From Aureimonas flava (GTDB lineage: Bacteria; Pseudomonadota; Alphaproteobacteria; Rhizobiales; Rhizobiaceae), in assembly GCF_003583935.1 (NCBI RefSeq), contig NZ_QYRN01000004.1, forward strand, positions 1 through 64,000: a stretch of 64,000 bases of DNA. Reading direction: 5' to 3'. The position numbers and the translations under genes are program-made. The notes below the pieces were generated by a model. The model ran no database searches. It was not told the DNA's origin and saw nothing but the letters and a program-made list of their open reading frames with translations. Below, piece after piece: positions 1 to 64,000 of this stretch (its first letter is position 1; each line of letters starts with the position of its first letter).

Positions 1-77
1 TCATCACGGTGATCCATCACCATCCGAACCGCACGGGCGCGGACCTCGGGACTAAACGGCGGTGTTCTCTTCGTCAT
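1..77 (-). CDS. IS3-family transposase OrfA, N-terminal fragment
   Basis: From the ATG at 77-75 the minus strand encodes MTKRTPPFSPEVRARAVRMV and continues to the window edge. The pattern [K/R]R..FSPEVR.RAVRMV is the usual N-terminus of IS3-group OrfA, which carries the helix-turn-helix that binds the IS ends. Only about 25 residues are visible. The start is supported by a GAGAGGATGG stretch just upstream. The catalytic OrfB would lie beyond position 1. Confidence 0.75.
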   Translation of the reverse strand, partial: MTKRTPPFSPEVRARAVRMVMDHRD

Positions 78-127
78 GGCTCCATCCTCTCAAGAGTTGG
101 AGCCTCCGACAAACCCGGGGCGGTTCA
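1..127 (-). mobile_element. IS3-family insertion sequence, left end only
   Basis: The minus strand from 127 reads TGAACCGCCCCGGGTTTGTC, followed about 50 bp later by an ATG opening an IS3-type OrfA. A short TGA-start terminal sequence close to orfA fits IS3-family ends as I know them. The element enters the coding frame of the cargo gene at 567-128 and replaces its 3' end. Most of the IS, and the target duplication on its other side, are outside the window. Confidence 0.7.
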
Positions 128-567
128 GAGCTAGTTTCGGGAAGTTCGACCACGATCACCAAGGGCGGTCCTTTAAGGATAGCCGACAGCGCGCCTTGGA
201 TGCCTGCCACCATCTGGACGCCGCTCCCCGTGCCAGAAGCGAAGGTCGATGGACCCAGGCGATGCAGAGGCAGGCCAGCCGCATCCGCGAAACGGCGGAC
301 TGCGGTCATGGCGCCGAGATCGTCGCGATCGTCTATGACCATTCGGCTCTCGACATCGCGCCATGCGATCCGTCCGGCCTGGAACGCCTCCAGGTCGAAG
401 AGACTGCATCGAGCCCAGCGCCCCGTCTCCCCGAAGCCCTCCAGGCCTGGCACCTGCATCTCTTCGAAGGTCGTGTCGACCGCCGTCGCAGGGCGCTCCA
501 ACGCCCGACGGATTCTCTCTACGGTATGGTCGGGCATCCAGTCCGAGGGACGGTCGAGCACGATCAT
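52..567 (-). pseudogene. Unrecognised cargo gene C, 3' end replaced by IS3
   Basis: This is the third gene of a minus-strand cargo operon. The ATG at 567 overlaps the stop of the preceding gene (ATGA), a better start than a longer in-frame ATG at 606. About 146 native residues run from MIVLDRPSDWMPDHTVERIR to ...VIVVELPETSS. The frame then enters the IS3 end at 127 and reads about 24 foreign residues to a stop at 52, so the native C-terminus is missing. I recognise no family. The native part looks like a soluble mixed alpha/beta protein, with no membrane segment or signal peptide and a Gly/Ser/Thr-rich stretch near residues 105-125. The fused product may be inactive. Confidence 0.6.
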
Positions 568-824
568 CGGCGATCCTCCCGGCGGTCGATCTGCCTTTCC
601 AGCCAAGCGATGACAGCCGGCGTGGCCGCGTTTCCCGACATGGCGTGCGTCCTCAGACGGGAGTGGATCCGGCGGAGCACGATAGGGTCGGCATCGGGAT
701 GCCGACCCAGGCGAAGGGCCGCGCCGATGACGGTCGCCGGGCCGACCTGGAGGATTTGGGCCCCGGACGAGCGTTGGCCTTCGGAAAGGGGATCGACCCC
801 AACCCGTTCAGGTATGGATGACAT
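564..824 (-). CDS. Unrecognised cargo gene B, 86 aa
   Basis: A small basic protein of 86 residues starting MSSIPERVGVDPLSEG. It is coupled by ATGA overlap to the next gene and lies 64 bp after gene A, so the three appear to form one operon. The C-terminal half (PIVLRRIHSRLRTHAM...AVIAWLERQIDRREDRR) should be helical and is rich in Arg, perhaps for nucleic-acid or partner contacts; that is inference. I recognise no domain. The ribosome site before the ATG is weak (GGAAA), and translation may depend on gene A. Confidence 0.55.
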   Translation of the reverse strand: MSSIPERVGVDPLSEGQRSSGAQILQVGPATVIGAALRLGRHPDADPIVLRRIHSRLRTHAMSGNAATPAVIAWLERQIDRREDRR

Positions 825-888
825 CTGGGAATTTCCGGGCTTCGAGTGCGGAGGCGCGTGTCGGCGCGTGGACCTGGCCAGCCCGAGG

Positions 889-1188
889 CTAGAGTCGACG
901 AAGGACGATTTCCGGATCGATCACGTGACGATCATACTCCGCGTCGATGACGCCACGATTCATCAGCACGATGATCTGGCCGTAGGGGTGCGTATGATCG
1001 TGCCCGACGATCTGCAGTGCCTCGTCCAGGGAGATGGTCGAGCCTGGAACGGGAATCAGGTCGAGGAGGTCCCTCTGGGCACGGCTGAACGTCGTCCGGT
1101 AGGGCGGGCGATCCGCGATCACCGCGGCGTCCATGAGCTTATCGGTGTCAGTGCGGGCGGAAGCGGTTTCCTCGAAACGCATGTACAT
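889..1188 (-). CDS. Unrecognised cargo gene A, 99 aa
   Basis: First gene of the cargo operon. The ATG at 1188 follows a good ribosome site (GGAGAGG, spacing 6). The 99-residue product starts MYMRFEETASARTDTDKL. Residues about 40-99 (TISLDEALQIVGHDH... to EIVLRRL) could fold as a small winged-helix domain, but I cannot assign a family. A quasi-palindromic operator lies 118 bp upstream (1306-1320) and is shared with the divergent xre gene, so repression by that XRE protein is likely. No transmembrane segment or toxin signature is visible. Confidence 0.6.
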   Translation of the reverse strand: MYMRFEETASARTDTDKLMDAAVIADRPPYRTTFSRAQRDLLDLIPVPGSTISLDEALQIVGHDHTHPYGQIIVLMNRGVIDAEYDRHVIDPEIVLRRL

Positions 1189-1305
1189 GGGCTGCCTCTC
1201 CGTCGGTCCGGTGAAAGGGATTGGCGGCTCGGTTCCGAGCGGCCTCTTGATGCCTGCGCATTCCGGGACGGAGAACGGGAAGACCGTAGACTGGTTTCAA
1301 AAAAT

Positions 1306-1320
1306 GATACATGAAGCATC
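1306..1320 (-). promoter_or_regulatory. Putative XRE operator O1 (cargo side)
   Basis: On the minus strand this reads GATGCTTCATGTATC, with half-sites GATGC and GTATC separated by 5 bp. It lies 118 bp upstream of the cargo operon start. It matches sites 1582-1596 and 8570-8584 at nearly every position. Confidence 0.5.
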
Positions 1321-1581
1321 TTTCGTCGTTGTCACGGTTAACGTTCAATGAATGGTGTTCATCTCTGAGGCTCGATCATGCCAGGAGCCTATGGAGCCTC
1401 CTGAGCAGGCTGTCGGATCGTTGAGATTTGGCCCGATAACACTCACGCAATCCGATGCGGGATCGGGTCTGGTGGATGATTTCCGCTGAGCTGCAGTCGG
1501 CAGGAGCGCGCCTGAGCCGTCGCCAACCGAGTATCCAGGCTCCGGACTGTGGACAACAGGCAAATTACCGTCGACGACAAT

Positions 1582-1596
1582 GATGCATCATGTATT
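1582..1596 (+). promoter_or_regulatory. Putative XRE operator O2 (xre promoter)
   Basis: Reads GATGCATCATGTATT and ends 27 bp before the xre start codon, a position suited to autorepression. The core ATGATGCATCAT (1580-1591) is a perfect palindrome. It is related to O1 and to the site in the transposon end. Confidence 0.5.
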
Positions 1597-1623
1597 GAAA
1601 ACGCATCAATGGAGGACCAACTG

Positions 1624-1965
1624 ATGACTATTCAGGAGACCGTGGGGCCGCGTTTTGATGGAGCCTCATGCCGGGGGGCCAGGGCCTTGCTCGGAATCTC
1701 GCAGACCGAACTTGCGACCGCAGCGGGTTGCGGGAGGAAGCTGGTCAACGACTTCGAGAACGGGGGCGTTGTGCCCAAGGCGACCAAAGTCGCAGCGATG
1801 CGTGAGGCGCTCGAGGAAGCTGGCGCCGTGTTCGTCAGGATCGACGACATGCTCATGATCGGCGTCCGACCAGGGCAGGGAGCTCCCCGTTCGGCTCGGG
1901 CGCGCGTGTTCGAGGAAAGGCCAGGGAACTCGACCGAGACGCCCGAGGACGACCGCGAAGGTTGA
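1624..1965 (+). CDS. XRE-family transcriptional regulator
   Basis: A 113-residue protein with a lambda-repressor-like helix-turn-helix at about residues 15-65 (GARALLGISQTELATAAGC, then KLVNDFENG). A charged, Pro/Glu-rich tail (about 88-113) follows and has no domain I know. The start at 1624 is chosen over upstream ATGs because GGAGG lies 8 bp before it. The gene sits between tniQ (convergent, 85 bp away) and the divergent cargo operon. Three copies of one quasi-palindrome near the cargo operon, xre and the tns end are its likely targets. It may silence both cargo and transposition until derepressed; that is inference. Confidence 0.85.
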   Translation: MTIQETVGPRFDGASCRGARALLGISQTELATAAGCGRKLVNDFENGGVVPKATKVAAMREALEEAGAVFVRIDDMLMIGVRPGQGAPRSARARVFEERPGNSTETPEDDREG

Positions 1966-2050
1966 CGGCGAATGCTTTGATCGCTCACCCCGCCCCGAAG
2001 TTTCGGTTCAGGGCGCCGATCCACCAAATCGGCATCCACGCCTCCCGTCG

Positions 2051-4030
2051 CTACACATCTTGGATGTCGGGATCGATCCACTCGGCCATGAACGGACCGA
2101 CTTCCGTGCGATCGTAGATCAAAGCCGGGCGTCGTCCTTTTTCTTCGACGGTATGCAAGGGGTGGATGCCGTGACGTGCGAGGACATTCCGTCCCTCCAT
2201 GTGGCGCCACGACGTTCTCTCATTCGCCTCCTTGAGTGTGACGTATCGCTGGAGAAAACCTCTAAGATTGCCCCAGGACACGGTCCCCTCGGGCAGAAGG
2301 CCAAGCTCACGGAGGCCTGCGACGTTCTCTGCCCGCGCACGGATGGTCGTCCAGATCTCTTCGAAGGTGGCGATCGTGCAAGGCGCTGGAGGCGGCATCG
2401 CTCTGATCGATCCATCGATGACCAGACGGGCCAAGGGCATCCCGGTCGGGACTAGAATCATGTCTGCGAGCTTCCTTCCGTCAGGATCGATGCCGAAGGC
2501 AAACCGACCCGACAACAGAAGCTGGAGAATGGACGGCCATGGACGATGCCGCATCGGTAATGCAGCGAGGCTTTCCCAGAGCGGAATGGAAGGGCCACCC
2601 GTTCGTAGCGAAGCCTTCGCGCGGAGTGTGGCCTCGAGCAGATCCACGCTACGGATGGAGTAGGCGATCGCGCCGATCGAAGCCGTCGCGGCTTCACTGA
2701 CGCGATCTATGAGCCCTGCCTCGTGCAGAGCGCCCACCGCAATCGAAGGGAAGCCCAGACGACGGGTAAGGGCGTACGTCGAAGCTGCGTCGTCAACCTC
2801 CTTCCGCAGCGCTTCCAGGGCTTTCAGATCGTACATCCTCAACCCATGAGTTTGCGCGGGCGAAGTCATCTCGATCACGCCGGCAACGGCCAACTGTCGC
2901 AACTTGAGGATGCTGAACGAAAACACCTCGACGGCGGACTTCTGGGTGACGAAGCCGGTGACCGGCCCGACCTTGGTCCGTGCCCTTTTCGAGCTTCCCA
3001 GCCGATGGCAATCGAGCCCCGCCCTGAGCACTGAAGCGACCGACGACGTGGCGGCCAGCAAGCGCACTTCGCGGTCGATGGAGATTTCGTGGTATTTCTT
3101 TGCGACACGAACTACGCCTTTCACGGACGCATCGATGCCATCGAGAACGAGCCGTAGACCATGCGGCCATTCCAGAAGCGCACGTCCGGCACAAGCGATT
3201 GCCTGCGGATGTATACTCGCCTTCGCTCGAGCATTCCCGCCCCCCATTCTTACGAGCCTCGAAAATCCGATCGAGCGATGCTGAGCGTAGTTGCTGAGAC
3301 GGAGCACCATCTCCGTGAGTTGCTCACCGGACAATCCTGAAAGTGAATTCGGGATGTCGTCGTGGGCGCTTTCTCGGATCGCAGGTGATGTCGAGACCAA
3401 AGCCACGGCGAACTTCAGCGCTTTCATATCGTCGCACTCGAACGGGCGGGGCGGGCAGTCACGCAGGTCAACCGTCGGGAGGCCACGTTCATCGACGCAC
3501 CTCTCGCAATGAACCGGCCCCAGCGCCCTTTTCCATCCGAAAGGTCGCTGGCAGGCCGGGCACTCTTCCAGAAGACGCTCGCCACTGATCGGGCATACGG
3601 ATATGGCGGCGATGTCCCAAGACGCGTGATGCCATGGCTCGAGTCTCAAGGTCGCCGGGGAGACACGTCGCGTTCGCGGGGACACCGACTCAGACGGAAA
3701 CTGGAACCCATCGTAGACGAGGCCGGTGGTGCGCCTCCCCCACACCATCCTGGACAGCATCTGCGGATCGCTCCGCGTCACCACGGCGATCCGGCCCAGG
3801 AGATCGTCGTCGGCGAAGGCCAGCGCTTCGGGATAGACCCAGTGCCGACCGGTCAAGCGTAGAGCATTCGCCGTTTTCGTGTACCAGTTTCGAGCGCTCA
3901 CCCTTGTCCAGAAGCCCATGAGACTTTCGTCCCTCGCCGGAACGTCGGTCCAGGAGAATGGACGAACGATCCCGTGAAGTGGATGACTGAAGGTACGGGT
4001 GGCGCCAGGCGGCGAGGTGTCGTCAGACAT
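2051..4030 (-). CDS. tniQ: TniQ/TnsD-family target-selection protein
   Basis: This 659-residue protein has the TniQ N-terminus (PARDESLMGFWTRVSARNWY, about 31-50) and a zinc-binding cluster at C146, C157, C160, C175 and C178, with H134/H135 nearby. TniQ proteins bridge the target DNA and the TnsC filament. Long TnsD-like members have C-terminal helix-turn-helix modules that read a fixed attachment site, and the length here fits that class rather than the short CRISPR-associated TniQ. The start codon lies 1 bp after the tnsC stop (TAGGATG), so translation is coupled. It ends the tnsABC-tniQ operon. Given the transposon end 21 bp from tRNA-Met, the predicted attachment site is that tRNA gene. 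Confidence 0.85.
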   Translation of the reverse strand: MSDDTSPPGATRTFSHPLHGIVRPFSWTDVPARDESLMGFWTRVSARNWYTKTANALRLTGRHWVYPEALAFADDDLLGRIAVVTRSDPQMLSRMVWGRRTTGLVYDGFQFPSESVSPRTRRVSPATLRLEPWHHASWDIAAISVCPISGERLLEECPACQRPFGWKRALGPVHCERCVDERGLPTVDLRDCPPRPFECDDMKALKFAVALVSTSPAIRESAHDDIPNSLSGLSGEQLTEMVLRLSNYAQHRSIGFSRLVRMGGGNARAKASIHPQAIACAGRALLEWPHGLRLVLDGIDASVKGVVRVAKKYHEISIDREVRLLAATSSVASVLRAGLDCHRLGSSKRARTKVGPVTGFVTQKSAVEVFSFSILKLRQLAVAGVIEMTSPAQTHGLRMYDLKALEALRKEVDDAASTYALTRRLGFPSIAVGALHEAGLIDRVSEAATASIGAIAYSIRSVDLLEATLRAKASLRTGGPSIPLWESLAALPMRHRPWPSILQLLLSGRFAFGIDPDGRKLADMILVPTGMPLARLVIDGSIRAMPPPAPCTIATFEEIWTTIRARAENVAGLRELGLLPEGTVSWGNLRGFLQRYVTLKEANERTSWRHMEGRNVLARHGIHPLHTVEEKGRRPALIYDRTEVGPFMAEWIDPDIQDV

Positions 4031-4031
4031 C

Positions 4032-5021
4032 CTAAGGTACGAGGCTCCGAAGCCTCAGATACTTCTGTGCGGCATCCTGTATGTCTGAGTGCACGAGGCG
4101 CCTTGCGTCGCTTCTCGCTGCACTGATCGCGTGCTCCACGATCCGGTATGCGAGGCCGATTCGGCCTTCGCTTGCCGAGAACAGCGTCATCAGCGTTTCC
4201 TGCTCCGACAACCCGGAATACTCTTCGAAGATCGCCCAGCGGACCATTGCGCTGTCGAGGCCGCTGACGAAGGTTTGAAACTGAGCCCGCGATTCTGCAT
4301 CTTCGAAATTGCACTTCTCGACCTCGATCCGGTCGAACATCCGGTTCACGACCTGAGCGTCCCGTAGGATCGTATTCATCTCATCCTTGAGCCCGATCAG
4401 GACGAGGGAGACGCCATTGCCCTGGACAGTTCTTTTGAGACTGTCGATCAACGCTGGAGACTCACGGGTCCGCGAGGTCAGATTCGACGCCTCGTCGATG
4501 ACGAGCAGATGGGTTGAGTGAGCTTCCGCCAACTTCAAGACCCGCATTTCGAGTGCGGTGCGGGAACCGGCGGGTTCGGGATCTCCAAAGCCGTTGAGGA
4601 CCGACTCCCACATCGATTTGACATTGGCACCGCCCCGCAGCGACGCGTAGACCATCGGTCGCGAACCAAGTTTTAGCCCGGCGTTGGGAAGTACATAGGA
4701 TCCGAAAATCTTGACGGACTCGCTTTTTCCGACGTGAGACTCGCCGACGATCGCCATGATCGACCCGTCGATGGGCGGCATGGAACTACCACTTTCGAGC
4801 AAAGCCTTGTTTGTCAGCTTCCTAGCAGCCTCCTGCTTGTACATTGCAAGCATCGCCTTACTGATCCGGAGGCCGTCTGTCGACGGCAGCTTGATAGACG
4901 AGAACAGGGCCTTCCTCCGGGCGATTACTCCGAGGTTCGCACCTTCTATCTCCGCGATGATCGCATTCAACTGGCGCATGGCAGGCGAAAAAATCAGATG
5001 GTCATCGATATCTGTATGCAT
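4032..5021 (-). CDS. tnsC: TnsC/TniB-like AAA+ ATPase regulator
   Basis: A 329-residue AAA+ protein with Walker A GESHVGKS (93-100) and Walker B LLVIDEA (172-178). Downstream motifs include LVLIGLKDEM (sensor-like) and an arginine-containing VVNRMFDRIEVE stretch. In Tn7 and Tn5053 relatives this ATPase polymerises on target DNA, receives the TniQ signal and activates the transposase. The start ATG at 5021 follows AGGA at suitable spacing and lies 44 bp after tnsB. The C-terminal ~40 residues are helical and probably contact TnsA or TnsB, as in Tn7. Confidence 0.88.
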   Translation of the reverse strand: MHTDIDDHLIFSPAMRQLNAIIAEIEGANLGVIARRKALFSSIKLPSTDGLRISKAMLAMYKQEAARKLTNKALLESGSSMPPIDGSIMAIVGESHVGKSESVKIFGSYVLPNAGLKLGSRPMVYASLRGGANVKSMWESVLNGFGDPEPAGSRTALEMRVLKLAEAHSTHLLVIDEASNLTSRTRESPALIDSLKRTVQGNGVSLVLIGLKDEMNTILRDAQVVNRMFDRIEVEKCNFEDAESRAQFQTFVSGLDSAMVRWAIFEEYSGLSEQETLMTLFSASEGRIGLAYRIVEHAISAARSDARRLVHSDIQDAAQKYLRLRSLVP

Positions 5022-5065
5022 CTTGTCCTACTTCTTCTGTAACGAGCCACTGCAGTCGAACCTGA

Positions 5066-7246
5066 TCATTCCTCGAAATATCGAGAGAAGCTGACGGCCC
5101 CGGACTTGGTGTTCTGGCGCCACTCCACCTCGAGGGCCGGTGGCGCCGGCGTGGTGGTCAAGGGGAGTGGGACGGGGGTGGGAGTCGGTTTCAGGACCGC
5201 GTCGAAAGCATGCTCGGGCGTAGGTTGACCCGCAGCCTTCCGTGCCCTCGTCGCCTTCGCGGTACGACTGGCCTTCTGCGCACCGCGGCGGCGTCCAGGC
5301 TCTGTGGTTCCGTCATCGAGGCGCTCCGCCGACGCCAGGCCGACCGGAATGAAACTGCCGTTCGTCTCATCCACGACCATCTCCATGACGTGTCTTCCCA
5401 GAGGATCCGGCGCGGAGGTGATCCGCCTCGCGGCAGTCAACCGCTTGCCCTTGAGGCCAGGTGAGAGGGAGTCGATCAGGTCGAGCACACGGGCGCGGCC
5501 ACGGATCCGATCGGCCTCGCTTTCGAACTCCTCCCCCTGCGCAATCACGTAACGTCGGATGATTTCGCAGGATTCAAAGGATAGACCTTCAGAAAAACGG
5601 GGATCGACGTTGGGAAGGATTGCGTATTCTTTTCGTATGCCGTTCCATACCAATATCCGAGATGCATCCTCGGGATCCCATTTCATCTTGACCTTGGCCG
5701 TGCCGGACGACAACTTCCCTTTGCGGCCGGGTCCACCACGCTTCTTCGGAACGAGATCGAGGAGGAGATCGGTTGTGGTGTTCTGATCGTGAAAGCGGAG
5801 ATTGCGGAAGCGCACTCCCTGACGCGTTAGGAGCGCTTCACCGTAGGTTCCCAGTTCCTCCGCCACACGAGACGGGTCGGCGACGTAGGGCTGACCATGA
5901 ATCTTGGTCAATCGATCCCAGGCCGCGGCGGGAGCGACTTCACCGATGCCGTCGTGTGGGGCACGCTGGTAGTCGTCGACGATGATCGAGGCGAGAACGC
6001 GGTCGGCATCGCCCAGTGTCGCTACCGCCGTCACCTCCGGGTCTATTCCCAACGCCGCCATCTGCTGTCTCGGCAGGGGTTTCGCACCCCCGATCGAATG
6101 GAGACCCTTTGATTTGATCGTCCAATGCAACCTCTCGCAGACCGACTTGTACGTGGGGGACCCGACCGGAGCCCACTCGGCGTCGATGCCGATTGCAGTC
6201 ATCGCGTCGACGAAGCTCCTGCCCACCTGCGCCGTGGCGTTGTCGAGGACGATCTGCGTGGGAAGTCCGAACACGGCATGGTCGTTCAGGAGGCCGTGAA
6301 GTGCTTTCAGACCCGTCTTCGGCATCAGGATCCGCATGACGAGGCGGAAGACCGACGCTAAAGTCTCGCCTCCGAAGCCGATGTACCAGGCGAGCACGGA
6401 TCGCGTCGCCACATCGACGGCGACATAAACGATCGCAGTGCCGAGGATGGCTCCAGTCCGGTCGTCTACGATCAGGACGTCGCTGGGCGTTGCGTCGATG
6501 ACGACGCATTCCAAAGGGCGATCGGCGTGCGGGCCCTTGCCGACGCCCTTGAACCGAGCCTTGGCGGTCAGAGCGCCGAATTTTCTGAGGATATTCTCGT
6601 AGGTCGCGGCTGCGCCGATCCTCAATCCAAGCGTCTCCTCCGAAGGAGGGGCACCCTGGTAGCCGACCTCGTCCAGTCTGCTCCGAAGTTTCACGTAGGC
6701 GTCGCGCCTCTTCGTGGCGCGCCTATCGTAGTAGTAGGCGACTGCAAAGGTAATCGCCTCCTCGACGACCTCGTCCATGCGCGTGGGATGCTCCGCCACC
6801 GATCGTCCGTCGATCATGTCCTTGAGTTTGCGCGAACCTGGAACTCCCCTCTGGCATACCGCTCTCTCGAGTTGGGTTGCGGTGACGGGCGAGTGGCCTT
6901 TGCGTTCTGCAGTTCCCGTGGACGATTTGATGAAACGCGCAATCGCGTTTCGGCTCCGCGAGCAACCCGACACGTCAAAGTGGTTGCACCACCACAAAAG
7001 GCCCCTGGCAGCGATCAGCCGCTTGTCGGTCGCCTCGAGCGGTGGAAGGTTGGCTTCGGCCTTCTCCGGTGCTTCTACAGCTACCGCTCGCCGATCGTGA
7101 TAAAGCTGCTCCAGATCATCCGCTGCAATGGTCGATATGGCACCGCCGACTTTCGCGACCAGCACTACGGTACCGTCGTGATGCTGTGAGTCGACGATCT
7201 TGATCGAGCCGTCTATCCGCCAGGTCCGGTACTGCGTGAAATCCAT
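5066..7246 (-). CDS. tnsB: TnsB-like DDE transposase (Mu/rve type)
   Basis: This 726-residue transposase has a retroviral-integrase-like core with the DDE triad D251 (VVIDATPSD), D335 (IVLDNATAQ) and E371 (SVCERLHW). N-terminal helix-turn-helix regions (about 75-230) should bind the repeated sites in the transposon end. A basic, Pro/Thr-rich C-terminal tail (about 620-726) probably contacts the ATPase. TnsB joins the 3' ends to target DNA. I chose the ATG at 7246 rather than 7318 because the longer form would overlap tnsA by 70 bp. At 7246 the start lies 2 bp after the tnsA stop. The tail ends SGAVSFSRYFEE. Confidence 0.9.
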   Translation of the reverse strand: MDFTQYRTWRIDGSIKIVDSQHHDGTVVLVAKVGGAISTIAADDLEQLYHDRRAVAVEAPEKAEANLPPLEATDKRLIAARGLLWWCNHFDVSGCSRSRNAIARFIKSSTGTAERKGHSPVTATQLERAVCQRGVPGSRKLKDMIDGRSVAEHPTRMDEVVEEAITFAVAYYYDRRATKRRDAYVKLRSRLDEVGYQGAPPSEETLGLRIGAAATYENILRKFGALTAKARFKGVGKGPHADRPLECVVIDATPSDVLIVDDRTGAILGTAIVYVAVDVATRSVLAWYIGFGGETLASVFRLVMRILMPKTGLKALHGLLNDHAVFGLPTQIVLDNATAQVGRSFVDAMTAIGIDAEWAPVGSPTYKSVCERLHWTIKSKGLHSIGGAKPLPRQQMAALGIDPEVTAVATLGDADRVLASIIVDDYQRAPHDGIGEVAPAAAWDRLTKIHGQPYVADPSRVAEELGTYGEALLTRQGVRFRNLRFHDQNTTTDLLLDLVPKKRGGPGRKGKLSSGTAKVKMKWDPEDASRILVWNGIRKEYAILPNVDPRFSEGLSFESCEIIRRYVIAQGEEFESEADRIRGRARVLDLIDSLSPGLKGKRLTAARRITSAPDPLGRHVMEMVVDETNGSFIPVGLASAERLDDGTTEPGRRRGAQKASRTAKATRARKAAGQPTPEHAFDAVLKPTPTPVPLPLTTTPAPPALEVEWRQNTKSGAVSFSRYFEE

Positions 7247-7248
7247 GA

Positions 7249-7980
7249 TCAGGCCCACCCATTCCAGGACTCCAGGGTGGTGACCCGCCTGCAAACGGCC
7301 GCCGGCGAGCGGCCCCACACGTCCGACCAGGTGACGAGACGGCGGATCGCCAGTGCATCGAGGCGGGCCGCGCCGAGAGGGCCGCCACCGAGCAGGTCGA
7401 TGATCGTGCGGCGATTGGATCGGCCGCTTTCAGCGGCCTGCACGGCGCCGAAGACCATTCGATCGGGAATGACGACGCGACGCGACGGCCACATGATGGT
7501 CGCGGCGCGATAGACCCTCGAGGCGCGTAAGTCCGCCTCGTGGACGATGTCGAACGCATATCCGATCGAGCGGTACACCTCGCCGGCCATCGCAAGCTTG
7601 CGGCGGTATGCAGGGTCGAGCCAACGTTTGTCACTCGAACCCTTGACCTCGATCACGCGGATCGAGTTGTCCACGTGTACGCACTCGATGTCCGGGTAAA
7701 AGTCGAGGTGTCTCGCTCCGTCGTCCATCCGGAGGAGATGGGGTTGAGCCATGTATCCAATGACCGAAACATCGGATTCGAGCACCTTGATCGCCAGAAA
7801 CTCCGCCGGCGACTCGTATGCTATGGGCAGACCGACCTTCAAGCTGGACACGATGCCGACCGGAACGGTTCTATGTCCGGGTATGATGCGCCGGATGGGC
7901 TTGCCGTCGGCTCGGCGAATGATCGCAGCCCTGGACCTCGCGCATATGATTGAAAGAACTTCTTGATCGACGATCGCCAT
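7249..7980 (-). CDS. tnsA: TnsA-like endonuclease
   Basis: A 243-residue protein with a PD-(D/E)xK nuclease core: D97 in HLDFYPDIEC and E111/K113 in IRVIEVKGS, spaced as in TnsA. TnsA cuts the 5' strands at the element ends, so TnsA plus TnsB gives cut-and-paste rather than replicative transposition. The ATG at 7980 has a strong ribosome site (AAGGAG, spacing 6); an upstream in-frame ATG at 8070 lacks one. It is the first gene of the tnsA-tnsB-tnsC-tniQ operon, behind a structured leader (8075-8132). The C-terminal ~80 residues would be the TnsC-contacting winged-helix part. Confidence 0.85.
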   Translation of the reverse strand: MAIVDQEVLSIICARSRAAIIRRADGKPIRRIIPGHRTVPVGIVSSLKVGLPIAYESPAEFLAIKVLESDVSVIGYMAQPHLLRMDDGARHLDFYPDIECVHVDNSIRVIEVKGSSDKRWLDPAYRRKLAMAGEVYRSIGYAFDIVHEADLRASRVYRAATIMWPSRRVVIPDRMVFGAVQAAESGRSNRRTIIDLLGGGPLGAARLDALAIRRLVTWSDVWGRSPAAVCRRVTTLESWNGWA

Positions 7981-8074
7981 TTGCCACTCCTTGGGCAAAA
8001 GACACCGCCACGCAGACGGCCTTGACCTCGACGCCGAGGTACGCGATCGTAATGCGTCAGACGATGACAAGACG

Positions 8075-8132
8075 GTTCCGGGGGGTTACCCGGATCGAAC
8101 TGGGCGTGCGGATTTCCTAGGTCCGCACGCCC
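8075..8132 (-). promoter_or_regulatory. Two stem-loops in the 5' leader of tnsA
   Basis: Positions 8102-8112 and 8122-8132 form a perfect 11-bp stem (GGGCGTGCGGA / TCCGCACGCCC) with a 9-nt loop. Next to it, 8075-8100 can fold with CCGGG/CCCGG and outer GTTC/GAAC pairs. Both lie 95-150 bp upstream of the tnsA start, and neither is followed by a T run. If the operon is transcribed from farther upstream, they sit in its leader and could affect translation, stability or pausing. CATTTCCTAG at 8137-8146 echoes GATTTCCTAG in the first hairpin (8111-8120). Confidence 0.45.
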
Positions 8133-8404
8133 TCCTCATTTCCTAGCGTTCCATCGTCGTCGTATCCTCCAAATGCCTCTTCCGGCGCGCTTTCTGCCTA
8201 GATGGTAGCGAATCACCGGCGCTCGTCAAACGCGCTGATCAAGTATTTCAGTCTCTTGGGCTCGTCCGACGACGCAGATTCGCAAGGATCGAATTTCTCA
8301 GTGAGTCAAGTGATTCGACTTGACAGTACCTCTGACTGGCGCTGGAGTTGGAATTGCCTGCGGAGGACTCCGTTTCGCTTTTGAGTCGAGATTAGATTAG
8401 CCTA

Positions 8405-8423
8405 ACGAAAAATTATTTTTCGT
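8405..8423. promoter_or_regulatory. AT-rich palindrome in tns upstream region
   Basis: ACGAAAAA and TTTTTCGT are exact inverted repeats around TTA. In such GC-rich DNA this is conspicuous. It may be a protein-binding site for tns expression or a small terminator-like stem. There is no direct evidence for either. Confidence 0.4.
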
Positions 8424-8569
8424 ATGCTCCGTCCCCTTGGGAGAAGTTGTGCGCTAAGGACTATGGAGCCTTCGACTGACTAGCTCGGCGAGCATCCCCG
8501 GATGCCATATGCGTCCGCAGCGGAGTTGAGCCCTCGCCAACCCAGCGATAACGCACTCGCGCGGAAAAA

Positions 8570-8584
8570 GATGCATGATGTATT
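8570..8584 (+). promoter_or_regulatory. Putative XRE operator O3 (transposon end)
   Basis: Reads GATGCATGATGTATT, differing by one base from O2 at 1582-1596. It lies about 590 bp upstream of tnsA and 514 bp from the transposon terminus, so the XRE protein could act on the tns promoter region or on end architecture. Confidence 0.45.
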
Positions 8585-8841
8585 TTTTTAGGCTTGCTAC
8601 GGCTGTGTAAGACGACAAAAACAGGCGCTCCGTTGCACCTATCCTCATGAAGCGGATCCACAGGTGACTGCCTCTCAACGACCTGCTTCGGGCAGACCGA
8701 AGTAGACCAGGGGCCGGTCGAAGGTGGCAGAATTTGCAGCGCACTGGGGGGGGGGCCCCGTCGTTGCGACGGAGTTGCGGCTGGTTGGACGTCCGGTCAT
8801 CTCCGATCGAGGAGAGGTCTTGTTGATAGCGCACCGTCCAA

Positions 8842-9098
8842 TTTGGATCTGCGGCAAATCGCTGCTCTGCCGATCAATCAGGTCGATCGCGTTTCCGTTG
8901 GACGATGTCGGTAAAAATATAAGCCTTTACATACGCTTAGTCTGATAGTTCTCGGCGCAGTTTGCCGCAGATCCAAATTGGAACTGCGGCAAATGCATCT
9001 CAAGAAAGCGGATATTCCGCGTTGCCGCAGATCCAAGCCAGATTTGACGCAGATCCAAGTACTGCGGACATTTGACGCAGATCCAAGTACTGCGGACA
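8842..9098. repeat. Transposon right end: six TnsB-type binding repeats
   Basis: Six related motifs (consensus TTGGATCTGCGKCAAA, read inward) are visible. Those on the minus strand are 9071-9098, 9043-9070, 9022-9037 and 8961-8977. Those on the plus strand are 8842-8859 and 8978-8994 (variant GGAACTGCGG). The outer two are an exact tandem. Tn7-family ends carry several ~20-bp TnsB sites in this way. The 8842-8858 and 8961-8977 copies form a perfect 17-bp inverted pair flanking about 100 bp of AT-richer DNA. The mix of orientations is unusual for Tn7 ends. Confidence 0.75.
9043..9098 (-). repeat. Exact tandem 28-bp terminal repeat
   Basis: Positions 9043-9070 and 9071-9098 are identical 28-mers. 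Read inward, each begins TGTCCGCAGTAC and ends TGCGTCAAA. The outermost copy defines the terminus (TGT at 9098-9096). Head-to-tail abutting sites at the extreme end fit cooperative TnsB binding. The second copy also starts with TGT, so a 28-bp-shorter end might be usable. Confidence 0.75.
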
Positions 9099-9119
9099 CG
9101 TGCGGGGTTCGGAAGCGTT

Positions 9120-9196
9120 TGGTAGCAGTGGGCAGATTTGAACTGCCGACCTCCGGGTTATGAATCCGGCGCTCTCACCAACTGAGCTACACTGCC
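9120..9196 (-). tRNA. tRNA-Met (CAT anticodon)
   Basis: The minus strand from 9196 starts GGCAGTGTAGCTCAGTTGGT and folds as a full cloverleaf: acceptor GGCAGTG with CACTGCT, D arm GCTC...GAGC, anticodon loop TTCATAA, T arm with GTTCAAAT, and an encoded CCA at 9122-9120. The CAT anticodon can be initiator Met, elongator Met or Ile2. The sequence resembles elongator tRNA-Met of Rhizobiales, but a lysidine-modified Ile2 is not excluded. The Tn7-like end lies 21 bp beyond its 3' end. Confidence 0.93.
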
Positions 9197-9333
9197 AGGA
9201 CGGATGGTCGCGTTCGCCACATCCGAAGCGCCCGCCGTTGCGAAACGGCGGGTCGGGGGCGATATACGGACGCATCGGCGCGCCTGTCAAGACGGGACGG
9301 CGGCGCGCCCGAGCGTTTGCGGAACGGGGGCAC

Positions 9334-9909
9334 ATGCCGGGACTGCCGTATGGATTCTTCGAACAGGATGCCCTGTCGCTCGCCCGGGCGCTGATCGGAA
9401 CGGAGCTGCTGTTCCGAGGTGTCGGGGGGCGGATCGTGGAGACGGAAGCCTACCGCGCCGACGACGCGGCTTCGCATTCGTTCCGGGGGCCGACGCCGCG
9501 CAACCGCGCGATGTTCGGACCGGTGGGGCGGGCCTATGTCTACCGCTCCTACGGAATGCACTGGTGTTTCAACGTGGTTTGCGACGCGGCCGAGGCCGGG
9601 AGCGCCGTGCTGGTGCGCGCGCTGGAGCCGCTGGACGGCTTCGACGCCATGGCCGCGAGGCGCGGGACGCGCGATCCGCGGCTCCTGTGCGCCGGGCCGG
9701 GCCGGCTGACGCAGGCTCTCGGCATCGACGGCGAACAGGACGGCCTGCCGGTGGACACGCCGCCGTTCGAGCTGCGGCCGGCGGCGGCGCCGACCGCCGT
9801 GTCGGCGGGACCGCGCATCGGGATCACCAAGGCGGTGGACGCGCCGTGGCGGTTTTGCCTCGTCGGCTCGCGCTTCCTCAGCCGCCCGGCGCGCACCGCT
9901 CACGGATAG
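9334..9909 (+). CDS. DNA-3-methyladenine glycosylase (AAG/MPG family)
   Basis: A 191-residue base-excision-repair enzyme that removes alkylated purines such as 3-methyladenine and hypoxanthine. The family signature VETEAYRADDAASHSFRG includes the catalytic Glu (ETEAY). It is followed by NRAMFGPVGRAYVYRSYGMH, which packs against the flipped base, and GPGRLTQALGI. The start at 9334 gives the usual length and follows GGGGG. A longer in-frame opening runs back through the tRNA gene and is not credible. Monocistronic. Confidence 0.92.
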   Translation: MPGLPYGFFEQDALSLARALIGTELLFRGVGGRIVETEAYRADDAASHSFRGPTPRNRAMFGPVGRAYVYRSYGMHWCFNVVCDAAEAGSAVLVRALEPLDGFDAMAARRGTRDPRLLCAGPGRLTQALGIDGEQDGLPVDTPPFELRPAAAPTAVSAGPRIGITKAVDAPWRFCLVGSRFLSRPARTAHG

Positions 9910-9999
9910 GCGAAGGGCGGATTTCCGGCATGGACGCTGCGGCCGGGGCCCTGTAACCCATCGGTGTTCCATTCGACGCCAGCCGTCCAGCGAGTCCCC

Positions 10000-10956
10000 A
10001 TGTCGACGCGACCCAGCGCTTCCCATCCCCGCTCGGCGGCCCTTTGGGGCGTCGGGTTCATGCTGCTCGGCTGCTTCATGTTCTCGGTCAACGACGCCAT
10101 GGGAAAGTGGCTGGTGGGGACCTACTCGGTGGGGCAGGTCCTGCTCCTGCGCAGCATCTCGGCGCTCGCGATCCTCTTCTTCTTCCTGCGACGCGTGGAG
10201 CTGCGGAGCGTCCTGCGTCCGTCGCGTCCGGGGCTCCATTTCGCGCGCGCGGCCGGATCGGCGATGGAGACGGGCTTCTTCTACTGGGCGCTGAGCTACC
10301 TGCCGCTCGCCGCCGTGATGACCTTCTATCTCGCGGGGCCGATCTACGTCACCGCGCTGTCGGCGCTGATCCTGAAGGAGCGGGTCGGCTGGGTGCGCTG
10401 GAGCGCGGTGCTGGTCGGCTTCGGCGGCGTCCTCGTCGCGCTCGGGCCCAATCTCGCCAGCGCGGGATGGCCCGTCCTGATCGCGGTGGCCGGCAGCTTC
10501 TGCTACGCGCTGCTGATGATCTCGACGCGCATCCTGGCGGGGGCGGGCGAGACGACGCTGATCACCTGGCAGACGGTGATGGCGCTCCTGCTCGGCCTCG
10601 TGCTCGCGCCGGCGCAATGGGTGACGCCGTCGGCCTTCGACCTCGGGTTCCTGTTCCTGCTCGGCATCGTCGCGATGGCGGCCCACGCCGCGGTCAACCG
10701 CTCGCTGCTTCTGGCGCCGGCGTCCACCGTGGTGCCCTACCAATATACGCTGATCGTCTGGGCGCTCCTGTTCGGCTTCGTGTTCTTCGACGAGACGCCG
10801 CGCGCGGCGACGCTGGTCGGGGCGGTGGTCATCACCGCGTCGGGCGTCTTCATCTTCCTGCGCGAGCAGCGCCTCAAGGCGGCGGTGACGGCGACGGGCG
10901 CGGCGGGCACGGGCGGCGCACCGGACGACATCCAGATCCCGCCGTCGCGGGACTGA
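10000..10956 (+). CDS. DMT-superfamily (EamA) permease
   Basis: A 318-residue inner-membrane protein with about ten hydrophobic segments in two EamA halves. The first half starts at LWGVGFMLLGCFMFSVNDAM, and the second around WPVLIAVAGSFCYALLMIST. Typical short features include the acidic FFDETPRAATLVGA near the last helices. Substrate cannot be read from sequence; relatives export amino acids, nucleosides or other metabolites. The start at 10000 lacks a strong ribosome site, and the ATG at 10060 is an alternative. The tail after residue ~295 is Ala/Gly-rich and cytoplasmic. It is convergent with the next gene. Confidence 0.85.
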   Translation: MSTRPSASHPRSAALWGVGFMLLGCFMFSVNDAMGKWLVGTYSVGQVLLLRSISALAILFFFLRRVELRSVLRPSRPGLHFARAAGSAMETGFFYWALSYLPLAAVMTFYLAGPIYVTALSALILKERVGWVRWSAVLVGFGGVLVALGPNLASAGWPVLIAVAGSFCYALLMISTRILAGAGETTLITWQTVMALLLGLVLAPAQWVTPSAFDLGFLFLLGIVAMAAHAAVNRSLLLAPASTVVPYQYTLIVWALLFGFVFFDETPRAATLVGAVVITASGVFIFLREQRLKAAVTATGAAGTGGAPDDIQIPPSRD

Positions 10957-10972
10957 CCGGGCCGAACGAAAA

Positions 10973-11001
10973 CCGCCGGCCCGCATCGCGCGGACCGGCG
11001 G
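10973..11001. terminator. GC hairpin after the DMT permease
   Basis: CCGCCGG (10973-10979) pairs with CCGGCGG (10995-11001), with inner GCG/CGC pairing. It lies 17 bp past the permease stop. No T run follows, so it may act with Rho or only as an mRNA 3' stabiliser. Confidence 0.4.
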
Positions 11002-11055
11002 CAAGGAAGCGGAGACGAGGCCGGGCAGTCGGCCCCGCATCCGCATCCGCATCCA

Positions 11056-11086
11056 TCCTCCGGCGGCAGGACTCGATGCCGGAGGA
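11056..11086 (-). terminator. Hairpin downstream of the outer-membrane protein gene
   Basis: TCCTCCGGC (11056-11064) and GCCGGAGGA (11078-11086) form a perfect 9-bp stem with a 13-nt loop. It starts 13 bp beyond the stop of the minus-strand gene ending at 11099. Confidence 0.45.
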
Positions 11087-11098
11087 CGGACAGGCGGA

Positions 11099-12313
11099 TC
11101 AGTTGAAGCGGAACGAGGCCTTGGCCCAGATCGTGTGGAAATCGAAGTCGTCGTCGGACTTCGTGGTGAGGGTCGAACCGTTTCCGAGCGGCACCACCAG
11201 CTCGGCGTCCGTGGAGCCGAGGTTGGTGTAGAGATATTCCAGGCCGAGGATCAGGTTGTCGGTCACCGCGTAGTCGGTGCCCGCGCCCACCGCGTAGCCG
11301 ACGCGCGTGTCGTCGTCGCTGGCGGCAAGGCCGAAGGGCGTGTTGACGATCGTCGTCTCGATGTTGCCGAAGGCGACGCCGCCCGTGCCGTAGACCATGA
11401 ACCGGTCGAGGCCGACGCCGGCCTTGAGGCGCACCGTGGCGAGGTAGTCGAGTTCGCGCGACACGCCGATCGTGTCGACGCCGTTGGTGATGCCGGCGCT
11501 CTTGGTGATGTCGACATAGGACAGATCGCCCACCACGCCGACCACGAAGCCGCCGGTGCCGAGCGCGTAGTTGTAGCCGATGTGGCCGCCGCCCGCGAAG
11601 CTGTCGTCGTCCTCCGAGTAGGCGCGGTGGTTGGCGCCGAAGTCGTAGGCGTAGGTCTGGTCCGGGGTGCCGGCCGTGGCCGGCACGGCCGGCGAGCCGG
11701 GCGTTGCCGGAATGGTGGGCGTCCCGTCGGTCGCCGGGGTGCCGGGGGTGGAGGGCTGGTCCGGCGTGCCGGGGGTGCCGGGGGTTCCGGGCGATACCAC
11801 CACGTCGAACGTGCCGGCTGCGGCGAGCGAGCCGGTGTTTCCGCTCAGTGCATACGCCGCGGCGAGCTCCGCCTGCGTCAGAAACGTTCCCTGACCGTTG
11901 ATCGAGACCGCACAGGCGGCCGAGCCGGTGTTCGGGCTGCCGGCGACGCCGCACGCGTATTCGTAGGTCGCCACGACCGCCGGAGTGCCGGGCGTGCCCG
12001 GGGTGCCGGGAATGAAGGGCGTGCCCGGGGTGCCAGGGCTGGCGGGCGTGCCGGGAATTTCGGGCGTCGCGGGGATCGCGTCGCGGCCGGGCGTCGCCGG
12101 GATGCCGGGAACGAACACGAAGGACGAGGGCGCGTTGGGCGAGCCGCCGTTGAACGAGCCGCCGGCCTGGCCGCCGATGTAGAGGCCGGTCCACGAGAAG
12201 GCCGGCGCCATCACCATGGGGGGCTCGGGCGGCGGATAGTCGACGATGTCGGCGGCGAACGCGGGAAGCGCGACGGCGGTGGAGCCGAGAAGCGCGAGGA
12301 GGATGCGTGTCAT
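11099..12313 (-). CDS. Outer-membrane beta-barrel protein with proline-triplet (collagen-like) inserts
   Basis: A 404-residue protein with a signal peptide (MTRILLALLGSTAVALPAFA), then FSWTGLYIGGQAGGSF, typical of Omp25/OmpA-like 8-strand porin-family proteins of Rhizobiales. It ends in a classic strand, FHTIWAKASFRFN, with terminal aromatic and Asn. Unusually, residues 69-111 and 175-217 are low-complexity triplets with Pro at almost every third position (P-G-T, P-A-T). They flank a normal segment with two cysteines, C121 and C134. Both blocks fall in the first half of the barrel, so they probably extend surface loops. The start at 12313 has GGAG upstream. The 225 bp before it must hold the promoter. 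Confidence 0.82.
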   Translation of the reverse strand: MTRILLALLGSTAVALPAFAADIVDYPPPEPPMVMAPAFSWTGLYIGGQAGGSFNGGSPNAPSSFVFVPGIPATPGRDAIPATPEIPGTPASPGTPGTPFIPGTPGTPGTPAVVATYEYACGVAGSPNTGSAACAVSINGQGTFLTQAELAAAYALSGNTGSLAAAGTFDVVVSPGTPGTPGTPDQPSTPGTPATDGTPTIPATPGSPAVPATAGTPDQTYAYDFGANHRAYSEDDDSFAGGGHIGYNYALGTGGFVVGVVGDLSYVDITKSAGITNGVDTIGVSRELDYLATVRLKAGVGLDRFMVYGTGGVAFGNIETTIVNTPFGLAASDDDTRVGYAVGAGTDYAVTDNLILGLEYLYTNLGSTDAELVVPLGNGSTLTTKSDDDFDFHTIWAKASFRFN

Positions 12314-12538
12314 GGCCTTGAATCTCCAGCCGGTCTCTTTGCGTTGGGCGATCGCGGACGGTCGCCTTCGGAATGTCTTGCTCGGGCCCAACCTGCCGCC
12401 CGGCCGCGCCCCGCGGGGCCACGGTCTCGAGCGAAGGGCGCGTGTCGGCATTCGGCGCACCGGCTTGGGATGCGTCGTCTTGCGTGTGCGCGGGGAGGGG
12501 TGGGAGGCGACCGAAGCCGCCCCCCTTTCGTGCGAGGC

Positions 12539-13453
12539 TTAGTTGTCGCCACCGCCGGTCACGGCGCCGGCGATGTTGCCGGTCAGCGCGCCGGTGAGCG
12601 CCCCGCCGTCCAGGCCGACCGAGATCGACTGGTTGGCGAGCACGCCGACCGCCGTCGCCGTCTGGACGCCGGCCGCGATGTTCGACGCCACGTTGAGGTT
12701 GGCGGCGATCTGCGGGGCGACGTTCAGCGCGGTGTTGGCCGCGTAGACACCGGCCAGAGCACCGTCCGTGGAACCGTCGACGATGTTGTTGTTGATCGTG
12801 ACGTTCGGGTTGACGATCGACACGGAGGCGTATCGTGCCGCCGCGCTCGAGGCAGCGGTGCCGGCCGACGCGGCCGCCTGCGTGGCTTCGTCGGTGGCGT
12901 CGAAGGTACCGCCGACGACATCCAGCGTGCTCGTGTCGGCCAGAGCGGCAACGGTCGTGGTGGCGTTCTGGATGCCCTGGTTGGCGAGCACGCCGACTGC
13001 CGTGACCGTCTGGTCGCCGACATCGATGCCGCCCGCGATGGCCGCGACCAGATCGGCGATGCCGCTCGTGTCGATCACCACGGCCGCGGAGCCCGTGTTG
13101 GGGCTCAGCGCGAGGCCGAGCGCGGTGACGAGGCCGCCCAGGGCCGCATCCGCGCCCACGTCGAGCGGCAGCGCGACGTTGACGTTGGTGGCGAGCTGCG
13201 GCGCGACGTTGACGGCGGTGTTCAGGTAGATGCCGCCCACGCCGGCATTGTCAGGAAGCTGAGCGCCGATGCCGTTCAGCACGCCGATATCGAGGCCGTT
13301 CAGAGCCGCCACATCGACGCCGGTCAGAATGTCGCCGATGGCCACGCCGAGATCGCCGAGATCGATGCCGCCGACGACCTGCGCGTTGGCCGCGCCGGAG
13401 AGACCGAACACCACGGCGACGACGGAGGCGCTGCCCAGAAGAAGTCTTTTCAT
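12539..13453 (-). CDS. Exported repeat protein in the hfaD position of a holdfast-like locus
   Basis: A 304-residue secreted protein (signal MKRLLLGSASVVAVVFGLSG to ANAQ) made of Asn/Val/Ala-rich repeats. LNTAVNVAPQLATNVNVA recurs as ANTALNVAPQIAANLNVA, and TAVGVLANQGI recurs as TAVGVLANQSI. It has no cysteines in the mature part and no enzymatic motif, and looks like a surface adhesin or curlin-like subunit. It follows a CsgG/HfaB-like gene by 120 bp. The position and character match HfaD of the Caulobacter hfaA-hfaB-hfaD operon, but similarity is not clear enough for the name. The start at 13453 is preferred over 13459 because GGAG then has proper spacing. Confidence 0.7.
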   Translation of the reverse strand: MKRLLLGSASVVAVVFGLSGAANAQVVGGIDLGDLGVAIGDILTGVDVAALNGLDIGVLNGIGAQLPDNAGVGGIYLNTAVNVAPQLATNVNVALPLDVGADAALGGLVTALGLALSPNTGSAAVVIDTSGIADLVAAIAGGIDVGDQTVTAVGVLANQGIQNATTTVAALADTSTLDVVGGTFDATDEATQAAASAGTAASSAAARYASVSIVNPNVTINNNIVDGSTDGALAGVYAANTALNVAPQIAANLNVASNIAAGVQTATAVGVLANQSISVGLDGGALTGALTGNIAGAVTGGGDN

Positions 13454-13575
13454 TGCCATACTCCAGTTTTAAATGGAGCCGCCCACTCCCTGTTGGCGGC
13501 GTGGTTGTGTGGACAGGTCGTTTTCCTTGAGAGCCCTGTCCTTTCCGGCGGGACGTTGCAGCGTCCCGCCGAATC

Positions 13576-14655
13576 TCATTGCGCGAGAATGGCTTGCGCC
13601 TTCGCGTCCTTGGTGATGCCCGTGGTTCCCCCATCGCTGCCCGAATAGGGCTGGCTGGTGTCCTGCGACTGCCGCTGGTTGCCCGGCGGCTCCACGGTCG
13701 CGGCGGGCACCGGCTCGGCTTCGGACGCGGGCGCCACGGGCGCCGCGCGCGCCGTTCCGGCGGCCGGAACGCTGGAGGGAACCGTCACGTCGACGCCCGG
13801 CGGCGGCCCCTTCGGGCGCTCGTTGTAGGCCTCGATCGCCTCGGCGGTCTTGGTGTTGTCGATCCGGCCGTGCGCCCGGTCGATATAGGTGCGGCAATCG
13901 GCGTAGTTCTCGGGCTTCATGACCTGCGTCAGCAGCTCGAAGGTCGCGAGGTTCAGCATCTGCCGCAGGGCGAAGTGGATCGCCTCGCGCTCGCGCCCGC
14001 CGAAGTCCACCGAGGTCAGCTCGGAGCCGATGAAGCGGCCGATGCCGATGCCCGCCTCCGAGGAGAAGATCTGCTTCTGCAGCGGCACGTTGGCGACGAT
14101 GCGCCCCGTGGTCGCCTCGGTCATGGCGAGGTCCATGCCCACCAGGATGCGGTTCTGCCGGTAGCGCGCGCCCACTCCGCCGACCTCGACCTCGGCGCCC
14201 GAGCCGGGGATGAAGTCCAGCGAGTTGATCGACCCCGTGATGAAGAAGTTCGACGGGATCTGCCGGGTGATGTCGCGGACCTTCCACTCCGCCTCCGTGG
14301 TGGCGACGCGCGGATCGCGCCGGTTCACCACGGTCGCGCCCGCCTTGAACAGGGCGGACTGCATCATGTCGCCCGCGCCCTGCGTGATGAACTTGCCGAC
14401 GCCGCCGTCGGTGAAGCTTTCCTTGCCCGTCTGGTCGAGCACCGCGCCCACCGAGAAGATCAGGCGCGGCGAGATCTTGCCCTTGAGGCAGGTCAGCGCC
14501 TTGTCGAACGGCGTCACGATGTCCGAGATCGGCGGTCCCTGAACCAGCTTGGCGTCGCTGGTGGATCCGGCGACGCCCGGCGCGGCGGCACAACCCTGCA
14601 GCGCGGTCGCCGCGCCGACCAGGAGGGACAGGACCAGCTTGCGCACGTCGGTCAC
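13576..14655 (-). CDS. hfaB: CsgG/HfaB-family outer-membrane secretion/anchoring lipoprotein
   Basis: A 359-residue lipoprotein with lipobox ALQGC (C22). The CsgG core shows ISPRLIFSVGAVLDQTGKES, ITQGAGDMMQSALFKAGATV, NFFITGSINSLDF and MDLAMTEATTGRIVANVPLQ. CsgG-type proteins form oligomeric outer-membrane pores that export curli or anchor the holdfast (HfaB). The C-terminal ~100 residues are a Pro/Ala-rich extension without a fold I know. Start is GTG at 14655, overlapping the stop of the upstream gene (GTGA). The A-B-D order of the three genes supports hfaB rather than csgG. The specific holdfast role is inference. Confidence 0.8.
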   Translation of the reverse strand: MTDVRKLVLSLLVGAATALQGCAAAPGVAGSTSDAKLVQGPPISDIVTPFDKALTCLKGKISPRLIFSVGAVLDQTGKESFTDGGVGKFITQGAGDMMQSALFKAGATVVNRRDPRVATTEAEWKVRDITRQIPSNFFITGSINSLDFIPGSGAEVEVGGVGARYRQNRILVGMDLAMTEATTGRIVANVPLQKQIFSSEAGIGIGRFIGSELTSVDFGGREREAIHFALRQMLNLATFELLTQVMKPENYADCRTYIDRAHGRIDNTKTAEAIEAYNERPKGPPPGVDVTVPSSVPAAGTARAAPVAPASEAEPVPAATVEPPGNQRQSQDTSQPYSGSDGGTTGITKDAKAQAILAQ

Positions 14656-15098
14656 TTGCAGCCGCTGGCCGTCGGGCCGACGTCGATCGAGATGTTCGAA
14701 TCGACGCAGCCCGCGGTTGTGGCGAGGTTCCGCGTGTCGACGATGGCGCCACCGCTGTTCGTCAGGTCGATGTTGTTGGTGGCGGTGGAGACCACGCCGA
14801 TGGTGGTCTGCTGCTGGCCGATGTCGTTGACGGTGGAGCTGTTGCCCGAGTTGTTGTTCGAGTTGATGACGTTGTTGTTGACCGTCACCTTGCCGAGCGA
14901 TTCGTAGTAGCCCTCCTCGTTCTTGCGGATGAGGTCGGACTGGAGGAGGCGGAGGTTGCGGTCGGCGGTGGAGGCGAAGCCATAGGTACCGTTCCAGTCC
15001 GCCTGCGGGTTGAACGTGGCCTGCGCCGCGGCGATGCCGGGCATCCAGGGCACAAGCAGTGCGGTCCAGATGACCGCCCCACGAACCAGATGAACCAT
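14652..15098 (-). CDS. Small exported protein in the hfaA position (curlin-like)
   Basis: A 148-residue protein with a signal peptide (MVHLVRGAVIWTALLVPWMP to IAAAQ). An Asn/Thr/Ser-rich mature part follows: NNNVINSNNNSGNSSTVNDI, then ATNNIDLTNSGG. Such polar repeats resemble amyloid-forming curlin or HfaA-type subunits exported by CsgG-like pores. Two cysteines near the end (AGCVDSN, SGCK) could form a disulfide. The start at 15098 follows GGGGG; an ATG at 15122 is possible. It is translationally coupled to the hfaB-like gene. I recognise the setting more than the sequence. Confidence 0.65.
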   Translation of the reverse strand: MVHLVRGAVIWTALLVPWMPGIAAAQATFNPQADWNGTYGFASTADRNLRLLQSDLIRKNEEGYYESLGKVTVNNNVINSNNNSGNSSTVNDIGQQQTTIGVVSTATNNIDLTNSGGAIVDTRNLATTAGCVDSNISIDVGPTASGCK

Positions 15099-15411
15099 GC
15101 CGATACCCCCTGTCTCACGCATAGGCGCAACCAGGACGTGCGGCGTTGTCACGGTCGCGCGTCGTCTTGGTCGGTGGTGCCGGATCTGCCCCGAAACCAA
15201 TTGCCCCCGCGCCGAGATAGCCACGTGCAACCGAACGACTGCAACCTAAAAGTGCAATGTGGCGGCGGAGACGCAACCAGTGTTGCGATGGTGGCACAAC
15301 TTTGACGAGCGTCGGCGTGCGCGGAGGCCAGCGGACGGGAATCTTTCACCGTTTCGTCACCGCGATCGGGCCCGGCGCCCAGGATGGCCGACCGCCATCC
15401 GGAGCTTCCCC
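15099..15411. promoter_or_regulatory. Divergent promoter region, hfa-like operon / DUF2793 gene
   Basis: A 313-bp intergenic region with no gene visible. It contains several GCAACC words (around 15226-15285) and the small inverted pair GCAAC...GTTGC at 15271-15287, which could be binding sites. No clear -35/-10 pair is visible. Confidence 0.35.
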
Positions 15412-16263
15412 ATGTCGCGATCGCCCCGCCTGTCCCTGCCGCTGCTGATGCCCCAGCAGGCCCAGCGCCACCTGACCCTGAACGACGCGTTCCGCCTTCT
15501 GGACGTGCTGGTTCAGACCGCCGTCGTGTCGGCCGAGCGGTCCGACGAGCCGGACGCCGGCGAGGAGGGACAGCTCTTCATCCTGCCGCCCGGTGCCACC
15601 GGTGCGCGCTGGAGCGAAATGGAGACGGGGTCGCTCGCGCTGTTCGATAACGGCGGCTTCGTGGAGATCAGGCCCGTGGCGGGGCAGCTCGCCTATGTGA
15701 CGGACCGCCGGTCGCTCCTGCTCTTCGACGGCGCGGCGTGGGGCGAGGGGCCGTTCGCGCGCGACGAGTGGCCGGCGATCGGCGTCAATGCCGCGCCTTC
15801 GACGGGCAACCGGCTGACGGTCGCCGCCGACGCCGAGCTGCTGACCCACGACGCACGCACGCCCGGCTCCGGCGACGCGCGCAAGATCGTCAACAAGCAG
15901 GCGACCGCGCGCGTCGCCTCCGTCCTGTTCCAGACCGCTTTCTCGGGTCGCGCCGAGATCGGCCTTCTCGGCGAAGACCGCTTCGCCGTCCGCGTCTCGG
16001 CGGACGGGGAGACCTTCCGCACCGCGCTCAAGGCGGACCCCGCCAGCGGCCACCTGTCCGTGGCGCGGGAGGCGTCGCCCGCCTGCGCGCTCGACGTCGG
16101 TGGCGCGGTGCGCGTCACGGCCTATCCCAAGGCGGCGCTGCCGCCCGCCGGCAACGGCTCCGGGCAGATCGTCCTCGTGGCGGACGAGGCGGGCGGCGCG
16201 GTGCTCGCCTTCAGCGACGGGGCGGCCTGGCGCCGGGTGACGGATCGCGCCATCGTGACCTGA
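15412..16263 (+). CDS. DUF2793 domain protein (GTA/phage-associated)
   Basis: A 283-residue protein with the DUF2793 signature at its N-terminus (LSLPLLMPQQAQRHLTLNDA, then LRLLDVLVQ-like RLLDVLVQTAVVS and GQLFILPPGATG). The C-terminal half repeats short beta motifs (GLLGEDRFAVRVSADGE, AALPPAGNGSGQIV) common in phage tail-spike or head-fibre proteins. DUF2793 proteins often accompany alphaproteobacterial gene transfer agents. Here the gene stands alone, 27 kb from the GTA cluster, so it may be a dispersed GTA component. That role is inference. Start at 15412 with GGAG upstream. Confidence 0.75.
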   Translation: MSRSPRLSLPLLMPQQAQRHLTLNDAFRLLDVLVQTAVVSAERSDEPDAGEEGQLFILPPGATGARWSEMETGSLALFDNGGFVEIRPVAGQLAYVTDRRSLLLFDGAAWGEGPFARDEWPAIGVNAAPSTGNRLTVAADAELLTHDARTPGSGDARKIVNKQATARVASVLFQTAFSGRAEIGLLGEDRFAVRVSADGETFRTALKADPASGHLSVAREASPACALDVGGAVRVTAYPKAALPPAGNGSGQIVLVADEAGGAVLAFSDGAAWRRVTDRAIVT

Positions 16264-16370
16264 AGCGAGCGATCGGGGCTCGCCCGCCAGCTTGGCGCCG
16301 GGCAAGGCATGCCACAGCCTTTGCATGGCGGCACGCGAGTCGCCGCCGGTAGGCTTTGGAGACGCGTACG

Positions 16371-17504
16371 ATGTCGATTTGGGCGATCGGGTTGATGACC
16401 GGAACGGTGCTCGACGGAAACGTCGACATCGCCATGCTCTGCACGGACGGCGAGACGATCCACGAGTTCGGGCCGACGCTGCTGGCGCCCTATCCCAAGG
16501 ACATCCGGCCGTTGCTCAAGGAAACCCTGGCCGCCGCCGCCCGATGGAACTTCGAGGGCCCGGAGCCCGCCGTGTTCGAGACCGCCGAGGAGGCGCTGAC
16601 GGTGGCGCAGTCCGACGCCGTCGCCGCCTTCCTGGAGGACGAGGGACTGCCCAGCATCGACTGCGGCGTGGTCGGCTTCCACGGGCAGACGGTTCTGCAC
16701 CGCGCGCCGACGCCGACCCGCCCCGGCGCCACCCGCCAGCTCGGCGACGGCGAGGAGATGGCGCGCCGGCTCGGCATCACCGTGGTCTACGATTTCCGCA
16801 GCCGCGACGTCGCGGCGGGCGGCCAGGGCGCGCCGCTGGCGCCGATCTACCACAAGGCGCTTCTGGCGCGGATCGGGGCGGGCGAGGACACGGCGTTCCT
16901 GAACCTTGGCGGCGTCGCCAACATCACCTGGGTCTCGGCGGACGGCGAGATGCACGCCTTCGACACCGGCCCGGCCAACGCGCCGCTCAACGACTGGGTC
17001 CACGTCCACGCCAAGCGCGACATGGACCGCGACGGGCTCCTGGCCGCCGCCGGTCGGGTGGACGAGGCGCGGCTGGCGAAGCTCCTGGAGCATCCCTATC
17101 TCGCGGCGCCCTATCCGAAGTCGCTCGACCGCAACGACTTCACGGCGCGCATGGCCGAGGGCCTGTCGCTGGAGGACGGCGCGGCGCTGCTGACCGCCTT
17201 CACCGCCGCGGCGGTGGGCCGGGCCCTGGATCTCCTGCCGCGCCGGCCCCGGCGTCTGGTGGTCGGCGGCGGCGGCCGGCGCAACCCGGTTCTGATGCGC
17301 GCCATCGCCGAGCGCGCGGGCGTCGAGGCGGTGGATGCCGACGCGCTCGGCCTGCGCGGCGACGCGATCGAGGCGGAATGCTTCGCCTTCCTGGCGGTGC
17401 GGGTGCTGCGCGGACTGCCGATCAGCTTCCCCTCGACCACCGGCGCGCCGGAACCGCTCACGGGCGGCCGCATCGCCCGCGCGAACCGACCCGCGACGGC
17501 CTGA
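16371..17504 (+). CDS. anmK: Anhydro-N-acetylmuramic acid kinase
   Basis: A 377-residue AnmK-family kinase. It phosphorylates and opens 1,6-anhydro-MurNAc during peptidoglycan recycling. N-terminal [18 protein letters not shown] is the phosphate-binding loop region of the family (often GLMSGTSLDG; here T and V replace the usual Ser residues). Also visible are [22 protein letters not shown], the substrate region [13 protein letters not shown], and a C-terminal [16 protein letters not shown] at 16371 follows GGAG; an in-frame TTG at 16356 is less likely. It stands alone on the plus strand. Confidence 0.93.
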
Positions 17505-17597
17505 CGCGCCGGAAAAGCAAAGCCGCCTTCCTTTCCGCGCATCCAAGCCGCTCCAACTGCGTTCCAGAATTGGAAACGTTACAGAGAGTGGACGCCC

Positions 17598-18101
17598 ATG
17601 CGACTCAAGGTCAACGGATCGGAGCACGATCTCGATGCGGATATCCGCACGTCGCTGCTCGACGCCCTGCGCGATCACCTCGCGCTGACCGGATCCAAGA
17701 AGGGCTGCGACCACGGCCAGTGCGGCGCCTGTACCGTGCTCGTCAACGGGCGCCGCGTGAACGCGTGCCTGACGTTGGCCGTGATGCACGAGGGCGACGA
17801 GATCACTACGATCGAGGGGCTCGGCGCCCCCGGCCACCTCCACCCGATGCAGGAAAGCTTCCTCCATCACGACGGCTACCAGTGCGGCTACTGCACGCCG
17901 GGACAGATCGTCTCGGCCGTCGGCATGCTGGGCGAGGCGCGCGACAATTGGCCGAGCCACGCTTCGGAGTCGCTGGACGGGCAGGTCGAGCTCACCGACG
18001 CCGAGATCTCCGAGCGCATGAGCGGAAACCTGTGCCGCTGCTCGGCCTATCCCAACATCGTGGACGCCATCCGCGACGCCAGCGGAAAGGGCGCGGCATG
18101 A
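17598..18101 (+). CDS. paoA: Aldehyde/xanthine dehydrogenase [2Fe-2S] subunit
   Basis: A 167-residue iron-sulfur subunit of a three-subunit molybdenum hydroxylase. Plant-type cluster ligands are C37, C42, C45 and C57 (GCDHGQCGACTVLVNG). The second cluster uses C96, C99, C146 and C148 (QCGYCTPGQ and GNLCRCSAYP). Unlike E. coli PaoA it has no Tat signal peptide, so the complex should be cytoplasmic. Electrons pass from the Mo site through these clusters to FAD. It overlaps the next gene by ATGA. No PaoD/XdhC maturation factor is nearby. Confidence 0.92.
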   Translation: MRLKVNGSEHDLDADIRTSLLDALRDHLALTGSKKGCDHGQCGACTVLVNGRRVNACLTLAVMHEGDEITTIEGLGAPGHLHPMQESFLHHDGYQCGYCTPGQIVSAVGMLGEARDNWPSHASESLDGQVELTDAEISERMSGNLCRCSAYPNIVDAIRDASGKGAA

Positions 18102-19081
18102 AGACCTTCGACTATCAGCGCGCCACGAGCGCCGGCGAGGCGGCGGCCGTTGCGGCCGACGCGGCGACGAAGTTCATCGCCGGCGGCACCAACCTCCTGG
18201 ACCTGATGAAGCTCCAGGTCGAGACGCCGAGCCGGCTGGTGGACATCACCCGCCTGCCGCTGAAGACGATCGAGGCGGACGGGGAAGGCCTGCGGATCGG
18301 GGCGCTGGTCAGCAACAGCGACCTTGCTGCCGACGAGCGGATCCGGCGCGACTACGCCGTGCTCGCCCGCGCGCTGCTGTCCGGCGCCTCGGGCCAGCTC
18401 CGCAACAAGGCGACCACCGGCGGCAATCTCCTCCAGCGCACGCGCTGCGGCTACTTCTACGAGACCAGCGCCCGCTGCAACAAGCGCGAGCCGGGCTCGG
18501 GTTGCGACGGGCGCGACGGCTTCAACCGCATCCTCGCGATCCTCGGCACGTCGGACCATTGCATCGCGACGCACCCGTCCGACATGGCGGTGGCCATGCG
18601 CCTTCTGGACGCCGAGGTGCTCACCCTCAAGGCCGACGGCACCGAGCGCGCCATCCCGATCGCCGAGCTACACCGGCTGCCCGGCAAGACGCCGCATGTC
18701 GAGACGGTGCTGGAGGCGGGCGAGCTGATCACGGCGATCCGCCTGCCGGCCCCGCTTGCGGGGCGCCACCTCTATCGCAAGGTGCGCGACCGGGCGTCCT
18801 ACGCCTTCGCTCTGTTCTCCGTCGCCGCCGTGGTGCGGATGGCGGAAGGGCGCATGGCCGACGTGCGGCTCGCCTTCGGCGGCATCGGCACCGTGCCTTG
18901 GCGCAACCGGGGCGTGGAGGAGATCCTCCTCGGCGAGGAGCCGGGCGAGGTGGTGTTCGCGCGCGCCGCGGACCTCCTGCTCTCGGACGCGCAGGGCTTC
19001 GGCGACAACGACTTCAAGATCGACCTGGTGCGCCGGACGCTTCCGGCGGTGCTGGCGGACGCCGCGCGCGGAGGGGCATGA
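18098..19081 (+). CDS. paoB: Aldehyde/xanthine dehydrogenase FAD-binding subunit
   Basis: A 327-residue FAD subunit of the CO-dehydrogenase/xanthine dehydrogenase medium-chain family. FAD motifs are KFIAGGTNLLDLMKL and the TTGGNLLQRTRC region. The cysteine-rich insert (RCGYFYETSARCNKREPGSG, then CDGRDG) is the extra [4Fe-4S] cluster typical of PaoB/YagS. Its presence separates this enzyme from ordinary XdhA/B. Both ends are coupled to neighbours (ATGA at 18098, stop shared at 19081). Substrate is unknown; aromatic aldehydes are usual for this subfamily. Confidence 0.92.
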   Translation: MKTFDYQRATSAGEAAAVAADAATKFIAGGTNLLDLMKLQVETPSRLVDITRLPLKTIEADGEGLRIGALVSNSDLAADERIRRDYAVLARALLSGASGQLRNKATTGGNLLQRTRCGYFYETSARCNKREPGSGCDGRDGFNRILAILGTSDHCIATHPSDMAVAMRLLDAEVLTLKADGTERAIPIAELHRLPGKTPHVETVLEAGELITAIRLPAPLAGRHLYRKVRDRASYAFALFSVAAVVRMAEGRMADVRLAFGGIGTVPWRNRGVEEILLGEEPGEVVFARAADLLLSDAQGFGDNDFKIDLVRRTLPAVLADAARGGA

Positions 19082-21324
19082 TGGATACGACCAACAGCTT
19101 CAAGATGGACGAGCCGGTGGGCGAGACCCGCCTCGATCGCGGCGTCCAGGATGTGATCGGCAAGGGCGTCGACCGCTTCGAGGGACCGCTCAAGGTCTCC
19201 GGCCGCGCGCCCTATGCCTACGAGAACCTTCCGGGCGAGAAGGTGGCCTACGGCTTCATGGTGCTGAGCACCGTCGGCTCGGGCAAGGTGTTGTCGATCG
19301 ACACGATGCAGGCCCGTTCGACGGCGGGCGTCCTTACCGTCGTCCTGGACAAGCGCAGCCCGCGCGCCGCCGCCGACCCCAACGACCCGGCGCCCAAGAC
19401 CGCCGACGGCGCGGTGACGCACTACGGCCAGCCGCTCTGCCTCGTGGTCGCCGAAAGCTTCGAGGTGGCACGCGACGCTGCGAAGCTCGTGGTGGTCGAA
19501 TACGACACGGAGGAGGGGCGGTACGACCCGCTCGCGCTGCAGGGCGAGGCATATGTGCCGCCGCCCGGCGCCATGCCGGCCGAGACGAAGAAGGGCGATT
19601 TCGAGGCTGCCTTCGCACAGGCGGCCGTGACGCTCGACGTGACCTACACCACGCCCAGCCAAAGCCATTCGGCGATGGAGCCGCATGCGGCGGTGGCGCG
19701 CTGGGAGGGCAAGAAGCTCAAGCTCTACGGCTGCTACCAGCTCGTCTCCACCAATGTCGGCCAGCTCGCGAAGGCGCTCGGCATCTCCAAGTCGGACATC
19801 GAGATCGTCGCGCCCTTCATCGGCGGCGGCTTCGGCGGCAAGCTGGGCATCGGGCCGGAGGCGGTGTTCGCGGCGATCGCGGCCCAGGAGACCGGCCGTC
19901 CGGTGAAGATCGCGCTGACGCGCCAACAGGTGTTCCAGACCACCTCGCGCCGGTCCGACACGATCCAGCGCGTCCGCCTCGGCGCCACCACCGACGGCGT
20001 CATCACCGCGATCGGCCACGACACCACCACCAGCAACACGCCGGGCGACGAGTTCTTCGAGCCGGCCGGGATCTCCACGGTGTTCCTCTATGCCGGCGAG
20101 AACCGGCGCATCACCCATCGGAAGACCGACGTGAACATCCTCCTGTCCTCGTCCATGCGCGCGCCGGGCGAGGCGGTGGGCATGCTGGCGCTGGAGAACG
20201 CGATGGACGAGATGGCCGAGAAGCTCGGCCTCGACCCGATCGAGTTCCGCCGGCGCAACGAGCCGGATGCCGATCCGCAGGAGGGCCTGCCGTTTTCCTC
20301 GCGCAAGCTCGTGGAGTGCATGGACGAAGGTGCGAGACGCTTCGGCTGGGACCGGCGCAACGAGCGGCCCGGCACCCGCCGCGAGGGCGAGTGGCTGATC
20401 GGCATCGGCATGTCCACCGCCTCGCGCAAGAACCTGCTCCAGCAGTCCTCGGCGAAGGTGACGCTGTCGGCGGACGGCGAGGCGCAGGTCGAGACCAACA
20501 TGACCGACATCGGCACCGGCACCTACACGATCCTCCAGCAGATCGCGGCCGAGATGCTGGGCCTTCCGCTCGATCGGGTCACGGTGCGCCTCGGCCATTC
20601 GGGCGACCCGGACGCGCCGGGCTCGGGCGGCTCGTGGGGTGCCAACTCCGCGGGCTCGTCGGTGTTCGTCGCCTGCGAGGGCATCGTGGAGGCGATCGCC
20701 AAGAAGCTGAAGGTGAAGCCGGACGAGCTGACGCTCAAGGACGGCACGGCGATCGCCGGCAATCGGCAGACGAGCTACGTCGAGCTCCTGGCCGGCGAGC
20801 CGATCGCCGTCACCGGCACGTTCAAGCCGGGCAAGGCGTTCCAGAACACCCATCAGGCGAGCTACGGGGCGCATTTCTGCGAAGTGGCCGTGAACGCCTA
20901 TACCGGCGAGACCCGGATCCGTCGCCTGCTCACGGTGGGCGCCGCCGGGCGCATCCTGAACGAGAAGACGGCGCGCTCGCAGTGCTTCGGCGGGCAGATC
21001 TTCGGCATCGGCACGGCGCTAACCGAGGAGCTGGTGGTCGACAAGCGTTCCGGCCTGATGGTCAACCACGACCTTGCCGAGTACCACGTGCCCGTGAACG
21101 CCGACGTGCCGCAGCTCGAGGTGGTGTTCCTGGAGGAGCGCGACCATGCCGCCAGCCCGCTTGCGGGCAAGGGCATCGGCGAGCTGGCGATCAGCGGCGT
21201 CGGGGCGGCGGTGACCAACGCCATCTACAACGCCTGCGGCGTGCGGGTGCGCGACTATCCGATGACGCTGGACAAGGTGCTGCGCGGCATGCCGCGCCAG
21301 AGCGTGGCGCAGGCGGCCGAATAA
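19081..21324 (+). CDS. paoC: Aldehyde/xanthine dehydrogenase molybdenum-binding subunit
   Basis: A 747-residue catalytic subunit that binds the molybdopterin cofactor (cytosine dinucleotide in PaoC). Family signatures are FIGGGFGGKLG, RAPGEAVGMLALENAMDE, and a C-terminal KGIGELAISGVG whose Glu (E701) matches the catalytic base. ATGATG at 19078-19083 offers two starts. I favour 19081 because GGAGG then has a 6-bp spacing. It closes the paoABC operon. A molybdate uptake operon lies 2.5 kb downstream. Confidence 0.93.
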   Translation: MDTTNSFKMDEPVGETRLDRGVQDVIGKGVDRFEGPLKVSGRAPYAYENLPGEKVAYGFMVLSTVGSGKVLSIDTMQARSTAGVLTVVLDKRSPRAAADPNDPAPKTADGAVTHYGQPLCLVVAESFEVARDAAKLVVVEYDTEEGRYDPLALQGEAYVPPPGAMPAETKKGDFEAAFAQAAVTLDVTYTTPSQSHSAMEPHAAVARWEGKKLKLYGCYQLVSTNVGQLAKALGISKSDIEIVAPFIGGGFGGKLGIGPEAVFAAIAAQETGRPVKIALTRQQVFQTTSRRSDTIQRVRLGATTDGVITAIGHDTTTSNTPGDEFFEPAGISTVFLYAGENRRITHRKTDVNILLSSSMRAPGEAVGMLALENAMDEMAEKLGLDPIEFRRRNEPDADPQEGLPFSSRKLVECMDEGARRFGWDRRNERPGTRREGEWLIGIGMSTASRKNLLQQSSAKVTLSADGEAQVETNMTDIGTGTYTILQQIAAEMLGLPLDRVTVRLGHSGDPDAPGSGGSWGANSAGSSVFVACEGIVEAIAKKLKVKPDELTLKDGTAIAGNRQTSYVELLAGEPIAVTGTFKPGKAFQNTHQASYGAHFCEVAVNAYTGETRIRRLLTVGAAGRILNEKTARSQCFGGQIFGIGTALTEELVVDKRSGLMVNHDLAEYHVPVNADVPQLEVVFLEERDHAASPLAGKGIGELAISGVGAAVTNAIYNACGVRVRDYPMTLDKVLRGMPRQSVAQAAE

Positions 21325-21391
21325 GGCCGCCGATCGGGACGGGGGCGGCCGCGCGGCCGGGTCGGGTTGCGCGCCCGGTCCGTTCTCCGTG

Positions 21392-22357
21392 TCAGTCCCG
21401 CGCGAGCGGGCCGCCCGGCCAGACCGTGCTTTCGCGGCCGACGATCGCGCCGTATTCGCCGATCACGGCCGAGGCCATGCGGTGCCCCGCCTCGGCCGCG
21501 CGGTCCAGGGTGCCGCCCTTGAGGCGCACGGCCATGGCCGCGCCGTTGAAGCTGTCGCCGGCCGAGGTCGTGTCCACGATGCGTGGCGCCTTGCGGCCGG
21601 CGACCTCGCGCACATGACCGGGCTCGGCCACCACGGCCGGATCGCCGCCCGACTTCACGATCGCCGCCGAGGCGCCGAAGCCGAGGAGGCGTTCGGCGGC
21701 GGCGTGGGCGTCGCGGTCGCCGTACAGCGCCTGTTCGTCGTCGAGGCCCGGCATGGTGAGCGTGGCGGCCCCGTGCGCGGCGGCGATCGTGTCGCGCGCG
21801 GCCTCCACGCTTTCCCACAGCCGCGGGCGGTAGTTGCCGTCGAAGCCGACGATGCGCCCCGCCACCTTCATCTCACGCGCCAGCGCGAGGAGGCGCGCGC
21901 GGCCCTCGGGCGGCAGCACGGCCAGAGAAATGCCGGTGAAGTAGAGGGCGTCGAAGCCCGCCAGCGTCCGGGCGAGCGCATCTTCCTCGCCGTCGGTGAA
22001 CAGGCGGCGCGCGGCGGCTGCCGAGCGCCAGTAGGCGAAGGACCGCTCGCCCTGGGGATCGCGGCTGATGGCGTAGAGGCCAGTGGTCTCGCCGGGCGCG
22101 AGCCGCACATGGTCGGTCGCCACGCCCTCGGCCTCGATGAAGGCGGGGATCTCGCGCCCGAACGGATCGTCGCCGAGGCGCGTCACGTAGTGCACGGCGA
22201 GCGCGGCGTCGTCGCCCAGCGCGCGGCGGCAGTACACGGCGGCGTTCAGCGTGTCGCCGCCCACCGTCCGGTGCATCGTGCCGGGCGCCTCGCCGGGCTT
22301 CTCGTAGAGTTCGATCATGCATTCGCCGAGGAAGGCGACGCGCAGCGCATCGGCCAT
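21392..22357 (-). CDS. kdgK: PfkB-family sugar kinase, 2-keto-3-deoxygluconate kinase-like
   Basis: A 321-residue PfkB kinase. The N-terminal ALRVAFLGECMIELYEK with E in the second strand, and VGGDTLNAAVYCRRAL, match KDG kinases better than ribokinase. The PfkB signature 2 DTTSAGDSFNGAAMAVRL carries the catalytic Asp (AGD). KDG kinase makes KDPG for the Entner-Doudoroff pathway. ATG at 22357 shares its A with the stop of the upstream kinase (TGATG), so the two are a unit. Substrate is inferred; other keto-sugars are possible. Confidence 0.82.
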   Translation of the reverse strand: MADALRVAFLGECMIELYEKPGEAPGTMHRTVGGDTLNAAVYCRRALGDDAALAVHYVTRLGDDPFGREIPAFIEAEGVATDHVRLAPGETTGLYAISRDPQGERSFAYWRSAAAARRLFTDGEEDALARTLAGFDALYFTGISLAVLPPEGRARLLALAREMKVAGRIVGFDGNYRPRLWESVEAARDTIAAAHGAATLTMPGLDDEQALYGDRDAHAAAERLLGFGASAAIVKSGGDPAVVAEPGHVREVAGRKAPRIVDTTSAGDSFNGAAMAVRLKGGTLDRAAEAGHRMASAVIGEYGAIVGRESTVWPGGPLARD

Positions 22358-23280
22358 CAGTTCGCTCCGTCCAGGAAGGCATCGATGCGCCGCGCGTCCG
22401 GCATGGCGCCGCGCGCGCCGAACGACAGGCAGGCGAGCGAGGCGGCCGCCACCGCGCGGCGGACGGCGGTGGTCATGTCCAGTCCGGCGTCGAGGCCGGC
22501 GGCCAGCACGCCGCACAAGGTGTCACCCGCGCCCGTGGTGTCCACGGGCTCGATGCGCGGCGCGGCGAACCGCTCCACGTCGCCCTCGCGGCCGACCAGG
22601 ATCGCCCCGGCGCCGCCCAGCGTCGCCAGCACCGCGAGATCCGTCTCGGCGGCCACGGCGCGCGCCGTCTCCTCCGGCGCGCCGGACGGCAGGCCGAGAA
22701 TGCCCGCCGCCTCGTCGAGTTCGTGCTCGTTGACGATCAGGAGGTCCGTGGACCGCAGGAGATCCGCCACCCGATCCCGGGTGATGCCCTGGGGCACCGG
22801 CGCGAGGTTCAGAAGAACGCGTGCTCCCGCGTCTCGCCCCGCGCGCGCGGCCGCCACGGTTTCCTCGAAGGGCAGTTCCATCTGGAGCGCCAGGATGCCG
22901 GACCCGGAGCCCCATCCGCCGGCGAGCTGCGCGGCCGTCACGGCGCGGTTGGCGCCGCTGGCCACGGTGATCGCGTTCTCGCCGTCGGCGGCCACGGAGA
23001 TGAAGGCGCAGCCTGTCGGCTCGTCCAGCCGGGCGAGGCCCGCGACGTCGATGCCCTCGCGCGCCAGCGCGTCGGCCTCGCCCGTGCCGAAGGCGTCGCG
23101 CCCGACGGCCCCGACGAATCGCACCCGGCCGCCCGCGCGCGCGGCCGCCACGGCCTGGTTCGCGCCCTTGCCGCCCGAAAGCTGCTCGTAGCCCGGCGCC
23201 AGCACCGTTTCGCCCGGCCGCGCGATGGCCGCCACCCTGCAGACCAGGTCGACGTTCACCGACCCGAACACGACGATCAT
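22357..23280 (-). CDS. rbsK: Ribokinase
   Basis: A 307-residue PfkB-family kinase with the ribokinase N-terminus (MIVVFGSVNVDLVCRV), the substrate loop LSGGKGANQAVAAARAGG, TGCAFISVAADGENAITV and the catalytic DTTGAGDTLCGVLAAGL. It phosphorylates ribose (or a related pentose) for the pentose-phosphate pathway. The start at 23280 aligns with the family; a longer opening upstream has alien composition. It is followed directly by kdgK. No sugar transporter is adjacent, so the source of substrate is unknown. Confidence 0.88.
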   Translation of the reverse strand: MIVVFGSVNVDLVCRVAAIARPGETVLAPGYEQLSGGKGANQAVAAARAGGRVRFVGAVGRDAFGTGEADALAREGIDVAGLARLDEPTGCAFISVAADGENAITVASGANRAVTAAQLAGGWGSGSGILALQMELPFEETVAAARAGRDAGARVLLNLAPVPQGITRDRVADLLRSTDLLIVNEHELDEAAGILGLPSGAPEETARAVAAETDLAVLATLGGAGAILVGREGDVERFAAPRIEPVDTTGAGDTLCGVLAAGLDAGLDMTTAVRRAVAAASLACLSFGARGAMPDARRIDAFLDGAN

Positions 23281-23396
23281 GGCGTTTCCCCCCACCGGCT
23301 GATGCCACGCTCCGTAGCGAAGAGAGGAGGGGCGAACAAGCTCGCTCTCGGCGCCTCGCGGCTGGACAAGCGCGCGCCCGCCCTCGACAAGGGGGC

Positions 23397-23798
23397 ATGA
23401 CCGCCGACCGCCCTCCGTTCGACCTCGATCGCGTTCCACGCCTGCGCCTCGTGTTCGGCGAACGGCGGATCGTCGGGCCAGGGCGCGCCGACCTTCTGGA
23501 GGGCATTGCCGAGACCGGCTCCATCGCCGGGGCCGGTCGGCGCATGGGCATGAGCTACAAGCGCGCCTGGAGCCTGATCGAGGAGCTGAACGCGACCTTC
23601 GACGCGCCGCTCGTGGCGATGAGCCGGGGCGGCAGCGGGCATGGCGGCGCGGCGCTGACCGATCTCGGCAGCGAGGTGCTGGACCGCTATCGCCGCATGC
23701 AGCGGCTGAGCGACGCGGCCATCGCGGCCGACCTGGAGGCGCTGGCGCGACGGCTCGGCGCCGATGCGGCCGATGGCGATATGTCCGAACGGAAATAA
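23397..23798 (+). CDS. modE: ModE-like molybdate-responsive regulator (DNA-binding domain only)
   Basis: A 133-residue LysR-type winged-helix protein: LLEGIAETGSIAGAGRRMGM then SYKRAWSLIEELN, the ModE N-terminal signature. It lacks the C-terminal TOBE (molbindin) domains of E. coli ModE. Sensing may therefore come through the separate Mop protein encoded downstream, or the regulator may not bind molybdate itself. It sits upstream of modABC-mop in the same direction, and the inverted repeat at 23832-23859 is its likely operator. ModE-molybdate usually represses modABC. Confidence 0.88.
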   Translation: MTADRPPFDLDRVPRLRLVFGERRIVGPGRADLLEGIAETGSIAGAGRRMGMSYKRAWSLIEELNATFDAPLVAMSRGGSGHGGAALTDLGSEVLDRYRRMQRLSDAAIAADLEALARRLGADAADGDMSERK

Positions 23799-23831
23799 CG
23801 CTTGCCTGCCGGACGCCCCCTTGGCTAGCCT

Positions 23832-23859
23832 CCCGATATGTCGCTTCGGCCATATCGGG
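23832..23859. promoter_or_regulatory. Putative ModE operator upstream of modA
   Basis: CCCGATATG (23832-23840) and CATATCGGG (23851-23859) are perfect 9-bp inverted repeats with a 10-bp spacer, ending 8 bp before the modA start. The size and position fit a ModE box. A half-site copy, CGATATGTCC, lies at 23777-23786 within the end of modE. Confidence 0.65.
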
Positions 23860-23867
23860 GACCGTCC

Positions 23868-24623
23868 ATGATTCGCAGCCTTGCCCGCGTCCTTTCGCTC
23901 TCCGTCCTGGGCATCGCGCTCCTGCCCGCGGGCGCCTTCGCGGCCTCGACGCAGGTCGCCGTCGCCGCCAACTTCACCGACGCCGCCAAGGAGATCGCCC
24001 AGGCGTTCCAGACCAGGACCGGCGACGAGGCCGTCCTGTCCTTCGGCTCCACGGGCCAGATCTACACGCAGATCACGCAAGGCGCGCCCTACGAGGTCTT
24101 CCTGGCGGCCGACGACGTGCGTCCGAAGCGGGCGATCGACGACGGCTACGGCGTCGCCGGCAGCGCCTTCACCTACGCGATCGGCCAGCTCGTGCTCTAT
24201 TCCACGCAGGCCGGCAAGGTGACGGGCGAGGACACGCTGCGCTCGGGCGATTTCGCCAAGATCGCCATCGCCAACCCCGAGGCGGCCCCCTATGGCGCCG
24301 CCGCCGTGGAGACGATGAAGGAACTCGGCGTCTACGACATCCTCGCGCCCAAGATCGTGCAGGGCACCTCGATCGCGCAGGCCTACCAGTTCGTCCAGAC
24401 CGGCAACGCGGAGATCGGCTTCGTGGCTCTGGGCCAGGTGGTCAACGAGACGGGCGGCTCGCGCTGGGACGTTCCGCAGTCGCTCTACACGCCGATCCGT
24501 CAGGACGCGGTGCTCCTGAAGACGGGCGAGGACAGCGCGGCGGCCAAGGCCTTCGTGGAGTTCCTGCGCTCGCCGGAGGCGGTCGCGATCATCGAGAAGT
24601 ACGGCTATCGCGCGGGCGAATAA
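23868..24623 (+). CDS. modA: Molybdate ABC transporter substrate-binding protein
   Basis: A 251-residue periplasmic protein with a Sec signal (MIRSLARVLSLSVLGIALLP to AFAAS). The ModA fold shows VAVAANFTDAAKEIAQAFQT, VLSFGSTGQIYTQITQGAPY with the oxyanion-binding Ser, and FLAADDVRPKRAID. It captures molybdate (or tungstate) for ModBC. ATG at 23868 directly follows the operator; an upstream ATG at 23838 lies inside the inverted repeat and is unlikely. It leads modA-modB-modC-mop. Confidence 0.94.
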   Translation: MIRSLARVLSLSVLGIALLPAGAFAASTQVAVAANFTDAAKEIAQAFQTRTGDEAVLSFGSTGQIYTQITQGAPYEVFLAADDVRPKRAIDDGYGVAGSAFTYAIGQLVLYSTQAGKVTGEDTLRSGDFAKIAIANPEAAPYGAAAVETMKELGVYDILAPKIVQGTSIAQAYQFVQTGNAEIGFVALGQVVNETGGSRWDVPQSLYTPIRQDAVLLKTGEDSAAAKAFVEFLRSPEAVAIIEKYGYRAGE

Positions 24624-24626
24624 GGG

Positions 24627-25310
24627 GTGACCGACTGGGGCGAGCTCTGGTCGCCGATCCGGCTGACGCTGGAGCTGGCGAGTCTGACGACGCTCCTGCT
24701 GCTGGTGGTCGGCACGCCGATCGCCTGGTGGCTGTCGCGCTCGCGCCGCTGGTGGAAGGAGGCGGTGGCCGCCGTGGTGGCCCTGCCGCTGGTGCTGCCG
24801 CCCACCGTGCTCGGCTTCTACCTCCTGATCGCGCTCGGGCCGGACGGGCTCGGCGGCTGGTTCGGGCCCGCGTTCGGCCTGCGCACCTTCGCCTTCTCCT
24901 TCCCGGGCCTGGTTCTGGGCTCGGTCGTGTATTCGATGCCCTTCGTGGTGCAGCCCATCCGCAACGCGTTCGAGGCGGCGGGCGAGCGGTCCTGGGAGGT
25001 GGCGGCCACGCTGCGCGCCTCGCCGTGGGACCGGTTCTGGACGGTCGCCGTGCCGCTCGCGCGGCCCGGCTTCCTCACCGGCGCGGTGCTCGGCTTCTCG
25101 CACACGGTCGGCGAGTTCGGCGTGATCCTCATGATCGGCGGTAACATCCCCGGCACGACCAAGGTCCTGTCGGTGGCGATCTACGACTATGTCGAGACGC
25201 TGCAGTGGCAGAAGGCGCACGTGCTGGCGCTCGGCATGCTGGTCTTCGCGTTCCTGGTCATCTTCTCGGTTTCGCTCCTGGAACGCGGCCGCGCGGAGCG
25301 GGCGCGATGA
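24627..25310 (+). CDS. modB: Molybdate ABC transporter permease
   Basis: A 227-residue inner-membrane permease with about five hydrophobic segments. The EAA loop that contacts ModC is visible ([20 protein letters not shown], then [14 protein letters not shown]). [20 protein letters not shown] is typical of ModB. It starts with GTG 3 bp after modA and overlaps modC by 4 bp (ATGA), so the operon is tightly coupled. Confidence 0.94.
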
Positions 25311-26467
25311 GCGGCGACCGGATCGAGGCCGCGTTCCGGGGCAAGCTCGGCACGTTCTCGCTCGACGCCGCCTTCCAGGCACCGATGCGGGGCGTCACGG
25401 CGCTGTTCGGCCCCTCGGGCTGCGGCAAGACGACCCTCCTGCGCTGCATCGCGGGGCTTCAGCGGCTGGAGGGCCGCCTCAGCGTCGGTGGCGAGATCTG
25501 GCAGGACGGGGGGACGTTCCTTCCGCCGCATCGGCGCCCGATCGGCTACGTGTTCCAGGAGGCGAGCCTGTTCGCCCACCGCTCGGTGCGCGGCAACCTG
25601 CTCTACGGCTTCGACCGGGCGATGCGCGGGCGCGACGGGCCGCCGGCGATCGGCTTCGACGAGGTGTGCGACCTTCTCGGCCTGGAACGGCTGATCGACC
25701 GTTCGCCCCGCCACCTGTCGGGCGGCGAGCGCCAGCGCGTCTCGCTCGGCCGCGCGCTGCTGTCGCAGCCCCGCCTTCTCCTGATGGACGAGCCGTTGTC
25801 GGCGCTCGACGCGATGGCCAAGCAGGAGATCCTTCCCTATTTCGAGCGCCTCCACGCCCGGCTCGCGCTGCCGATCCTGCTGGTCAGCCACGACATCGCG
25901 GAGGTCGAGCGCCTGGCCGACCGCCTGGTGCTGGTGCGCGGCGGGCGCGTGGAGGCGGAGGGCTGGATCAACGATCTCCTGACCGACCCGCGCCTTCCGT
26001 TCGCGGGCACGCGCGGCACGGCCGCCGTCCTGTCGGCGCGGGTGCTCGGACGCGAGGCGGGCGACGGGTTGCTGCGGCTCGATCTCGACGGGCAGACGGT
26101 GCTGGTGGCGGCCGGCGCGGTGGCGCCCGGCGCCCCGGTGCGCCTTCGGATCGCCGCCGCCGATGTCAGCCTCGCGCTGGACCGTCCCAGCCGCTCCACC
26201 ATCCTCAACGTTCTCCATGCCCGCATCCTCGCCATCGCCGAGGCCGGCGAGACGGAGGTCGTGGTCGGCCTCGGGCTCGGGGGAGGCGGGGGGCAGCGCC
26301 TACAGGCCCGCATCACCCGCCGCTCGCTCGCCGCCCTGGAACTTGCGGCGGGGATGGACGTCTTCGCTCAGATCAAGGGCGCCTCGCTCGCTGCCGCGCC
26401 CGGCGCCCCGAACCTCGAATGCAACGAAGGACACCCGTCATGCGCATATCGGCCCGAAACACCCTGA
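25307..26467 (+). CDS. modC: Molybdate ABC transporter ATP-binding protein
   Basis: A 386-residue ATPase: Walker [10 protein letters not shown], signature [16 protein letters not shown], Walker [13 protein letters not shown], and the switch His in [13 protein letters not shown]. The C-terminal TOBE domain (about 290-365; [20 protein letters not shown]) binds oxyanion and lets cytoplasmic molybdate inhibit transport, as known for ModC. The final residues overlap the start of mop by 28 bp. Confidence 0.93.
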
Positions 26468-26646
26468 AGGGACGCATCGTCTCGATCGAGAAGGGCGCCA
26501 CCACCGCCCATGTACGGATCGACATCGGCGGCGCCGTGGTCACCTCCGCCATCACCAACGCGGCGGTGGACGATCTGGGGCTGGCCGAGGGCCAGGAGGC
26601 CTATGCCGTGGTCAAGGCGTCGGACGTAATGATCGGCGTCGACTGA
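26440..26646 (+). CDS. mop: Molbindin (Mop) molybdate-binding protein
   Basis: A 68-residue single TOBE/Mop domain: [40 protein letters not shown], then VKASDVMIGVD. Mop proteins assemble into hexamers that store molybdate or tungstate. The start at 26440, with AAGGA upstream, lies inside the end of modC. Because the ModE homologue here lacks TOBE domains, Mop might supply molybdate buffering or sensing; that is inference. A strong terminator follows. Confidence 0.9.
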   Translation: MRISARNTLKGRIVSIEKGATTAHVRIDIGGAVVTSAITNAAVDDLGLAEGQEAYAVVKASDVMIGVD

Positions 26647-26674
26647 CGCGCACGACCCGTCCGGCACAACGCGA

Positions 26675-26698
26675 AAGGGGCGCCTTGCGGCGCCCCTT
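26675..26698. terminator. Bidirectional terminator, mop / RND permease
   Basis: AAGGGGCGCC (26675-26684), loop TTGC, and GGCGCCCCTT (26689-26698) form a perfect 10-bp stem with A/T ends between convergent genes, followed by CGTCGTTT. It suits termination from both sides. Confidence 0.85.
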
Positions 26699-26710
26699 CG
26701 TCGTTTCCGG

Positions 26711-29700
26711 TCAATGCGCCGGCTCGGCCGCCGGCGGCGTGGCGGCGCCGGTCTTCTTCGGCTTCTTGTCGCGCGCGAGCAGCTTGTAGAACAGCGGCAC
26801 GAAGAAGATGGCCACGAAGGTCGCCATCAGCATGCCGCCGATCACGCCGGTGCCGATGGAATGACGGCTGGCCGAGCTCGCGCCCGTGGCCAGCGCCAGC
26901 GGCACGACGCCGAGGATGAAGGCGAGGGACGTCATCACGATCGGGCGGAAGCGCAGCTTGGCCCCTTCCAGTGCCGCGTCGAAGGCCGACAGGCCTTCCT
27001 CGCGTTTCAAGACCGCGAATTCCACGATCAGGATGGCGTTCTTCGCCGCCAGTCCGACCAGGGTGACGAGGCCGATCTGGAAGTAGGTGTCGATCTCAAG
27101 CCCCCGCAGCCAGATGGCCAGCAGGGCGCCGAACATGGCGAAGGGCACGGCGAGGATCACCGCGATCGGCAGCGACCAGCGTTCGTACTGCGCCGACAGA
27201 ATCAGGAACACCATCACCATGCCGAAGCCGATGGCGATAGCCCCGGTGCCGCCGGCCTGGATCTCCTGATAGGCCGAGCCCGTCCAGGCGATCTCGTAGC
27301 CCTCGGGCAGCGCCTCGGCCGCCGCATCCTGCATGGCCTGGAGCGACTGGCCGGACGAGTAGCCCGGCGCCGGACCGCCGGATACCTTGGCGGCGTTGAA
27401 GGCGTTGAACCGCTCGATCAGGTCCGGCCCGACGATGCGCTTGGTGATCAGCAGCGAATCCAGCGGCACCATGGAGCCGTTGGACGCCTGCACGTAGACG
27501 AAGCGCAGGTCCTCCGGCTTCTCACGGAAGTCCGCTTCCGACTGCAGCGAGACGCGGTAGTTGCGCCCGAGCAGGGTGAAGTCGTTGACGTAGAGCGAGC
27601 CGAAGGTCGACTGCATGGTCTCGAAGATCGAGGAGATCGGCACGCCGAGCGCCTTGGCCTTCTCGCGGTCGACGTCGATCTGGTACTGCGGCACGTTGGC
27701 TTCGAACGTGGTGCGCACGCCCGCGAGCTCGGGTCGCTTCGCCGCGGCGGCGACGAGCGCGCTGGTCGCCTCGATCAGCCCCTGGCTGCCCTGGCCGGTC
27801 CGGTCCTGGACGAAGAGGTCGAAGCCGCCGGTGGTCGACAGGCCCTGGATCGGCGGCGGCGAGAAGGCCAGCACCATGCCGTCCTGGATGCCGGCGTTCA
27901 TGCCGATGAACGTGCCGGGCAGGTTGCGCGCGTCCAGCGACGGGTCGTTGCGCTCGGACCAGTCCTTGAGCGTCACGAAGGCCGCGCCGGCGCTCGACTT
28001 CTGCGAGCCCGACAGGAGGTCGAAGCCGGCGAAGGCCACGACGTCCTCCACCGCCGGATGCTTGCGGATGTTGGCCGAGACCTGGTTCATCACGTCGGTC
28101 GAGCGCGACAGCGAGGCCGCCGGCGGCAGGATCGCGACGGCGAGATTGGTGCCCTGGTCCTCATCCGGCACCAGCGAGGAGGGGATGGTCTGGAAGAAGT
28201 AGACCGTTCCCCCGATCAGCGCGGCGAACAGGACGAGCGACAGGAAGGCGCGCCGCATCACGAAGGCGACGCCGTGGCCGTAGCCGTCGGTGAGCCGGTC
28301 GAACATCCGGTTGAACCAGCGGAACGGAGCCATCGGCTCCTTGTGCTCCTCGCGCAGGATCAGGCCGCACAGGGCCGGGGTCAGGGTCAGCGCGACGATG
28401 CCCGAGATGGTCACGGAGGTCGCGATCGTCACCGCGAACTGGCGGTACATGGTGCCGGTCAGCCCGCCCAGGAAAGCGACGGGGATGAACACGGCGCACA
28501 GGACGAGAACGATCGCGATCACCGGCGAGGTGACCTCGCCCATCGCCTTGGCGGTCGCGTCCTTGGGCGACAGATGCTCGTCGCGCATGATGCGCTCGAC
28601 GTTCTCCAGCACCACGATCGCGTCGTCCACCACGATGCCGATGGCGAGCACGAGGCCGAACAGGGTCAGAAGGTTGATCGAGAAGCCGAGCGCCAGGAGC
28701 ACGCCGAACGTGCCGATGATCGACACCGGCACGGCGATCATCGGGATCAGCGTGGCGCGGAAGCTCTGGAGGAACAGGTAGACCACGATCAGCACCAGGA
28801 TCATCGCCTCGATGAAGGTGTGGATCACCGATTCGATGGAGGCGTTGATGAACTTGGTCGTGTCGTAGGGGATGGCGTAGGTGATGCCGTCCGGGAACGA
28901 CTTGGACAACTCCTCCATCCGCGCGTTGACGGAGGCGAGCACGTTCAGCGCGTTGGCGCCGGGCTGGAGATAGAGACCGATGGGGATCGTCTCCGAGCCG
29001 TTGTAGGTGGCGTTGAAGGCGTAGTCCTGGGCGCCGAGCTCGACGCGCGCCACGTCCTTCAGAAGCAGCGAGGCGCCGTTGGCGTCGGAGCGGATGATGA
29101 TGTTCTCGAACGCCTGCGCGTCGGGCAGCCGCCCGGCCGTGGTCACCGAATAGGTGAAGGCGAGGGGCGTGTCGGAGGGCTGGGCGCCGAACTGGCCGGC
29201 GGCGAACTGGGCGTTCTGCTCGCGGATCGCGGTGGCGACGTCGCCGGGGGTGAGCTGGTACTGCGCGAGCTGGTCGGGCCGCAGCCAGATGCGCATGGAG
29301 TAGTTGCGCTGGCCGAAGAGCTGGGCGTTGCCGACGCCCGGCACGCGCTTCAGCTCGTCCAGCACGTAGAGAAGCGCGTAGTTCGACACGTAGGTCGCGT
29401 CGTAGCGCGGGTCTGAGGACGACATGGTCGCCACCGCCAGGATGGACGACGACTGCTTGGTCACCGTCACGCCGAGGCGCTGCACCTCGGACGGAAGCGA
29501 GGAGATCGCCTGCTGGACGCGATTGTTGACGTTGATCGTCGCCTGGTCCGGGTCCGTGCCCGACTGGAAGGAGACGTTGATGGTCGAGGTGCCCGCCGAG
29601 GAGTTCGACGAGCTCATGTAGATCATGTCCTCGACGCCGTTGACGACCTGCTCGATCGGCGCGGCGACCGTCTGGGCCACGGTCTCGGCCGAGGCGCCGG

Positions 29701-29848
29701 GATAGGTCGCCGAGATCTGGACCTGCGGCGGCACGAGCTCGGGATACTGCTCGATCGGCAGGGCGCGCATGCCGGCGAGGCCGGCCAGCACGATGATGAT
29801 GGAGATGACGGCGGCGAAGACCGGGCGGTCTACGAAGAAGCGGTTCAC
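26711..29848 (-). CDS. RND multidrug efflux permease (HAE1 family)
   Basis: A 1045-residue AcrB/MexB-type inner-membrane proton antiporter. It shows the N-terminal [20 protein letters not shown], the TM4 proton-relay Asp pair ([18 protein letters not shown]), two large periplasmic loops, and a second-half [15 protein letters not shown]. Twelve transmembrane segments are expected. Phe-rich pocket motifs suggest broad substrates. It is coupled by ATGA overlap to the adaptor gene. No outer-membrane factor gene is in the operon, so a TolC-like partner must be encoded elsewhere. In Brucella the similar pumps are BepDE and BepFG. Confidence 0.93.
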
Positions 29849-31074
29849 TGCGAGGCCTCCGACCGGGCCGCGCCGGGCTGCGCTCCGGCGGCGGCCTGCT
29901 GCGGGGCCGCTTCGCCCTCCTGCGCGCCGCCGGCCTGCGGCTGGCCGTCGGCGGCCGGCTGGCCGTCCGTCGGCGTGACCGGCGAGCCCGGACGCACCTT
30001 GATCACGCCGACGGTCACCACGCGGTCGTCAGGCTTCAGCCCTTCCGCGATCAGGAGCCGCCCTTCCAGCTCGCGACCGACGGTGACCGGACGCACCGCC
30101 GCGACGTTCTTGTCGTCCAGGACGTAGACGAACGTGCCCTGCGGACCCTGCATCAGGGCCTCGGTCGGGATGGTGACGGCGTCGGGCACGACGATGCCCT
30201 CGATCTCGACGCGCACGAACTGGCCGGGCAGCAGCTGGCTGTCCGGGTTGGGCAGCACGGCGCGCGACAGGATGGTGCCGGTGGACTGATCGATGGAGGA
30301 GGAGGTGAAGTCGATCTTGCCCTTCTGGGCATAGTTCGTGCCGTTGCCGAAGCGCACGGTCACCGTCAATTGATCGAGCGAGCCCTCCGCGCGGCCCTCC
30401 TCGATCATGTTCCGGATAGAGAACGCCTCCGAATCGGCGGCCGAGAAGTTCACGTAGGCCGGGTCGAGCTGGGTGATTCGCGTCAGGAGATCGCCGGTGC
30501 TGAGGAGCGAGCCCTCGGGAACCTGCTCGAGGCTGGTGATGCCGCCCGCCGGCGCCTCGACGGAGGCGTAGTCGAGCGACAGGGTGGCGGTCTGGAGCTG
30601 CGCCTCGGCGGCCGCCACGGCAGCGTCGGCCAGCAGCCGCTGCGAGGTCGCGTCATCGAGGGTGGCGGTGGAGGTGGCGCCCGAGCGCACGAGCGACTGA
30701 GTGCGTTCCTGCGTGCGGCGGGCATTGGCCTGCGTCGCCTGCGCCTGCTGCAACTGCGCCTCCGCCAGGGCCACCTGCGCCTCGAAGGGCCGCCGGTCGA
30801 TCTCGAACAGAAGGTCGCCCTCGTTGACGCGCGATCCCTCGTTGAAGGTGCGATGCAGCAGGATGCCGCCGACCTGGGCGCGCACCTCGACCTCGCGCGA
30901 GGACGAGACCCGCGCCGGATACTCGAAGGTGACCGGCACGTTCTCCGCCTTCACGGTCATCACGGTGACGGCCGGCGGCGGCGGCGCGGCGCCGCCCCCC
31001 GGCTGCTGGGCCAGCACGGGCGACGCCACCAGGATCGCCGACAGGGCCGACGCGAACGGGAAGATACGGGACAT
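29845..31074 (-). CDS. RND efflux periplasmic adaptor subunit
   Basis: A 409-residue membrane-fusion protein. A signal peptide ([20 protein letters not shown] to LAQQ) without lipobox Cys is followed by the lipoyl/barrel-sandwich motif [20 protein letters not shown], a coiled coil (about 95-170), and a beta-barrel with [16 protein letters not shown]. It links the permease to an outer-membrane channel. The Ala/Gln/Gly-rich tail after residue ~365 is disordered and unusually long. The start at 31074 has GGAG at good spacing; the longer frame to 31131 has none. Confidence 0.92.
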
Positions 31075-31125
31075 CGGAAACTCCGCGAGGCCGGACCGCA
31101 GAATCCAGCTTGATCGATCGGGTAC

Positions 31126-31147
31126 ATACATTCATATATGGATGTAT
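31126..31147. promoter_or_regulatory. Operator between the efflux operon and its TetR gene
   Basis: ATACATTCATATATGGATGTAT is a 22-bp near-perfect inverted repeat (one mismatched pair), AT-rich in GC-rich DNA. It lies between the adaptor start (31074) and the regulator GTG start (31162), where a TetR dimer would repress both. Confidence 0.65.
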
Positions 31148-31161
31148 TCAAGGAGGCGGCA

Positions 31162-31794
31162 GTGCGGCGGACCAAGGCAGAGGCGCTCGAAACGCGCAGC
31201 GTCATTCTCGACGCGGCGGAGCAGGTTTTCTTCGAGCGCGGCGTCAGCCAGACCAGCCTCACCCACATAGCGTCTCACGCGGGACTGACGAGAGGCGCCA
31301 TCTACTGGCACTTCACGGGCAAGAGCGACCTGTTCCTGGCCATGCACGAGCGCGCCTATCTGCCGCAGCGCGTGTTTCTGGAGAGCCAGAACCTCCTGTC
31401 GGACGAGCGTCCGCTCGAGGCGCTGGAGCGCACCATGCTGGAGAGCATGCGTCGGTTCGTGAGGGACGAGAGAGCCAAGCGCGTCTACTCGATCCTCGTC
31501 CTGCGTTGCGAATACGTGGGGGAGATGGAGAGCGCGATGTGCATCCACCGCGAGGGCGAGGATCACATGAAGGCGGTGATCTTCGCGGCCTTCCAGAAGG
31601 CGCGCGATCTCGGAACGCTTCGGACCGGGCTCGAACCGGCCCTGGCCACCAACGTCTGCGTCGGCACGGTCATCGGACTGCTGACCGAGTGGCTCCGCCT
31701 CGCCGAGGGGTTCGATCTGGTGGGTGCCGCGGAATTGACCCTGGGCTCGCTGTTTCACGGCTTCCGGACGGCGGGCCGCGTGGAAGCGGCCTGA
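31162..31794 (+). CDS. TetR/AcrR-family repressor of the RND pump
   Basis: A 210-residue regulator. N-terminal helix-turn-helix: VILDAAEQVFFERGVSQTSL, THIASHAGLTRGAIYWHF. The C-terminal helices form a ligand pocket as in AcrR/TtgR/BepR (LLTEWLRLAEGFDLVGAAEL). I set the start at GTG 31162, not the ATG at 31138. AAGGAGG sits 5 bp before the GTG, whereas the ATG has no ribosome site and falls inside the 31126-31147 operator. It is divergent from the pump operon, the usual layout for local repression relieved by pump substrates. Confidence 0.9.
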   Translation: MRRTKAEALETRSVILDAAEQVFFERGVSQTSLTHIASHAGLTRGAIYWHFTGKSDLFLAMHERAYLPQRVFLESQNLLSDERPLEALERTMLESMRRFVRDERAKRVYSILVLRCEYVGEMESAMCIHREGEDHMKAVIFAAFQKARDLGTLRTGLEPALATNVCVGTVIGLLTEWLRLAEGFDLVGAAELTLGSLFHGFRTAGRVEAA

Positions 31795-31796
31795 GG

Positions 31797-32078
31797 TCAG
31801 GCGGGGCGCGCCGCGACGCCGCCGAGCGCGATCAACCGCCGGACCGCGATGTGCCGGTTGAGATCGTAGGAGGGCGCGTTGCGCCGCGCCGCCCGGCGCA
31901 GTCGGCCGTCCTCCGCCAGGAGGGCCGCGAGCCGCTCGGGCCGCTCCCGGGCTTCGACACCCGAAGCGTCGACCGAAGGCGCGGCGCCGAGATGGCGGCG
32001 GAGCCCGTCCGCGAACTCGCCCATCGCGCGTTGAAGGCACTCTTCGAATCGGCGGATCGCTTGGTCGGGACGGGACAT
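31797..32078 (-). CDS. Conserved-looking hypothetical protein, 93 aa
   Basis: A 93-residue soluble protein, Arg/Ala-rich, starting MSRPDQAIRRFEECLQRAMG and probably helical throughout. ATG at 32078 follows GGAGAGG at 6 bp, better than the ATG at 32084. It converges with the TetR gene, 2 bp apart, and is divergent from the GafY-like gene. I recognise no family. The divergent position next to gafY might mean a regulatory role, but nothing in the sequence proves it. Confidence 0.6.
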   Translation of the reverse strand: MSRPDQAIRRFEECLQRAMGEFADGLRRHLGAAPSVDASGVEARERPERLAALLAEDGRLRRAARRNAPSYDLNRHIAVRRLIALGGVAARPA

Positions 32079-32284
32079 CGGCAACCTCTCCGGGGCAGAG
32101 CCCGAAGGGTCGACCGATCGCGGGCGAGGCGGATTGATTTCCTAGTTTCGGTTGTGGATTGCGGGGAAATACTCAGCCCTTAGTGTCAGGCAAGCCACGA
32201 TCCGCGGATCGCGACAAAGAAAATATTCCTACATCTCGTCCAGGCTTGCTAGCCTTCGCTCATCCCAAGCAACGGAGCCAGCCG
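32079..32284 (+). promoter_or_regulatory. Upstream region of the GafY-like gene with TAGGAAA-type boxes
   Basis: This 206-bp gap is less GC-rich than its surroundings. It contains GATTTCCTAG (32136-32145; minus strand CTAGGAAATC) and GAAAATATTCCTA (32219-32231; minus TAGGAATATTTTC). The words resemble the TAGGAAAAT repeats in front of the GTA cluster (42851-42877). No other feature is seen. Confidence 0.4.
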
Positions 32285-32689
32285 ATGTCCCAGTGTTTCG
32301 ACCAAGCCTCGAGCCGCATCCTCGCATCCCGGGTGGGGGGAGCGGATCCCGGCGGGCGCGGCCGGCTGCAGTGCCGCGTGGCCGTCGACATTGTGGCGGC
32401 GTTTCTGGGTGTACCGGCCGCCGACATCCTGTCCGAGCGGCGTGCCCAGGCGCCGGTGGCACGGGCGCGCCACGTCGCGATGTACCTCGCCCATGTCGCC
32501 TTCCAGCTCTCGCTCAACGCCGTCGCGCTCGGCTTCGGCCGTGACCGGACCAGCGTCTCCTACGCGGTCGCCCGCATCGAGGACGAGCGGGACGAGCGGG
32601 CCTTCGACGCGATGCTGACCCGCATGGAGGCGCTGGCCCAGTCATGCCGCCGGCTTTCCGTGCCGGGGGCGGGCGAAGGGGACTTCTGA
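32285..32689 (+). CDS. DnaA domain IV-like HTH protein, GafY-like GTA activator
   Basis: A 134-residue protein whose residues about 30-115 match the DnaA C-terminal DNA-binding domain: ARARHVAMYLAHVAFQLSLN then AVALGFGRDRTSVSYAVARI. It lacks the AAA+ ATPase, so it is not an initiator. In Rhodobacter the GTA activator GafA has such a domain at its N-terminus. In Caulobacter the equivalent is split into GafY and GafZ. The next gene, 4 bp away, is a DUF6456 protein that would be the GafZ half. The GTA cluster begins about 10 kb downstream. Start at 32285. Identification by domain and context is good but not proven. Confidence 0.75.
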   Translation: MSQCFDQASSRILASRVGGADPGGRGRLQCRVAVDIVAAFLGVPAADILSERRAQAPVARARHVAMYLAHVAFQLSLNAVALGFGRDRTSVSYAVARIEDERDERAFDAMLTRMEALAQSCRRLSVPGAGEGDF

Positions 32690-32693
32690 CGCG

Positions 32694-33149
32694 ATGGCCC
32701 TCGACACGGAATCGCCGCTGGCTCGGCTCGCCACCCGGCGCGGCGCGAACGGGCTGCCGTTCCTCGCCGCGCACGAGGTGGCGGCGGGCGAGCGCCTGCG
32801 TGCCGACTTCACGCGCGGCGGCCTGTCGCCGAGCGTGACGCAACGCTGGGACGACACGCCCCGCACCCGCGGGCGTGCCGGACCCGCCGACCTGTCGGAC
32901 GCGGTGCTCGACTGCCGCCGGCGGGTGGAACTCGCGATGCGGGCCGTCGGCCCCGAACTGTCGGGCGTGCTGCTCGACGTGTGCTGTTTCCTGAAGGGCA
33001 CGGAGCGGGTGGAGGCGGAGCGGCAATGGCCGGCCCGCTCGGCCAAGATCGTCCTGAAGACCGGGCTCGCCGCGCTGGCGCGCCATTACGGCCTGATCCA
33101 CGAGGCCGGCGGGCACGGGCGGGGCGTTCGCGCCTGGACCGGCGGTTGA
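32694..33149 (+). CDS. DUF6456 protein, GafZ-like GTA activator
   Basis: A 151-residue protein with the DUF6456 core: VAAGERLRADFTRGGLSPSV, RWDDTP, DLSDAVLDCRRRVELAMRAV, GVLLDVCCFLKGTERVEAER, then WPARSAKIVLKTGLAALARH. This domain is in alphaproteobacterial GTA activators (GafA C-terminal part, GafZ), where it engages RNA polymerase. It lies 4 bp after the GafY-like gene, so both are probably one transcript. Start is ATG at 32694. It is convergent with sufE. Confidence 0.75.
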   Translation: MALDTESPLARLATRRGANGLPFLAAHEVAAGERLRADFTRGGLSPSVTQRWDDTPRTRGRAGPADLSDAVLDCRRRVELAMRAVGPELSGVLLDVCCFLKGTERVEAERQWPARSAKIVLKTGLAALARHYGLIHEAGGHGRGVRAWTGG

Positions 33150-33152
33150 CGC

Positions 33153-33575
33153 TCAGGCGGCTTCCATGGCGGTGCGCGCGTCGGCCTGGATCCGGCGCAC
33201 CATGGAGCGCAGCCCGTTGGACCGCTGCGGCGTCAGGTGTTCCTGCAGGCCGATCCGGCCGAAGAGCGCCTCGGCGTCGAGCGACAGGATCTCGGGCGCG
33301 GTGCGGCCGGAATAGAGCGACAGGGCGACGGCGACGAGCCCCTTGACGATATGGGCGTCGGACTGGCCCATGAAGCTGACGCGCGGCGGCGAGGCGTCGT
33401 CCGTCCGGCTGACGAGCCAGACCTGGCTGACGCAGCCCGGCACCTTGGTGCGATCGTTCATATCCGCCTCGTCCATGGCGGGCAGTTCGCGGCCGAGCTC
33501 GATCAGGTAGCGGTAGCGGTCTTCCCAGTCGTCGAGAAGCTCGAAGTCGGAGGCGATCTCGTCGATGTCGCGCAT
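33153..33575 (-). CDS. sufE: SufE-family cysteine desulfurase sulfur acceptor
   Basis: A 140-residue SufE protein. It accepts persulfide from SufS on the Cys in KVPGCVSQVWLV (about residue 48) and passes it to Fe-S cluster assembly. LLDDWEDRYRYLIELGRELP and the C-terminal GLQEHLTPQRSNGLRSMVRR are typical. The start at 33575 gives the standard length. No suf operon partner is adjacent, as is common in Rhizobiales. Confidence 0.93.
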   Translation of the reverse strand: MRDIDEIASDFELLDDWEDRYRYLIELGRELPAMDEADMNDRTKVPGCVSQVWLVSRTDDASPPRVSFMGQSDAHIVKGLVAVALSLYSGRTAPEILSLDAEALFGRIGLQEHLTPQRSNGLRSMVRRIQADARTAMEAA

Positions 33576-33649
33576 GATGTCCTCGTTGCCGGACCCCGGT
33601 CGCGGGCCGGCCCTGATATAGGCGGCCGGGCCGCGCTTGTCAGGCGGGC

Positions 33650-34015
33650 TCAGCCCGCCGGCGCGAGATAGGGCCGGGGCGGCGGCGCGGCGGGAACCCG
33701 TTGTGGATGGGCGGCCGGCTGTGCGTGGGGCGCCGCGGCGTCGGCGGGAGCGGCGGCGCCCGTGGCCAGCCCATAGGCGAAGGTCAGGCCTTCGCCGATC
33801 CGAGCGCCCACGAAGCGGATCGCGTCCCGCCCGCTCTCGCAGGCCATCGGCGCTCGCTCGCAGAAGCCGCCGAGATCGGTCGCCGCCTGCTGCACCGCGA
33901 ACACCAGCGCGCCCACCGAAAGGCCGGCTGGCACGCCGTCCTCGCCGTCGCGCGCGGGCGCGAGCACGAACAGCACGAGGCCGATCAGAAAGGCGAGTTT
34001 CAAGAGGAGGCGCAT
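33650..34015 (-). CDS. DUF5330-like small membrane/exported protein
   Basis: A 121-residue protein with one N-terminal hydrophobic segment (LLLKLAFLIGLVLFVLAPAR), a helical middle with two cysteines (GGFCERAPMACESGRDAIRF), and an Ala/Pro-rich tail. This pattern resembles DUF5330 proteins of Rhizobiales, of unknown function. The start at 34015 has GGAG upstream. It is probably anchored in the inner membrane with its Cys pair in the periplasm. Confidence 0.65.
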   Translation of the reverse strand: MRLLLKLAFLIGLVLFVLAPARDGEDGVPAGLSVGALVFAVQQAATDLGGFCERAPMACESGRDAIRFVGARIGEGLTFAYGLATGAAAPADAAAPHAQPAAHPQRVPAAPPPRPYLAPAG

Positions 34016-34416
34016 GTCGTCTCCGGTGTCTCCCTGGTGGCCGATCGCGGTCGGAACCACTGCGTCGGTCCGGCATGGTTCATCATACGACCCGGGTCTG
34101 GCGCAACCATTTCGCACTTAACGCAAATTCGAGCGTTCGACGTATCGCGTTTCCCGACGGCGCGAGTGCGATGGTGTCGAGATTCCCAACAAACCATTGA
34201 TTCCAATAGGGATCCTCTGTCAACGCTTCGTTAGCCATAAGTCGAGGTCGCGTGTTTCATTGCGGGTTGCGCTGGGACTGCGGCGGCTTCGCAACGGCGA
34301 TCGGGAGGCCCGCTTATGGCTTCCTTAAAAGGTTAAGGCCCAATCTCGGCCCATGGTGATTGACGGTTCGCAGGGCCCATGACGGGTCCGTTGATCGGAC
34401 CGCCGTGTGTGGATGA
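34016..34416. promoter_or_regulatory. 401-bp intergenic region before the histidine kinase gene
   Basis: No gene is visible. The inverted repeat CCTTAA-AAGG-TTAAGG lies at 34323-34338, about 80 bp before the kinase start. The TTAA words recall CtrA boxes, but the spacing (4 bp) is not the consensus 7 bp. The region is less GC-rich than its neighbours. Confidence 0.4.
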
Positions 34417-36147
34417 ATGATGGCGCAGTCGCGAAACAGCCGGGATGCCGGACGATCGGCCGACTTCAGAAGCGGTCTAGCCCGAGGGTTGGACCGGTTT
34501 TCCGAGACGGTCGGCGCCTCCATCGGCGCGGCGGCGCTGCCGCGTCGGCAGAAGCGCCTGGCCGCGGGCCTCGTCGGCGCCGGCCTCCTGGCCGCGGCGC
34601 TGTCTCCCCTGGTGCTGGTTCTGCCTGTCGGCGCGGTGGCGCTGCCGGTCCTGCTGGGTGTCGCGGTGGTGCTGCTGGCGCTGGCCGCCGGGCTGACGGC
34701 GGGCATGGAGTTCGACCTCGTGCTGGCCGGCCTCCATTTCGCCCTGTCCGTGCTGACCGGGCTTCTGGCCCTGTCTCTCGACAGCCTCTGGCCGCTGATG
34801 CTGGTCGCCGTGGGGCCGGTGGAGGCATGGTGCGCGGGGGCAAGTCTGCGCGCCCGGCTGATGATCCCGGCGATGCTGGCCGCCTTCGGCCTCACCGGCT
34901 TCCTGTCGCTGCACGGGATGGGGCCTGCGGGGCAGGGGCTGGCCGGCCACGCCGTCGCGCTGCCGCTCTGCGCCGCCTATGCCGTCTTCGTCGGGTGCCG
35001 CGCCTTCTACGGCCGGCGCGCGTCTGGCGCCTCGCGTGCCGACGAGGCGGTGCTGGCGCTGGTGGACGCGGACGGCATGGTGGCCGCGCGGGCCGGCGGC
35101 ACCGCGGAGCCCTTCACGCAGCATCTGCATCTCCTCGACCGCGTGGTCTTCCTGCGGGCGCTGGACGAGATGCGCGGTGGCGGCCCGGCGCGCTCTGCCA
35201 TCCTTCGCCTGCGCGTGCAGGGCGAGACGTTCCGTCCGGCGAGCCTTTGGCTCGACCCGGTGCGCGGCGAAGGCGGGGCGCTGGACGCGATCCGCGTGCT
35301 CGATCTCGGCGCCGCCCCGGCGTCGCCGGAACCGGTCGCGGCCGACGACGGACGCCATTCCGCCTTCGTGGCCACCGTGTCGCACGAGCTGCGCACCCCG
35401 CTGAACGCCATCGTCGGCTTCGCCGACATGCTGGACCAGGAACTGTGCGGCCGGTTCTCGGACCCGCGCCAGAAGGAGTATGTCGGGCTGATCCGCCGTT
35501 CCAGCGAGCACCTGCTGGCGGTCGTCAACGGGCTGCTCGACATGTCCAAGATCGAGGCGGGGCGCTACGAGCTGCAGCTCGACACGTTCGAGCCGGCCGA
35601 CATCGTCTCGGCCGCGGCCGAGATGGTGCAGGGCGAGGCGGACCGGAAGGGCCTGCGCCTGATCGTGCGCGGACCCGAAACGGCCGAGCCCCTGGTGGCC
35701 GACAGCCACGCGTGCCGGCAGATCCTCGTCAACCTCCTGTGCAACGCGGTGAAGTTCACCGATCGCGGCACCGTGTGCCTGACGGTCGCCCGCGACGCCG
35801 ACTGGCTGACCTTCACGGTGAGCGATACCGGCATCGGCATCGCGGCCGACGACATCGCGCGGCTCGCCCAGCCCTTCGTGCAGGTTTCCCAAGGGCCGTC
35901 GCGGCGCTATCAGGGGACCGGGCTCGGCCTGTCGCTGGTGAAGGGGCTGGCCGAGCTGCACCATGGCGCCCTGCATATCCGCAGCCAGCCCGAGCGCGGC
36001 ACCACCGTCACCGTCCGTATTCCCACCGACTGCGCCGACCGGATCCAGGCCGCCCGAACCCATTCCGAAAACATCGTAGCGTTGACCGATGCCCGCAAGA
36101 AAACCAGCTCCCTCCGCCAAGACGCGCAAGCCCGCCTCACGGCGTAA
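34417..36147 (+). CDS. Membrane sensor histidine kinase
   Basis: A 576-residue kinase with about six hydrophobic segments in residues 45-205, then a linker, an H-box with phospho-acceptor H323 (FVATVSHELRTPLNAIVGFA), and a HATPase domain. The latter has N-box ILVNLLCNAVKFTDRG, G1 DTGIGIAADD and G2 GTGLGLSLVKGLAELH. No receiver domain or PAS motif is obvious, and no response regulator is adjacent, so its partner is unknown. PleC/DivJ-like kinases of the CtrA network have a similar HisKA type; that link is inference. Start 34417 or 34420. The 3' end overlaps the next gene by 59 bp. Confidence 0.88.
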   Translation: MMAQSRNSRDAGRSADFRSGLARGLDRFSETVGASIGAAALPRRQKRLAAGLVGAGLLAAALSPLVLVLPVGAVALPVLLGVAVVLLALAAGLTAGMEFDLVLAGLHFALSVLTGLLALSLDSLWPLMLVAVGPVEAWCAGASLRARLMIPAMLAAFGLTGFLSLHGMGPAGQGLAGHAVALPLCAAYAVFVGCRAFYGRRASGASRADEAVLALVDADGMVAARAGGTAEPFTQHLHLLDRVVFLRALDEMRGGGPARSAILRLRVQGETFRPASLWLDPVRGEGGALDAIRVLDLGAAPASPEPVAADDGRHSAFVATVSHELRTPLNAIVGFADMLDQELCGRFSDPRQKEYVGLIRRSSEHLLAVVNGLLDMSKIEAGRYELQLDTFEPADIVSAAAEMVQGEADRKGLRLIVRGPETAEPLVADSHACRQILVNLLCNAVKFTDRGTVCLTVARDADWLTFTVSDTGIGIAADDIARLAQPFVQVSQGPSRRYQGTGLGLSLVKGLAELHHGALHIRSQPERGTTVTVRIPTDCADRIQAARTHSENIVALTDARKKTSSLRQDAQARLTA

Positions 36148-36898
36148 CCGGTCCAGCGGTCTGGCCGGCCGGGCCGCGCTGGCGCTGGCGCGCGCGTCGC
36201 TGACAGGCCTGGCCGCCGGCGCGCGGATCGTGGCCGCGCGCCCCGCGCTGTTCGGCGGCATCGCCGTGTTCTCGATCTCGGCCGGTTTGGTGGCCGACAA
36301 CGCGCTGAACCGGCAGGCCGGCCCGCATCGCCACCCGATGCTGGTGACGCGCGACGTCGAGACGCCGCCGGCCCTGGCCGCGACGCGCACCGCGCAGGCC
36401 GCGGCCGAGCCGGCGCCGATCGGCAACGATCCGCGGATCATCGCCTTCGCCCTGGTGCGCGACGTGCAGACGCTGCTGGCCGAGCAGGGCTACTACGAGG
36501 CGGAAGTGGACGGACGCGCCGGCCAGGCGACCGACCTCGCCATCCGCGCCTTCCAGCGGGAGCGCGGCCTGCGCGTCGACGGCATGGCGACGCCGCTGCT
36601 GCTGGCGCAGATCCGGGCCGCGGGGCAGGTCGAGGACATCGACCCGACGCAGGTCGCTAGCCTGGAGACGGCGGGCGTCGCCTCCGACGCTTCCAGCGGT
36701 TCGGGCAGCGACATGGTACGCCAGATCCAGGCCGGCCTCGCGGACGCCAAGGTGGCGGACCTGCAGGCAGACGGGATCCTCGGCGAGCGGACCAAGGCCG
36801 CGATCCGCACCTTCCAGGCGCTGGAGAGCCTCGACGTCACGGGCGAGCCCTCGCAGGAGGTGCTCGACCGCCTGCGCGCCCTGGCGGCGGACGACTGA
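36089..36898 (+). CDS. Peptidoglycan-binding domain membrane protein
   Basis: A 269-residue protein: basic cytoplasmic N-terminus, one membrane segment (about 47-70; ARPALFGGIAVFSISAGLVA), and two PG_binding_1 modules. The modules are DVQTLLAEQGYYEAEVDGRA to LRVDGMATPLLL (about 118-170) and MVRQIQAGLADAKVADLQAD to ILGERTKAAIRTFQ (about 210-250). It would tether the inner membrane to peptidoglycan. It begins inside the 3' end of the kinase gene and is followed by DUF1491, a grouping I know from other Rhizobiales. Confidence 0.85.
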   Translation: MPARKPAPSAKTRKPASRRNRSSGLAGRAALALARASLTGLAAGARIVAARPALFGGIAVFSISAGLVADNALNRQAGPHRHPMLVTRDVETPPALAATRTAQAAAEPAPIGNDPRIIAFALVRDVQTLLAEQGYYEAEVDGRAGQATDLAIRAFQRERGLRVDGMATPLLLAQIRAAGQVEDIDPTQVASLETAGVASDASSGSGSDMVRQIQAGLADAKVADLQADGILGERTKAAIRTFQALESLDVTGEPSQEVLDRLRALAADD

Positions 36899-36906
36899 TC
36901 GCCGTC

Positions 36907-37242
36907 ATGCGCCTGACCAGCGAGATGTTCGCGGCGGCCGTGGTGCGCCGCGTGTTCTCCGACGGGGGATTTGCGGCCGTGGTCCGGCGCGGGGCGGACG
37001 CGGCGGGCGCCGTGTTCGTGGTGCTGCGCGACCGGCAGGGCGCGATCCGCCTGCTCGGACCGGCGCCACAGACGATGGCCGACGACGGGGGCGAGCGCCG
37101 CTTCGTCGCGGAGGACGTCGCGGACGAGGAGGCGCTGGAGCGGCGCTTCGCGCGCGAGGCGCGCTTCGACCCGGATTTCTGGGTGCTGGAACTCGAGACC
37201 GAAGGCCCCGACCGCTACCTGACGATCGTCGAAGCCGACTGA
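36907..37242 (+). CDS. DUF1491 family protein
   Basis: A 111-residue soluble alpha/beta protein with the DUF1491 pattern: LTSEMFAAAVVRRVFSDGGF, AVVRRGADAAGAVFVVLRDR, and the C-terminal FDPDFWVLELETEGPDRYL. Function is unknown. It lies 8 bp after the peptidoglycan-binding gene and is probably cotranscribed. Confidence 0.85.
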   Translation: MRLTSEMFAAAVVRRVFSDGGFAAVVRRGADAAGAVFVVLRDRQGAIRLLGPAPQTMADDGGERRFVAEDVADEEALERRFAREARFDPDFWVLELETEGPDRYLTIVEAD

Positions 37243-37252
37243 TCGCGTGCCT

Positions 37253-38290
37253 TCAGCCCTGCGCCTCGCGCGGGGTGGGGCGCTCGGTGCGCCGCCCGAA
37301 CTCGCGCCGGGCCGGCTCGAAGGACCGGATGCCTTCGCCCGTCCCGCGCGCGGCCGGCTGGAGGCGCGCGGCGTTGACCATGGAGCGGCAGTCCTCCGCC
37401 CGAAGGGTGCGGTAGAAGAGCGCCAGACGGTCGAAGGTCAGGACGTCGAGGCCGACCGCCGGCTTCAGCATCATGACGATGCTCATCGCGTCGGCCGAGG
37501 GGGTCTTCAGCGCCTTCAGCGCGACGGCCAGCCGTTCGCCGGTCGGATCCGCCGCGATCTCCAGCACCGTTCGGCCCTCGATCGGCAGGGCCTGGGCCAG
37601 CATGTCGTAGAAGGCGGCCTCCTGCCGCTCCATCGCCAGAAGCAGGAGCGCCTCGGCGTCCACCGGCTGCGGCGAGGGCGCGGATCGGCCCGTGAGCGCC
37701 AGCCGGCGCAACGCCTCGCGCACCCCGTCCACCGAGGGGCCGGGGCGACGCTTGGGCGGCGCGGCCTCCAGAAGCGGGGTCTCGGCCAGAAACTCGGGCG
37801 CGAGCGACGGGCTGTCGGGTTCTGCCGGAGACGCTTCGGCGGGTAGGGCGCCCGAAGGTTCGCCTGCGGTCGCCTCCGGCTCCGCCGCCTGCGGCGCCGG
37901 ACCTTCGGCGCGGCGCGTGCGGTTGTCGAGGAGGCGCGCGGTGCGCTCGTCGCCGGAGCCGCGCAGGCGCGCGATGTCGCACGCCTCGAGGACGGGGCTG
38001 GAGATCAGGAAGGGCGCGGACACCTCGATCGGCTCGGCCAGCAGGAGATCCACGAGCGAGCGGGGCACGCGGCCGGAATGCGACAGGGCGGCGGCGACGT
38101 TGCGACGGGTGTCGGGGCCGATCTTGTGCCACAGCGGAACCACGAGCCGCGCCATGTCGTCGGCCTGCCGCTGGGCGGGGTGGCGCAGGGCGCCATAGGC
38201 CGTGATGGCGGCCGTCACCACCGTGTCGAACTGCTGCTGGACCGACTGACGTTCAAGGGATCGGAAGATCCGCGGTGCGGCGTCCTTCAT
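37253..38290 (-). CDS. DUF2336 family protein
   Basis: A 345-residue cytoplasmic protein of helical-repeat type: VVPLWHKIGPDTRRNVAAAL and VSAPFLISSPVLEACDIARL are typical DUF2336 stretches. A long Pro/Ala/Glu-rich linker (about 130-185) separates two helical halves; the second begins VDGVREALRRLALTG. Function is unknown. It is convergent with DUF1491. A CtrA-like TTAG-N7-TTAA box lies 62 bp upstream. Confidence 0.8.
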   Translation of the reverse strand: MKDAAPRIFRSLERQSVQQQFDTVVTAAITAYGALRHPAQRQADDMARLVVPLWHKIGPDTRRNVAAALSHSGRVPRSLVDLLLAEPIEVSAPFLISSPVLEACDIARLRGSGDERTARLLDNRTRRAEGPAPQAAEPEATAGEPSGALPAEASPAEPDSPSLAPEFLAETPLLEAAPPKRRPGPSVDGVREALRRLALTGRSAPSPQPVDAEALLLLAMERQEAAFYDMLAQALPIEGRTVLEIAADPTGERLAVALKALKTPSADAMSIVMMLKPAVGLDVLTFDRLALFYRTLRAEDCRSMVNAARLQPAARGTGEGIRSFEPARREFGRRTERPTPREAQG

Positions 38291-38351
38291 GGGGCTCCAG
38301 GCTTGTGTGCGGGGTGGGGTCCGGCCGTCGAAGAGAATTAGAGGGAATCCC

Positions 38352-38366
38352 TTAGCAACCTGTTAA
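38352..38366. promoter_or_regulatory. CtrA-like box upstream of DUF2336 gene
   Basis: TTAG-CAACCTG-TTAA fits the CtrA consensus TTAA-N7-TTAA at 7 of 8 positions. It lies 62-76 bp before the start codon of the minus-strand gene. One such site can arise by chance. Confidence 0.35.
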
Positions 38367-38575
38367 CCCTGCGAACCCTGCCCACGCCTGAACTCGACGT
38401 CGCATCGCCCCGGCCCGCATCGACGGCGCCAACCGGCGGGTCAGCGCCGGACAAGGCGCGCGGGCGAGGATGCGTCGAGGGAAAGACCGCACGTGTCCGC
38501 GCGTGGCGTGAAGGAACCGGACATGTGTCGTGCTTCCCAGCGACTGGACGCGTTGAGGCGGGACGGAGGCGACAA

Positions 38576-38779
38576 ATGAACAACGTGCATCGGCTCGTCG
38601 TCCCTGTGCGGGACGGGGGCGCCCAGGCTTCGGCCGGGGGCGCGCGACACATGGGAGAGGTGCTGATCCTGCCCTGCATCCGCTACGAGCGCATGGACGG
38701 ACGGGACTCGGCGGCGAGCCGCAGGACCGCGTCGGCCTCGCAGGCGCTCGACCCGTTTCGGCAAGACCTGACCGCCTGA
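38576..38779 (+). CDS. Small protein, 67 aa, unknown function
   Basis: A 67-residue polypeptide starting MNNVHRLVVPVRDGGAQASA and containing GEVLILPCIRYERMDG with one Cys. ATG at 38576 has GGAGG at 7 bp, a strong reason to regard it as real. A longer frame to 38525 lacks such a site. No signal peptide or membrane segment. Family not recognised. Confidence 0.6.
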   Translation: MNNVHRLVVPVRDGGAQASAGGARHMGEVLILPCIRYERMDGRDSAASRRTASASQALDPFRQDLTA

Positions 38780-38833
38780 GGGCGGGCGAGGGGACGCCGG
38801 CGTCGATCGCGTCGACGGACGGCAGGGCCTGCG

Positions 38834-39427
38834 TCAGCCGGAGGCCGGTCGGCCCGCCTCCTCGTCGGTGGCCGGGCGGCAGGTGATCGAGCGCACGAAG
38901 CGGTCCACGAACGGGCGCTCGCTCCGGCTGTCCACCAGCGAGCGGACCATCACGTAGCCTTCATCCGTCGCCAACTCCACCGTGACCGTCTGGTCCGGCA
39001 GTTCCGTTCCTTCCACGCGGGCGAGGTCCAACTGCTCGCGCGTGCCGATCAGGAGGTCGAGCGCGCCTTCCAGGGCCACGCGCTCGCTGATGCTGTAGAG
39101 ATTGTCGCCGTTGCGCGCGTAGACGGACGCCGTCCAGAAGCCGGTGCGCTCGTCCGCGGTGAGGCGCACCGGGCCGTCCTCCAGCGAGAAGCGGCAGGCG
39201 GAGTCGATGAAGGCGGGATCGACGAAGGCGAAGCCCGGCTCCTGCGCGTCGCCGCCAGCCGTGTTCGGCCGGTCCTCGATCCGCACCACGGCGAAGAGCG
39301 CGCCGAGCCGAGACAGGCGGCCCCAGGCGTCGTTCTCGGCCTGGAGCGGGATCGAGAAGACGATGGCGATATGGACGATCGCCGCGCCGACGAGGCCGAT
39401 CAGAAGAGCCAGAAACAGCTTACCCAT
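38834..39427 (-). CDS. DUF1254 family membrane protein
   Basis: A 197-residue protein with one N-terminal membrane segment (LFLALLIGLVGAAIVHIAIV) and a periplasmic domain with DPAFIDSACRFSLEDGPVRL, TGFWTASVYARNGDNLYSIS and C-terminal FVRSITCRP. This is the short Rhizobiales form of DUF1254. It overlaps the DUF1214 gene by 8 bp, and the two are usually paired. Function is unknown; the location next to PBP1A hints at the cell envelope. Confidence 0.8.
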   Translation of the reverse strand: MGKLFLALLIGLVGAAIVHIAIVFSIPLQAENDAWGRLSRLGALFAVVRIEDRPNTAGGDAQEPGFAFVDPAFIDSACRFSLEDGPVRLTADERTGFWTASVYARNGDNLYSISERVALEGALDLLIGTREQLDLARVEGTELPDQTVTVELATDEGYVMVRSLVDSRSERPFVDRFVRSITCRPATDEEAGRPASG

Positions 39428-40007
39428 CGACGAGGCACCCGGTGCGCACGATGAAGGGCATGGCGATGGGCGCGGCGCCGATGTCGGTGCTGATCGGCGT
39501 GTCGTAGAACGTCAGGGCCAGGACGTAGCCTCCGGTGCCTTCCACGGCCAGCCAGTTGCCCGCCTTGGCGCGGGGGCCGACCGAGATCACCGCGCGATTG
39601 TCGTCCGAGCGCATCCAGTGGAGCGAGACGAGATGGGACGGGCGACCCTCGGCCACCGGCACGGGCTGCCCGGCGAGGTCGAAGGCCGAGAGCGTGGCGA
39701 TGCGCGCGGGGGGGTAGGCACCCTCCAGCCGGTAGTCGCATTCGCGGCGCAGCTCGCGACCCTGCGTGTCCACCCGCGCCTGGAAGGCGACGCCCTCGCC
39801 GAGCCCGAGGGTCAGGTCGCCCGAGCGCGCGAGCCGCGCCTTGGAGTAGGGATCGGCCGTCGGCGAGCCCGCCGTGCGGTCGGCGTGCCACGGCCCGACG
39901 ATCTGGATATCGGCGCCCTCGTAGCTTTCCAGCATGCGGGCGGCCGACCAGGTGCCGAGACCCAACGCGACGCCGATGGCCAGAAGGGTGAGGAGAAGGA
40001 AGCGCAT
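39420..40007 (-). CDS. DUF1214 family membrane protein
   Basis: A 195-residue protein with an N-terminal hydrophobic segment (MRFLLLTLLAIGVALGLGTW) and a periplasmic DUF1214 domain. The domain shows DPYSKARLARSGDLTLGLGE, the conserved sulphur-containing RECDYRLEG, and AGNWLAVEGTGGYVLALTFY. It starts 45 bp after the PBP1A stop and runs into DUF1254. Function is unknown. The start at 40007 places the membrane segment directly at the N-terminus. Confidence 0.82.
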   Translation of the reverse strand: MRFLLLTLLAIGVALGLGTWSAARMLESYEGADIQIVGPWHADRTAGSPTADPYSKARLARSGDLTLGLGEGVAFQARVDTQGRELRRECDYRLEGAYPPARIATLSAFDLAGQPVPVAEGRPSHLVSLHWMRSDDNRAVISVGPRAKAGNWLAVEGTGGYVLALTFYDTPISTDIGAAPIAMPFIVRTGCLVDG

Positions 40008-40052
40008 GGGCGGTGTATGACCCCGATCCGGCGGACGCGCCAGACCCAAGCG

Positions 40053-42209
40053 TCAGCGGCTGACGCTGGGCGCGGGACCTTCGGGCCGGGTGGCGGCGAA
40101 CTTCTCCGGCCCCGCCGGCTCCAGCGTCGACAGCAGCAGTTCGAGATCGGACAGGATCCGGCGCGTGTTGCTGTTGATGAGGCTCGGCCGGGCGATCTGG
40201 GGCGCCTGATCGCCCTCCGGCTTGGGCACGTCTATGGAGCCGGGGGCCGGGATCGGATTGTCGATGAAGGGGATCGGACGCAGCTCGATGCCCTGGTGCG
40301 CGGCTTCCATGAAACGCTGCCAGGTCATGGCCGGCAGTCCGCCGCCGGTCAGCTTGTTGGTCGGCTTGAAACTGTCGTTGCCATACCAGACCGCGGCGGT
40401 GAAGTTGCCGGTGAAGCCGACGAACCACGCGTCGCGATAGCTCTGGGTCGTGCCCGTCTTGCCGCCCGCGCGGGTCATGGACAGCCGGGCGCGGCGGGCG
40501 GTGCCGATTTCCGGAATGCGCACGAACATCTGGTTCATGCTCTTGGTGGCCTGTTCCGAGAGCACGCGGCGGCGGGGCGGCAGGTCGCGCTCGGCGTCCC
40601 ACAAGACGCGGCCCTCGGCGTCGGTGATCTGCTGGATGGCGTGGCGGTTGGACGTGAGCCCGCCCGCGGGGAACACCGAATAGCCGGTCGCCTGGTCGAG
40701 GACGGTGACCTCGTTGGTGCCGAGCGCGATGGTCTTGTCGCCGCGCAGGGGTGTCTCGACGCCCATGCTGCGGGCGAGCTCGGCGACCTTGCCAGGGCCG
40801 GATTCCTGGCTGAGCTTGACCGCCACCGTGTTGAGCGAGCGGGCCATCGCGTCCTGGATCTGGAGGCGGCCCGCGTATTTCAGCCCGTAGTTCTGCGGCG
40901 ACCAGTTGCCGACGCTCACCGGCCCGTCGACGATCATGTCGGTCGGCTTGTGACCGTTCTCCATGGCCAACGCGTAGACATAGGCCTTGAACGAGGAGCC
41001 CGGCTGGCGGGTGGCGCGAGTGGCGCGGTTGAACTGCGACAGGCCGTAGTCGCGGCCGCCCACCATGGCGACCACGCCGCCGTCGTCGGCGATCACCGCC
41101 ATGGCGCCTTCCTCGACGTTGAAGGTCTTGCCGTACTGGCGGAGGTGGAAGTCGATCGATTCGTCGGCGAGCTGCTGGAGGCCCATGTCGATCGTGGTGC
41201 GGGCGACGAAGGTGCGCTGGGGCAGGTCGGCCGCGATGCGCTGGATCTCGTCGAACGCGAAGTCGAGGAAATAGTCGGGCGAGCGGATCACCGAGCGATC
41301 CACCGCCGTGGCCGGATGGCGTCGGGCGGCGACGACCTGGCCCTCGGTCATGAAGCCGGAGTCGACCATGGCGCTCAACACGACATTGGCGCGGGCGCGG
41401 GCGGCGGGCAGGTTGTTGTGCGGGGCGTACTGCGTCGGCGCCTTGAACAGGCCTGCGAGCATGGCGGCCTCGGCGAGGTTCACGTCTCGGATGTTCTTGC
41501 CGAAGTAGAACTCGGCCGCCGCCGCCGCGCCGTTGGCGCCGCCGCCCATGTAGGCGCGGTCGAGATACATGCCGAGGATCTCACGCTTGGTGAGGTTGGC
41601 CTCGAGCCAGAGCGCCAGGAAGGCCTCGTTGACCTTGCGCTCCAGCGAACGCTCGTTGGAGAGGAAGACGTTCTTGGCGAGCTGCTGGGTGAGGGTCGAG
41701 CCGCCCTGCACCACGCCGCCGGCCCGCGCGTTCTGGCCGAGCGCGCGGCCGAGGCCGATGAAGTCGATGCCCCAATGCTCGAAGAAGCGGCGATCCTCCG
41801 TCGCGAGCACCGCCTTGACGAAGTGGTCGGGCAGCTCGTCGATCGGAACCGCGTCGGCCTTGAGGATGCCGCGCCGGCCGATCTCGTTGCCGTGCCGGTC
41901 GAGGAACAGGACGGAGTAGTCGGCCTGCTGGGGAAGGCCCGCGACGGTCTTCTTCATGGCAGGCTGGGCGAGCACCAGGAGCACCACGAAACCGGCGAGG
42001 CCGATCGTCAGCGTCTCGCAGCAGAGCTCCACCACCACCCGGTTGAAGCCGCGCACGCGGAAGCGGCGCGAGGCGATCGTGACGCTTTCCCAAGCGGCGG
42101 AAAAGCCATGGAAAATCCGCCAGAGCGTGGTATCCAGCCAGGCGTCGACCTCCATCAGTCGAGACGGGGCGCGCCGGCCCCCTGGCTTGGACGAGAACAG
42201 TTTCGGCAC
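40053..42209 (-). CDS. Penicillin-binding protein 1A-type bifunctional synthase
   Basis: A 718-residue class A PBP. Single membrane segment at about 67-82. The glycosyltransferase domain has the catalytic Glu in [20 protein letters not shown] (E138), [20 protein letters not shown] and [16 protein letters not shown]. The transpeptidase domain has SxxK ([10 protein letters not shown]), a SLN-type motif ([12 protein letters not shown]) and KTGTT. It polymerises and crosslinks peptidoglycan in the periplasm. The tail after residue ~620 is Pro-rich. It is divergent from ycgN and leads the PBP-DUF1214-DUF1254 unit. Confidence 0.93.
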
Positions 42210-42378
42210 GGTCAGCCCATCCCCCGGCGCGCCGGGGCGACGCGTCGGACCATCTTACAAGAACCTGTCGGCGAGACAATCTGCCCGCCGCTCCGCCGCC
42301 CTCGGCGAGGGACGGACGGGACGCGAAGCGGGCGGTTCGGTGGCACCGCCGACAGGGCTCCAGAGATCGCAGAGCAAG

Positions 42379-42879
42379 ATGAACGAAACCCCCTTCTGGA
42401 TGCGAAAATCGCTGGACGAGATGAGCGGCGAGGAATGGGAATCGCTGTGCGACGGCTGCGGCCGCTGCTGCCTGAACAAGCTGGAGGACTGGGACACCGG
42501 CGAGATCGTGTGGACCAACGTCGCCTGCCACATGCTGGACGGGGAGAGCTGCCGCTGCGCCGACTACGCGAACCGCCACGCCACCGTGCCGGACTGCGTG
42601 ACGCTGACGCCCGACCTCGTGCGCTCCATCGCGTGGCTGCCGCCGACCTGCGGCTACCGGCTCGTGGCGGAGGGGCGGCCGCTCTACTGGTGGCACCATC
42701 TCGTGTCGGGCGATCCGGACACGGTGCACGAGGCACGCATCTCGGTGCGCGGGCGCACGGTGAGCGAGGAGGGCATGGAGCCCGAGGACTACGAGGATCA
42801 CCTTGCCGCGTGGCCCGGCGAGGATCCGGGCGAGGGCGAGATGCCACAAATAGGAAAATCATCAAAATTAGGAAAATAG
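42379..42879 (+). CDS. YcgN/UPF0260 cysteine-cluster protein
   Basis: A 166-residue protein with the YcgN cysteine cluster: [40 protein letters not shown] and LPPTCGYRL. These probably bind a metal ion or an Fe-S cluster. The start at 42379 gives the usual length. The last ~12 codons ([11 protein letters not shown]) are strikingly AT-rich and differ from the rest of the gene. They overlap the direct repeats of the GTA promoter, so this end may have been remodelled by the regulatory sequence. Confidence 0.85.
42851..42877 (+). repeat. Direct repeats TAGGAAAAT upstream of the GTA promoter
   Basis: TAGGAAAAT occurs at 42851-42859 and 42869-42877, 18 bp apart, within AT-rich DNA at the very end of ycgN. 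They lie directly upstream of a -35 box (42883), the usual place for activator sites. Related words occur before the GafY-like gene. Confidence 0.55.
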
Positions 42880-42882
42880 TCA

Positions 42883-42911
42883 TTGACACCGTGACGGTGC
42901 CGATGTAGGGT
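42883..42911 (+). promoter_or_regulatory. Predicted promoter of the GTA cluster
   Basis: TTGACA (42883-42888), 17 bp, TAGGGT (42906-42911) is a good -35/-10 pair, 87 bp before the first GTA gene. The spacer contains the inverted repeat CACCG-TGA-CGGTG (42887-42899), a possible operator between the two boxes. Two TAGGAAAAT repeats lie just upstream. Confidence 0.6.
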
Positions 42912-42997
42912 TCAGGCATAGTCGAATTGGTGCGCTTCAAAGGCGGTCGCTTCCCGGAAGGGACGGCCGCCTTCGGCGTTTCGGGGGAGGGATGCGG

Positions 42998-43378
42998 ATG
43001 GGCAAGCCGGGCGAGACGCTTTTGTCCGAGCGCCTGTTCGCGGCGCTCACCGCCGAGGTCTCGGCGCTGGAGCGGCGGCCGCGGCGCGTGGCCGACAAGC
43101 CCGGCGAGCCGGTGCCGAAGAAGACGGCGGCCGAACGGAGCGCGGAGGCTAAGGCTCGCGTCGAGGCGATCTCGCAGCTCACCCGGACGCTGGAGAAGCT
43201 TCTGGACCTGCGCCAGCTCGAGGCGCTGGCGCGCGAGACCGGACGCCGCGAGGACGAGGCGGAGGCCGAAGGCCTGCGCACCGAGATGCTGAGGCGCCTG
43301 CGGGCGATCGACGCCCGGCGCGGCGGGGCGCCGGGCCTGTTCGAGGCCATCGCGCCGGCCGACGGGACGACGATCTAA
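42998..43378 (+). CDS. GTA small terminase-like protein (TerS, ORFg1)
   Basis: A 126-residue, charged, helical protein at the TerS position. The middle (about 50-90; AKARVEAISQLTRTLEKLLD) is a likely coiled coil. GTA TerS is a degenerate small terminase that binds DNA loosely, which fits random packaging of host DNA. I chose ATG 42998 because GGAGG is then 7 bp upstream; ATG 42992 is too close. It shares a base with the next start (TAATG). Confidence 0.78.
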   Translation: MGKPGETLLSERLFAALTAEVSALERRPRRVADKPGEPVPKKTAAERSAEAKARVEAISQLTRTLEKLLDLRQLEALARETGRREDEAEAEGLRTEMLRRLRAIDARRGGAPGLFEAIAPADGTTI

Positions 43379-44670
43379 TGGACGGCGGCTTCTGGAGCGA
43401 GGTCGAGCGCGAGCTGGACCGGCAGCCGGCGTACGTCCTGCGGCGCGCGCTGCCGCCCTGGGCGCTGTGCGCGCGGCCGGCGCAACTGCCGCCGCCGGGC
43501 GATTGGCGGCAATGGCTGCTGATCGGCGGGCGCGGCTCGGGCAAGACGCGGGCCGGCGCCGAATGGGTGCGGGCCATGGCGCTGGGCGAGGCGCCGTTGG
43601 CGGGGCGCGTGCACGGGCGGATCGCCTTGGTGGCGGAGACGCTGGGCGACGCGCGCGAGGTGATGGTGGAGGGCGAGAGCGGGCTCCGGGCGCTGGACTA
43701 CGCGACGCGCCCGGTGTTCGAGGCCTCGCGGCGGCGGCTGGTCTTCGCCAACGGGGCGGTGGCGCAGGTGTTCTCCTCGGAGGACCCCGACGCCCTGCGG
43801 GGCTACCAGTTCGACGCGGCCTGGGGCGACGAGCTGGCCAAGTGGACCCATGCGCAGGACTGTTTCGACAACCTGCAGCTGGCGCTGCGGCTGGGCGAGC
43901 ATCCCCGGATGCTGCTGACCACGACGCCGCGCGCGGTGCCGATCTTGAAGCGGCTCACCGCCGAGGAGGCGACGGCCGTGACGCGGATGCGAACCGCCGA
44001 GAACGCGGGCAACCTCGCGGCCGGCTTCGTGACGGCGATGGAAGCGCGCTACGGCGGCTCGCGGCTGGCGCGGCAGGAACTTGACGGCGAGATGATCGAG
44101 GCGCGCGAGGACGCACTGTTCGACCGGGCGTCGATCGACCGGCTTCGGGTGCGCGCCGCACCGGACCTGTCGCGCATCGTGGTGGCGGTCGACCCGCCGG
44201 CCTCGTCCGGCCGGACCTCCGACGCCTGCGGCATCGTGGCCGCCGGGCTGGCGCCGGACGGGACCATCTACGTGCTCGCCGATCGCAGCCGGCGCGGGCT
44301 GAAGCCGCCGGAATGGGCGGCCGCCGCCGTGTCGCTCTACCGCGAGCTGGAGGCGGACCGGATCGTCGCCGAGGTGAACCAGGGCGGCGAGATGGTGGAG
44401 GCCGTGCTGCGGACCGTGGCGCCGGAGGTGCCCGTCTCGGCCGTTCGCGCCACGCGCGGCAAGTGGGTGCGGGCCGAGCCCGTGGCCGCGCTCTACGAGC
44501 AGGGACGGGTGCGCCATGCCGGGGGCTTCGCCGAGCTGGAGGACGAGCTGTGCGACTTCGGCCCCAACGGCCTGTCGAACGGCCGGTCGCCCGATCGGCT
44601 CGACGCCATGGTCTGGGCGGTGACGGCGCTGTCGCAGCCGCGCGCGGAGCCGCGCATCCGTCGGCTTTGA
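43378..44670 (+). CDS. GTA terminase large subunit (TerL, ORFg2)
   Basis: A 430-residue DNA-packaging motor. The ATPase has Walker A GGRGSGKT (50-57) and a DEx motif in FDAAWGDELAKWTH. The C-terminal RNase H-like nuclease shows IVVAVDPPASSGRTSDACGI, IVAEVNQGGEMVEAVLRTVA and DRLDAMVWAV with acidic metal ligands. It cuts and pumps headful pieces of genomic DNA into GTA capsids. All catalytic motifs look intact, so the particle system may be functional. Confidence 0.95.
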   Translation: MDGGFWSEVERELDRQPAYVLRRALPPWALCARPAQLPPPGDWRQWLLIGGRGSGKTRAGAEWVRAMALGEAPLAGRVHGRIALVAETLGDAREVMVEGESGLRALDYATRPVFEASRRRLVFANGAVAQVFSSEDPDALRGYQFDAAWGDELAKWTHAQDCFDNLQLALRLGEHPRMLLTTTPRAVPILKRLTAEEATAVTRMRTAENAGNLAAGFVTAMEARYGGSRLARQELDGEMIEAREDALFDRASIDRLRVRAAPDLSRIVVAVDPPASSGRTSDACGIVAAGLAPDGTIYVLADRSRRGLKPPEWAAAAVSLYRELEADRIVAEVNQGGEMVEAVLRTVAPEVPVSAVRATRGKWVRAEPVAALYEQGRVRHAGGFAELEDELCDFGPNGLSNGRSPDRLDAMVWAVTALSQPRAEPRIRRL

Positions 44671-44710
44671 TTTCAACTGTTTGTGGCCTTCCGTTCAACG
44701 GAGACGTGAG

Positions 44711-45922
44711 ATGGGTTTGACGACGAGGCTGCGGGCCCTGGCGGGGCTCGTGCCCGCGCCCGCACGGACGGGCGCGCCGGAAACGCGCTCGGGAAGCCCC
44801 GGCGGGGCGCTGGTGTTCGCCGGGGCGGCGGACGAGGCCGACTGGAGCGAACGATCCTACGGGTCGCTGGCCCGCGCGGGCTTCATGCGCAATCCGATGG
44901 TGTATCGATGCGTGCGGCTGATCGCAGAGAATGCGGCGGCGGTGCCGTTCCTGCTCTACGAGGGGCGGCGCGAAGTGGAGGCGCACGCGATCCTCGACCT
45001 CCTCGCGCAGCCCAACGGCCTGCAGGACGGGGCGGCGCTGATCGAGACCCTGGTCGGCCATCTCCTCCTGTCCGGCGCGGCGCATGTGGAAGCGAGCGTG
45101 CTGGACGGCGTCCCGCGCCAGCTCCATGCGCTGCGGCCGGACCAGATCCGCACCGTCTCGTCGGCCGACGGCTGGCCGGAGGCGGTGGAGCATCGGGTCG
45201 GCGGGCGGGTGCGGCGGATCGCGCTGGAGGGCGACGGCGGTCGGCCGGCCCGCATCCTGGCGATCCGGCTGTTCCACCCGCTCAGCGAGGCGGACGGTTT
45301 CGCGCCGGTCGGCGCGGCGCAGACGGCGCTGGACCTGCACAACGCGGCGACGCGCTGGAACAAGGCGCTGCTCGACAATTCGGCGCGGCCCTCCGGCGCC
45401 CTGGTCTACCAGCCGGGCGACGGCGGCAACCTGTCGAGCGACCAGTTCGAGCGGCTGAAGGCGGAGCTGGAAAGCGGCTATGCGGGCGCGGCACGCGCCG
45501 GCCGGCCGATGCTGCTGGAAGGCGGGCTCGACTGGAAGGCGATGGCGCTCAGTCCGCGCGACATGGACTTCCTGGAAGCGCGCAACGGCGCGGCGCGGGA
45601 CGTGGCGGTCGCCTTCGGCGTGCCGCCCATGCTGCTCGGCATTCCGGGGGACGCGACCTATGCCAACTACGCCGAGGCGAACCGGGCTCTGATCCGCCTG
45701 ACGGTGCTGCCGCTGGTGGCGCGGCTTGCTGCCGCGCTCGGGCATTGGCTCGGCGCGTTCTTCGACGACGGGAACGGCCTGCGGCTCGGCTTCGACGCGG
45801 ACCGCATCGAGGGACTTTCGCTCGAGCGCGAGGCTCTGTGGACGCGGCTGCAGGGCGCGAGCTTCCTCGACGACGACGAGAAGCGCGAGGCCGTGGGCTA
45901 TGGCCCGCGCGCCTCGAAGTGA
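44711..45922 (+). CDS. GTA portal protein (HK97 family, ORFg3)
   Basis: A 403-residue portal protein, the DNA entry ring. HK97-portal features: NPMVYRCVRLIAENAAAVPF, LHALRPDQIRTV, NAATRWNKALLDNSARPSGA, then DVAVAFGVPPMLLGIPGDAT followed by YANYAEANRALIRLTVLP. ATG at 44711 has GGAG upstream, 40 bp after terL. Complete relative to the family. Confidence 0.94.
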   Translation: MGLTTRLRALAGLVPAPARTGAPETRSGSPGGALVFAGAADEADWSERSYGSLARAGFMRNPMVYRCVRLIAENAAAVPFLLYEGRREVEAHAILDLLAQPNGLQDGAALIETLVGHLLLSGAAHVEASVLDGVPRQLHALRPDQIRTVSSADGWPEAVEHRVGGRVRRIALEGDGGRPARILAIRLFHPLSEADGFAPVGAAQTALDLHNAATRWNKALLDNSARPSGALVYQPGDGGNLSSDQFERLKAELESGYAGAARAGRPMLLEGGLDWKAMALSPRDMDFLEARNGAARDVAVAFGVPPMLLGIPGDATYANYAEANRALIRLTVLPLVARLAAALGHWLGAFFDDGNGLRLGFDADRIEGLSLEREALWTRLQGASFLDDDEKREAVGYGPRASK

Positions 45923-45938
45923 CGGGGGTGGAAGAACC

Positions 45939-46289
45939 ATGGATACGATGACGGGGGACGTCGCGTCCCCGCTGGCGCTCTTCGGCGCCAAGCTGGCGGG
46001 TGCCGTGGGAGGGTCGGTGATCTCGATCGCCTATCTCCTGCCGAACGGCCGGCGCGAGGCGTTGGCACGCTTCCTGACCGGCGCGGTGACCGGCGTGGTG
46101 TTCGGAGGGCCGGCGGGGATCGCACTCGGCGACCATCTGTCGCTCGGCGACCGGATCGGCCCTGCGGAGCTGATGCTGATCGGTTCGGCGGCCGCCAGCC
46201 TCTCGGCCTGGTGGGCGCTCGGTGCGCTGCACCGCTTCGTAGAAGGCCTCTGGGTCCGGCCGGTGCGTTCGGGAGGGACGGCGCGATGA
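45939..46289 (+). CDS. GTA small membrane protein (ORFg3.5, DUF6107-like)
   Basis: A 116-residue protein with two or three hydrophobic stretches (ALFGAKLAGAVGGSVISIAY, FLTGAVTGVVFGGPAGIALG, LMLIGSAAASLSAWWALGAL). It sits between portal and protease, where Rhizobiales GTAs carry a DUF6107-type gene. Function is unknown; a membrane role in assembly is only a guess. The ATG at 45939 is 16 bp after the portal stop, and the end overlaps the protease (ATGA). Confidence 0.72.
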   Translation: MDTMTGDVASPLALFGAKLAGAVGGSVISIAYLLPNGRREALARFLTGAVTGVVFGGPAGIALGDHLSLGDRIGPAELMLIGSAAASLSAWWALGALHRFVEGLWVRPVRSGGTAR

Positions 46290-46837
46290 CGCGAGTGCCT
46301 TCCATCAAACGGACCATGCCGCTCGCCGCGGTGGCCGAGGACGACGAGCCCGGCCTGATCCGGGGCTACGCAAGCCTGTTCGACCGGACCGACCGGGCTG
46401 GCGACCGGATCCTGCGCGGGGCCTTCGCCCGGTCGCTGGAGGAGCGCACGGCCTCCGGGGTGCGGATGCTGTGGCAGCACGACCCGGCCGAGCCGATCGG
46501 TCGCTGGACCGTGCTGCGCGAGGACGCGCGAGGCCTCTACGCCGAAGGGCGGCTCGAGCTCGGCAGCCGGCGTGGGCGGGAGGCCCTGGCGCTCCTGAGG
46601 GGCGGGGCGATCGACGGGCTGTCGATCGGCTTCCGCACCCGGCGATCCAAGCCGCTCCGCGACGCCGCGCGCCGGCTTCTCACCGACATCGACCTCTGGG
46701 AAATCTCGCTCGTGACGTTTCCCATGCAGGAGGCGGCGCGCGTGCGCGAGGTGCGCGGGCTGGCGCTCGGCTGGGCGCGGGCGCTGCGCGAGGCGGCTCG
46801 GCGGATCGCGCCGCGCGGGCTGCCGGTCGGCACCTGA
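46286..46837 (+). CDS. GTA prohead protease (HK97 family, ORFg4)
   Basis: A 183-residue serine protease that trims the capsid precursor. Herpesvirus-protease-like motifs: GLIRGYASLFDRTDRAGDRI, catalytic His in RMLWQHDPAEPIG, and catalytic Ser in IDGLSIGFRTRRS. A second acidic motif is in IDLWEISLVTFPMQ. It is followed by a terminator-like hairpin before the capsid gene. Confidence 0.92.
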   Translation: MTRVPSIKRTMPLAAVAEDDEPGLIRGYASLFDRTDRAGDRILRGAFARSLEERTASGVRMLWQHDPAEPIGRWTVLREDARGLYAEGRLELGSRRGREALALLRGGAIDGLSIGFRTRRSKPLRDAARRLLTDIDLWEISLVTFPMQEAARVREVRGLALGWARALREAARRIAPRGLPVGT

Positions 46838-46871
46838 CCGGCGCCCCTTCCGCCATTTTCCCTTCTTCGCG

Positions 46872-46898
46872 CCCCGCGCCCGGACATCCGGCGCGGGG
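46872..46898 (+). terminator. Terminator-like hairpin between protease and capsid genes
   Basis: CCCCGCGCC (46872-46880) pairs with GGCGCGGGG (46890-46898) and is followed by TTCGCTTTTT. It has the form of an intrinsic terminator inside the GTA operon, 31 bp before the capsid start. Partial termination or processing here would set a separate level for capsid mRNA. Confidence 0.65.
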
Positions 46899-46929
46899 TT
46901 CGCTTTTTCCACCGAGCCAAGGAGACGAC

Positions 46930-48180
46930 ATGCAGACCTTCCACCAGGGTGCGCCCGAGACCAAGGCCAGCGGCGGACGCGAGGGCGCCGAGGCGCTGAA
47001 CGAGTTCATGGGGGCCTTCGAGGCCTTCCGCGAGGCCAACGACGAGCGGCTGTCGCAGATCGAGAAGCGCATGAGCGCCGACGCCCTGACGGGCGAGAAG
47101 GTGGAGCGCATCTCCAAGGCGATGGACGAGCAGGAGAAGCGCATGGAGCGCCTCGTGCTCAAGGGCATGCGGCCGCCGGCCGGCGGCGGCGAGACGGCGG
47201 GCGCCGAGCCGACCGAGCACCGCTCCGCCTTCGAGGCCTATGTGCGCGGCGGCGACGAGACCCGCCTGCGCCGGTTGGAGGAGAAGGCGATGTCCGGCCT
47301 CGCGGGCGCGGACGGCGGCTTCCTGGTGCCCTCGGAGACGGAAACCGAGATCGGCCGCCGGCTGGCCGCCGTCTCGCCCATCCGGGGCATCGCCAGCGTG
47401 CGCACCGTGTCGTCGGCGGTGCTGCGCAAGCCCTTCGCGCTGAACGGGGCGCAGACGGGCTGGGTGGGCCAGGCGGATGCCCGGCCGCAGACCAACGCGC
47501 CGCAGCTCGCGGAGCTGAGCTTCCCGACCATGGAGCTCTACGCGATGCCGGCCGCCACCAACGCGCTGCTGGACGACGCGGCGGTCGATATCGACGCTTG
47601 GATCGGCGAGGAAGTGGAGCAGGCCTTCGCGGCGCAGGAGGGCGCGGCCTTCGTGAACGGCGACGGCGTGTCGAAGCCCAAGGGCTTCATGTCCTATCCG
47701 ACGGTGACCGAAAGCGCCTTCGCCTGGGGGAGCGTCGGGACCGTCTCGACCGGAGCGAACGGCGGCTTCATGGCGGGTGCTGCGGGGGACGCGCTGATCG
47801 ATCTGATCTACGCGCTCAAGGCGGGCTATCGCCAGAACGCCAGCTTCGTGATGAACCGGCGGACCCAGAGCGCCGTGCGCAAGCTCAAGGACGCCGACGG
47901 GAACTACCTCTGGGCGCCGCCCTCGGCGGCCGGCGCGCGGGCGACGCTGATGGGCTTCCCGGTGGTGGAGGCCGAAGCCATGCCGGACATCGGCGCGGCC
48001 GCCAAGGCCATCGCCTTCGGCGATTTCGGCCGCTTCTACCTCGTGGTGGACCGCCAGGGCGTGCGCGTCCTGCGCGACCCCTACAGCGCCAAGCCCTACG
48101 TCCTGTTCTACACGACCAAGCGCGTGGGCGGCGGCATCCAGGACTTCGACGCCGCCAAGCTCCTGAACTTCGTGGCCTGA
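46930..48180 (+). CDS. GTA major capsid protein (HK97 family, ORFg5)
   Basis: A 416-residue capsid protein. The N-terminal ~115 residues are a charged coiled coil (the delta/scaffold domain cleaved by the prohead protease). The HK97 fold then begins near GADGGFLVPSETETEIGRRL. Conserved parts include VGQADARPQTNAPQLAELSF and the E-loop/P-domain WIGEEVEQAFAAQEGAAFVN. The C-terminus is FDAAKLLNFVA. ATG 46930 follows GGAG. It lies between two hairpins, which fits the high expression that a capsid protein needs. Confidence 0.95.
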   Translation: MQTFHQGAPETKASGGREGAEALNEFMGAFEAFREANDERLSQIEKRMSADALTGEKVERISKAMDEQEKRMERLVLKGMRPPAGGGETAGAEPTEHRSAFEAYVRGGDETRLRRLEEKAMSGLAGADGGFLVPSETETEIGRRLAAVSPIRGIASVRTVSSAVLRKPFALNGAQTGWVGQADARPQTNAPQLAELSFPTMELYAMPAATNALLDDAAVDIDAWIGEEVEQAFAAQEGAAFVNGDGVSKPKGFMSYPTVTESAFAWGSVGTVSTGANGGFMAGAAGDALIDLIYALKAGYRQNASFVMNRRTQSAVRKLKDADGNYLWAPPSAAGARATLMGFPVVEAEAMPDIGAAAKAIAFGDFGRFYLVVDRQGVRVLRDPYSAKPYVLFYTTKRVGGGIQDFDAAKLLNFVA

Positions 48181-48185
48181 CGACA

Positions 48186-48209
48186 CGGCCGGGCGGGGAC
48201 GCCCGGCCG
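48186..48209 (+). terminator. GC hairpin after the capsid gene
   Basis: CGGCCGGGC (48186-48194) and GCCCGGCCG (48201-48209) form a perfect 9-bp stem with a 6-nt loop, 5 bp after the capsid stop. It is followed by pyrimidines, not a T run. It may protect the capsid mRNA 3' end or attenuate downstream genes. Confidence 0.5.
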
Positions 48210-48238
48210 CTCTCCCCCTCATGCGGATCGGGACTGAC

Positions 48239-48790
48239 ATGATCTGGATCGACAACGGGCCACCGGCCGCCGAGCCTGTGACGCTGGCCGAGGCTAAGGC
48301 GCATCTGCGCATCGACCGCGCCGACGAGGATGGCACGATCGAGGGTTTCCTGCGCGCCGCGCGCGAGACGATCGAGGCGCGAACGGGATTGGTCCTGGCG
48401 CGGTGTGGCTTCCGGCTCTGCCTGGACAGCCCGGCTGCCGCGGACCTGGCGCTGTCGCGCCGGCCGGCGCGCGCGGTGCTCGCCGCCCGGTGGTTCGACG
48501 GGGCCGGGACGCCGCAACACGCGGACCCGGCCGCCGTGCGCATCGTGCGCGACGGCGGTGCGCTCCGGCTGCCCCGCGATCTGACCGGCCGGACCGGATG
48601 CGACGTCGAGCTCGAGCTCGACATGGGCCTCGACGCCGGGGCGGTTCCCGACATGCTCCGGCTCGCGATCCTCCATCTCGTGTCGATCTCCTTCGACATG
48701 CGCGGCGCGGCGTCGGCCGCCATGCAGCCCGCGCTGATGCCGCCGCTGGTGCGCGGGCTGCTGGCGCCGTACCGGCGGGTCGGCCTCTGA
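48239..48790 (+). CDS. GTA head-tail connector (ORFg6)
   Basis: A 183-residue gp6-like adaptor protein: AEPVTLAEAKAHLRIDRADE is the family N-terminus, with helical packing region EGFLRAARETIEARTGLVLA. It extends the portal ring to the neck. I prefer ATG 48239 to 48221 because family members begin just before this motif. It shares a base with the next gene (TGATG). Confidence 0.85.
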   Translation: MIWIDNGPPAAEPVTLAEAKAHLRIDRADEDGTIEGFLRAARETIEARTGLVLARCGFRLCLDSPAAADLALSRRPARAVLAARWFDGAGTPQHADPAAVRIVRDGGALRLPRDLTGRTGCDVELELDMGLDAGAVPDMLRLAILHLVSISFDMRGAASAAMQPALMPPLVRGLLAPYRRVGL

Positions 48791-49122
48791 TGGCGCCGCT
48801 GTTCATCGACGCCGGTCTCCTGCGCCACCGGGCGGCGATCGAGCGCAACGAGATCGTGCCCGACGACATGGGCGGGGGCCGGGACGCCTGGGTGGAGGTG
48901 GGCGAGACGTCGGTGCGTCTGGAGCCCCTCACGGTGGAGGTGGAGGAGCGATGGGGGCAGCGCATGGGCGCGGCGACGCATCGCGTCACCCTGCGGGCGC
49001 GCGACGGGCTCGACCGGGGCATGGCGTTCCGCATCGGCTCGCGGCGCTTCGTGATCCGTGCGCTGCAGGACCCGGACGAGACCGGACGCTACCTCGTATG
49101 CCGCTGCGAGGCCGAGGCATGA
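48790..49122 (+). CDS. GTA head closure protein (ORFg7)
   Basis: A 110-residue phage head-tail joining protein (SPP1 gp16 / HK97 gp7-like): LLRHRAAIERNEIVPDDMGG, WVEVGETSVRLEPLTVEVEE, MAFRIGSRRFVIRALQDPDE. It seals the filled head and offers the tail docking site. It overlaps neighbours at both ends, as expected in this compact operon. Confidence 0.88.
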   Translation: MAPLFIDAGLLRHRAAIERNEIVPDDMGGGRDAWVEVGETSVRLEPLTVEVEERWGQRMGAATHRVTLRARDGLDRGMAFRIGSRRFVIRALQDPDETGRYLVCRCEAEA

Positions 49123-49304
49123 TCGCGCGCGTCGAGGTGCGGCTGCGGCGCGACGCGCTCGCGGCGCGCGTGCGCGAGACGGTCCGACGCGCGGCGACGG
49201 ACCGGGCGATGCGGGCGCTGGCGGAGGCCGACGCGGCCACCGGGCCGCCTGACGAAAAGTTAACTACGAGGACGCGTGCGGATGGTTTATCACGCGATGT
49301 GTGA
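49119..49304 (+). CDS. Short ORF between GTA g7 and g8, unrecognised
   Basis: A 61-residue basic peptide starting MIARVEVRLRRDALAARVRE, coupled to g7 by ATGA. The first ~45 residues are a likely amphipathic helix. The remainder is encoded by lower-GC DNA (from about 49255, with GTTAAC), a different composition from the operon. Classical RcGTA has no gene here. It could be a remnant of an HK97 gp10-like protein or a novel small factor. The ORF quality is modest. Confidence 0.45.
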   Translation: MIARVEVRLRRDALAARVRETVRRAATDRAMRALAEADAATGPPDEKLTTRTRADGLSRDV

Positions 49305-49349
49305 CGCGGTGTTTCTCCGTGATCCGAGGAGCGAAGAGGACTGAATGCC

Positions 49350-49760
49350 ATGGCGCATCCCAGCGCTGAACTCCAGACCACCATCGTCTCGGCCCTGACG
49401 CACGACCCGGCCCTGCTCGCCCGGCTGGGCGGGCCGAAGGTGTTCGACCGCGTGCCCGAACGGGCCGCCTTTCCCTATCTCACGCTCGGCCGCACCGCCG
49501 TGGTGGACTGGTCCACCGGTACGGAGGACGGCGCCGAGCACATCCTGACGCTGCATGTCTGGGCCAGGGGGGGCTCGAAGCAGGAGACCTACGAGATCAT
49601 GGACATGGTCTCGAACCGCCTTCACGACCAGACGCTGCCGCTGACCAGCCATCGCCTGGTGAACCTCCAGCTCCAGTTCGCCGAGGCGCGCCAGGAGCCG
49701 GACGGCCCGGCCTATCACGGCATCCTGCGCTTTCGCGCGGTGACCGAACCGTTGGCCTGA
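49350..49760 (+). CDS. GTA tail terminator protein (ORFg8, DUF3168)
   Basis: A 136-residue DUF3168 protein: LQTTIVSALTHDPALLARLG, FPYLTLGRTAVVDWSTGTED, ILTLHVWARGGSKQETYEIM. It caps the tail tube and joins it to the head. It is followed by a very strong stem-loop (49790-49817). Confidence 0.9.
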   Translation: MAHPSAELQTTIVSALTHDPALLARLGGPKVFDRVPERAAFPYLTLGRTAVVDWSTGTEDGAEHILTLHVWARGGSKQETYEIMDMVSNRLHDQTLPLTSHRLVNLQLQFAEARQEPDGPAYHGILRFRAVTEPLA

Positions 49761-49789
49761 CGCGCCGACGCATCCGAGACGAGTATCGC

Positions 49790-49817
49790 GAAGGGCGGTC
49801 CGAAAGGGCCGCCCTTC
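49790..49817 (+). terminator. Intrinsic terminator-like hairpin between g8 and g9
   Basis: GAAGGGCGGTCC pairs with GGGCCGCCCTTC across a GAAA tetraloop (12 bp, one T-G pair), followed by TTCGTTT. This is the strongest hairpin inside the GTA operon. It lies 33 bp before g9. Either the tail genes have their own promoter or read-through is regulated. Confidence 0.75.
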
Positions 49818-49850
49818 TTCGTTTGGCCTCACGAAGGAGGATAGGTCGTC

Positions 49851-50264
49851 ATGGGCGCACAGAAGGGTAAGGACCTGCTGCTGAAGGCCGACCCGGACGG
49901 GATCGGCACGTTCTCGACGCTGGCGGGGCTGCGCTCGCGTCGCATCTCGTTCAACGCGGAGACGGTGGACGTGACCGACAGCGAGAGCGCCGGGCGCTGG
50001 CGCGAGCTGCTGGGCGGGGCGGGGGTGCAGCGCGCCTCGCTGTCCGGCTCGGGCATCTTCAAGGACGCGGCGTCGGACGCCTCGCTGCGCCGGCTCTTCT
50101 TCGAGGGCCGGATCGCCTCGTTCCAGACGGTGATCCCCGATTTCGGCACGGTGACGGGGCCGTTCCAGGTCACGGCCCTCGAGTACGGCGGCGAGCACAA
50201 CGGCGAGGTATCCTTCGAGATCTCGCTGGAGTCGGCTGGCGCGCTCCAGTTCGCGGCGCTCTGA
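49851..50264 (+). CDS. GTA major tail protein (ORFg9)
   Basis: A 137-residue TP901-1-type tail tube protein: GKDLLLKADPDGIGTFSTLA, ISFNAETVDVTDSESAGRWR, GSGIFKDAASDASLRRLFFE, and C-terminal ISLESAGALQFAAL. It polymerises into the tail tube. ATG 49851 has GGAGG upstream, a strong site for an abundant protein. Confidence 0.93.
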   Translation: MGAQKGKDLLLKADPDGIGTFSTLAGLRSRRISFNAETVDVTDSESAGRWRELLGGAGVQRASLSGSGIFKDAASDASLRRLFFEGRIASFQTVIPDFGTVTGPFQVTALEYGGEHNGEVSFEISLESAGALQFAAL

Positions 50265-50265
50265 G

Positions 50266-50601
50266 ATGGCCGCGAACCGAAGGCGCGGCGAGGTCGAGGC
50301 GGTGCTGGACGGGCAGGCGCACCGGCTCTGCCTGACGCTGGGCGCGCTGGCGGAGCTGGAGGACGCGTTCGCGCTCGAGGACATCGCGAGCCTGGCCCAA
50401 CGCTTCGGCAGTGGTCGGCTATCCGCGCGCGACCTGACGCGCATCATCGCGGCCGGGCTGCGGGGCGGCGGCACGCCCGCCACGGACGAGGCGGTCGCCG
50501 CCATGGCCATCGACGGCGGTGCGGCAGGGGCGGCGCGCATCGCCTCCGAACTCCTGACGGCGGCCTTCGGCGGGCCGGAGGAGACGACCGACCGCCCTTG
50601 A
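50266..50601 (+). CDS. GTA tail assembly chaperone-like protein (ORFg10)
   Basis: A 111-residue GTA-family protein: RGEVEAVLDGQAHRLCLTLG, ALAELEDAFALEDIASLAQR, FGSGRLSARDLTRIIAAGLR. It sits between the major tail protein and the second chaperone, as in RcGTA. It starts 1 bp after g9. Confidence 0.88.
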   Translation: MAANRRRGEVEAVLDGQAHRLCLTLGALAELEDAFALEDIASLAQRFGSGRLSARDLTRIIAAGLRGGGTPATDEAVAAMAIDGGAAGAARIASELLTAAFGGPEETTDRP

Positions 50602-50819
50602 GCGCCGCCGCGCCGGACCACCGGTCGGACGCGGCGGCCTTTCCCTGGAACGAGATGTTCGCGGCGGCGGTGTGCGTCCTGCGCCTGACGCCGGACGCCG
50701 TGTGGCGTGCCACGCCGCGCGAGCTGGCGCTGGCGCTCGGGCCCTTCGCCGGGCTCGCCGCGCCGCCCAGCCGGGCACGGCTCGACGACCTGATGCAACG
50801 CTTTCCCGACACGAGGTGA
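50598..50819 (+). CDS. GTA second tail assembly chaperone (ORFg10.1)
   Basis: A 73-residue TAC-like protein: FPWNEMFAAAVCVLRLTPDA, VWRATPRELALALGPFAGLA. It seems to start at TTG 50598 overlapping the g10 stop (TTGA). A later ATG at 50655 would remove the conserved FPWNE part. Phage pairs of this kind are sometimes linked by frameshifting; here the overlap is a simple restart. Confidence 0.8.
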   Translation: MSAAAPDHRSDAAAFPWNEMFAAAVCVLRLTPDAVWRATPRELALALGPFAGLAAPPSRARLDDLMQRFPDTR

Positions 50820-50822
50820 CAC

Positions 50823-51419
50823 ATGGTGGAAACGGTGGATGCGCTGCGCATCGCGGTGGAGGCCGACACCAGCGGCTTCGATCGCGCGCTGGGCGACCTC
50901 TCGACCCGCGCCAACGCCTTCGGCGCCGCGCTGACCAGCGCGTTTCGCGGGGCGGTCGGCGGCGGGCGCTCGCTGGACAGCGTGCTGCGCCAGCTCGGCG
51001 GCCGGATCTCGACGATCGCGCTGGACGCCGCGCTGAGACCCCTGACGCAGATCGCCGGCGGGCTCCTGGGGCAGGTGCTGTCCGGCGTCGGCGGTGGCGT
51101 CGTCGCGGGCGCGGGCGGCGGTGCGACGCCGGGCGGCATCGTGCCCTTCGCCAAGGGCGGCGTGGTGCGCGCGCCGAGCTTCTTTCCGCACGGCGGGCGG
51201 ATCGGCCTGATGGGCGAGGCGGGCGCGGAGGCGATCCTGCCGCTGCGGCGCGGGCCGGACGGCTCGCTCGGCGTCGCCGCCCCGGCCGGGGCGGGCCGGG
51301 CGGGCCCTTCGATCGTCTTCAACGTCTCCACGCCGGACGCGCCGAGCTTCCGGCGCGCCGAGGTGCAGATCCAGGCGATGATCGCCCGCGCGGCGATGCG
51401 CGGACAAAGGGGGCTGTGA
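50823..51419 (+). CDS. GTA tape-measure-related tail protein (ORFg11)
   Basis: A 198-residue protein: MVETVDALRIAVEADTSGFD start, a helical region, a Gly/Ala/Val-rich hydrophobic core (about 75-105), and GGIVPFAKGGVVRAPSFFPH, GRIGLMGEAGAEAILPLRRG. These are the C-terminal motifs of phage tape-measure proteins. The short length matches GTA ORFg11 (about 220 aa), so it is not a truncation. It would set tail length and occupy the tube. Confidence 0.9.
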   Translation: MVETVDALRIAVEADTSGFDRALGDLSTRANAFGAALTSAFRGAVGGGRSLDSVLRQLGGRISTIALDAALRPLTQIAGGLLGQVLSGVGGGVVAGAGGGATPGGIVPFAKGGVVRAPSFFPHGGRIGLMGEAGAEAILPLRRGPDGSLGVAAPAGAGRAGPSIVFNVSTPDAPSFRRAEVQIQAMIARAAMRGQRGL

Positions 51420-51421
51420 CC

Positions 51422-52054
51422 ATGATCGCCTCGTTCAGCGAAGAGCGGTTCCCGCTGCGCGTCGCCTTCGGCACGACGGGCGGGCCGGAGCGGCGGACCG
51501 ACATCGTGCGGCTGTCGACCGGCTACGAGAACCGCAACCAGCGCACCCGACATTCCTGGCGCCGCTACGACGCCGGGTCGGGCGTGCGCAGCGTGGAGGA
51601 CCTCGCGGCCGTGCTCCATTTCTTCGAGGCGCGGCGGGGGCGGATGACGGGGTTCCGCTTCCGCGACCCGTTCGACTTCTCGTCCGCTGCCGGTGGCGCC
51701 GCCCCCACCGCCTTCGACCAGCCGCTCGGCACCGGGGACGGGGAAACCACGACGTTCACGCTGCAGAAGCAGTATGGGCAGGGCGCGGACGCCTATCGGC
51801 GGCCGATCCGCAAGCCGGTGCCGGGCAGCGTCCGGATCGGCGTCGCGGGCGCCGCGCAAGGCGACGGCTTCGCCGTGGACGCCACCACGGGAACGGTGAC
51901 CTTCGCGACGCCGCCGGCGGCCGGAACGGTGCTCACCGCCGGCTTCGAGTTCGACGTGCCGGTGCGCTTCGACATGGACCACCTCTCCGTCAACGTCGCG
52001 GCTTTCGAGGCGGGCGACATTCCCACGATCCCACTGGTGGAGGTTCGACCGTGA
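51422..52054 (+). CDS. GTA distal tail protein (ORFg12, DUF2460)
   Basis: A 210-residue DUF2460 protein: FSEERFPLRVAFGTTGGPER, LSTGYENRNQRTRHSWRRYD, GFRFRDPFDFSS, and C-terminal FDVPVRFDMDHLSVNVAAFE. It forms the ring at the tail tip that holds the hub. It ends by overlapping g13 (GTGA). Confidence 0.94.
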   Translation: MIASFSEERFPLRVAFGTTGGPERRTDIVRLSTGYENRNQRTRHSWRRYDAGSGVRSVEDLAAVLHFFEARRGRMTGFRFRDPFDFSSAAGGAAPTAFDQPLGTGDGETTTFTLQKQYGQGADAYRRPIRKPVPGSVRIGVAGAAQGDGFAVDATTGTVTFATPPAAGTVLTAGFEFDVPVRFDMDHLSVNVAAFEAGDIPTIPLVEVRP

Positions 52055-52923
52055 CCGGTGTTTCGGACGACTTTCGCGCGCGGTTGCGGCAGCCGGCGAC
52101 GACGCTGGCGCATGCCTGGCGCGTGACGCGCACGGACGGCGAGGTCTTCGGATTCACCGACCACGACGAGGACCTCGCTTTCGCCGGCACCGTCTTTTGC
52201 GCACGGACGGGCTGGACCGCGGGCGAGGCCGAGGCGGGGCTCGGGCTGGCCGCCGGCACGCACGCGGTGGACGGGGCGCTGTCGTCGGAGGCGATCCGCG
52301 AGGAGGACATCGCGGCCGGTCTGTTCGACGGGGCGCGGGTCGAGATCTTCCGCGTCGACTGGCGGAAGCCGGACGACCACCTTCTGATCGACGTGGCGGA
52401 TTTCGGCGAGATCACGCGCAACGACGTGGGGATGACGGTCGAGCTTCGCGGGCTGGCGGCCCGGCTCGACCGGCGGCACGGGCGCTTCTATCGCCGACGC
52501 TGCGACGCGGCGCTGGGCGACGCGCGCTGCCGCGTCGACCTCGCGCCCTGGACGCGCGTCGGGCGGATCGCATCGCTCGCGGAGCGGCGACTGGTACTGG
52601 AGGGGCTCGGCACCTTCGACCTCGACCCATACCGCGACGGGCGGCTCGCCGTCGGCACGGTGCCCGAACGGACCGTGGCCGGCCTTCGCGCCGCGGACGA
52701 CGGGACGGTGGTGGCGGACATCGTCGAGGCGCTGGCGCCGAGCTGGGCGGTCGGTGACGAGGCGCGTGTGACGGCGGGCTGCGACCGAAGCTTCGCCACC
52801 TGTCGCGAACGGTTCGCCAACGGTCTCAACTTCCGGGGATTCCCGCACATTCCCGGCGCGGACGCGGCGCTGGCGGTGGCTAAGAGCGACGGGCTGCACG
52901 ACGGCTCGGCGGTGGTGCCGTGA
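52051..52923 (+). CDS. GTA tail hub protein (ORFg13, DUF2163)
   Basis: A 290-residue DUF2163/phage_BR0599 protein. The N-terminal TLAHAWRVTRTDGEVFGFTD and the Cys-containing RFYRRRCDAALGDARCRVDL are typical, with CDRSFATCRERFANGLNFRG near the C-terminus. In RcGTA this hub carries an iron-sulfur cluster bound by four conserved cysteines. Four suitably placed Cys are visible here (in RRRC, ARCR, GCDR and ATCRE). Starts with GTG 52051. Confidence 0.93.
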   Translation: MTGVSDDFRARLRQPATTLAHAWRVTRTDGEVFGFTDHDEDLAFAGTVFCARTGWTAGEAEAGLGLAAGTHAVDGALSSEAIREEDIAAGLFDGARVEIFRVDWRKPDDHLLIDVADFGEITRNDVGMTVELRGLAARLDRRHGRFYRRRCDAALGDARCRVDLAPWTRVGRIASLAERRLVLEGLGTFDLDPYRDGRLAVGTVPERTVAGLRAADDGTVVADIVEALAPSWAVGDEARVTAGCDRSFATCRERFANGLNFRGFPHIPGADAALAVAKSDGLHDGSAVVP

Positions 52924-53363
52924 GCGCGCGCGAGCAGGCGCTGGCGGCGGCGCGCAGCTTTCTCGGCACGCCATATCGCCACCAGGGCAGCCGGCGCGGC
53001 GTCGGGTGCGACTGCCTCGGCCTCGTTCGCGGGGTCTGGCGGGAGCTCTTCGGCCGGGAGCCGGAAGCGCCGGTCCCCTATACGCCGGATTGGGCGGAGA
53101 GCGGCGCCGGCGATCCGCTGATGGCGGCGGCGCGGCATCATTTCCAGGCGATCCCGGTTGGCGATGGCCGGCCCGGCGACCTTGTGCTGTTTCGCTGGCG
53201 GGACACCGGTCCCGCCCGCCACTGCGGCATCCTGGACGAGCCGGACACGGCGGGGCCGCGGCTGATCCACGCCTACGAGGGCGCTTCGGTCGTGTCCTCT
53301 CCCCTGACACCGGGCTGGGCCGGCCGGATCGCCGGCACCTTTCGCTTTCCCGACGAGGCCTGA
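52920..53363 (+). CDS. GTA cell-wall peptidase (ORFg14, NlpC/P60)
   Basis: A 147-residue NlpC/P60 peptidase: LGTPYRHQGSRRGVGCDCLG carries the catalytic Cys (GCDCLGL). The His is in GPARHCGILDEP, and the polar residue in RLIHAYEGASVV. It sits at the tail tip and locally opens peptidoglycan for DNA entry. It starts at GTG 52920 overlapping the g13 stop. Confidence 0.94.
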   Translation: MSAREQALAAARSFLGTPYRHQGSRRGVGCDCLGLVRGVWRELFGREPEAPVPYTPDWAESGAGDPLMAAARHHFQAIPVGDGRPGDLVLFRWRDTGPARHCGILDEPDTAGPRLIHAYEGASVVSSPLTPGWAGRIAGTFRFPDEA

Positions 53364-53366
53364 CCC

Positions 53367-56300
53367 ATGGCGACCATTCTTCTGCAAGCGGCGGGCGGGG
53401 CGCTCGGCGGCCTGATCGGCGGCCCGTTCGGGGCCGTCGCGGGCCGCGCGGTCGGCGCGCTGGGCGGGTCCGCGCTCGACACCCGGCTGATGGCCGGCAG
53501 TTCGCGGCGCGAGGTCGGCCGACTGGCGACGAGCCGCGTGATGGAGGCGGACGAAGGCGCAGGCGTCGCGCGCGTCTACGGCACGGCGCGCGTGGCAGGG
53601 CAGGTGATCTGGACGACCCGCTTCGAGGAGGCGAGCCGGACGGAGCGGCAGGGCGGAAAGGGCGGGGCGTCCGGCGGCACCACGACCACGACCACCTATA
53701 GCTATTTCGGCAACGTGGCCGTGGCGCTCTGCGAGGGACCGATCGCCTGCGTTCGCCGGATCTGGGCGGACGGCGAGGAACTGGACCTCGAGACGATCCA
53801 GTGGCGCCTGCATCCGGGTGACGAGACCCAGGCGCCCGATCCGCTGATCGAGGCGAAGCAGGGCTTCGGCCGGGCGCCGGCCTATCGCGGGCTGGCCTAT
53901 CTCGTGTTCGAGCGGCTGCCGCTGGAGCGCTGGGGCAACCGCATTCCGCAGATCTCCTGCGAGGTGGTGCGCCCGGTCGGAAACCTCGAGAACCGCGTTC
54001 GCGCGATCACCATCATTCCCGGAGCGACGGAGCACGGCCTCGATCCGGCCGTGGTGCGCGAGCGGATCGGCGCGGGCGAGGATCGGCTCCTGAACCGCAA
54101 CATGCTGCATGGCGCGAGCGACTTCGCGGCCTCGCTGGACGAACTGACGGCGATCTGCCCGAGCCTCGAGCGCGCTGCGCTCGTGGTCGCCTGGTTCGCC
54201 GACGACCTTCGGGCGGGGCGGGCCACGTGCCGCCCGGGAGTCGAGACCGCCTGGCGCGACGAGGCCGAGACGTGGAGCGCCGGCGGCGTCGGCCGGACCG
54301 GCGCACGTGTCGTCTCGCGGGTGGACGGCGGGCCGGCCTATGGCGGCACGCCATCGGACGCGGGCGTTCGCCGCGCGCTGCATGCACTCCGCGCAAAGGG
54401 CTTGAAGGTGACCTTCTATCCCTTTCTTCTGATGGACATTCCGCCCGGAAACGGCCTGGCCGATCCGCATGGCTGGACGACGCAGGCGCCGTTCCCCTGG
54501 CGGGGACGGATAACGCTGGAGGTGGCCGAGACGCGGCCCGGCACGGGCGACCGCACGTCGGCGGCACGCTCCGAGATCGACCGCTTCGTCGGAACGGCGC
54601 GCGTGGCGGACTTCTCCCTCGTCGCGGGCGGCGTGCGGTACTCGGGACCGGCGGAATGGTCCTACCGGCGGATGATCCTCCATCAGGCCCATCTGGCGAG
54701 GGCGGCGGGCGGGGTGGACGCCTTCGTGATCGGCTCGGAGATGCGCGGGCTGACGCGGCTGCGCGACGAGGCCGGCCGTTTCCCCTTCGTGGAGGCGCTG
54801 GTGGCGCTGGCGCGCGACGTGAAGGCGGTGCTGCCGGACGCGCTCGTAACCTACGCGGCCGACTGGAGCGAATATTTCGGCTATCGGCCGGCGGACGGCA
54901 GCGGCGACCTCTTCTTCAACCTCGACCCGCTCTGGGCGGACCCGGCCGTCGGGGCGGTGGGGATCGACAACTACCTGCCGCTGTCGGACTGGCGGGACGA
55001 CGGCGGGGACCGTCCGCGCGACGGCATGGCTTCGCCGTACGATCTCGACGGCCTGGTCGCGGGGATCGCCGGCGGCGAGTATGCGGACTGGTTCTACGCG
55101 GGCGACGCGGAGCGCCGGGCGGGCGAGAGACGCGCCATCACCGACGGGCTGGGCAAACCGTGGGTGTTCCGCGCCAAGGACATCCGCTCCTGGTGGAGCG
55201 AGCCGCACGTGGAGCGGCGCGGCGGCGTGGAGGTCGCGGGGCCGACCGCCTGGGAGCCGAGATCGAAGCCGGTCTGGTTCACGGAGCTCGGCTGCCCGGC
55301 GATCGACAAGGGCGCGAACCAGCCCAACGTGTTCCTGGACCCGAAATCGGCCGAGAGCGCCTTTCCGCATTTCTCGAACGGCGGGCGGGACGACCTCCAG
55401 CAGAGGCGGTTTCTCGAGGCACACCAACGCCACTGGGACAACGCGGTGCCGGGCTTCGATCCCGAGCGCAACCCGGTGTCGCCCCTGTATGGCGGGCGCA
55501 TGGTGCCGGCGGATGCCGTGCATGCGTGGACCTGGGACGCGCGGCCCTTTCCCGCCTTTCCCGAACGCGGCGCGCTCTGGCGCGACGGCGACAACTGGCA
55601 ACGGGGCCACTGGCTCAACGGCCGCCTCGGCCGGGCGCCGATGGACGGCCTGATCGCCGCGATCCTCCGCGACCACGGGTTCGAGGCCTTCGACGTCGCG
55701 GGCGTGGACGGCATGGTCGGCGGCTTCGTGGTGTCCGGCCCCGGAACGGCGAGGGACGAGCTGGAGGGGTTTCTGCGGCTGACCGGGATCGAGGCCTTCG
55801 CGCGCGGCGGCGTGCTGCGGTTCCGGTCGATCGCCCGCCGCGGCGCGCAGGCCGAGGCGACGGCTCTGGTGGACCCGCCGGACGACGCACCGTTCGAGGT
55901 GCGCCGGGCGGAGGACGGAGAGGCGCCGGGCGAGGTCGTGGTCGGGTTTGCGGACGCGGAGCGGACCTATCGCCCGGGCGCGGCGGAGGCCGTTCTGCCG
56001 GGCCGATCCCGACCGCGGCAGGCCACGGTGGAACTGCCCGTCGTGCTGACCGAAGGCGAGGCGCGGCGATTGGCGCGCGGGCTTCTCGACCGCCAGGTCG
56101 GCGAGCGCGAGGTGGCGCGCTTCGCGCTTTCGCCGACGGAGATCGACGTGTGCGCGGGCGACCGGCTGGCGATCGAGGGGCGGCCCGGCCTGTGGCAGGT
56201 GTCGCGGATCGAGGACGGGCTGTCGCGCCGCGTGGAGGCGCTGCGGGTGGGCGGCCGGAGCACGGCGCCGGACGTCGGCCCGCCGGCGGCGACGACGGAG

Positions 56301-57251
56301 GCGCCGGGCCCCGTGTTCGCCTCGCGTCCGCTGGTGGCCTTCCTCGATCTGCCGAAACTCGATGGCGGGCAGGGTGGCGCGACGGTGGCCATCTCAGCGA
56401 GGCCGTGGCTGCCCTACGTCCTCACGGCCCCGGCCTCGGCTTCCGGACCGGCGGCGCGGGTGACGGCCACGGCCCGCGCAACGATGGGGCATCTTGCGGT
56501 GCCGCTTGGGCCGGGTCGTGAGGAGATCCTGGATCGGACGCATTCGATCCTGGTGGATCTCGCGGCCGGCAACCTCGCGTCGCTGGACCCCGCGCTCGTG
56601 GATGCCGGGCAGAACACGGCGGCGGTCCTCGCCGCGAACGGCTCCTGGGAGGTGGTGCGCTTCCGCGAGGCGGAGGAGGTCGCCCCGTCTCGCTTCCGGC
56701 TCCGCGGCCTGTCGCGCGGGGTGGGCGGCACCGGCGAGGAGGCGGGCGCGGGCGCGATGGCGGGCGCACTCTTCGTGCTTCTGGACCGCGCCGCCATCGG
56801 CGTGCCGCTGGACGAGAGCGAAGCGGGCGTCGCGACCGAGTGGCGCATCCTGCCTGCCGGGCGACCGCTGGACGACGCGGTGGCGGTGAGGCGCACGGTG
56901 GCGCTGGGGCGGCGCGCGCTGCGCCCCCTCTCGCCCGTGCATCTGCGCGGCCGCTACGGGGCGGAGGGCGTCGAGCTGACCTGGAGCCGACGGACGCGGT
57001 CCACCGATGCGGCCTGGGAAGGCGTCGACGTGAGCCTCGGCGAGGACCGCGAGGCCTATCGCGTCACGCTGCGCGGCGAGGCGCAGGGACCGACGAGCAA
57101 GGAGGTCGGGACCACCGGCCTCAGCCTCTCGGCCGGGGAGCTCGCCGAGCGGCTGAGCGGGTTGCCGGCCGTCCTCTTCGTCGAGGTCGCGCAACTCGGC
57201 CAGACATACGGCGCAGGAGCGGCCGCAGGGCTCACGCTGATCCGGCGCTGA
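53367..57251 (+). CDS. GTA megatron / host-specificity protein (ORFg15)
   Basis: A 1294-residue multidomain tail-tip protein. The N-terminus (about 1-40) is hydrophobic and Gly-rich (GGALGGLIGGPFGAVAGRAV), suited to membrane insertion. A baseplate-hub region follows (TYSYFGNVAVALCEGPIACV). Next is a TIM-barrel glycosidase-like domain (about 430-760) with acidic residues in WFTELGCPAIDKG. C-terminal fibronectin-like/receptor-binding parts follow (VFASRPLVAFLDLPKL onward). It is the largest GTA gene and forms the cell-contacting spike. Start 53367 is 3 bp after g14. Confidence 0.94.
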   Translation: MATILLQAAGGALGGLIGGPFGAVAGRAVGALGGSALDTRLMAGSSRREVGRLATSRVMEADEGAGVARVYGTARVAGQVIWTTRFEEASRTERQGGKGGASGGTTTTTTYSYFGNVAVALCEGPIACVRRIWADGEELDLETIQWRLHPGDETQAPDPLIEAKQGFGRAPAYRGLAYLVFERLPLERWGNRIPQISCEVVRPVGNLENRVRAITIIPGATEHGLDPAVVRERIGAGEDRLLNRNMLHGASDFAASLDELTAICPSLERAALVVAWFADDLRAGRATCRPGVETAWRDEAETWSAGGVGRTGARVVSRVDGGPAYGGTPSDAGVRRALHALRAKGLKVTFYPFLLMDIPPGNGLADPHGWTTQAPFPWRGRITLEVAETRPGTGDRTSAARSEIDRFVGTARVADFSLVAGGVRYSGPAEWSYRRMILHQAHLARAAGGVDAFVIGSEMRGLTRLRDEAGRFPFVEALVALARDVKAVLPDALVTYAADWSEYFGYRPADGSGDLFFNLDPLWADPAVGAVGIDNYLPLSDWRDDGGDRPRDGMASPYDLDGLVAGIAGGEYADWFYAGDAERRAGERRAITDGLGKPWVFRAKDIRSWWSEPHVERRGGVEVAGPTAWEPRSKPVWFTELGCPAIDKGANQPNVFLDPKSAESAFPHFSNGGRDDLQQRRFLEAHQRHWDNAVPGFDPERNPVSPLYGGRMVPADAVHAWTWDARPFPAFPERGALWRDGDNWQRGHWLNGRLGRAPMDGLIAAILRDHGFEAFDVAGVDGMVGGFVVSGPGTARDELEGFLRLTGIEAFARGGVLRFRSIARRGAQAEATALVDPPDDAPFEVRRAEDGEAPGEVVVGFADAERTYRPGAAEAVLPGRSRPRQATVELPVVLTEGEARRLARGLLDRQVGEREVARFALSPTEIDVCAGDRLAIEGRPGLWQVSRIEDGLSRRVEALRVGGRSTAPDVGPPAATTEAPGPVFASRPLVAFLDLPKLDGGQGGATVAISARPWLPYVLTAPASASGPAARVTATARATMGHLAVPLGPGREEILDRTHSILVDLAAGNLASLDPALVDAGQNTAAVLAANGSWEVVRFREAEEVAPSRFRLRGLSRGVGGTGEEAGAGAMAGALFVLLDRAAIGVPLDESEAGVATEWRILPAGRPLDDAVAVRRTVALGRRALRPLSPVHLRGRYGAEGVELTWSRRTRSTDAAWEGVDVSLGEDREAYRVTLRGEAQGPTSKEVGTTGLSLSAGELAERLSGLPAVLFVEVAQLGQTYGAGAAAGLTLIRR

Positions 57252-57276
57252 CGATTTCCAACGAAAGGAGCGGAAG

Positions 57277-57492
57277 ATGGACAATCCGGACGACATCAAG
57301 AACTGGTACGAGTCCCGTACGGTCTGGGGTGGGGCGCTGGCGCTGGCGGCTTCGCTCGCGGGGCTGTTCGGCATCGAGATCGTGGGCCTGGCGGGCGACG
57401 AGGCGGTGACCGCGCTGACGGCGGCGGCCAGCGCGGTGGGTGCGGCGATCGCGATCTTCGGACGCTTCGACGCGCGCCACCGGATCCGCTGA
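57277..57492 (+). CDS. Small two-helix membrane protein, holin-like
   Basis: A 71-residue protein: polar N-terminus (MDNPDDIKNWYESRTVWGGA), two hydrophobic segments (about 20-35, LALAASLAGLFGIEIVGL; and 42-60, AVTALTAAASAVGAAIAIF), and a basic C-terminus (GRFDARHRIR). Size and topology fit a class II holin or GTA accessory protein. It is the last gene before the GTA terminator. GAAAGGAG lies before ATG 57277. A role in lytic release is inferred only. Confidence 0.72.
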   Translation: MDNPDDIKNWYESRTVWGGALALAASLAGLFGIEIVGLAGDEAVTALTAAASAVGAAIAIFGRFDARHRIR

Positions 57493-57498
57493 GCCGGA

Positions 57499-57522
57499 GG
57501 GGCGCCGTGCACGCGGCGCCCC
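57499..57522 (+). terminator. Terminator of the GTA cluster
   Basis: GGGGCGCCG (57499-57507), loop TGCACG, CGGCGCCCC (57514-57522), then GTTCATT. A perfect 9-bp stem 7 bp after the last GTA-linked gene. Confidence 0.75.
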
Positions 57523-57582
57523 GTTCATTCGACATTCAGCACGCGATCCCTAGTGTTGCGGACAACCGAGCCTGGATGAGTC

Positions 57583-57903
57583 ATGATCCGACCTGCCCCC
57601 CGCCGCATCGCCGCATCCGTGTTTCTCGGCCTCGCCCTCGCGACCTCTGCCGCGACGGCGATGCCGATGCGCCAGATCGACGACGGCGCGGCGAATGCAA
57701 AGGACATGTCCACGCAGGTTCGCCTCGCGCAGGGAGGCGGCTGCTCGGCCGCTGCCGCGCAGGCCGCCGCACAGTCCGGGGGGCAGGTCCTTTCCGTGCG
57801 TACCTCGCAGCAGGGCGACCGCGTGGTCTGCATCGTGACGGTGCTGGTCCCGGCCAGCGACGGGAACCGGCCCCGCCGTCAGACGATCACGATCGAACAG
57901 TAA
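57583..57903 (+). CDS. Small exported protein upstream of feuP
   Basis: A 106-residue secreted protein. A signal peptide (IAASVFLGLALATSAATAMP) is followed by a domain with LAQGGGCSAAAAQAAAQSGG, QVLSVRTSQQGDRVVCIVTV. Its two Cys could form a disulfide. Rhizobiales often have such a protein directly before feuP-feuQ. In Sinorhizobium a small periplasmic inhibitor (FeuN) acts on this system, and this gene could play a similar part, but I cannot claim homology. It is 43 bp upstream of feuP and probably cotranscribed. Confidence 0.7.
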   Translation: MIRPAPRRIAASVFLGLALATSAATAMPMRQIDDGAANAKDMSTQVRLAQGGGCSAAAAQAAAQSGGQVLSVRTSQQGDRVVCIVTVLVPASDGNRPRRQTITIEQ

Positions 57904-57945
57904 GCCCTGTGGCATGATGGCACGAGAATTCGGGACGGAACCACC

Positions 57946-58608
57946 ATGCGCATCCTGATCGTGGAGGACGACGAGAACCTCCGACGCCAATTGATCGAGG
58001 CGCTGACCGGCTCCGGCTACGTGGTGGATCAGGCTGCGGACGGCGAGGACGGACACTTCCTTGGGGATACCGAAAGCTACGACGCGGTGGTCCTGGACGT
58101 CGGCCTCCCGAAGATGGACGGCATCAGCGTGCTGGAACGGTGGCGGCGCGAAGGGCGGGACATGCCGGTGCTGCTCCTGACGGCACGCGACCGATGGAGC
58201 GACAAGGTTGCGGGCATCGACGCGGGGGCGGACGACTACGTCGCCAAGCCCTTCCACATGGAGGAGGTGCTGGCGCGGGTGCGAGCTCTAATCCGCCGCG
58301 CGGCGGGGCACGCGTCGTCCGAGATCCACTGCGGGCCCCTGCGTTTGGACACGAAGTCGTCCAAAGCGAGCCTCGACGGCACGCCGCTGAAACTGACCTC
58401 GCACGAATACCGCCTCCTGTCCTACCTGATGCACCACCAGGGAGAACTGGTGTCGCGCACCGAGCTGATCGAACACATGTACGATCAGGACTTCGACCGC
58501 GACTCCAACACGATCGAGGTGTTCATCGGCAGGCTTCGACGCAAGATCGGCGTGGACCTGATCGAGACGGTGCGCGGCCTCGGCTACCGCATGCAACACG
58601 GCGGCTGA
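57946..58608 (+). CDS. feuP: OmpR-family response regulator FeuP
   Basis: A 220-residue regulator: receiver domain with phospho-acceptor D51 (YDAVVLDVGLPKMDG), LLLTARDRWSDKVAGIDAGA, DDYVAKPFHMEEVLARVRAL, then a winged-helix output with DRDSNTIEVFIGRLRRKIGV and LIETVRGLGYRM. The SDKVAGIDAGADDYVAKPFH block is very FeuP-like. FeuP/FeuQ control cyclic glucan export and envelope functions in Sinorhizobium and iron-related genes in Rhizobium. It shares a base with feuQ (TGATG). Confidence 0.92.
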   Translation: MRILIVEDDENLRRQLIEALTGSGYVVDQAADGEDGHFLGDTESYDAVVLDVGLPKMDGISVLERWRREGRDMPVLLLTARDRWSDKVAGIDAGADDYVAKPFHMEEVLARVRALIRRAAGHASSEIHCGPLRLDTKSSKASLDGTPLKLTSHEYRLLSYLMHHQGELVSRTELIEHMYDQDFDRDSNTIEVFIGRLRRKIGVDLIETVRGLGYRMQHGG

Positions 58609-60050
58609 TGGCGGCGGAACCTGAAGCCGCCGAGCCCGGCGACGAAAGGCCGGCGCCGACGCGGGAGCGGACCCGCTTCACCGGAAGCCTGACCTTCCGC
58701 GTCGTGTCGTTGTCGAGCGTCTGGGTGGTGGCCGCTTTCCTGGTGGTCGCTGGCCTGATCTCCAACCTCTACGAGCGAACGGCGCAGTCGGGCTTCGAGG
58801 CCGTGGTGCGCGCGCAGCTCTACAACCTCATCAACTCGGTGACGGTGGACGACGGCGGCGCGCTGTCGGGCGTGCCGAACCTCGGGGACCTGCGCTACTC
58901 GCAACCCCTGTCGGGCTGGTACTGGGAGGTGATCCCGGCGAGCGCCAACACGGAGGGGCGGCTCGCTTCCTTCTCCCTCGGCCCGCGCACGATCGCCGCA
59001 CAGCCGACCGAGCTGGCGCCCTTCGACATGCAGTATCGCCGCGACTACCGGACGGAGGGGCTTGACGGGGAGACGCTCTATGTCGAGGAGGCCGAGGTGG
59101 TGCTGGACCAGGAGAACCACACCGCGCGCTTTCGCGTCATGGGCAACGCCAGCGTGGTGCAGTCCGACATCGCCGCCTTCGATCGCAAGATGGCGCTCTA
59201 TCTCGGCTTCTTCGGCCTCGGTTCGATCGTCATCAACGCCCTGGCGATCCTGTACGGCCTGCGGCCGCTGACCAGCGTGCGCCGCGCGCTGGCGGACGTG
59301 CGCGCCGGGCGGGCCGAGCGCCTGAGGGGAGGGTTCCCGGCCGAGATCCGGCCTCTGGCGCTGGAAATGAACGCCCTGATCGACAGCAACCGCCGCATCG
59401 TGGAGCGGGCGCGCACGCAGGTCGGGAACCTCGCCCATTCTCTCAAGACACCGGTCGCCGTGCTGCTCAACGAGGCCTCCGCCATCGGCGGCGAGAAGGG
59501 GCGGATCGTCGCCGAGCAGGGCGGCATCATGCGCCGGCAGGTGCAGCACTACCTGGATCGGGCGCGGGTGGCGGCGATCGACGGCGCGATCGTGCGCACT
59601 CCCGTGGAGCCCGTTCTGGAGCGTCTCCTGAAGGTGATGCGCCGGCTCGAGCCGGACATCTCGTTCGAGCGGCGCGTCGCGGCCGGGTCCGCCGGTTTCA
59701 TGTTCGCGGGCGAGCAGCAGGACTTGGAGGAGACGGTCGGCAATCTCCTGGAGAACGCGGCGAAGTACGGCCGGGGACGGGTCGTTCTCCACTTGGAGCG
59801 TGCGGCCAACGAGAGTTTGCGCATCGTCGTTGAGGACGACGGGCCCGGCCTTTCGGAGGAGGAGATGGTGCAGGCCATGAAGCGGGGCCGCCGTTTCGAC
59901 GAGCGCCAAGCCGGCAGTGGCCTGGGGCTGTCGATCGTCGCTGATACCGTTTTGCAATACCGGGGATCTTTTCGCCTCGCGCGATCGGAAATCGGAGGAT
60001 TGCGCGCGGAGGTGATCTTGCCTCGCGCGCCCGACGGGCCGATGTCCTGA
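58608..60050 (+). CDS. feuQ: Sensor histidine kinase FeuQ
   Basis: A 480-residue kinase: first membrane segment near 28-52 (LSSVWVVAAFLVVAGLISNL), a periplasmic sensor (about 53-195), and second segment near 197-220 (LYLGFFGLGSIVINALAILY). A HAMP-like linker follows, then H277 (VGNLAHSLKTPVAVLLNEAS), a PhoQ-type H-box. The HATPase has N-box LEETVGNLLENAAKYGRG and VEDDGPGLSEEEM, SGLGLSIVADTVLQYRGSF. It phosphorylates FeuP. Confidence 0.92.
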   Translation: MAAEPEAAEPGDERPAPTRERTRFTGSLTFRVVSLSSVWVVAAFLVVAGLISNLYERTAQSGFEAVVRAQLYNLINSVTVDDGGALSGVPNLGDLRYSQPLSGWYWEVIPASANTEGRLASFSLGPRTIAAQPTELAPFDMQYRRDYRTEGLDGETLYVEEAEVVLDQENHTARFRVMGNASVVQSDIAAFDRKMALYLGFFGLGSIVINALAILYGLRPLTSVRRALADVRAGRAERLRGGFPAEIRPLALEMNALIDSNRRIVERARTQVGNLAHSLKTPVAVLLNEASAIGGEKGRIVAEQGGIMRRQVQHYLDRARVAAIDGAIVRTPVEPVLERLLKVMRRLEPDISFERRVAAGSAGFMFAGEQQDLEETVGNLLENAAKYGRGRVVLHLERAANESLRIVVEDDGPGLSEEEMVQAMKRGRRFDERQAGSGLGLSIVADTVLQYRGSFRLARSEIGGLRAEVILPRAPDGPMS

Positions 60051-60100
60051 CACGATGTTTTGTTGTGGCAGCATGGGCCGCTCGCGCGGCGGACGGACGA

Positions 60101-60499
60101 ATGCAGAAATTCTGGACCACCTGCCTCGTCGCCTCGGCCCTGCCTTTCCTGTCGGGTTGCCTGACGAGCGGCGCACGCAACGCGCCCGAGCCGCTGTCGG
60201 ACCGGGTGGCCGCGCTTCGCGGCAGCATCGCCCCGACCGGCAGCATCAAGCTGAGCGCCGGTGCCGAGCAGCGGGCGCTTCAGGCACAGTACCAGGCGCT
60301 TCAGTTCGGAACCGTCGGGCAGCCGGTGGGCTGGGAAGCGGACGGCTTCAAGGGCGAGATCACGCCGACGCAGCTCTACCGCATCGGGTCCCAGGACTGC
60401 CGTGGCTATACGCACGTGATCACGCGCGGGACGTCCAAGGTGCGGCAGGTCGGCAGCGCCTGCCGGACGAGCGGCGATCTCTGGACGCCGGTGGCCTGA
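60101..60499 (+). CDS. Surface lipoprotein (RT0821/17-kDa antigen-like)
   Basis: A 132-residue lipoprotein with signal MQKFWTTCLVASALPFLSGC (lipobox LSGC, C20). The mature domain ends in a small beta motif, DCRGYTHVITRGTSKVRQVG then SACRTSGDLWTPVA, with two Cys. This pattern is that of RT0821/Lpp0805-type surface proteins. It is likely on the outer membrane. Role unknown. Start at 60101; an upstream ATG at 60065 would bury the signal peptide. Confidence 0.8.
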   Translation: MQKFWTTCLVASALPFLSGCLTSGARNAPEPLSDRVAALRGSIAPTGSIKLSAGAEQRALQAQYQALQFGTVGQPVGWEADGFKGEITPTQLYRIGSQDCRGYTHVITRGTSKVRQVGSACRTSGDLWTPVA

Positions 60500-60681
60500 T
60501 CCCGCCGGCCGGCCTCGTGCCGAATTGAATGGGATTTTCCGCCGAGGATTGTTAGAGCGGTTCCAGACCGGGGGTGGGCGACGCGATGCCCGCCAGCGAG
60601 GCACGCGCGAAGCCGCGCGACGCCCGCCGGTCCGCAATGTCTTCGGTCGGAGGCGGGAGCCTCCGGTCCTTGGGAGCCTCG

Positions 60682-61830
60682 ATGCTGTTCTGGCTCATCG
60701 CCTTCTTGCTCGCCGCCGTTTCGACGCTCGTGATCGTCCTGCCGCTTCTGCTGCGTCCCGCGCGCGAGGCGCCGGCGCGCGAGAGCTACGACGAGGAGGT
60801 CTATCGCGCGCAGTTGACCGAACTGGGCGAGGACGAGGCGCGCGGCGGCATCGGCGCCGACGAGGCCGCCGCCTCACGCGCGGAGATCGGGCGCCGGCTT
60901 CTGCGCGCCCATCAGGCGGCGGAGGCGGCACCCGCCGGGCGCCCGCGCGGCAGGCCCGCGGTGGCGGCCGGGCTCGCCGTCGCGCTGCTGCTTCCGGTCG
61001 GCACCTTCCTGTTCTACGACCGTTGGGGTTCGCCGGAAGTGCCGGACCAGCCGTTGGCTCTTCGCGCCGCGCCGACGCAAACGCCCGACATCGCCGCAGC
61101 CGTGGCGGAGATCGAGCGTCGCCTGGCCGCCGAACCCGACGATGCCGAGGGCTGGAGCGTGGTCGCACCGGTCTATCTCCGGCTCGGCGAGGGGGAGAAG
61201 GCGTCGGCGGCGTTCCGCAACGTCCTGCGCCTGCGCCCGCCCACGGCGCAGACGGTGGCCGGCCTCGGGGAGGCGCTGGTGCAGGCGGCAGGCGGGAAAG
61301 TGACCCCGGAAGCCGAGACGGAGTTCCATAAGGCGCTCGCGCTCGACGCCGAATGGGTGCCCGCCCGCTTCTTCCTGGCGCTCGGACTGTCGCAGCAGGG
61401 CAGAGCGGCGGAAGCGGCCGAAGCCTGGAGCGACCTCCTGAGGACGGGGCCGCCGGACGGGCCTTGGCGGCCGGTCGCGGAAGCCGCGCTCGCGGACGCG
61501 CGCTCGGGCGCGGCCGCACCGCCCGCGACCCCGGCGCCGGGGCCGAGCGCCGAGGACGTCGAGGCGGCCGAGGGCCTCTCGGACGGCGACCGACGTGCGA
61601 TGGTGGAGGGCATGGTGTCGCGCCTCGCGCAGCGGCTAGACGCCGAGCCTGGGGACGCGGACGGCTGGAAGCGGCTCGTGCGCTCCTACGTCGTTCTCGA
61701 CCGCCCGGACGAGGCGCTCGCGGCCCTGCGACGAGTGCGCACCGTATTCCCGGCGACTTCGCCGGAGCTTGAGGATATTCTGGGCTTCGCACGCGGGCTC
61801 GGACTGAAGGCGGACACGACCACACCATGA
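60682..61830 (+). CDS. ccmI: Cytochrome c maturation factor CcmI
   Basis: A 382-residue protein: first membrane segment MLFWLIAFLLAAVSTLVIVL, a cytoplasmic loop with leucine-zipper-like LTELGEDEARGGIGADEAAA, a second membrane segment (VAAGLAVALLLPVGTFLFYD), and periplasmic TPR repeats (about 135-380). CcmI binds apocytochrome c C-termini and hands them to CcmF/H. The ATG at 60682 (GGGAG upstream) gives the standard N-terminus; an upstream frame to 60574 has alien composition. It is coupled to ccmE by ATGA. Confidence 0.92.
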   Translation: MLFWLIAFLLAAVSTLVIVLPLLLRPAREAPARESYDEEVYRAQLTELGEDEARGGIGADEAAASRAEIGRRLLRAHQAAEAAPAGRPRGRPAVAAGLAVALLLPVGTFLFYDRWGSPEVPDQPLALRAAPTQTPDIAAAVAEIERRLAAEPDDAEGWSVVAPVYLRLGEGEKASAAFRNVLRLRPPTAQTVAGLGEALVQAAGGKVTPEAETEFHKALALDAEWVPARFFLALGLSQQGRAAEAAEAWSDLLRTGPPDGPWRPVAEAALADARSGAAAPPATPAPGPSAEDVEAAEGLSDGDRRAMVEGMVSRLAQRLDAEPGDADGWKRLVRSYVVLDRPDEALAALRRVRTVFPATSPELEDILGFARGLGLKADTTTP

Positions 61831-62306
61831 CGCGAAAGCAGAAGCGCCTTGCTGGCCTCTTCGGCATCCTGGCCGTGGTCGCGACCGCCGCGGGGCTGGT
61901 GCTGACCGCGCTCTCGGACAGCGTCGCCTTCTTCAACTCGCCGACGGATATCGTCGCGCACGCGCCCGGCGAGACGCAGCGCATCCGTCTGGGCGGGATC
62001 GTCGAGGCGGGCACGGTGCACCGCGACGCCGGACAGCGCGTCTCCTTCCGCGTCACGGACACCGTGGAAAGCGTTCCCGTGGTCTATGCCGGACTGCTGC
62101 CGGACCTCTTCCGCGAGGGGCAGGGCGTCGTGGCGGAGGGGCACCTGGGAAGCGACCGGGTGTTCGTCGCCGACACGGTTCTCGCCAAGCACGACGAAAC
62201 TTACATGCCCAAGGAGGTCGTGGACGACCTGAAGGCGCGCGGGCTCTGGAAGGACGGGGCGATCGTCTCGGCCGCCGAACCGGCCGCGAAGGGGGCCGGC
62301 CTGTGA
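61827..62306 (+). CDS. ccmE: Haem chaperone CcmE
   Basis: A 159-residue membrane-anchored OB-fold protein: MTRKQKRLAGLFGILAVVAT anchor, RIRLGGIVEAGTVHR, VVYAGLLPDLFREGQGVVAE, and the haem-binding VLAKHDETYMP with the covalent His and the conserved Tyr. It carries haem from CcmC to CcmF. Overlaps ccmF by 4 bp. Confidence 0.95.
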   Translation: MTRKQKRLAGLFGILAVVATAAGLVLTALSDSVAFFNSPTDIVAHAPGETQRIRLGGIVEAGTVHRDAGQRVSFRVTDTVESVPVVYAGLLPDLFREGQGVVAEGHLGSDRVFVADTVLAKHDETYMPKEVVDDLKARGLWKDGAIVSAAEPAAKGAGL

Positions 62307-64000
62307 TCGTCGAGCTGGGGCATTTCGCGCTGGTGCTGGCGCTCGGCACGGCGCTGGTCCAGTCCGTGCTGCCGCTGGTCGGCGCGCGCACGGGCGACGC
62401 GCGGCTGATGGAAGCCGGATCGGCGACCTCCGTCACCGGGCTCGCGCTCCTGGCCCTGGCTTTCGGCGCGTTGACGGCGGCCTATGCCACATCGGACTTC
62501 TCGGTCCTGAACGTCGTGGAGAACTCGCATTCCGCCAAGCCGATGATCTACAAGATCACCGGCGTCTGGGGGAACCACGAGGGCTCGATGCTGCTCTGGG
62601 TGCTGATCCTGTCGCTGTTCGGCGCGCTGGTCGCCCTGTTCGGGCGCGATCTGCCGCCGAGCCTGAAGGCGACGGTGCTCTCCGTGCAGGCCTGGATCCT
62701 CACCGCCTTCCTGCTCTTCATCCTGCTGACCTCGAACCCGTTCACCCGCGTGGTGCCGGCGCCGTTCGAGGGGAACGACCTGAACCCGATCCTCCAGGAC
62801 ATCGGCCTCGCGATCCACCCGCCGCTGCTCTACCTCGGCTATGTCGGTTTCTCGATCGCCTTCTCCTTCGCTGTGGCCGCTCTCATCGAGGGGCGCCTAG
62901 ACGCCGCCTGGGCGCGATGGGTGCGGCCGTGGACGCTGCTCGCGTGGCTGTTCCTGACCGGGGGAATCGCGATGGGCTCCTATTGGGCCTACTACGAGCT
63001 CGGCTGGGGCGGCTGGTGGTTCTGGGATCCCGTAGAGAACGCCTCCTTCATGCCGTGGCTCTCCGGGACGGCGCTGCTCCACTCGGCGGCCGTGATGGAG
63101 AAGCGCTCGGCCCTCAAGGTCTGGACGGTGCTTCTGGCCATCCTGACGTTCTCGCTGTCGCTGCTGGGAACCTTCCTGGTCCGATCGGGCGTCCTTACCT
63201 CGGTCCATGCCTTTGCGGTCGATCCGGAGCGGGGCGTCTTCATCCTCGCGATCCTCTGCGTGTTCATCGGCGGCTCGCTCGCGCTGTTCGCGTTCCGGGC
63301 GGGCGAGCTGGAAAGCGGCGGCCTGTTCGCGCCGATCTCCCGCGAGGGGGCGCTGGTCTTTAACAACCTGTTCCTGACCACGGCAACGGCGACGGTGCTG
63401 GTGGGAACGCTGTATCCGCTGTTCCTGGAGGTGTTGACCGGCACCAAGATCTCGGTCGGGGCGCCCTTCTTCGATCTCACGTTCGGGCCCCTCATGGTGC
63501 CGCTTCTCTTCGCGCTGCCCTTCGGACCCCTGCTGGCCTGGAAGCGCGCCGATCTCCTGGGTGCGGCGCAACGGCTCTACGCGGCCGTGGGCGCCGCGCT
63601 GGTGGTGGCCGTGGTGGTGATCGCCGTGAACCAGGGAACGAGGATCCTCGCCTCCCTCGGGATCGGGCTTGCGGTGTGGGTAATGGTCGGCGCGCTGGTC
63701 GATCTGGCCGGTCGCGCCGGCCTGCCGAGGGTCGGCCCGCGCACCGCCTTCTCGCGTCTCCGAGGCTTGCCTCGGTCGGCCTTCGGCACGGCGCTCGCCC
63801 ATTTCGGCGTCGGCGTGACGCTTCTGGGCGTCGTCTGCGTCAGCGCGTTCGATACCGAGACCGTGACCGCCATGCGGCCCGGCCAGACCGTCTCGGCGGG
63901 GGGCTTCGACCTGCGCTACGAGGGACAGACCTTCCGCCAGGGCCCGAACTACCAAGAGGATGTCGGCCATTTCACCCTTCTGGACGGCGACCGGGAAGCG
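62303..64000 (+). CDS. ccmF: Haem lyase CcmF (3' end outside window)
   Basis: At least 566 residues, opening with GTG at 62303 (VIVELGHFALVLALGTALVQ). It has many transmembrane segments, the WWD haem-handling motif (YELGWGGWWFWDPVENASFM) and flanking His residues (SAKPMIYKITGVWGNHEGSM, LAIHPPLLYLGYVG). CcmF ligates haem to apocytochrome c with CcmH. The frame is open to the window edge; the missing part would be the last ~90 residues. ccmH and probably ccmL should follow. Confidence 0.94.
   Translation, partial: MIVELGHFALVLALGTALVQSVLPLVGARTGDARLMEAGSATSVTGLALLALAFGALTAAYATSDFSVLNVVENSHSAKPMIYKITGVWGNHEGSMLLWVLILSLFGALVALFGRDLPPSLKATVLSVQAWILTAFLLFILLTSNPFTRVVPAPFEGNDLNPILQDIGLAIHPPLLYLGYVGFSIAFSFAVAALIEGRLDAAWARWVRPWTLLAWLFLTGGIAMGSYWAYYELGWGGWWFWDPVENASFMPWLSGTALLHSAAVMEKRSALKVWTVLLAILTFSLSLLGTFLVRSGVLTSVHAFAVDPERGVFILAILCVFIGGSLALFAFRAGELESGGLFAPISREGALVFNNLFLTTATATVLVGTLYPLFLEVLTGTKISVGAPFFDLTFGPLMVPLLFALPFGPLLAWKRADLLGAAQRLYAAVGAALVVAVVVIAVNQGTRILASLGIGLAVWVMVGALVDLAGRAGLPRVGPRTAFSRLRGLPRSAFGTALAHFGVGVTLLGVVCVSAFDTETVTAMRPGQTVSAGGFDLRYEGQTFRQGPNYQEDVGHFTLLDGDREA

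Follow-up and report, generated by a model that had tools for sequence, protein, structure and literature searches.

The window, a 64,000-nucleotide stretch of Aureimonas flava, carries near its start an operon of tnsA, tnsB, tnsC and a 659-aa tniQ, all on the (-) strand. The tnsA ORF (7249-8070) has a Met at 7980, giving a PD-(D/E)xK endonuclease gene at 7249..7980 with D97, E111 and K113, and the tnsB ORF (5066-7318) has an internal Met at 7246, giving a DDE transposase gene at 5066..7246 with D251, D335 and E371; residues are numbered from these two Mets. The AAA+ regulator gene tnsC (4032..5021) encodes Walker A and B motifs (GESHVGKS from 93, LLVIDEA from 172) and the target selector gene tniQ (2051..4030) encodes cysteines C157-C160-C175-C178. 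The TnsA, TnsB and TniQ residues listed here are invariant across alignments of 4-6 relatives, as are K99, S100, D176 and E177 of TnsC. The ORFs and alignments thus bear out the genes and residues reported by the first-pass annotation. Family searches point the same way. The TnsA product matched TnsA_like_Actin of NCBIfam under the cut-off (2.4e-11), nothing in Pfam, and structure 9bw1 by profile (1.7e-5); TnsA_like_N of Pfam was matched by two of five aligned relatives' TnsA proteins. TnsB matched rve and Mu-transpos_C of Pfam, both under the cut-off, and gave profile matches to TnsB structures, the best being 9y7b (1.9e-54). TnsC matched TniB (1e-17) and AAA_22 (2.3e-12) of Pfam, PADLOC TnsC (3.2e-14) and, by profile, VchTnsC (4.3e-25). 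The Pfam TniQ model scored 25.3 bits on the window protein, short of its cut-off of 27, and 28.1 bits on the window DNA, which exceeds it; the selector assignment is also backed by a profile match, though weak on the protein alone.

Read as TGT/ACA, the element has its last base at 9098, 21 bp from the CCA of a tRNA-Met gene (9120..9196, (-) strand; anticodon CAT, CCA encoded; ARAGORN), exactly where the terminus had been placed at first reading. This gene is the proposed attachment site, and the 21-bp spacer (9099..9119) opens with CGTGC (9099-9103), the would-be target duplication. ARAGORN labels every CAT tRNA Met; the initiator, elongator and Ile2 labels are our own assumed readings, and we take the window tRNA to be of elongator type. 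The tRNA-proximal terminus (9043..9098) consists of two perfect tandem 28-bp repeats ending ...GTACTGCGGACA. Inner repeats TTGCCGCAGATCCAA lie within 8843..9036, at 8843-8857(-), 8962-8976(+), 8978-8992(-, one mismatch) and 9022-9036(+); they resemble transposase sites and are candidate TnsB sites. The motif TTGMCGCAGATCCAA has six copies at 8843-9086, five exact and one with one mismatch. At 3 mismatches it was found 7 times in the window against a shuffled mean of 2.28, and 1 of 100 shuffles reached 7. Exact copies genome-wide number seven, five at the window end and two on another contig, C26, whilst allowing up to 2 mismatches gave 20 places, of which ten are isolated matches elsewhere with 2 mismatches.

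The span 2051-9196 is one end of the element only, the remainder running to the contig start. Here we found an HTH (HipB/antitoxin-like) regulator as cargo (1549..1965, (+) strand; HTH_3 1.5e-6; TIGR03070 7.3e-6, under the cut-off), with a 69% DNA match inside the element of a relative, G411. A short ORF matching no Pfam or NCBIfam family (889..1188, (-) strand) is likely also cargo, and a 208-bp stretch of it is 78% identical within the same G411 element (L136). No TnsE was noticed in the window element in the course of the other searches. The contig breaks in an insertion sequence end (1..128, (-) strand), whose bases at 101-128 (28 in all) match the IS end with which C26 and other contigs begin; what is presumably the start of the IS protein, 3-77(-), had no match in Pfam.

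We then compared 45 related loci. These comprise the window; G411, G404 and G416 (E to 1e-5); G222, G327, G076, G034 and two in G375 (E to 1e-10); and, with E to 1e-20, G035, G432, G1007, G848, G919, G959, G943, G1021, G854, G881, G826, G1011, two in G989, G930, G900, G812, G886, G856, G1006, G993, G838, G1041, G803, G1269, G1143, G1208, G1252, two in G1414, G1299, G1190, G1248, G1169 and G1141. Several are broken genes, and G1299 and G1248, with two tniQ genes a few kb apart, are each counted once. Of the 45, 16 (the window among them) have a terminus 12-30 bp beyond the 3' end of a tRNA: one at elongator Met, one at initiator-type Met, 11 at another CAU tRNA and three at tRNA-His. Independent insertions thus place termini shortly past tRNA genes of four kinds. 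At G1143 a CAT tRNA stands on the tnsA side with no recognisable end, and this locus was excluded from the 16. In 27 loci no tRNA-adjacent end was found in the stretches fetched, which varied from 0 to 40 kb per side and sometimes stopped at contig ends, so that none found does not mean absent; for some of the 27 (G943, G1021) the search covered both flanks within a near-complete genome. A CAT tRNA was present in none of 17 control regions (12-20 kb) with other TniQ genes of the genus, regions shorter than some distances within the family, where G416, G327, G848 and G993 have the tRNA at least 20 kb from tniQ. A strict CAT anticodon rule, our working idea after 13 loci, was ruled out family-wide by the three tRNA-His loci. 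A binomial base rate of tRNA adjacency was also set aside, as it assumed tRNA numbers and treated related loci as independent. In the window and most relatives it is the tnsA side that faces the tRNA, in G826, G881, G1011 and one G989 copy (G989b) the tniQ side, and some relatives' ends read TAT instead of TGT (G411, G900, G1011, G930, G989). Generic end-repeat scans of relatives without an assigned target mostly recovered no ends.

Equal 5-bp flanks were found in all six relatives with both ends located: CTTCG in G848 and in G327, CTCGC in G900, CCAAG in G411, AGTTG in G989b and CGAGC in G989a, the duplication having helped to choose the exact end base in G411 and G900. Moreover, G993 has the uninterrupted flank CGCTTCGCCCTTCGGGCTACG after a tRNA 3' fragment, as G848 and G327 predict. 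The G989 genome holds two copies of 42,238 bp, one at tRNA-His and the other (G989a), with an intact TniQ and a perfect duplication, inside a gene that we take from its motifs to be tlyA-like. The closest TniQ relative found, that of G411 (36% over 280 aa), belongs to an element ending at an initiator-type tRNA-Met. The first-pass annotation had the window TniQ recognise tRNA-Met; as a rule for the TniQ family this is not supported, since relatives end at initiator-type Met, another CAU tRNA and His, one lies in the tlyA-like gene, and 27 of the 45 loci gave no tRNA-adjacent end. Its picture of a Tn7-like alphaproteobacterial element at a tRNA gene fared better: the end sits just behind the tRNA, and some relatives have the same geometry together with 5-bp duplications. 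The TniQ lineage includes tRNA-homing members and is not bound to tRNA-Met. In a TniQ tree of 39 rows, from which four fragments (G803, G1041, G838, G993) were left out, the CAT-tRNA label needs six changes, and 15 of 500 shuffles were as low; these labels predate the tRNA finds at G826, G881 and the His loci. The tree joins the window with G411 by long branches, a grouping that the program warns is possibly false. Among genome contigs, the window TniQ alone as query found no close relative and a two-row TniQ alignment found one, in Aureimonas phyllosphaerae (the match agrees with G411). No close relatives were found among viral contigs, and a plasmid search gave five weak partial matches.

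For the window element itself, a matching far end lies at C26:27709, 24 of the terminal 28 bases being common to the window end and C26:27682-27709. The element probably continues onto C26, with this end as the likely partner of the window end, and would then be at least 36.8 kb long. Both ends carry several transposase-site-like repeats and TGT...ACA, as in Tn7-like elements. The earlier expectation of a far terminus was therefore borne out, whereas the expected 5-bp duplication of 9099-9103, whose absence had been named beforehand as evidence against the proposal, is absent from the window copy (CGTGC vs GATGA): either it has been lost or the two ends are mispaired. The site is uninterrupted in related Aureimonas species. 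Of 14 sister regions fetched, 7 have C26 flank DNA 3' of tRNA-Met, the tRNA-Met and C26-flank matches being 38-144 bp apart in the nearest three. Between the far end and conserved chromosome lie ~630 bp of unmatched DNA, a stretch that matched nothing among the compared loci. It is unlikely, in our judgement, that the C26 end comes from a different copy and that the two ends never formed one element. The ends have no duplication in common, and the contigs break off in repeated IS sequence, which means that others may intervene. However, the genome holds only these two repeat clusters, and they face each other across an interval that is uninterrupted in sister species.

The tRNA position could also arise in other ways. 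Were targets near-random, tRNA sites might be the survivors, insertion behind tRNA genes being harmless. The tlyA-like insertion of one of two equally long G989 copies, the 27 loci mentioned above and G222, whose repeat array lies on the 5' side of tRNA-Gln, all fit this account. Yet 16 loci fall within a narrow 12-30 bp, although the side carries no independent weight as ends were looked for on the tRNA 3' side, and harmless intergenic space is far larger; we regard such survival as quite improbable. Alternatively, a tyrosine-recombinase island may have integrated at the tRNA with the Tn7-like element as its passenger. Several relatives' genomes contain tRNA fragments from the 3' end, which mark integrase islands, and the G993 element has a full tRNA on one side and a 3' fragment on the other. 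Moreover, the usual tRNA-Met neighbour is missing from the fetched stretch in 4 of 14 sister regions (L068, L069, L073, L074), and therefore other DNA may be inserted there. We nevertheless find a passenger very unlikely, as it is the Tn7-like terminus itself that lies 12-30 bp from the tRNA, six relatives have 5-bp duplications, and the full tRNA-Met sequence is single-copy in its own genome. Homing by a CRISPR-associated transposon (CAST) with a guide matching the tRNA gene has almost nothing of our credence. The best solved-structure profile matches of TnsB, TnsC and TniQ are type I-F3 CAST proteins, and type V-K elements have guides directed at tRNA genes (PMC11406308). However, no cas family of Pfam was found in 18 of the 28 ORFs picked on C26 plus nine window proteins, and neither C26:1-27000 nor window 1-9098 showed direct repeats of CRISPR type, these being the contig parts covered of an element broken across contigs, with the gap between them unseen. 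Furthermore, the longest exact match between element and tRNA region is 11 bases (40 shuffles give 10-14), and TniQ has 659 aa against 369-462 for the matched CAST TniQ and TnsD chains.

We therefore favour, with good confidence, a Tn7-like transposon whose long TniQ is a TnsD-type protein target selector. The element is filed as Tn7-like because of its genes (TnsB DDE transposase, TnsC AAA+ ATPase, TnsA PD-(D/E)xK endonuclease and TniQ/TnsD selector) and its ends, the duplication being absent from the window copy; a TnsA with its catalytic residues suggests cut-and-paste transposition. In the proposed order of events, TniQ would bind the 3' half of the tRNA gene in DNA and, so bound, recruit TnsC; TnsA and TnsB would cut at both repeat-rich ends of the element and join it to the target DNA just beyond the tRNA 3' end (21 bp away in the window, 12-30 bp across the family), so that the tRNA stays whole and a 5-bp duplication arises. 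The window target would be the elongator-type tRNA-Met, with other TniQ lineages directed to initiator-type Met, another CAU tRNA or His. In six cases the tRNA 3' end lies +12 to +28 from the insertion and the anticodon +53 to +69 (the spacer of G989b is 15, not 16 as entered, and its two values are one less). This geometry resembles that of Tn7, in which +23 to +58 from the insertion centre is bound by TnsD (PMC2918618). More tentatively, at somewhat less than even probability, we propose that one alphaproteobacterial TniQ lineage reads tRNA genes as DNA, over the stretch between the T arm and the anticodon stem, and has switched between at least four of them (those for elongator Met, initiator Met, another CAU tRNA and His) and between both element orientations, with the same element also able to transpose off-site.

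TniQ/TnsD proteins that home to tRNA genes have been described before, particularly in CRISPR-associated elements. This work adds such homing in an alphaproteobacterial group, where our literature search found no earlier description. The family offers matched cases: the geometry is similar at four tRNA genes, duplications are known, and in one genome the same element occupies both a tRNA site and a coding gene. If the proposal is true, they form a natural series in which to study how such a protein selector acquires a new address, and target change by Tn7-type selectors has practical weight for protein-guided DNA insertion. Taken together, the data suggest that these transposons are guided by protein to tRNA genes, where they can land safely.

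Among known systems, the Tn5053 family also pairs TniQ with a TniB-like ATPase and is not known to carry TnsA. It targets plasmid resolution sites (PMC11406308). Type I-F3 CASTs (Tn6677, PseCAST and others) give the best structure profile matches for TnsB, TnsC and the TniQ N-terminus, a likeness that need not mean kinship; however, their TniQ is short and tied to Cascade, and their att sites are mostly chosen by guide RNA (PMC11406308). Type I-B2 and I-D CASTs (PmcCAST, CyCAST, McCAST) share a TniQ/TnsD-kind protein selector homing to tRNA genes, and CyCAST inserts ~30-33 nt past tRNA-Leu (PMC10293859). These tRNA-targeting CASTs have a fused TnsA-TnsB and a CRISPR-Cas module (PMC11406308), whereas the window has tnsA and tnsB as two genes and the parts of the element examined showed no Cas. 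Tn7 resembles the element in gene logic, multi-site ends, the 5-bp duplication (in relatives) and insertion shortly past a conserved gene, inside which its TnsD binds (glmS; PMC2918618). In contrast to Tn7, the window element targets a tRNA gene, its selector has four cysteines rather than CCCH, and its Tns proteins are distant, Tn7 TnsB matching at 3.1e-16 by profile.

The tnsA-tnsB-tnsC-tniQ operon runs from 2051 to 7980 on the minus strand, and all four genes are present with the active-site residues named in the first-pass annotation. TnsC matched the TniB and AAA_22 families, TnsB matched rve and Mu-transpos_C (both below cut-off), TnsA matched TnsA_like below its cut-off, and TniQ scored 25.3 bits as protein and 28.1 bits as DNA against a cut-off of 27. 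Profiles made with relatives match solved chains of TnsB, TnsC, TnsA and TniQ. Although some scores are low, at the level of sequence the family searches agree with the assigned gene identities. Overall, this is very probably a Tn7-like transposon whose long TniQ is a TnsD-type protein selector, with insertion just past a tRNA gene.

The 3′ end of the tRNA-Met gene (9120-9196, minus strand) faces the transposon terminus, which is repeat-rich and, as first proposed, lies 21 bp away, its final ACA ending at 9098. The window is the beginning of contig C21. Besides the window, the terminal repeat forms a single other cluster genome-wide, on contig C26, ending at 27709. The two termini have 24 of 28 terminal bases in common, which supplies the matching far end that had been sought. 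Of 14 sister regions from related Aureimonas species, 7 carry, 3′ of tRNA-Met, DNA matching the chromosome from ~C26:28342 onward: in the three nearest (L065, L066, L067) the tRNA-side and C26 matches lie 38-144 bp apart, and in L070, L071, L075 and L076 the C26 match starts ~2 kb further in. This flank is on the opposite side of the tRNA in two regions (L077, L078) and was not found within the fetched stretch in four (L068, L069, L073, L074); L072 stops 77 bp past the tRNA and is uninformative. Since the C26 flank matches DNA 3′ of tRNA-Met in the sisters, the element appears to fill that interval and so would comprise C26:1-27709, window 1-9098 and any DNA between. IS sequence lies at the ends of both contigs and of several others, and therefore the gap may hold an IS alone or additional contigs.

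In L068, L069, L073 and L074, where the fetched stretch lacks the chromosomal DNA that normally adjoins tRNA-Met, nothing matches the window Tns proteins; L073 and L074 have TGCGACA-kind repeats in common near the tRNA. Elements of several kinds may share tRNA-Met as a hot spot.

Cargo on C26 (18 of 28 picked ORFs scanned) includes two HWE kinases, one AraC and two LysR regulators, a catechol-dioxygenase-type enzyme, dehydrogenases, an alpha/beta hydrolase, an IS1595 transposase and a Fic protein (C26:19758-21404; L022:9758-11404), whose PADLOC match is SoFic. The element of genome G411 contains two stretches matching window cargo DNA.

A 5-bp duplication at the window insertion, suggested as a check, was not borne out: CGTGC lies outside the right end and GATGA outside the far end. 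The ~630 bp between the far end and conserved chromosome (C26:27710-28341; L023:710-1341) match no sister and are possibly the remnant of an earlier insertion. The simplest reading, that the far side underwent either a deletion or a second event, would account for the absent duplication. In all six relatives' elements with both ends located the 5-bp flanks are identical, the duplication itself having helped to fix the exact end base in G411 and G900.

Relatives were matched in 4/21 genomes of Aureimonas, 12/394 of the family sample, 6/397 of the order sample, 3/385 of the class sample and 23/265 of the genus of G327, counts that include the own genome where sampled and rest on E limits differing between samples. 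They do not always lie at tRNA-Met. At 16 of 45 loci, window included, a terminus with a repeat array lies beyond the 3′ end of a tRNA at a distance of 12-30 bp; other CAU tRNAs and tRNA-His are also used. The window tRNA is, by our reading, elongator-type Met and that of G411 initiator-type Met (30 bp). Another CAU tRNA serves G404, G416 (whose gene lacks the final A of CCA), G327, G848, G900, G035, G886, G856, G993, G826 and G881 (12-20 bp), G035, G886 and G856 looking like one lineage, and tRNA-His serves G1011 and G930 (16 bp) and copy b of G989 (15 bp). No tRNA-adjacent end was found in the stretches fetched at 27/45 loci, and in G1143 the tRNA is present with no end recognised. Orientation varies, the tRNA-facing end being the tniQ side in G826, G881, G1011 and G989b, and the TniQ tree yields no single origin for the CAT-tRNA label.

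Other arrangements were seen among these loci. In G222 a CGACTCG repeat array (L119:13702-13850) that may mark the end of the element lies ~330 bp 5′ of tRNA-Gln, with tnsA some 15 kb away. Besides its terminal GTGAGTCA sites, the G411 element carries a further array of CAAACGAGTC repeats internal to each end (C15:41012-41094 and 84427-84543), and the two are oriented alike. Two different tniQ genes lie a few kb apart in G1299 (C17:22581-27992) and G1248 (C7:85779-91086).

G989 holds two copies of 42,238 bp each, identical across the 20 kb compared. Copy b, beyond tRNA-His, is flanked on each side by AGTTG; the TniQ of G1011, likewise at tRNA-His, is 85% identical to that of G989. In copy a (C1:3345914-3388151; L237, L236) the insertion falls within a tlyA-like reading frame, and CGAGC flanks it at either end. 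From these two sites we conclude that the G989 element is mobile and tRNA-homing, with occasional insertion elsewhere.

As a control we took 17 regions of 12-20 kb around the 20 other TniQ matches in the genus (22 less the window and G411:C15). None contained a CAT tRNA and one contained tRNA-Pro, in regions extending ~10 kb from tniQ, whilst some family members have their tRNA at least 20 kb away. With tRNA numbers assumed, a random end would have a chance of 4e-5 to 8e-5 of lying no more than 30 bp from the end of a CAT tRNA.

In Tn7, TnsD binding covers +23 to +58 relative to the insertion centre, and TnsCD extends as a complex to the insertion point (PMC2918618). If the geometry is the same here, TniQ would lie over the tRNA gene from its T arm through the variable region to the anticodon stem. 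Other papers describe TnsD targeting tRNA genes in type I-B2 and I-D CASTs and various tRNA genes repeatedly becoming att sites of Tn7-like elements via TnsD/TniQ (PMC11406308), CyCAST insertion ~30-33 nt past tRNA-Leu (PMC10293859), Tn7-like elements apparently integrating downstream of tRNAs (PMC8649781), and Vibrio islands at tRNA-Met, one with an integrase adjoining the tRNA (PMC6360697). We recognised no description of this alphaproteobacterial group in the partial texts searched, which does not imply its absence from print. Homing to tRNA genes by TnsD/TniQ is already known, and the present elements would be a further case of it, in an alphaproteobacterial group with a useful spread of targets.
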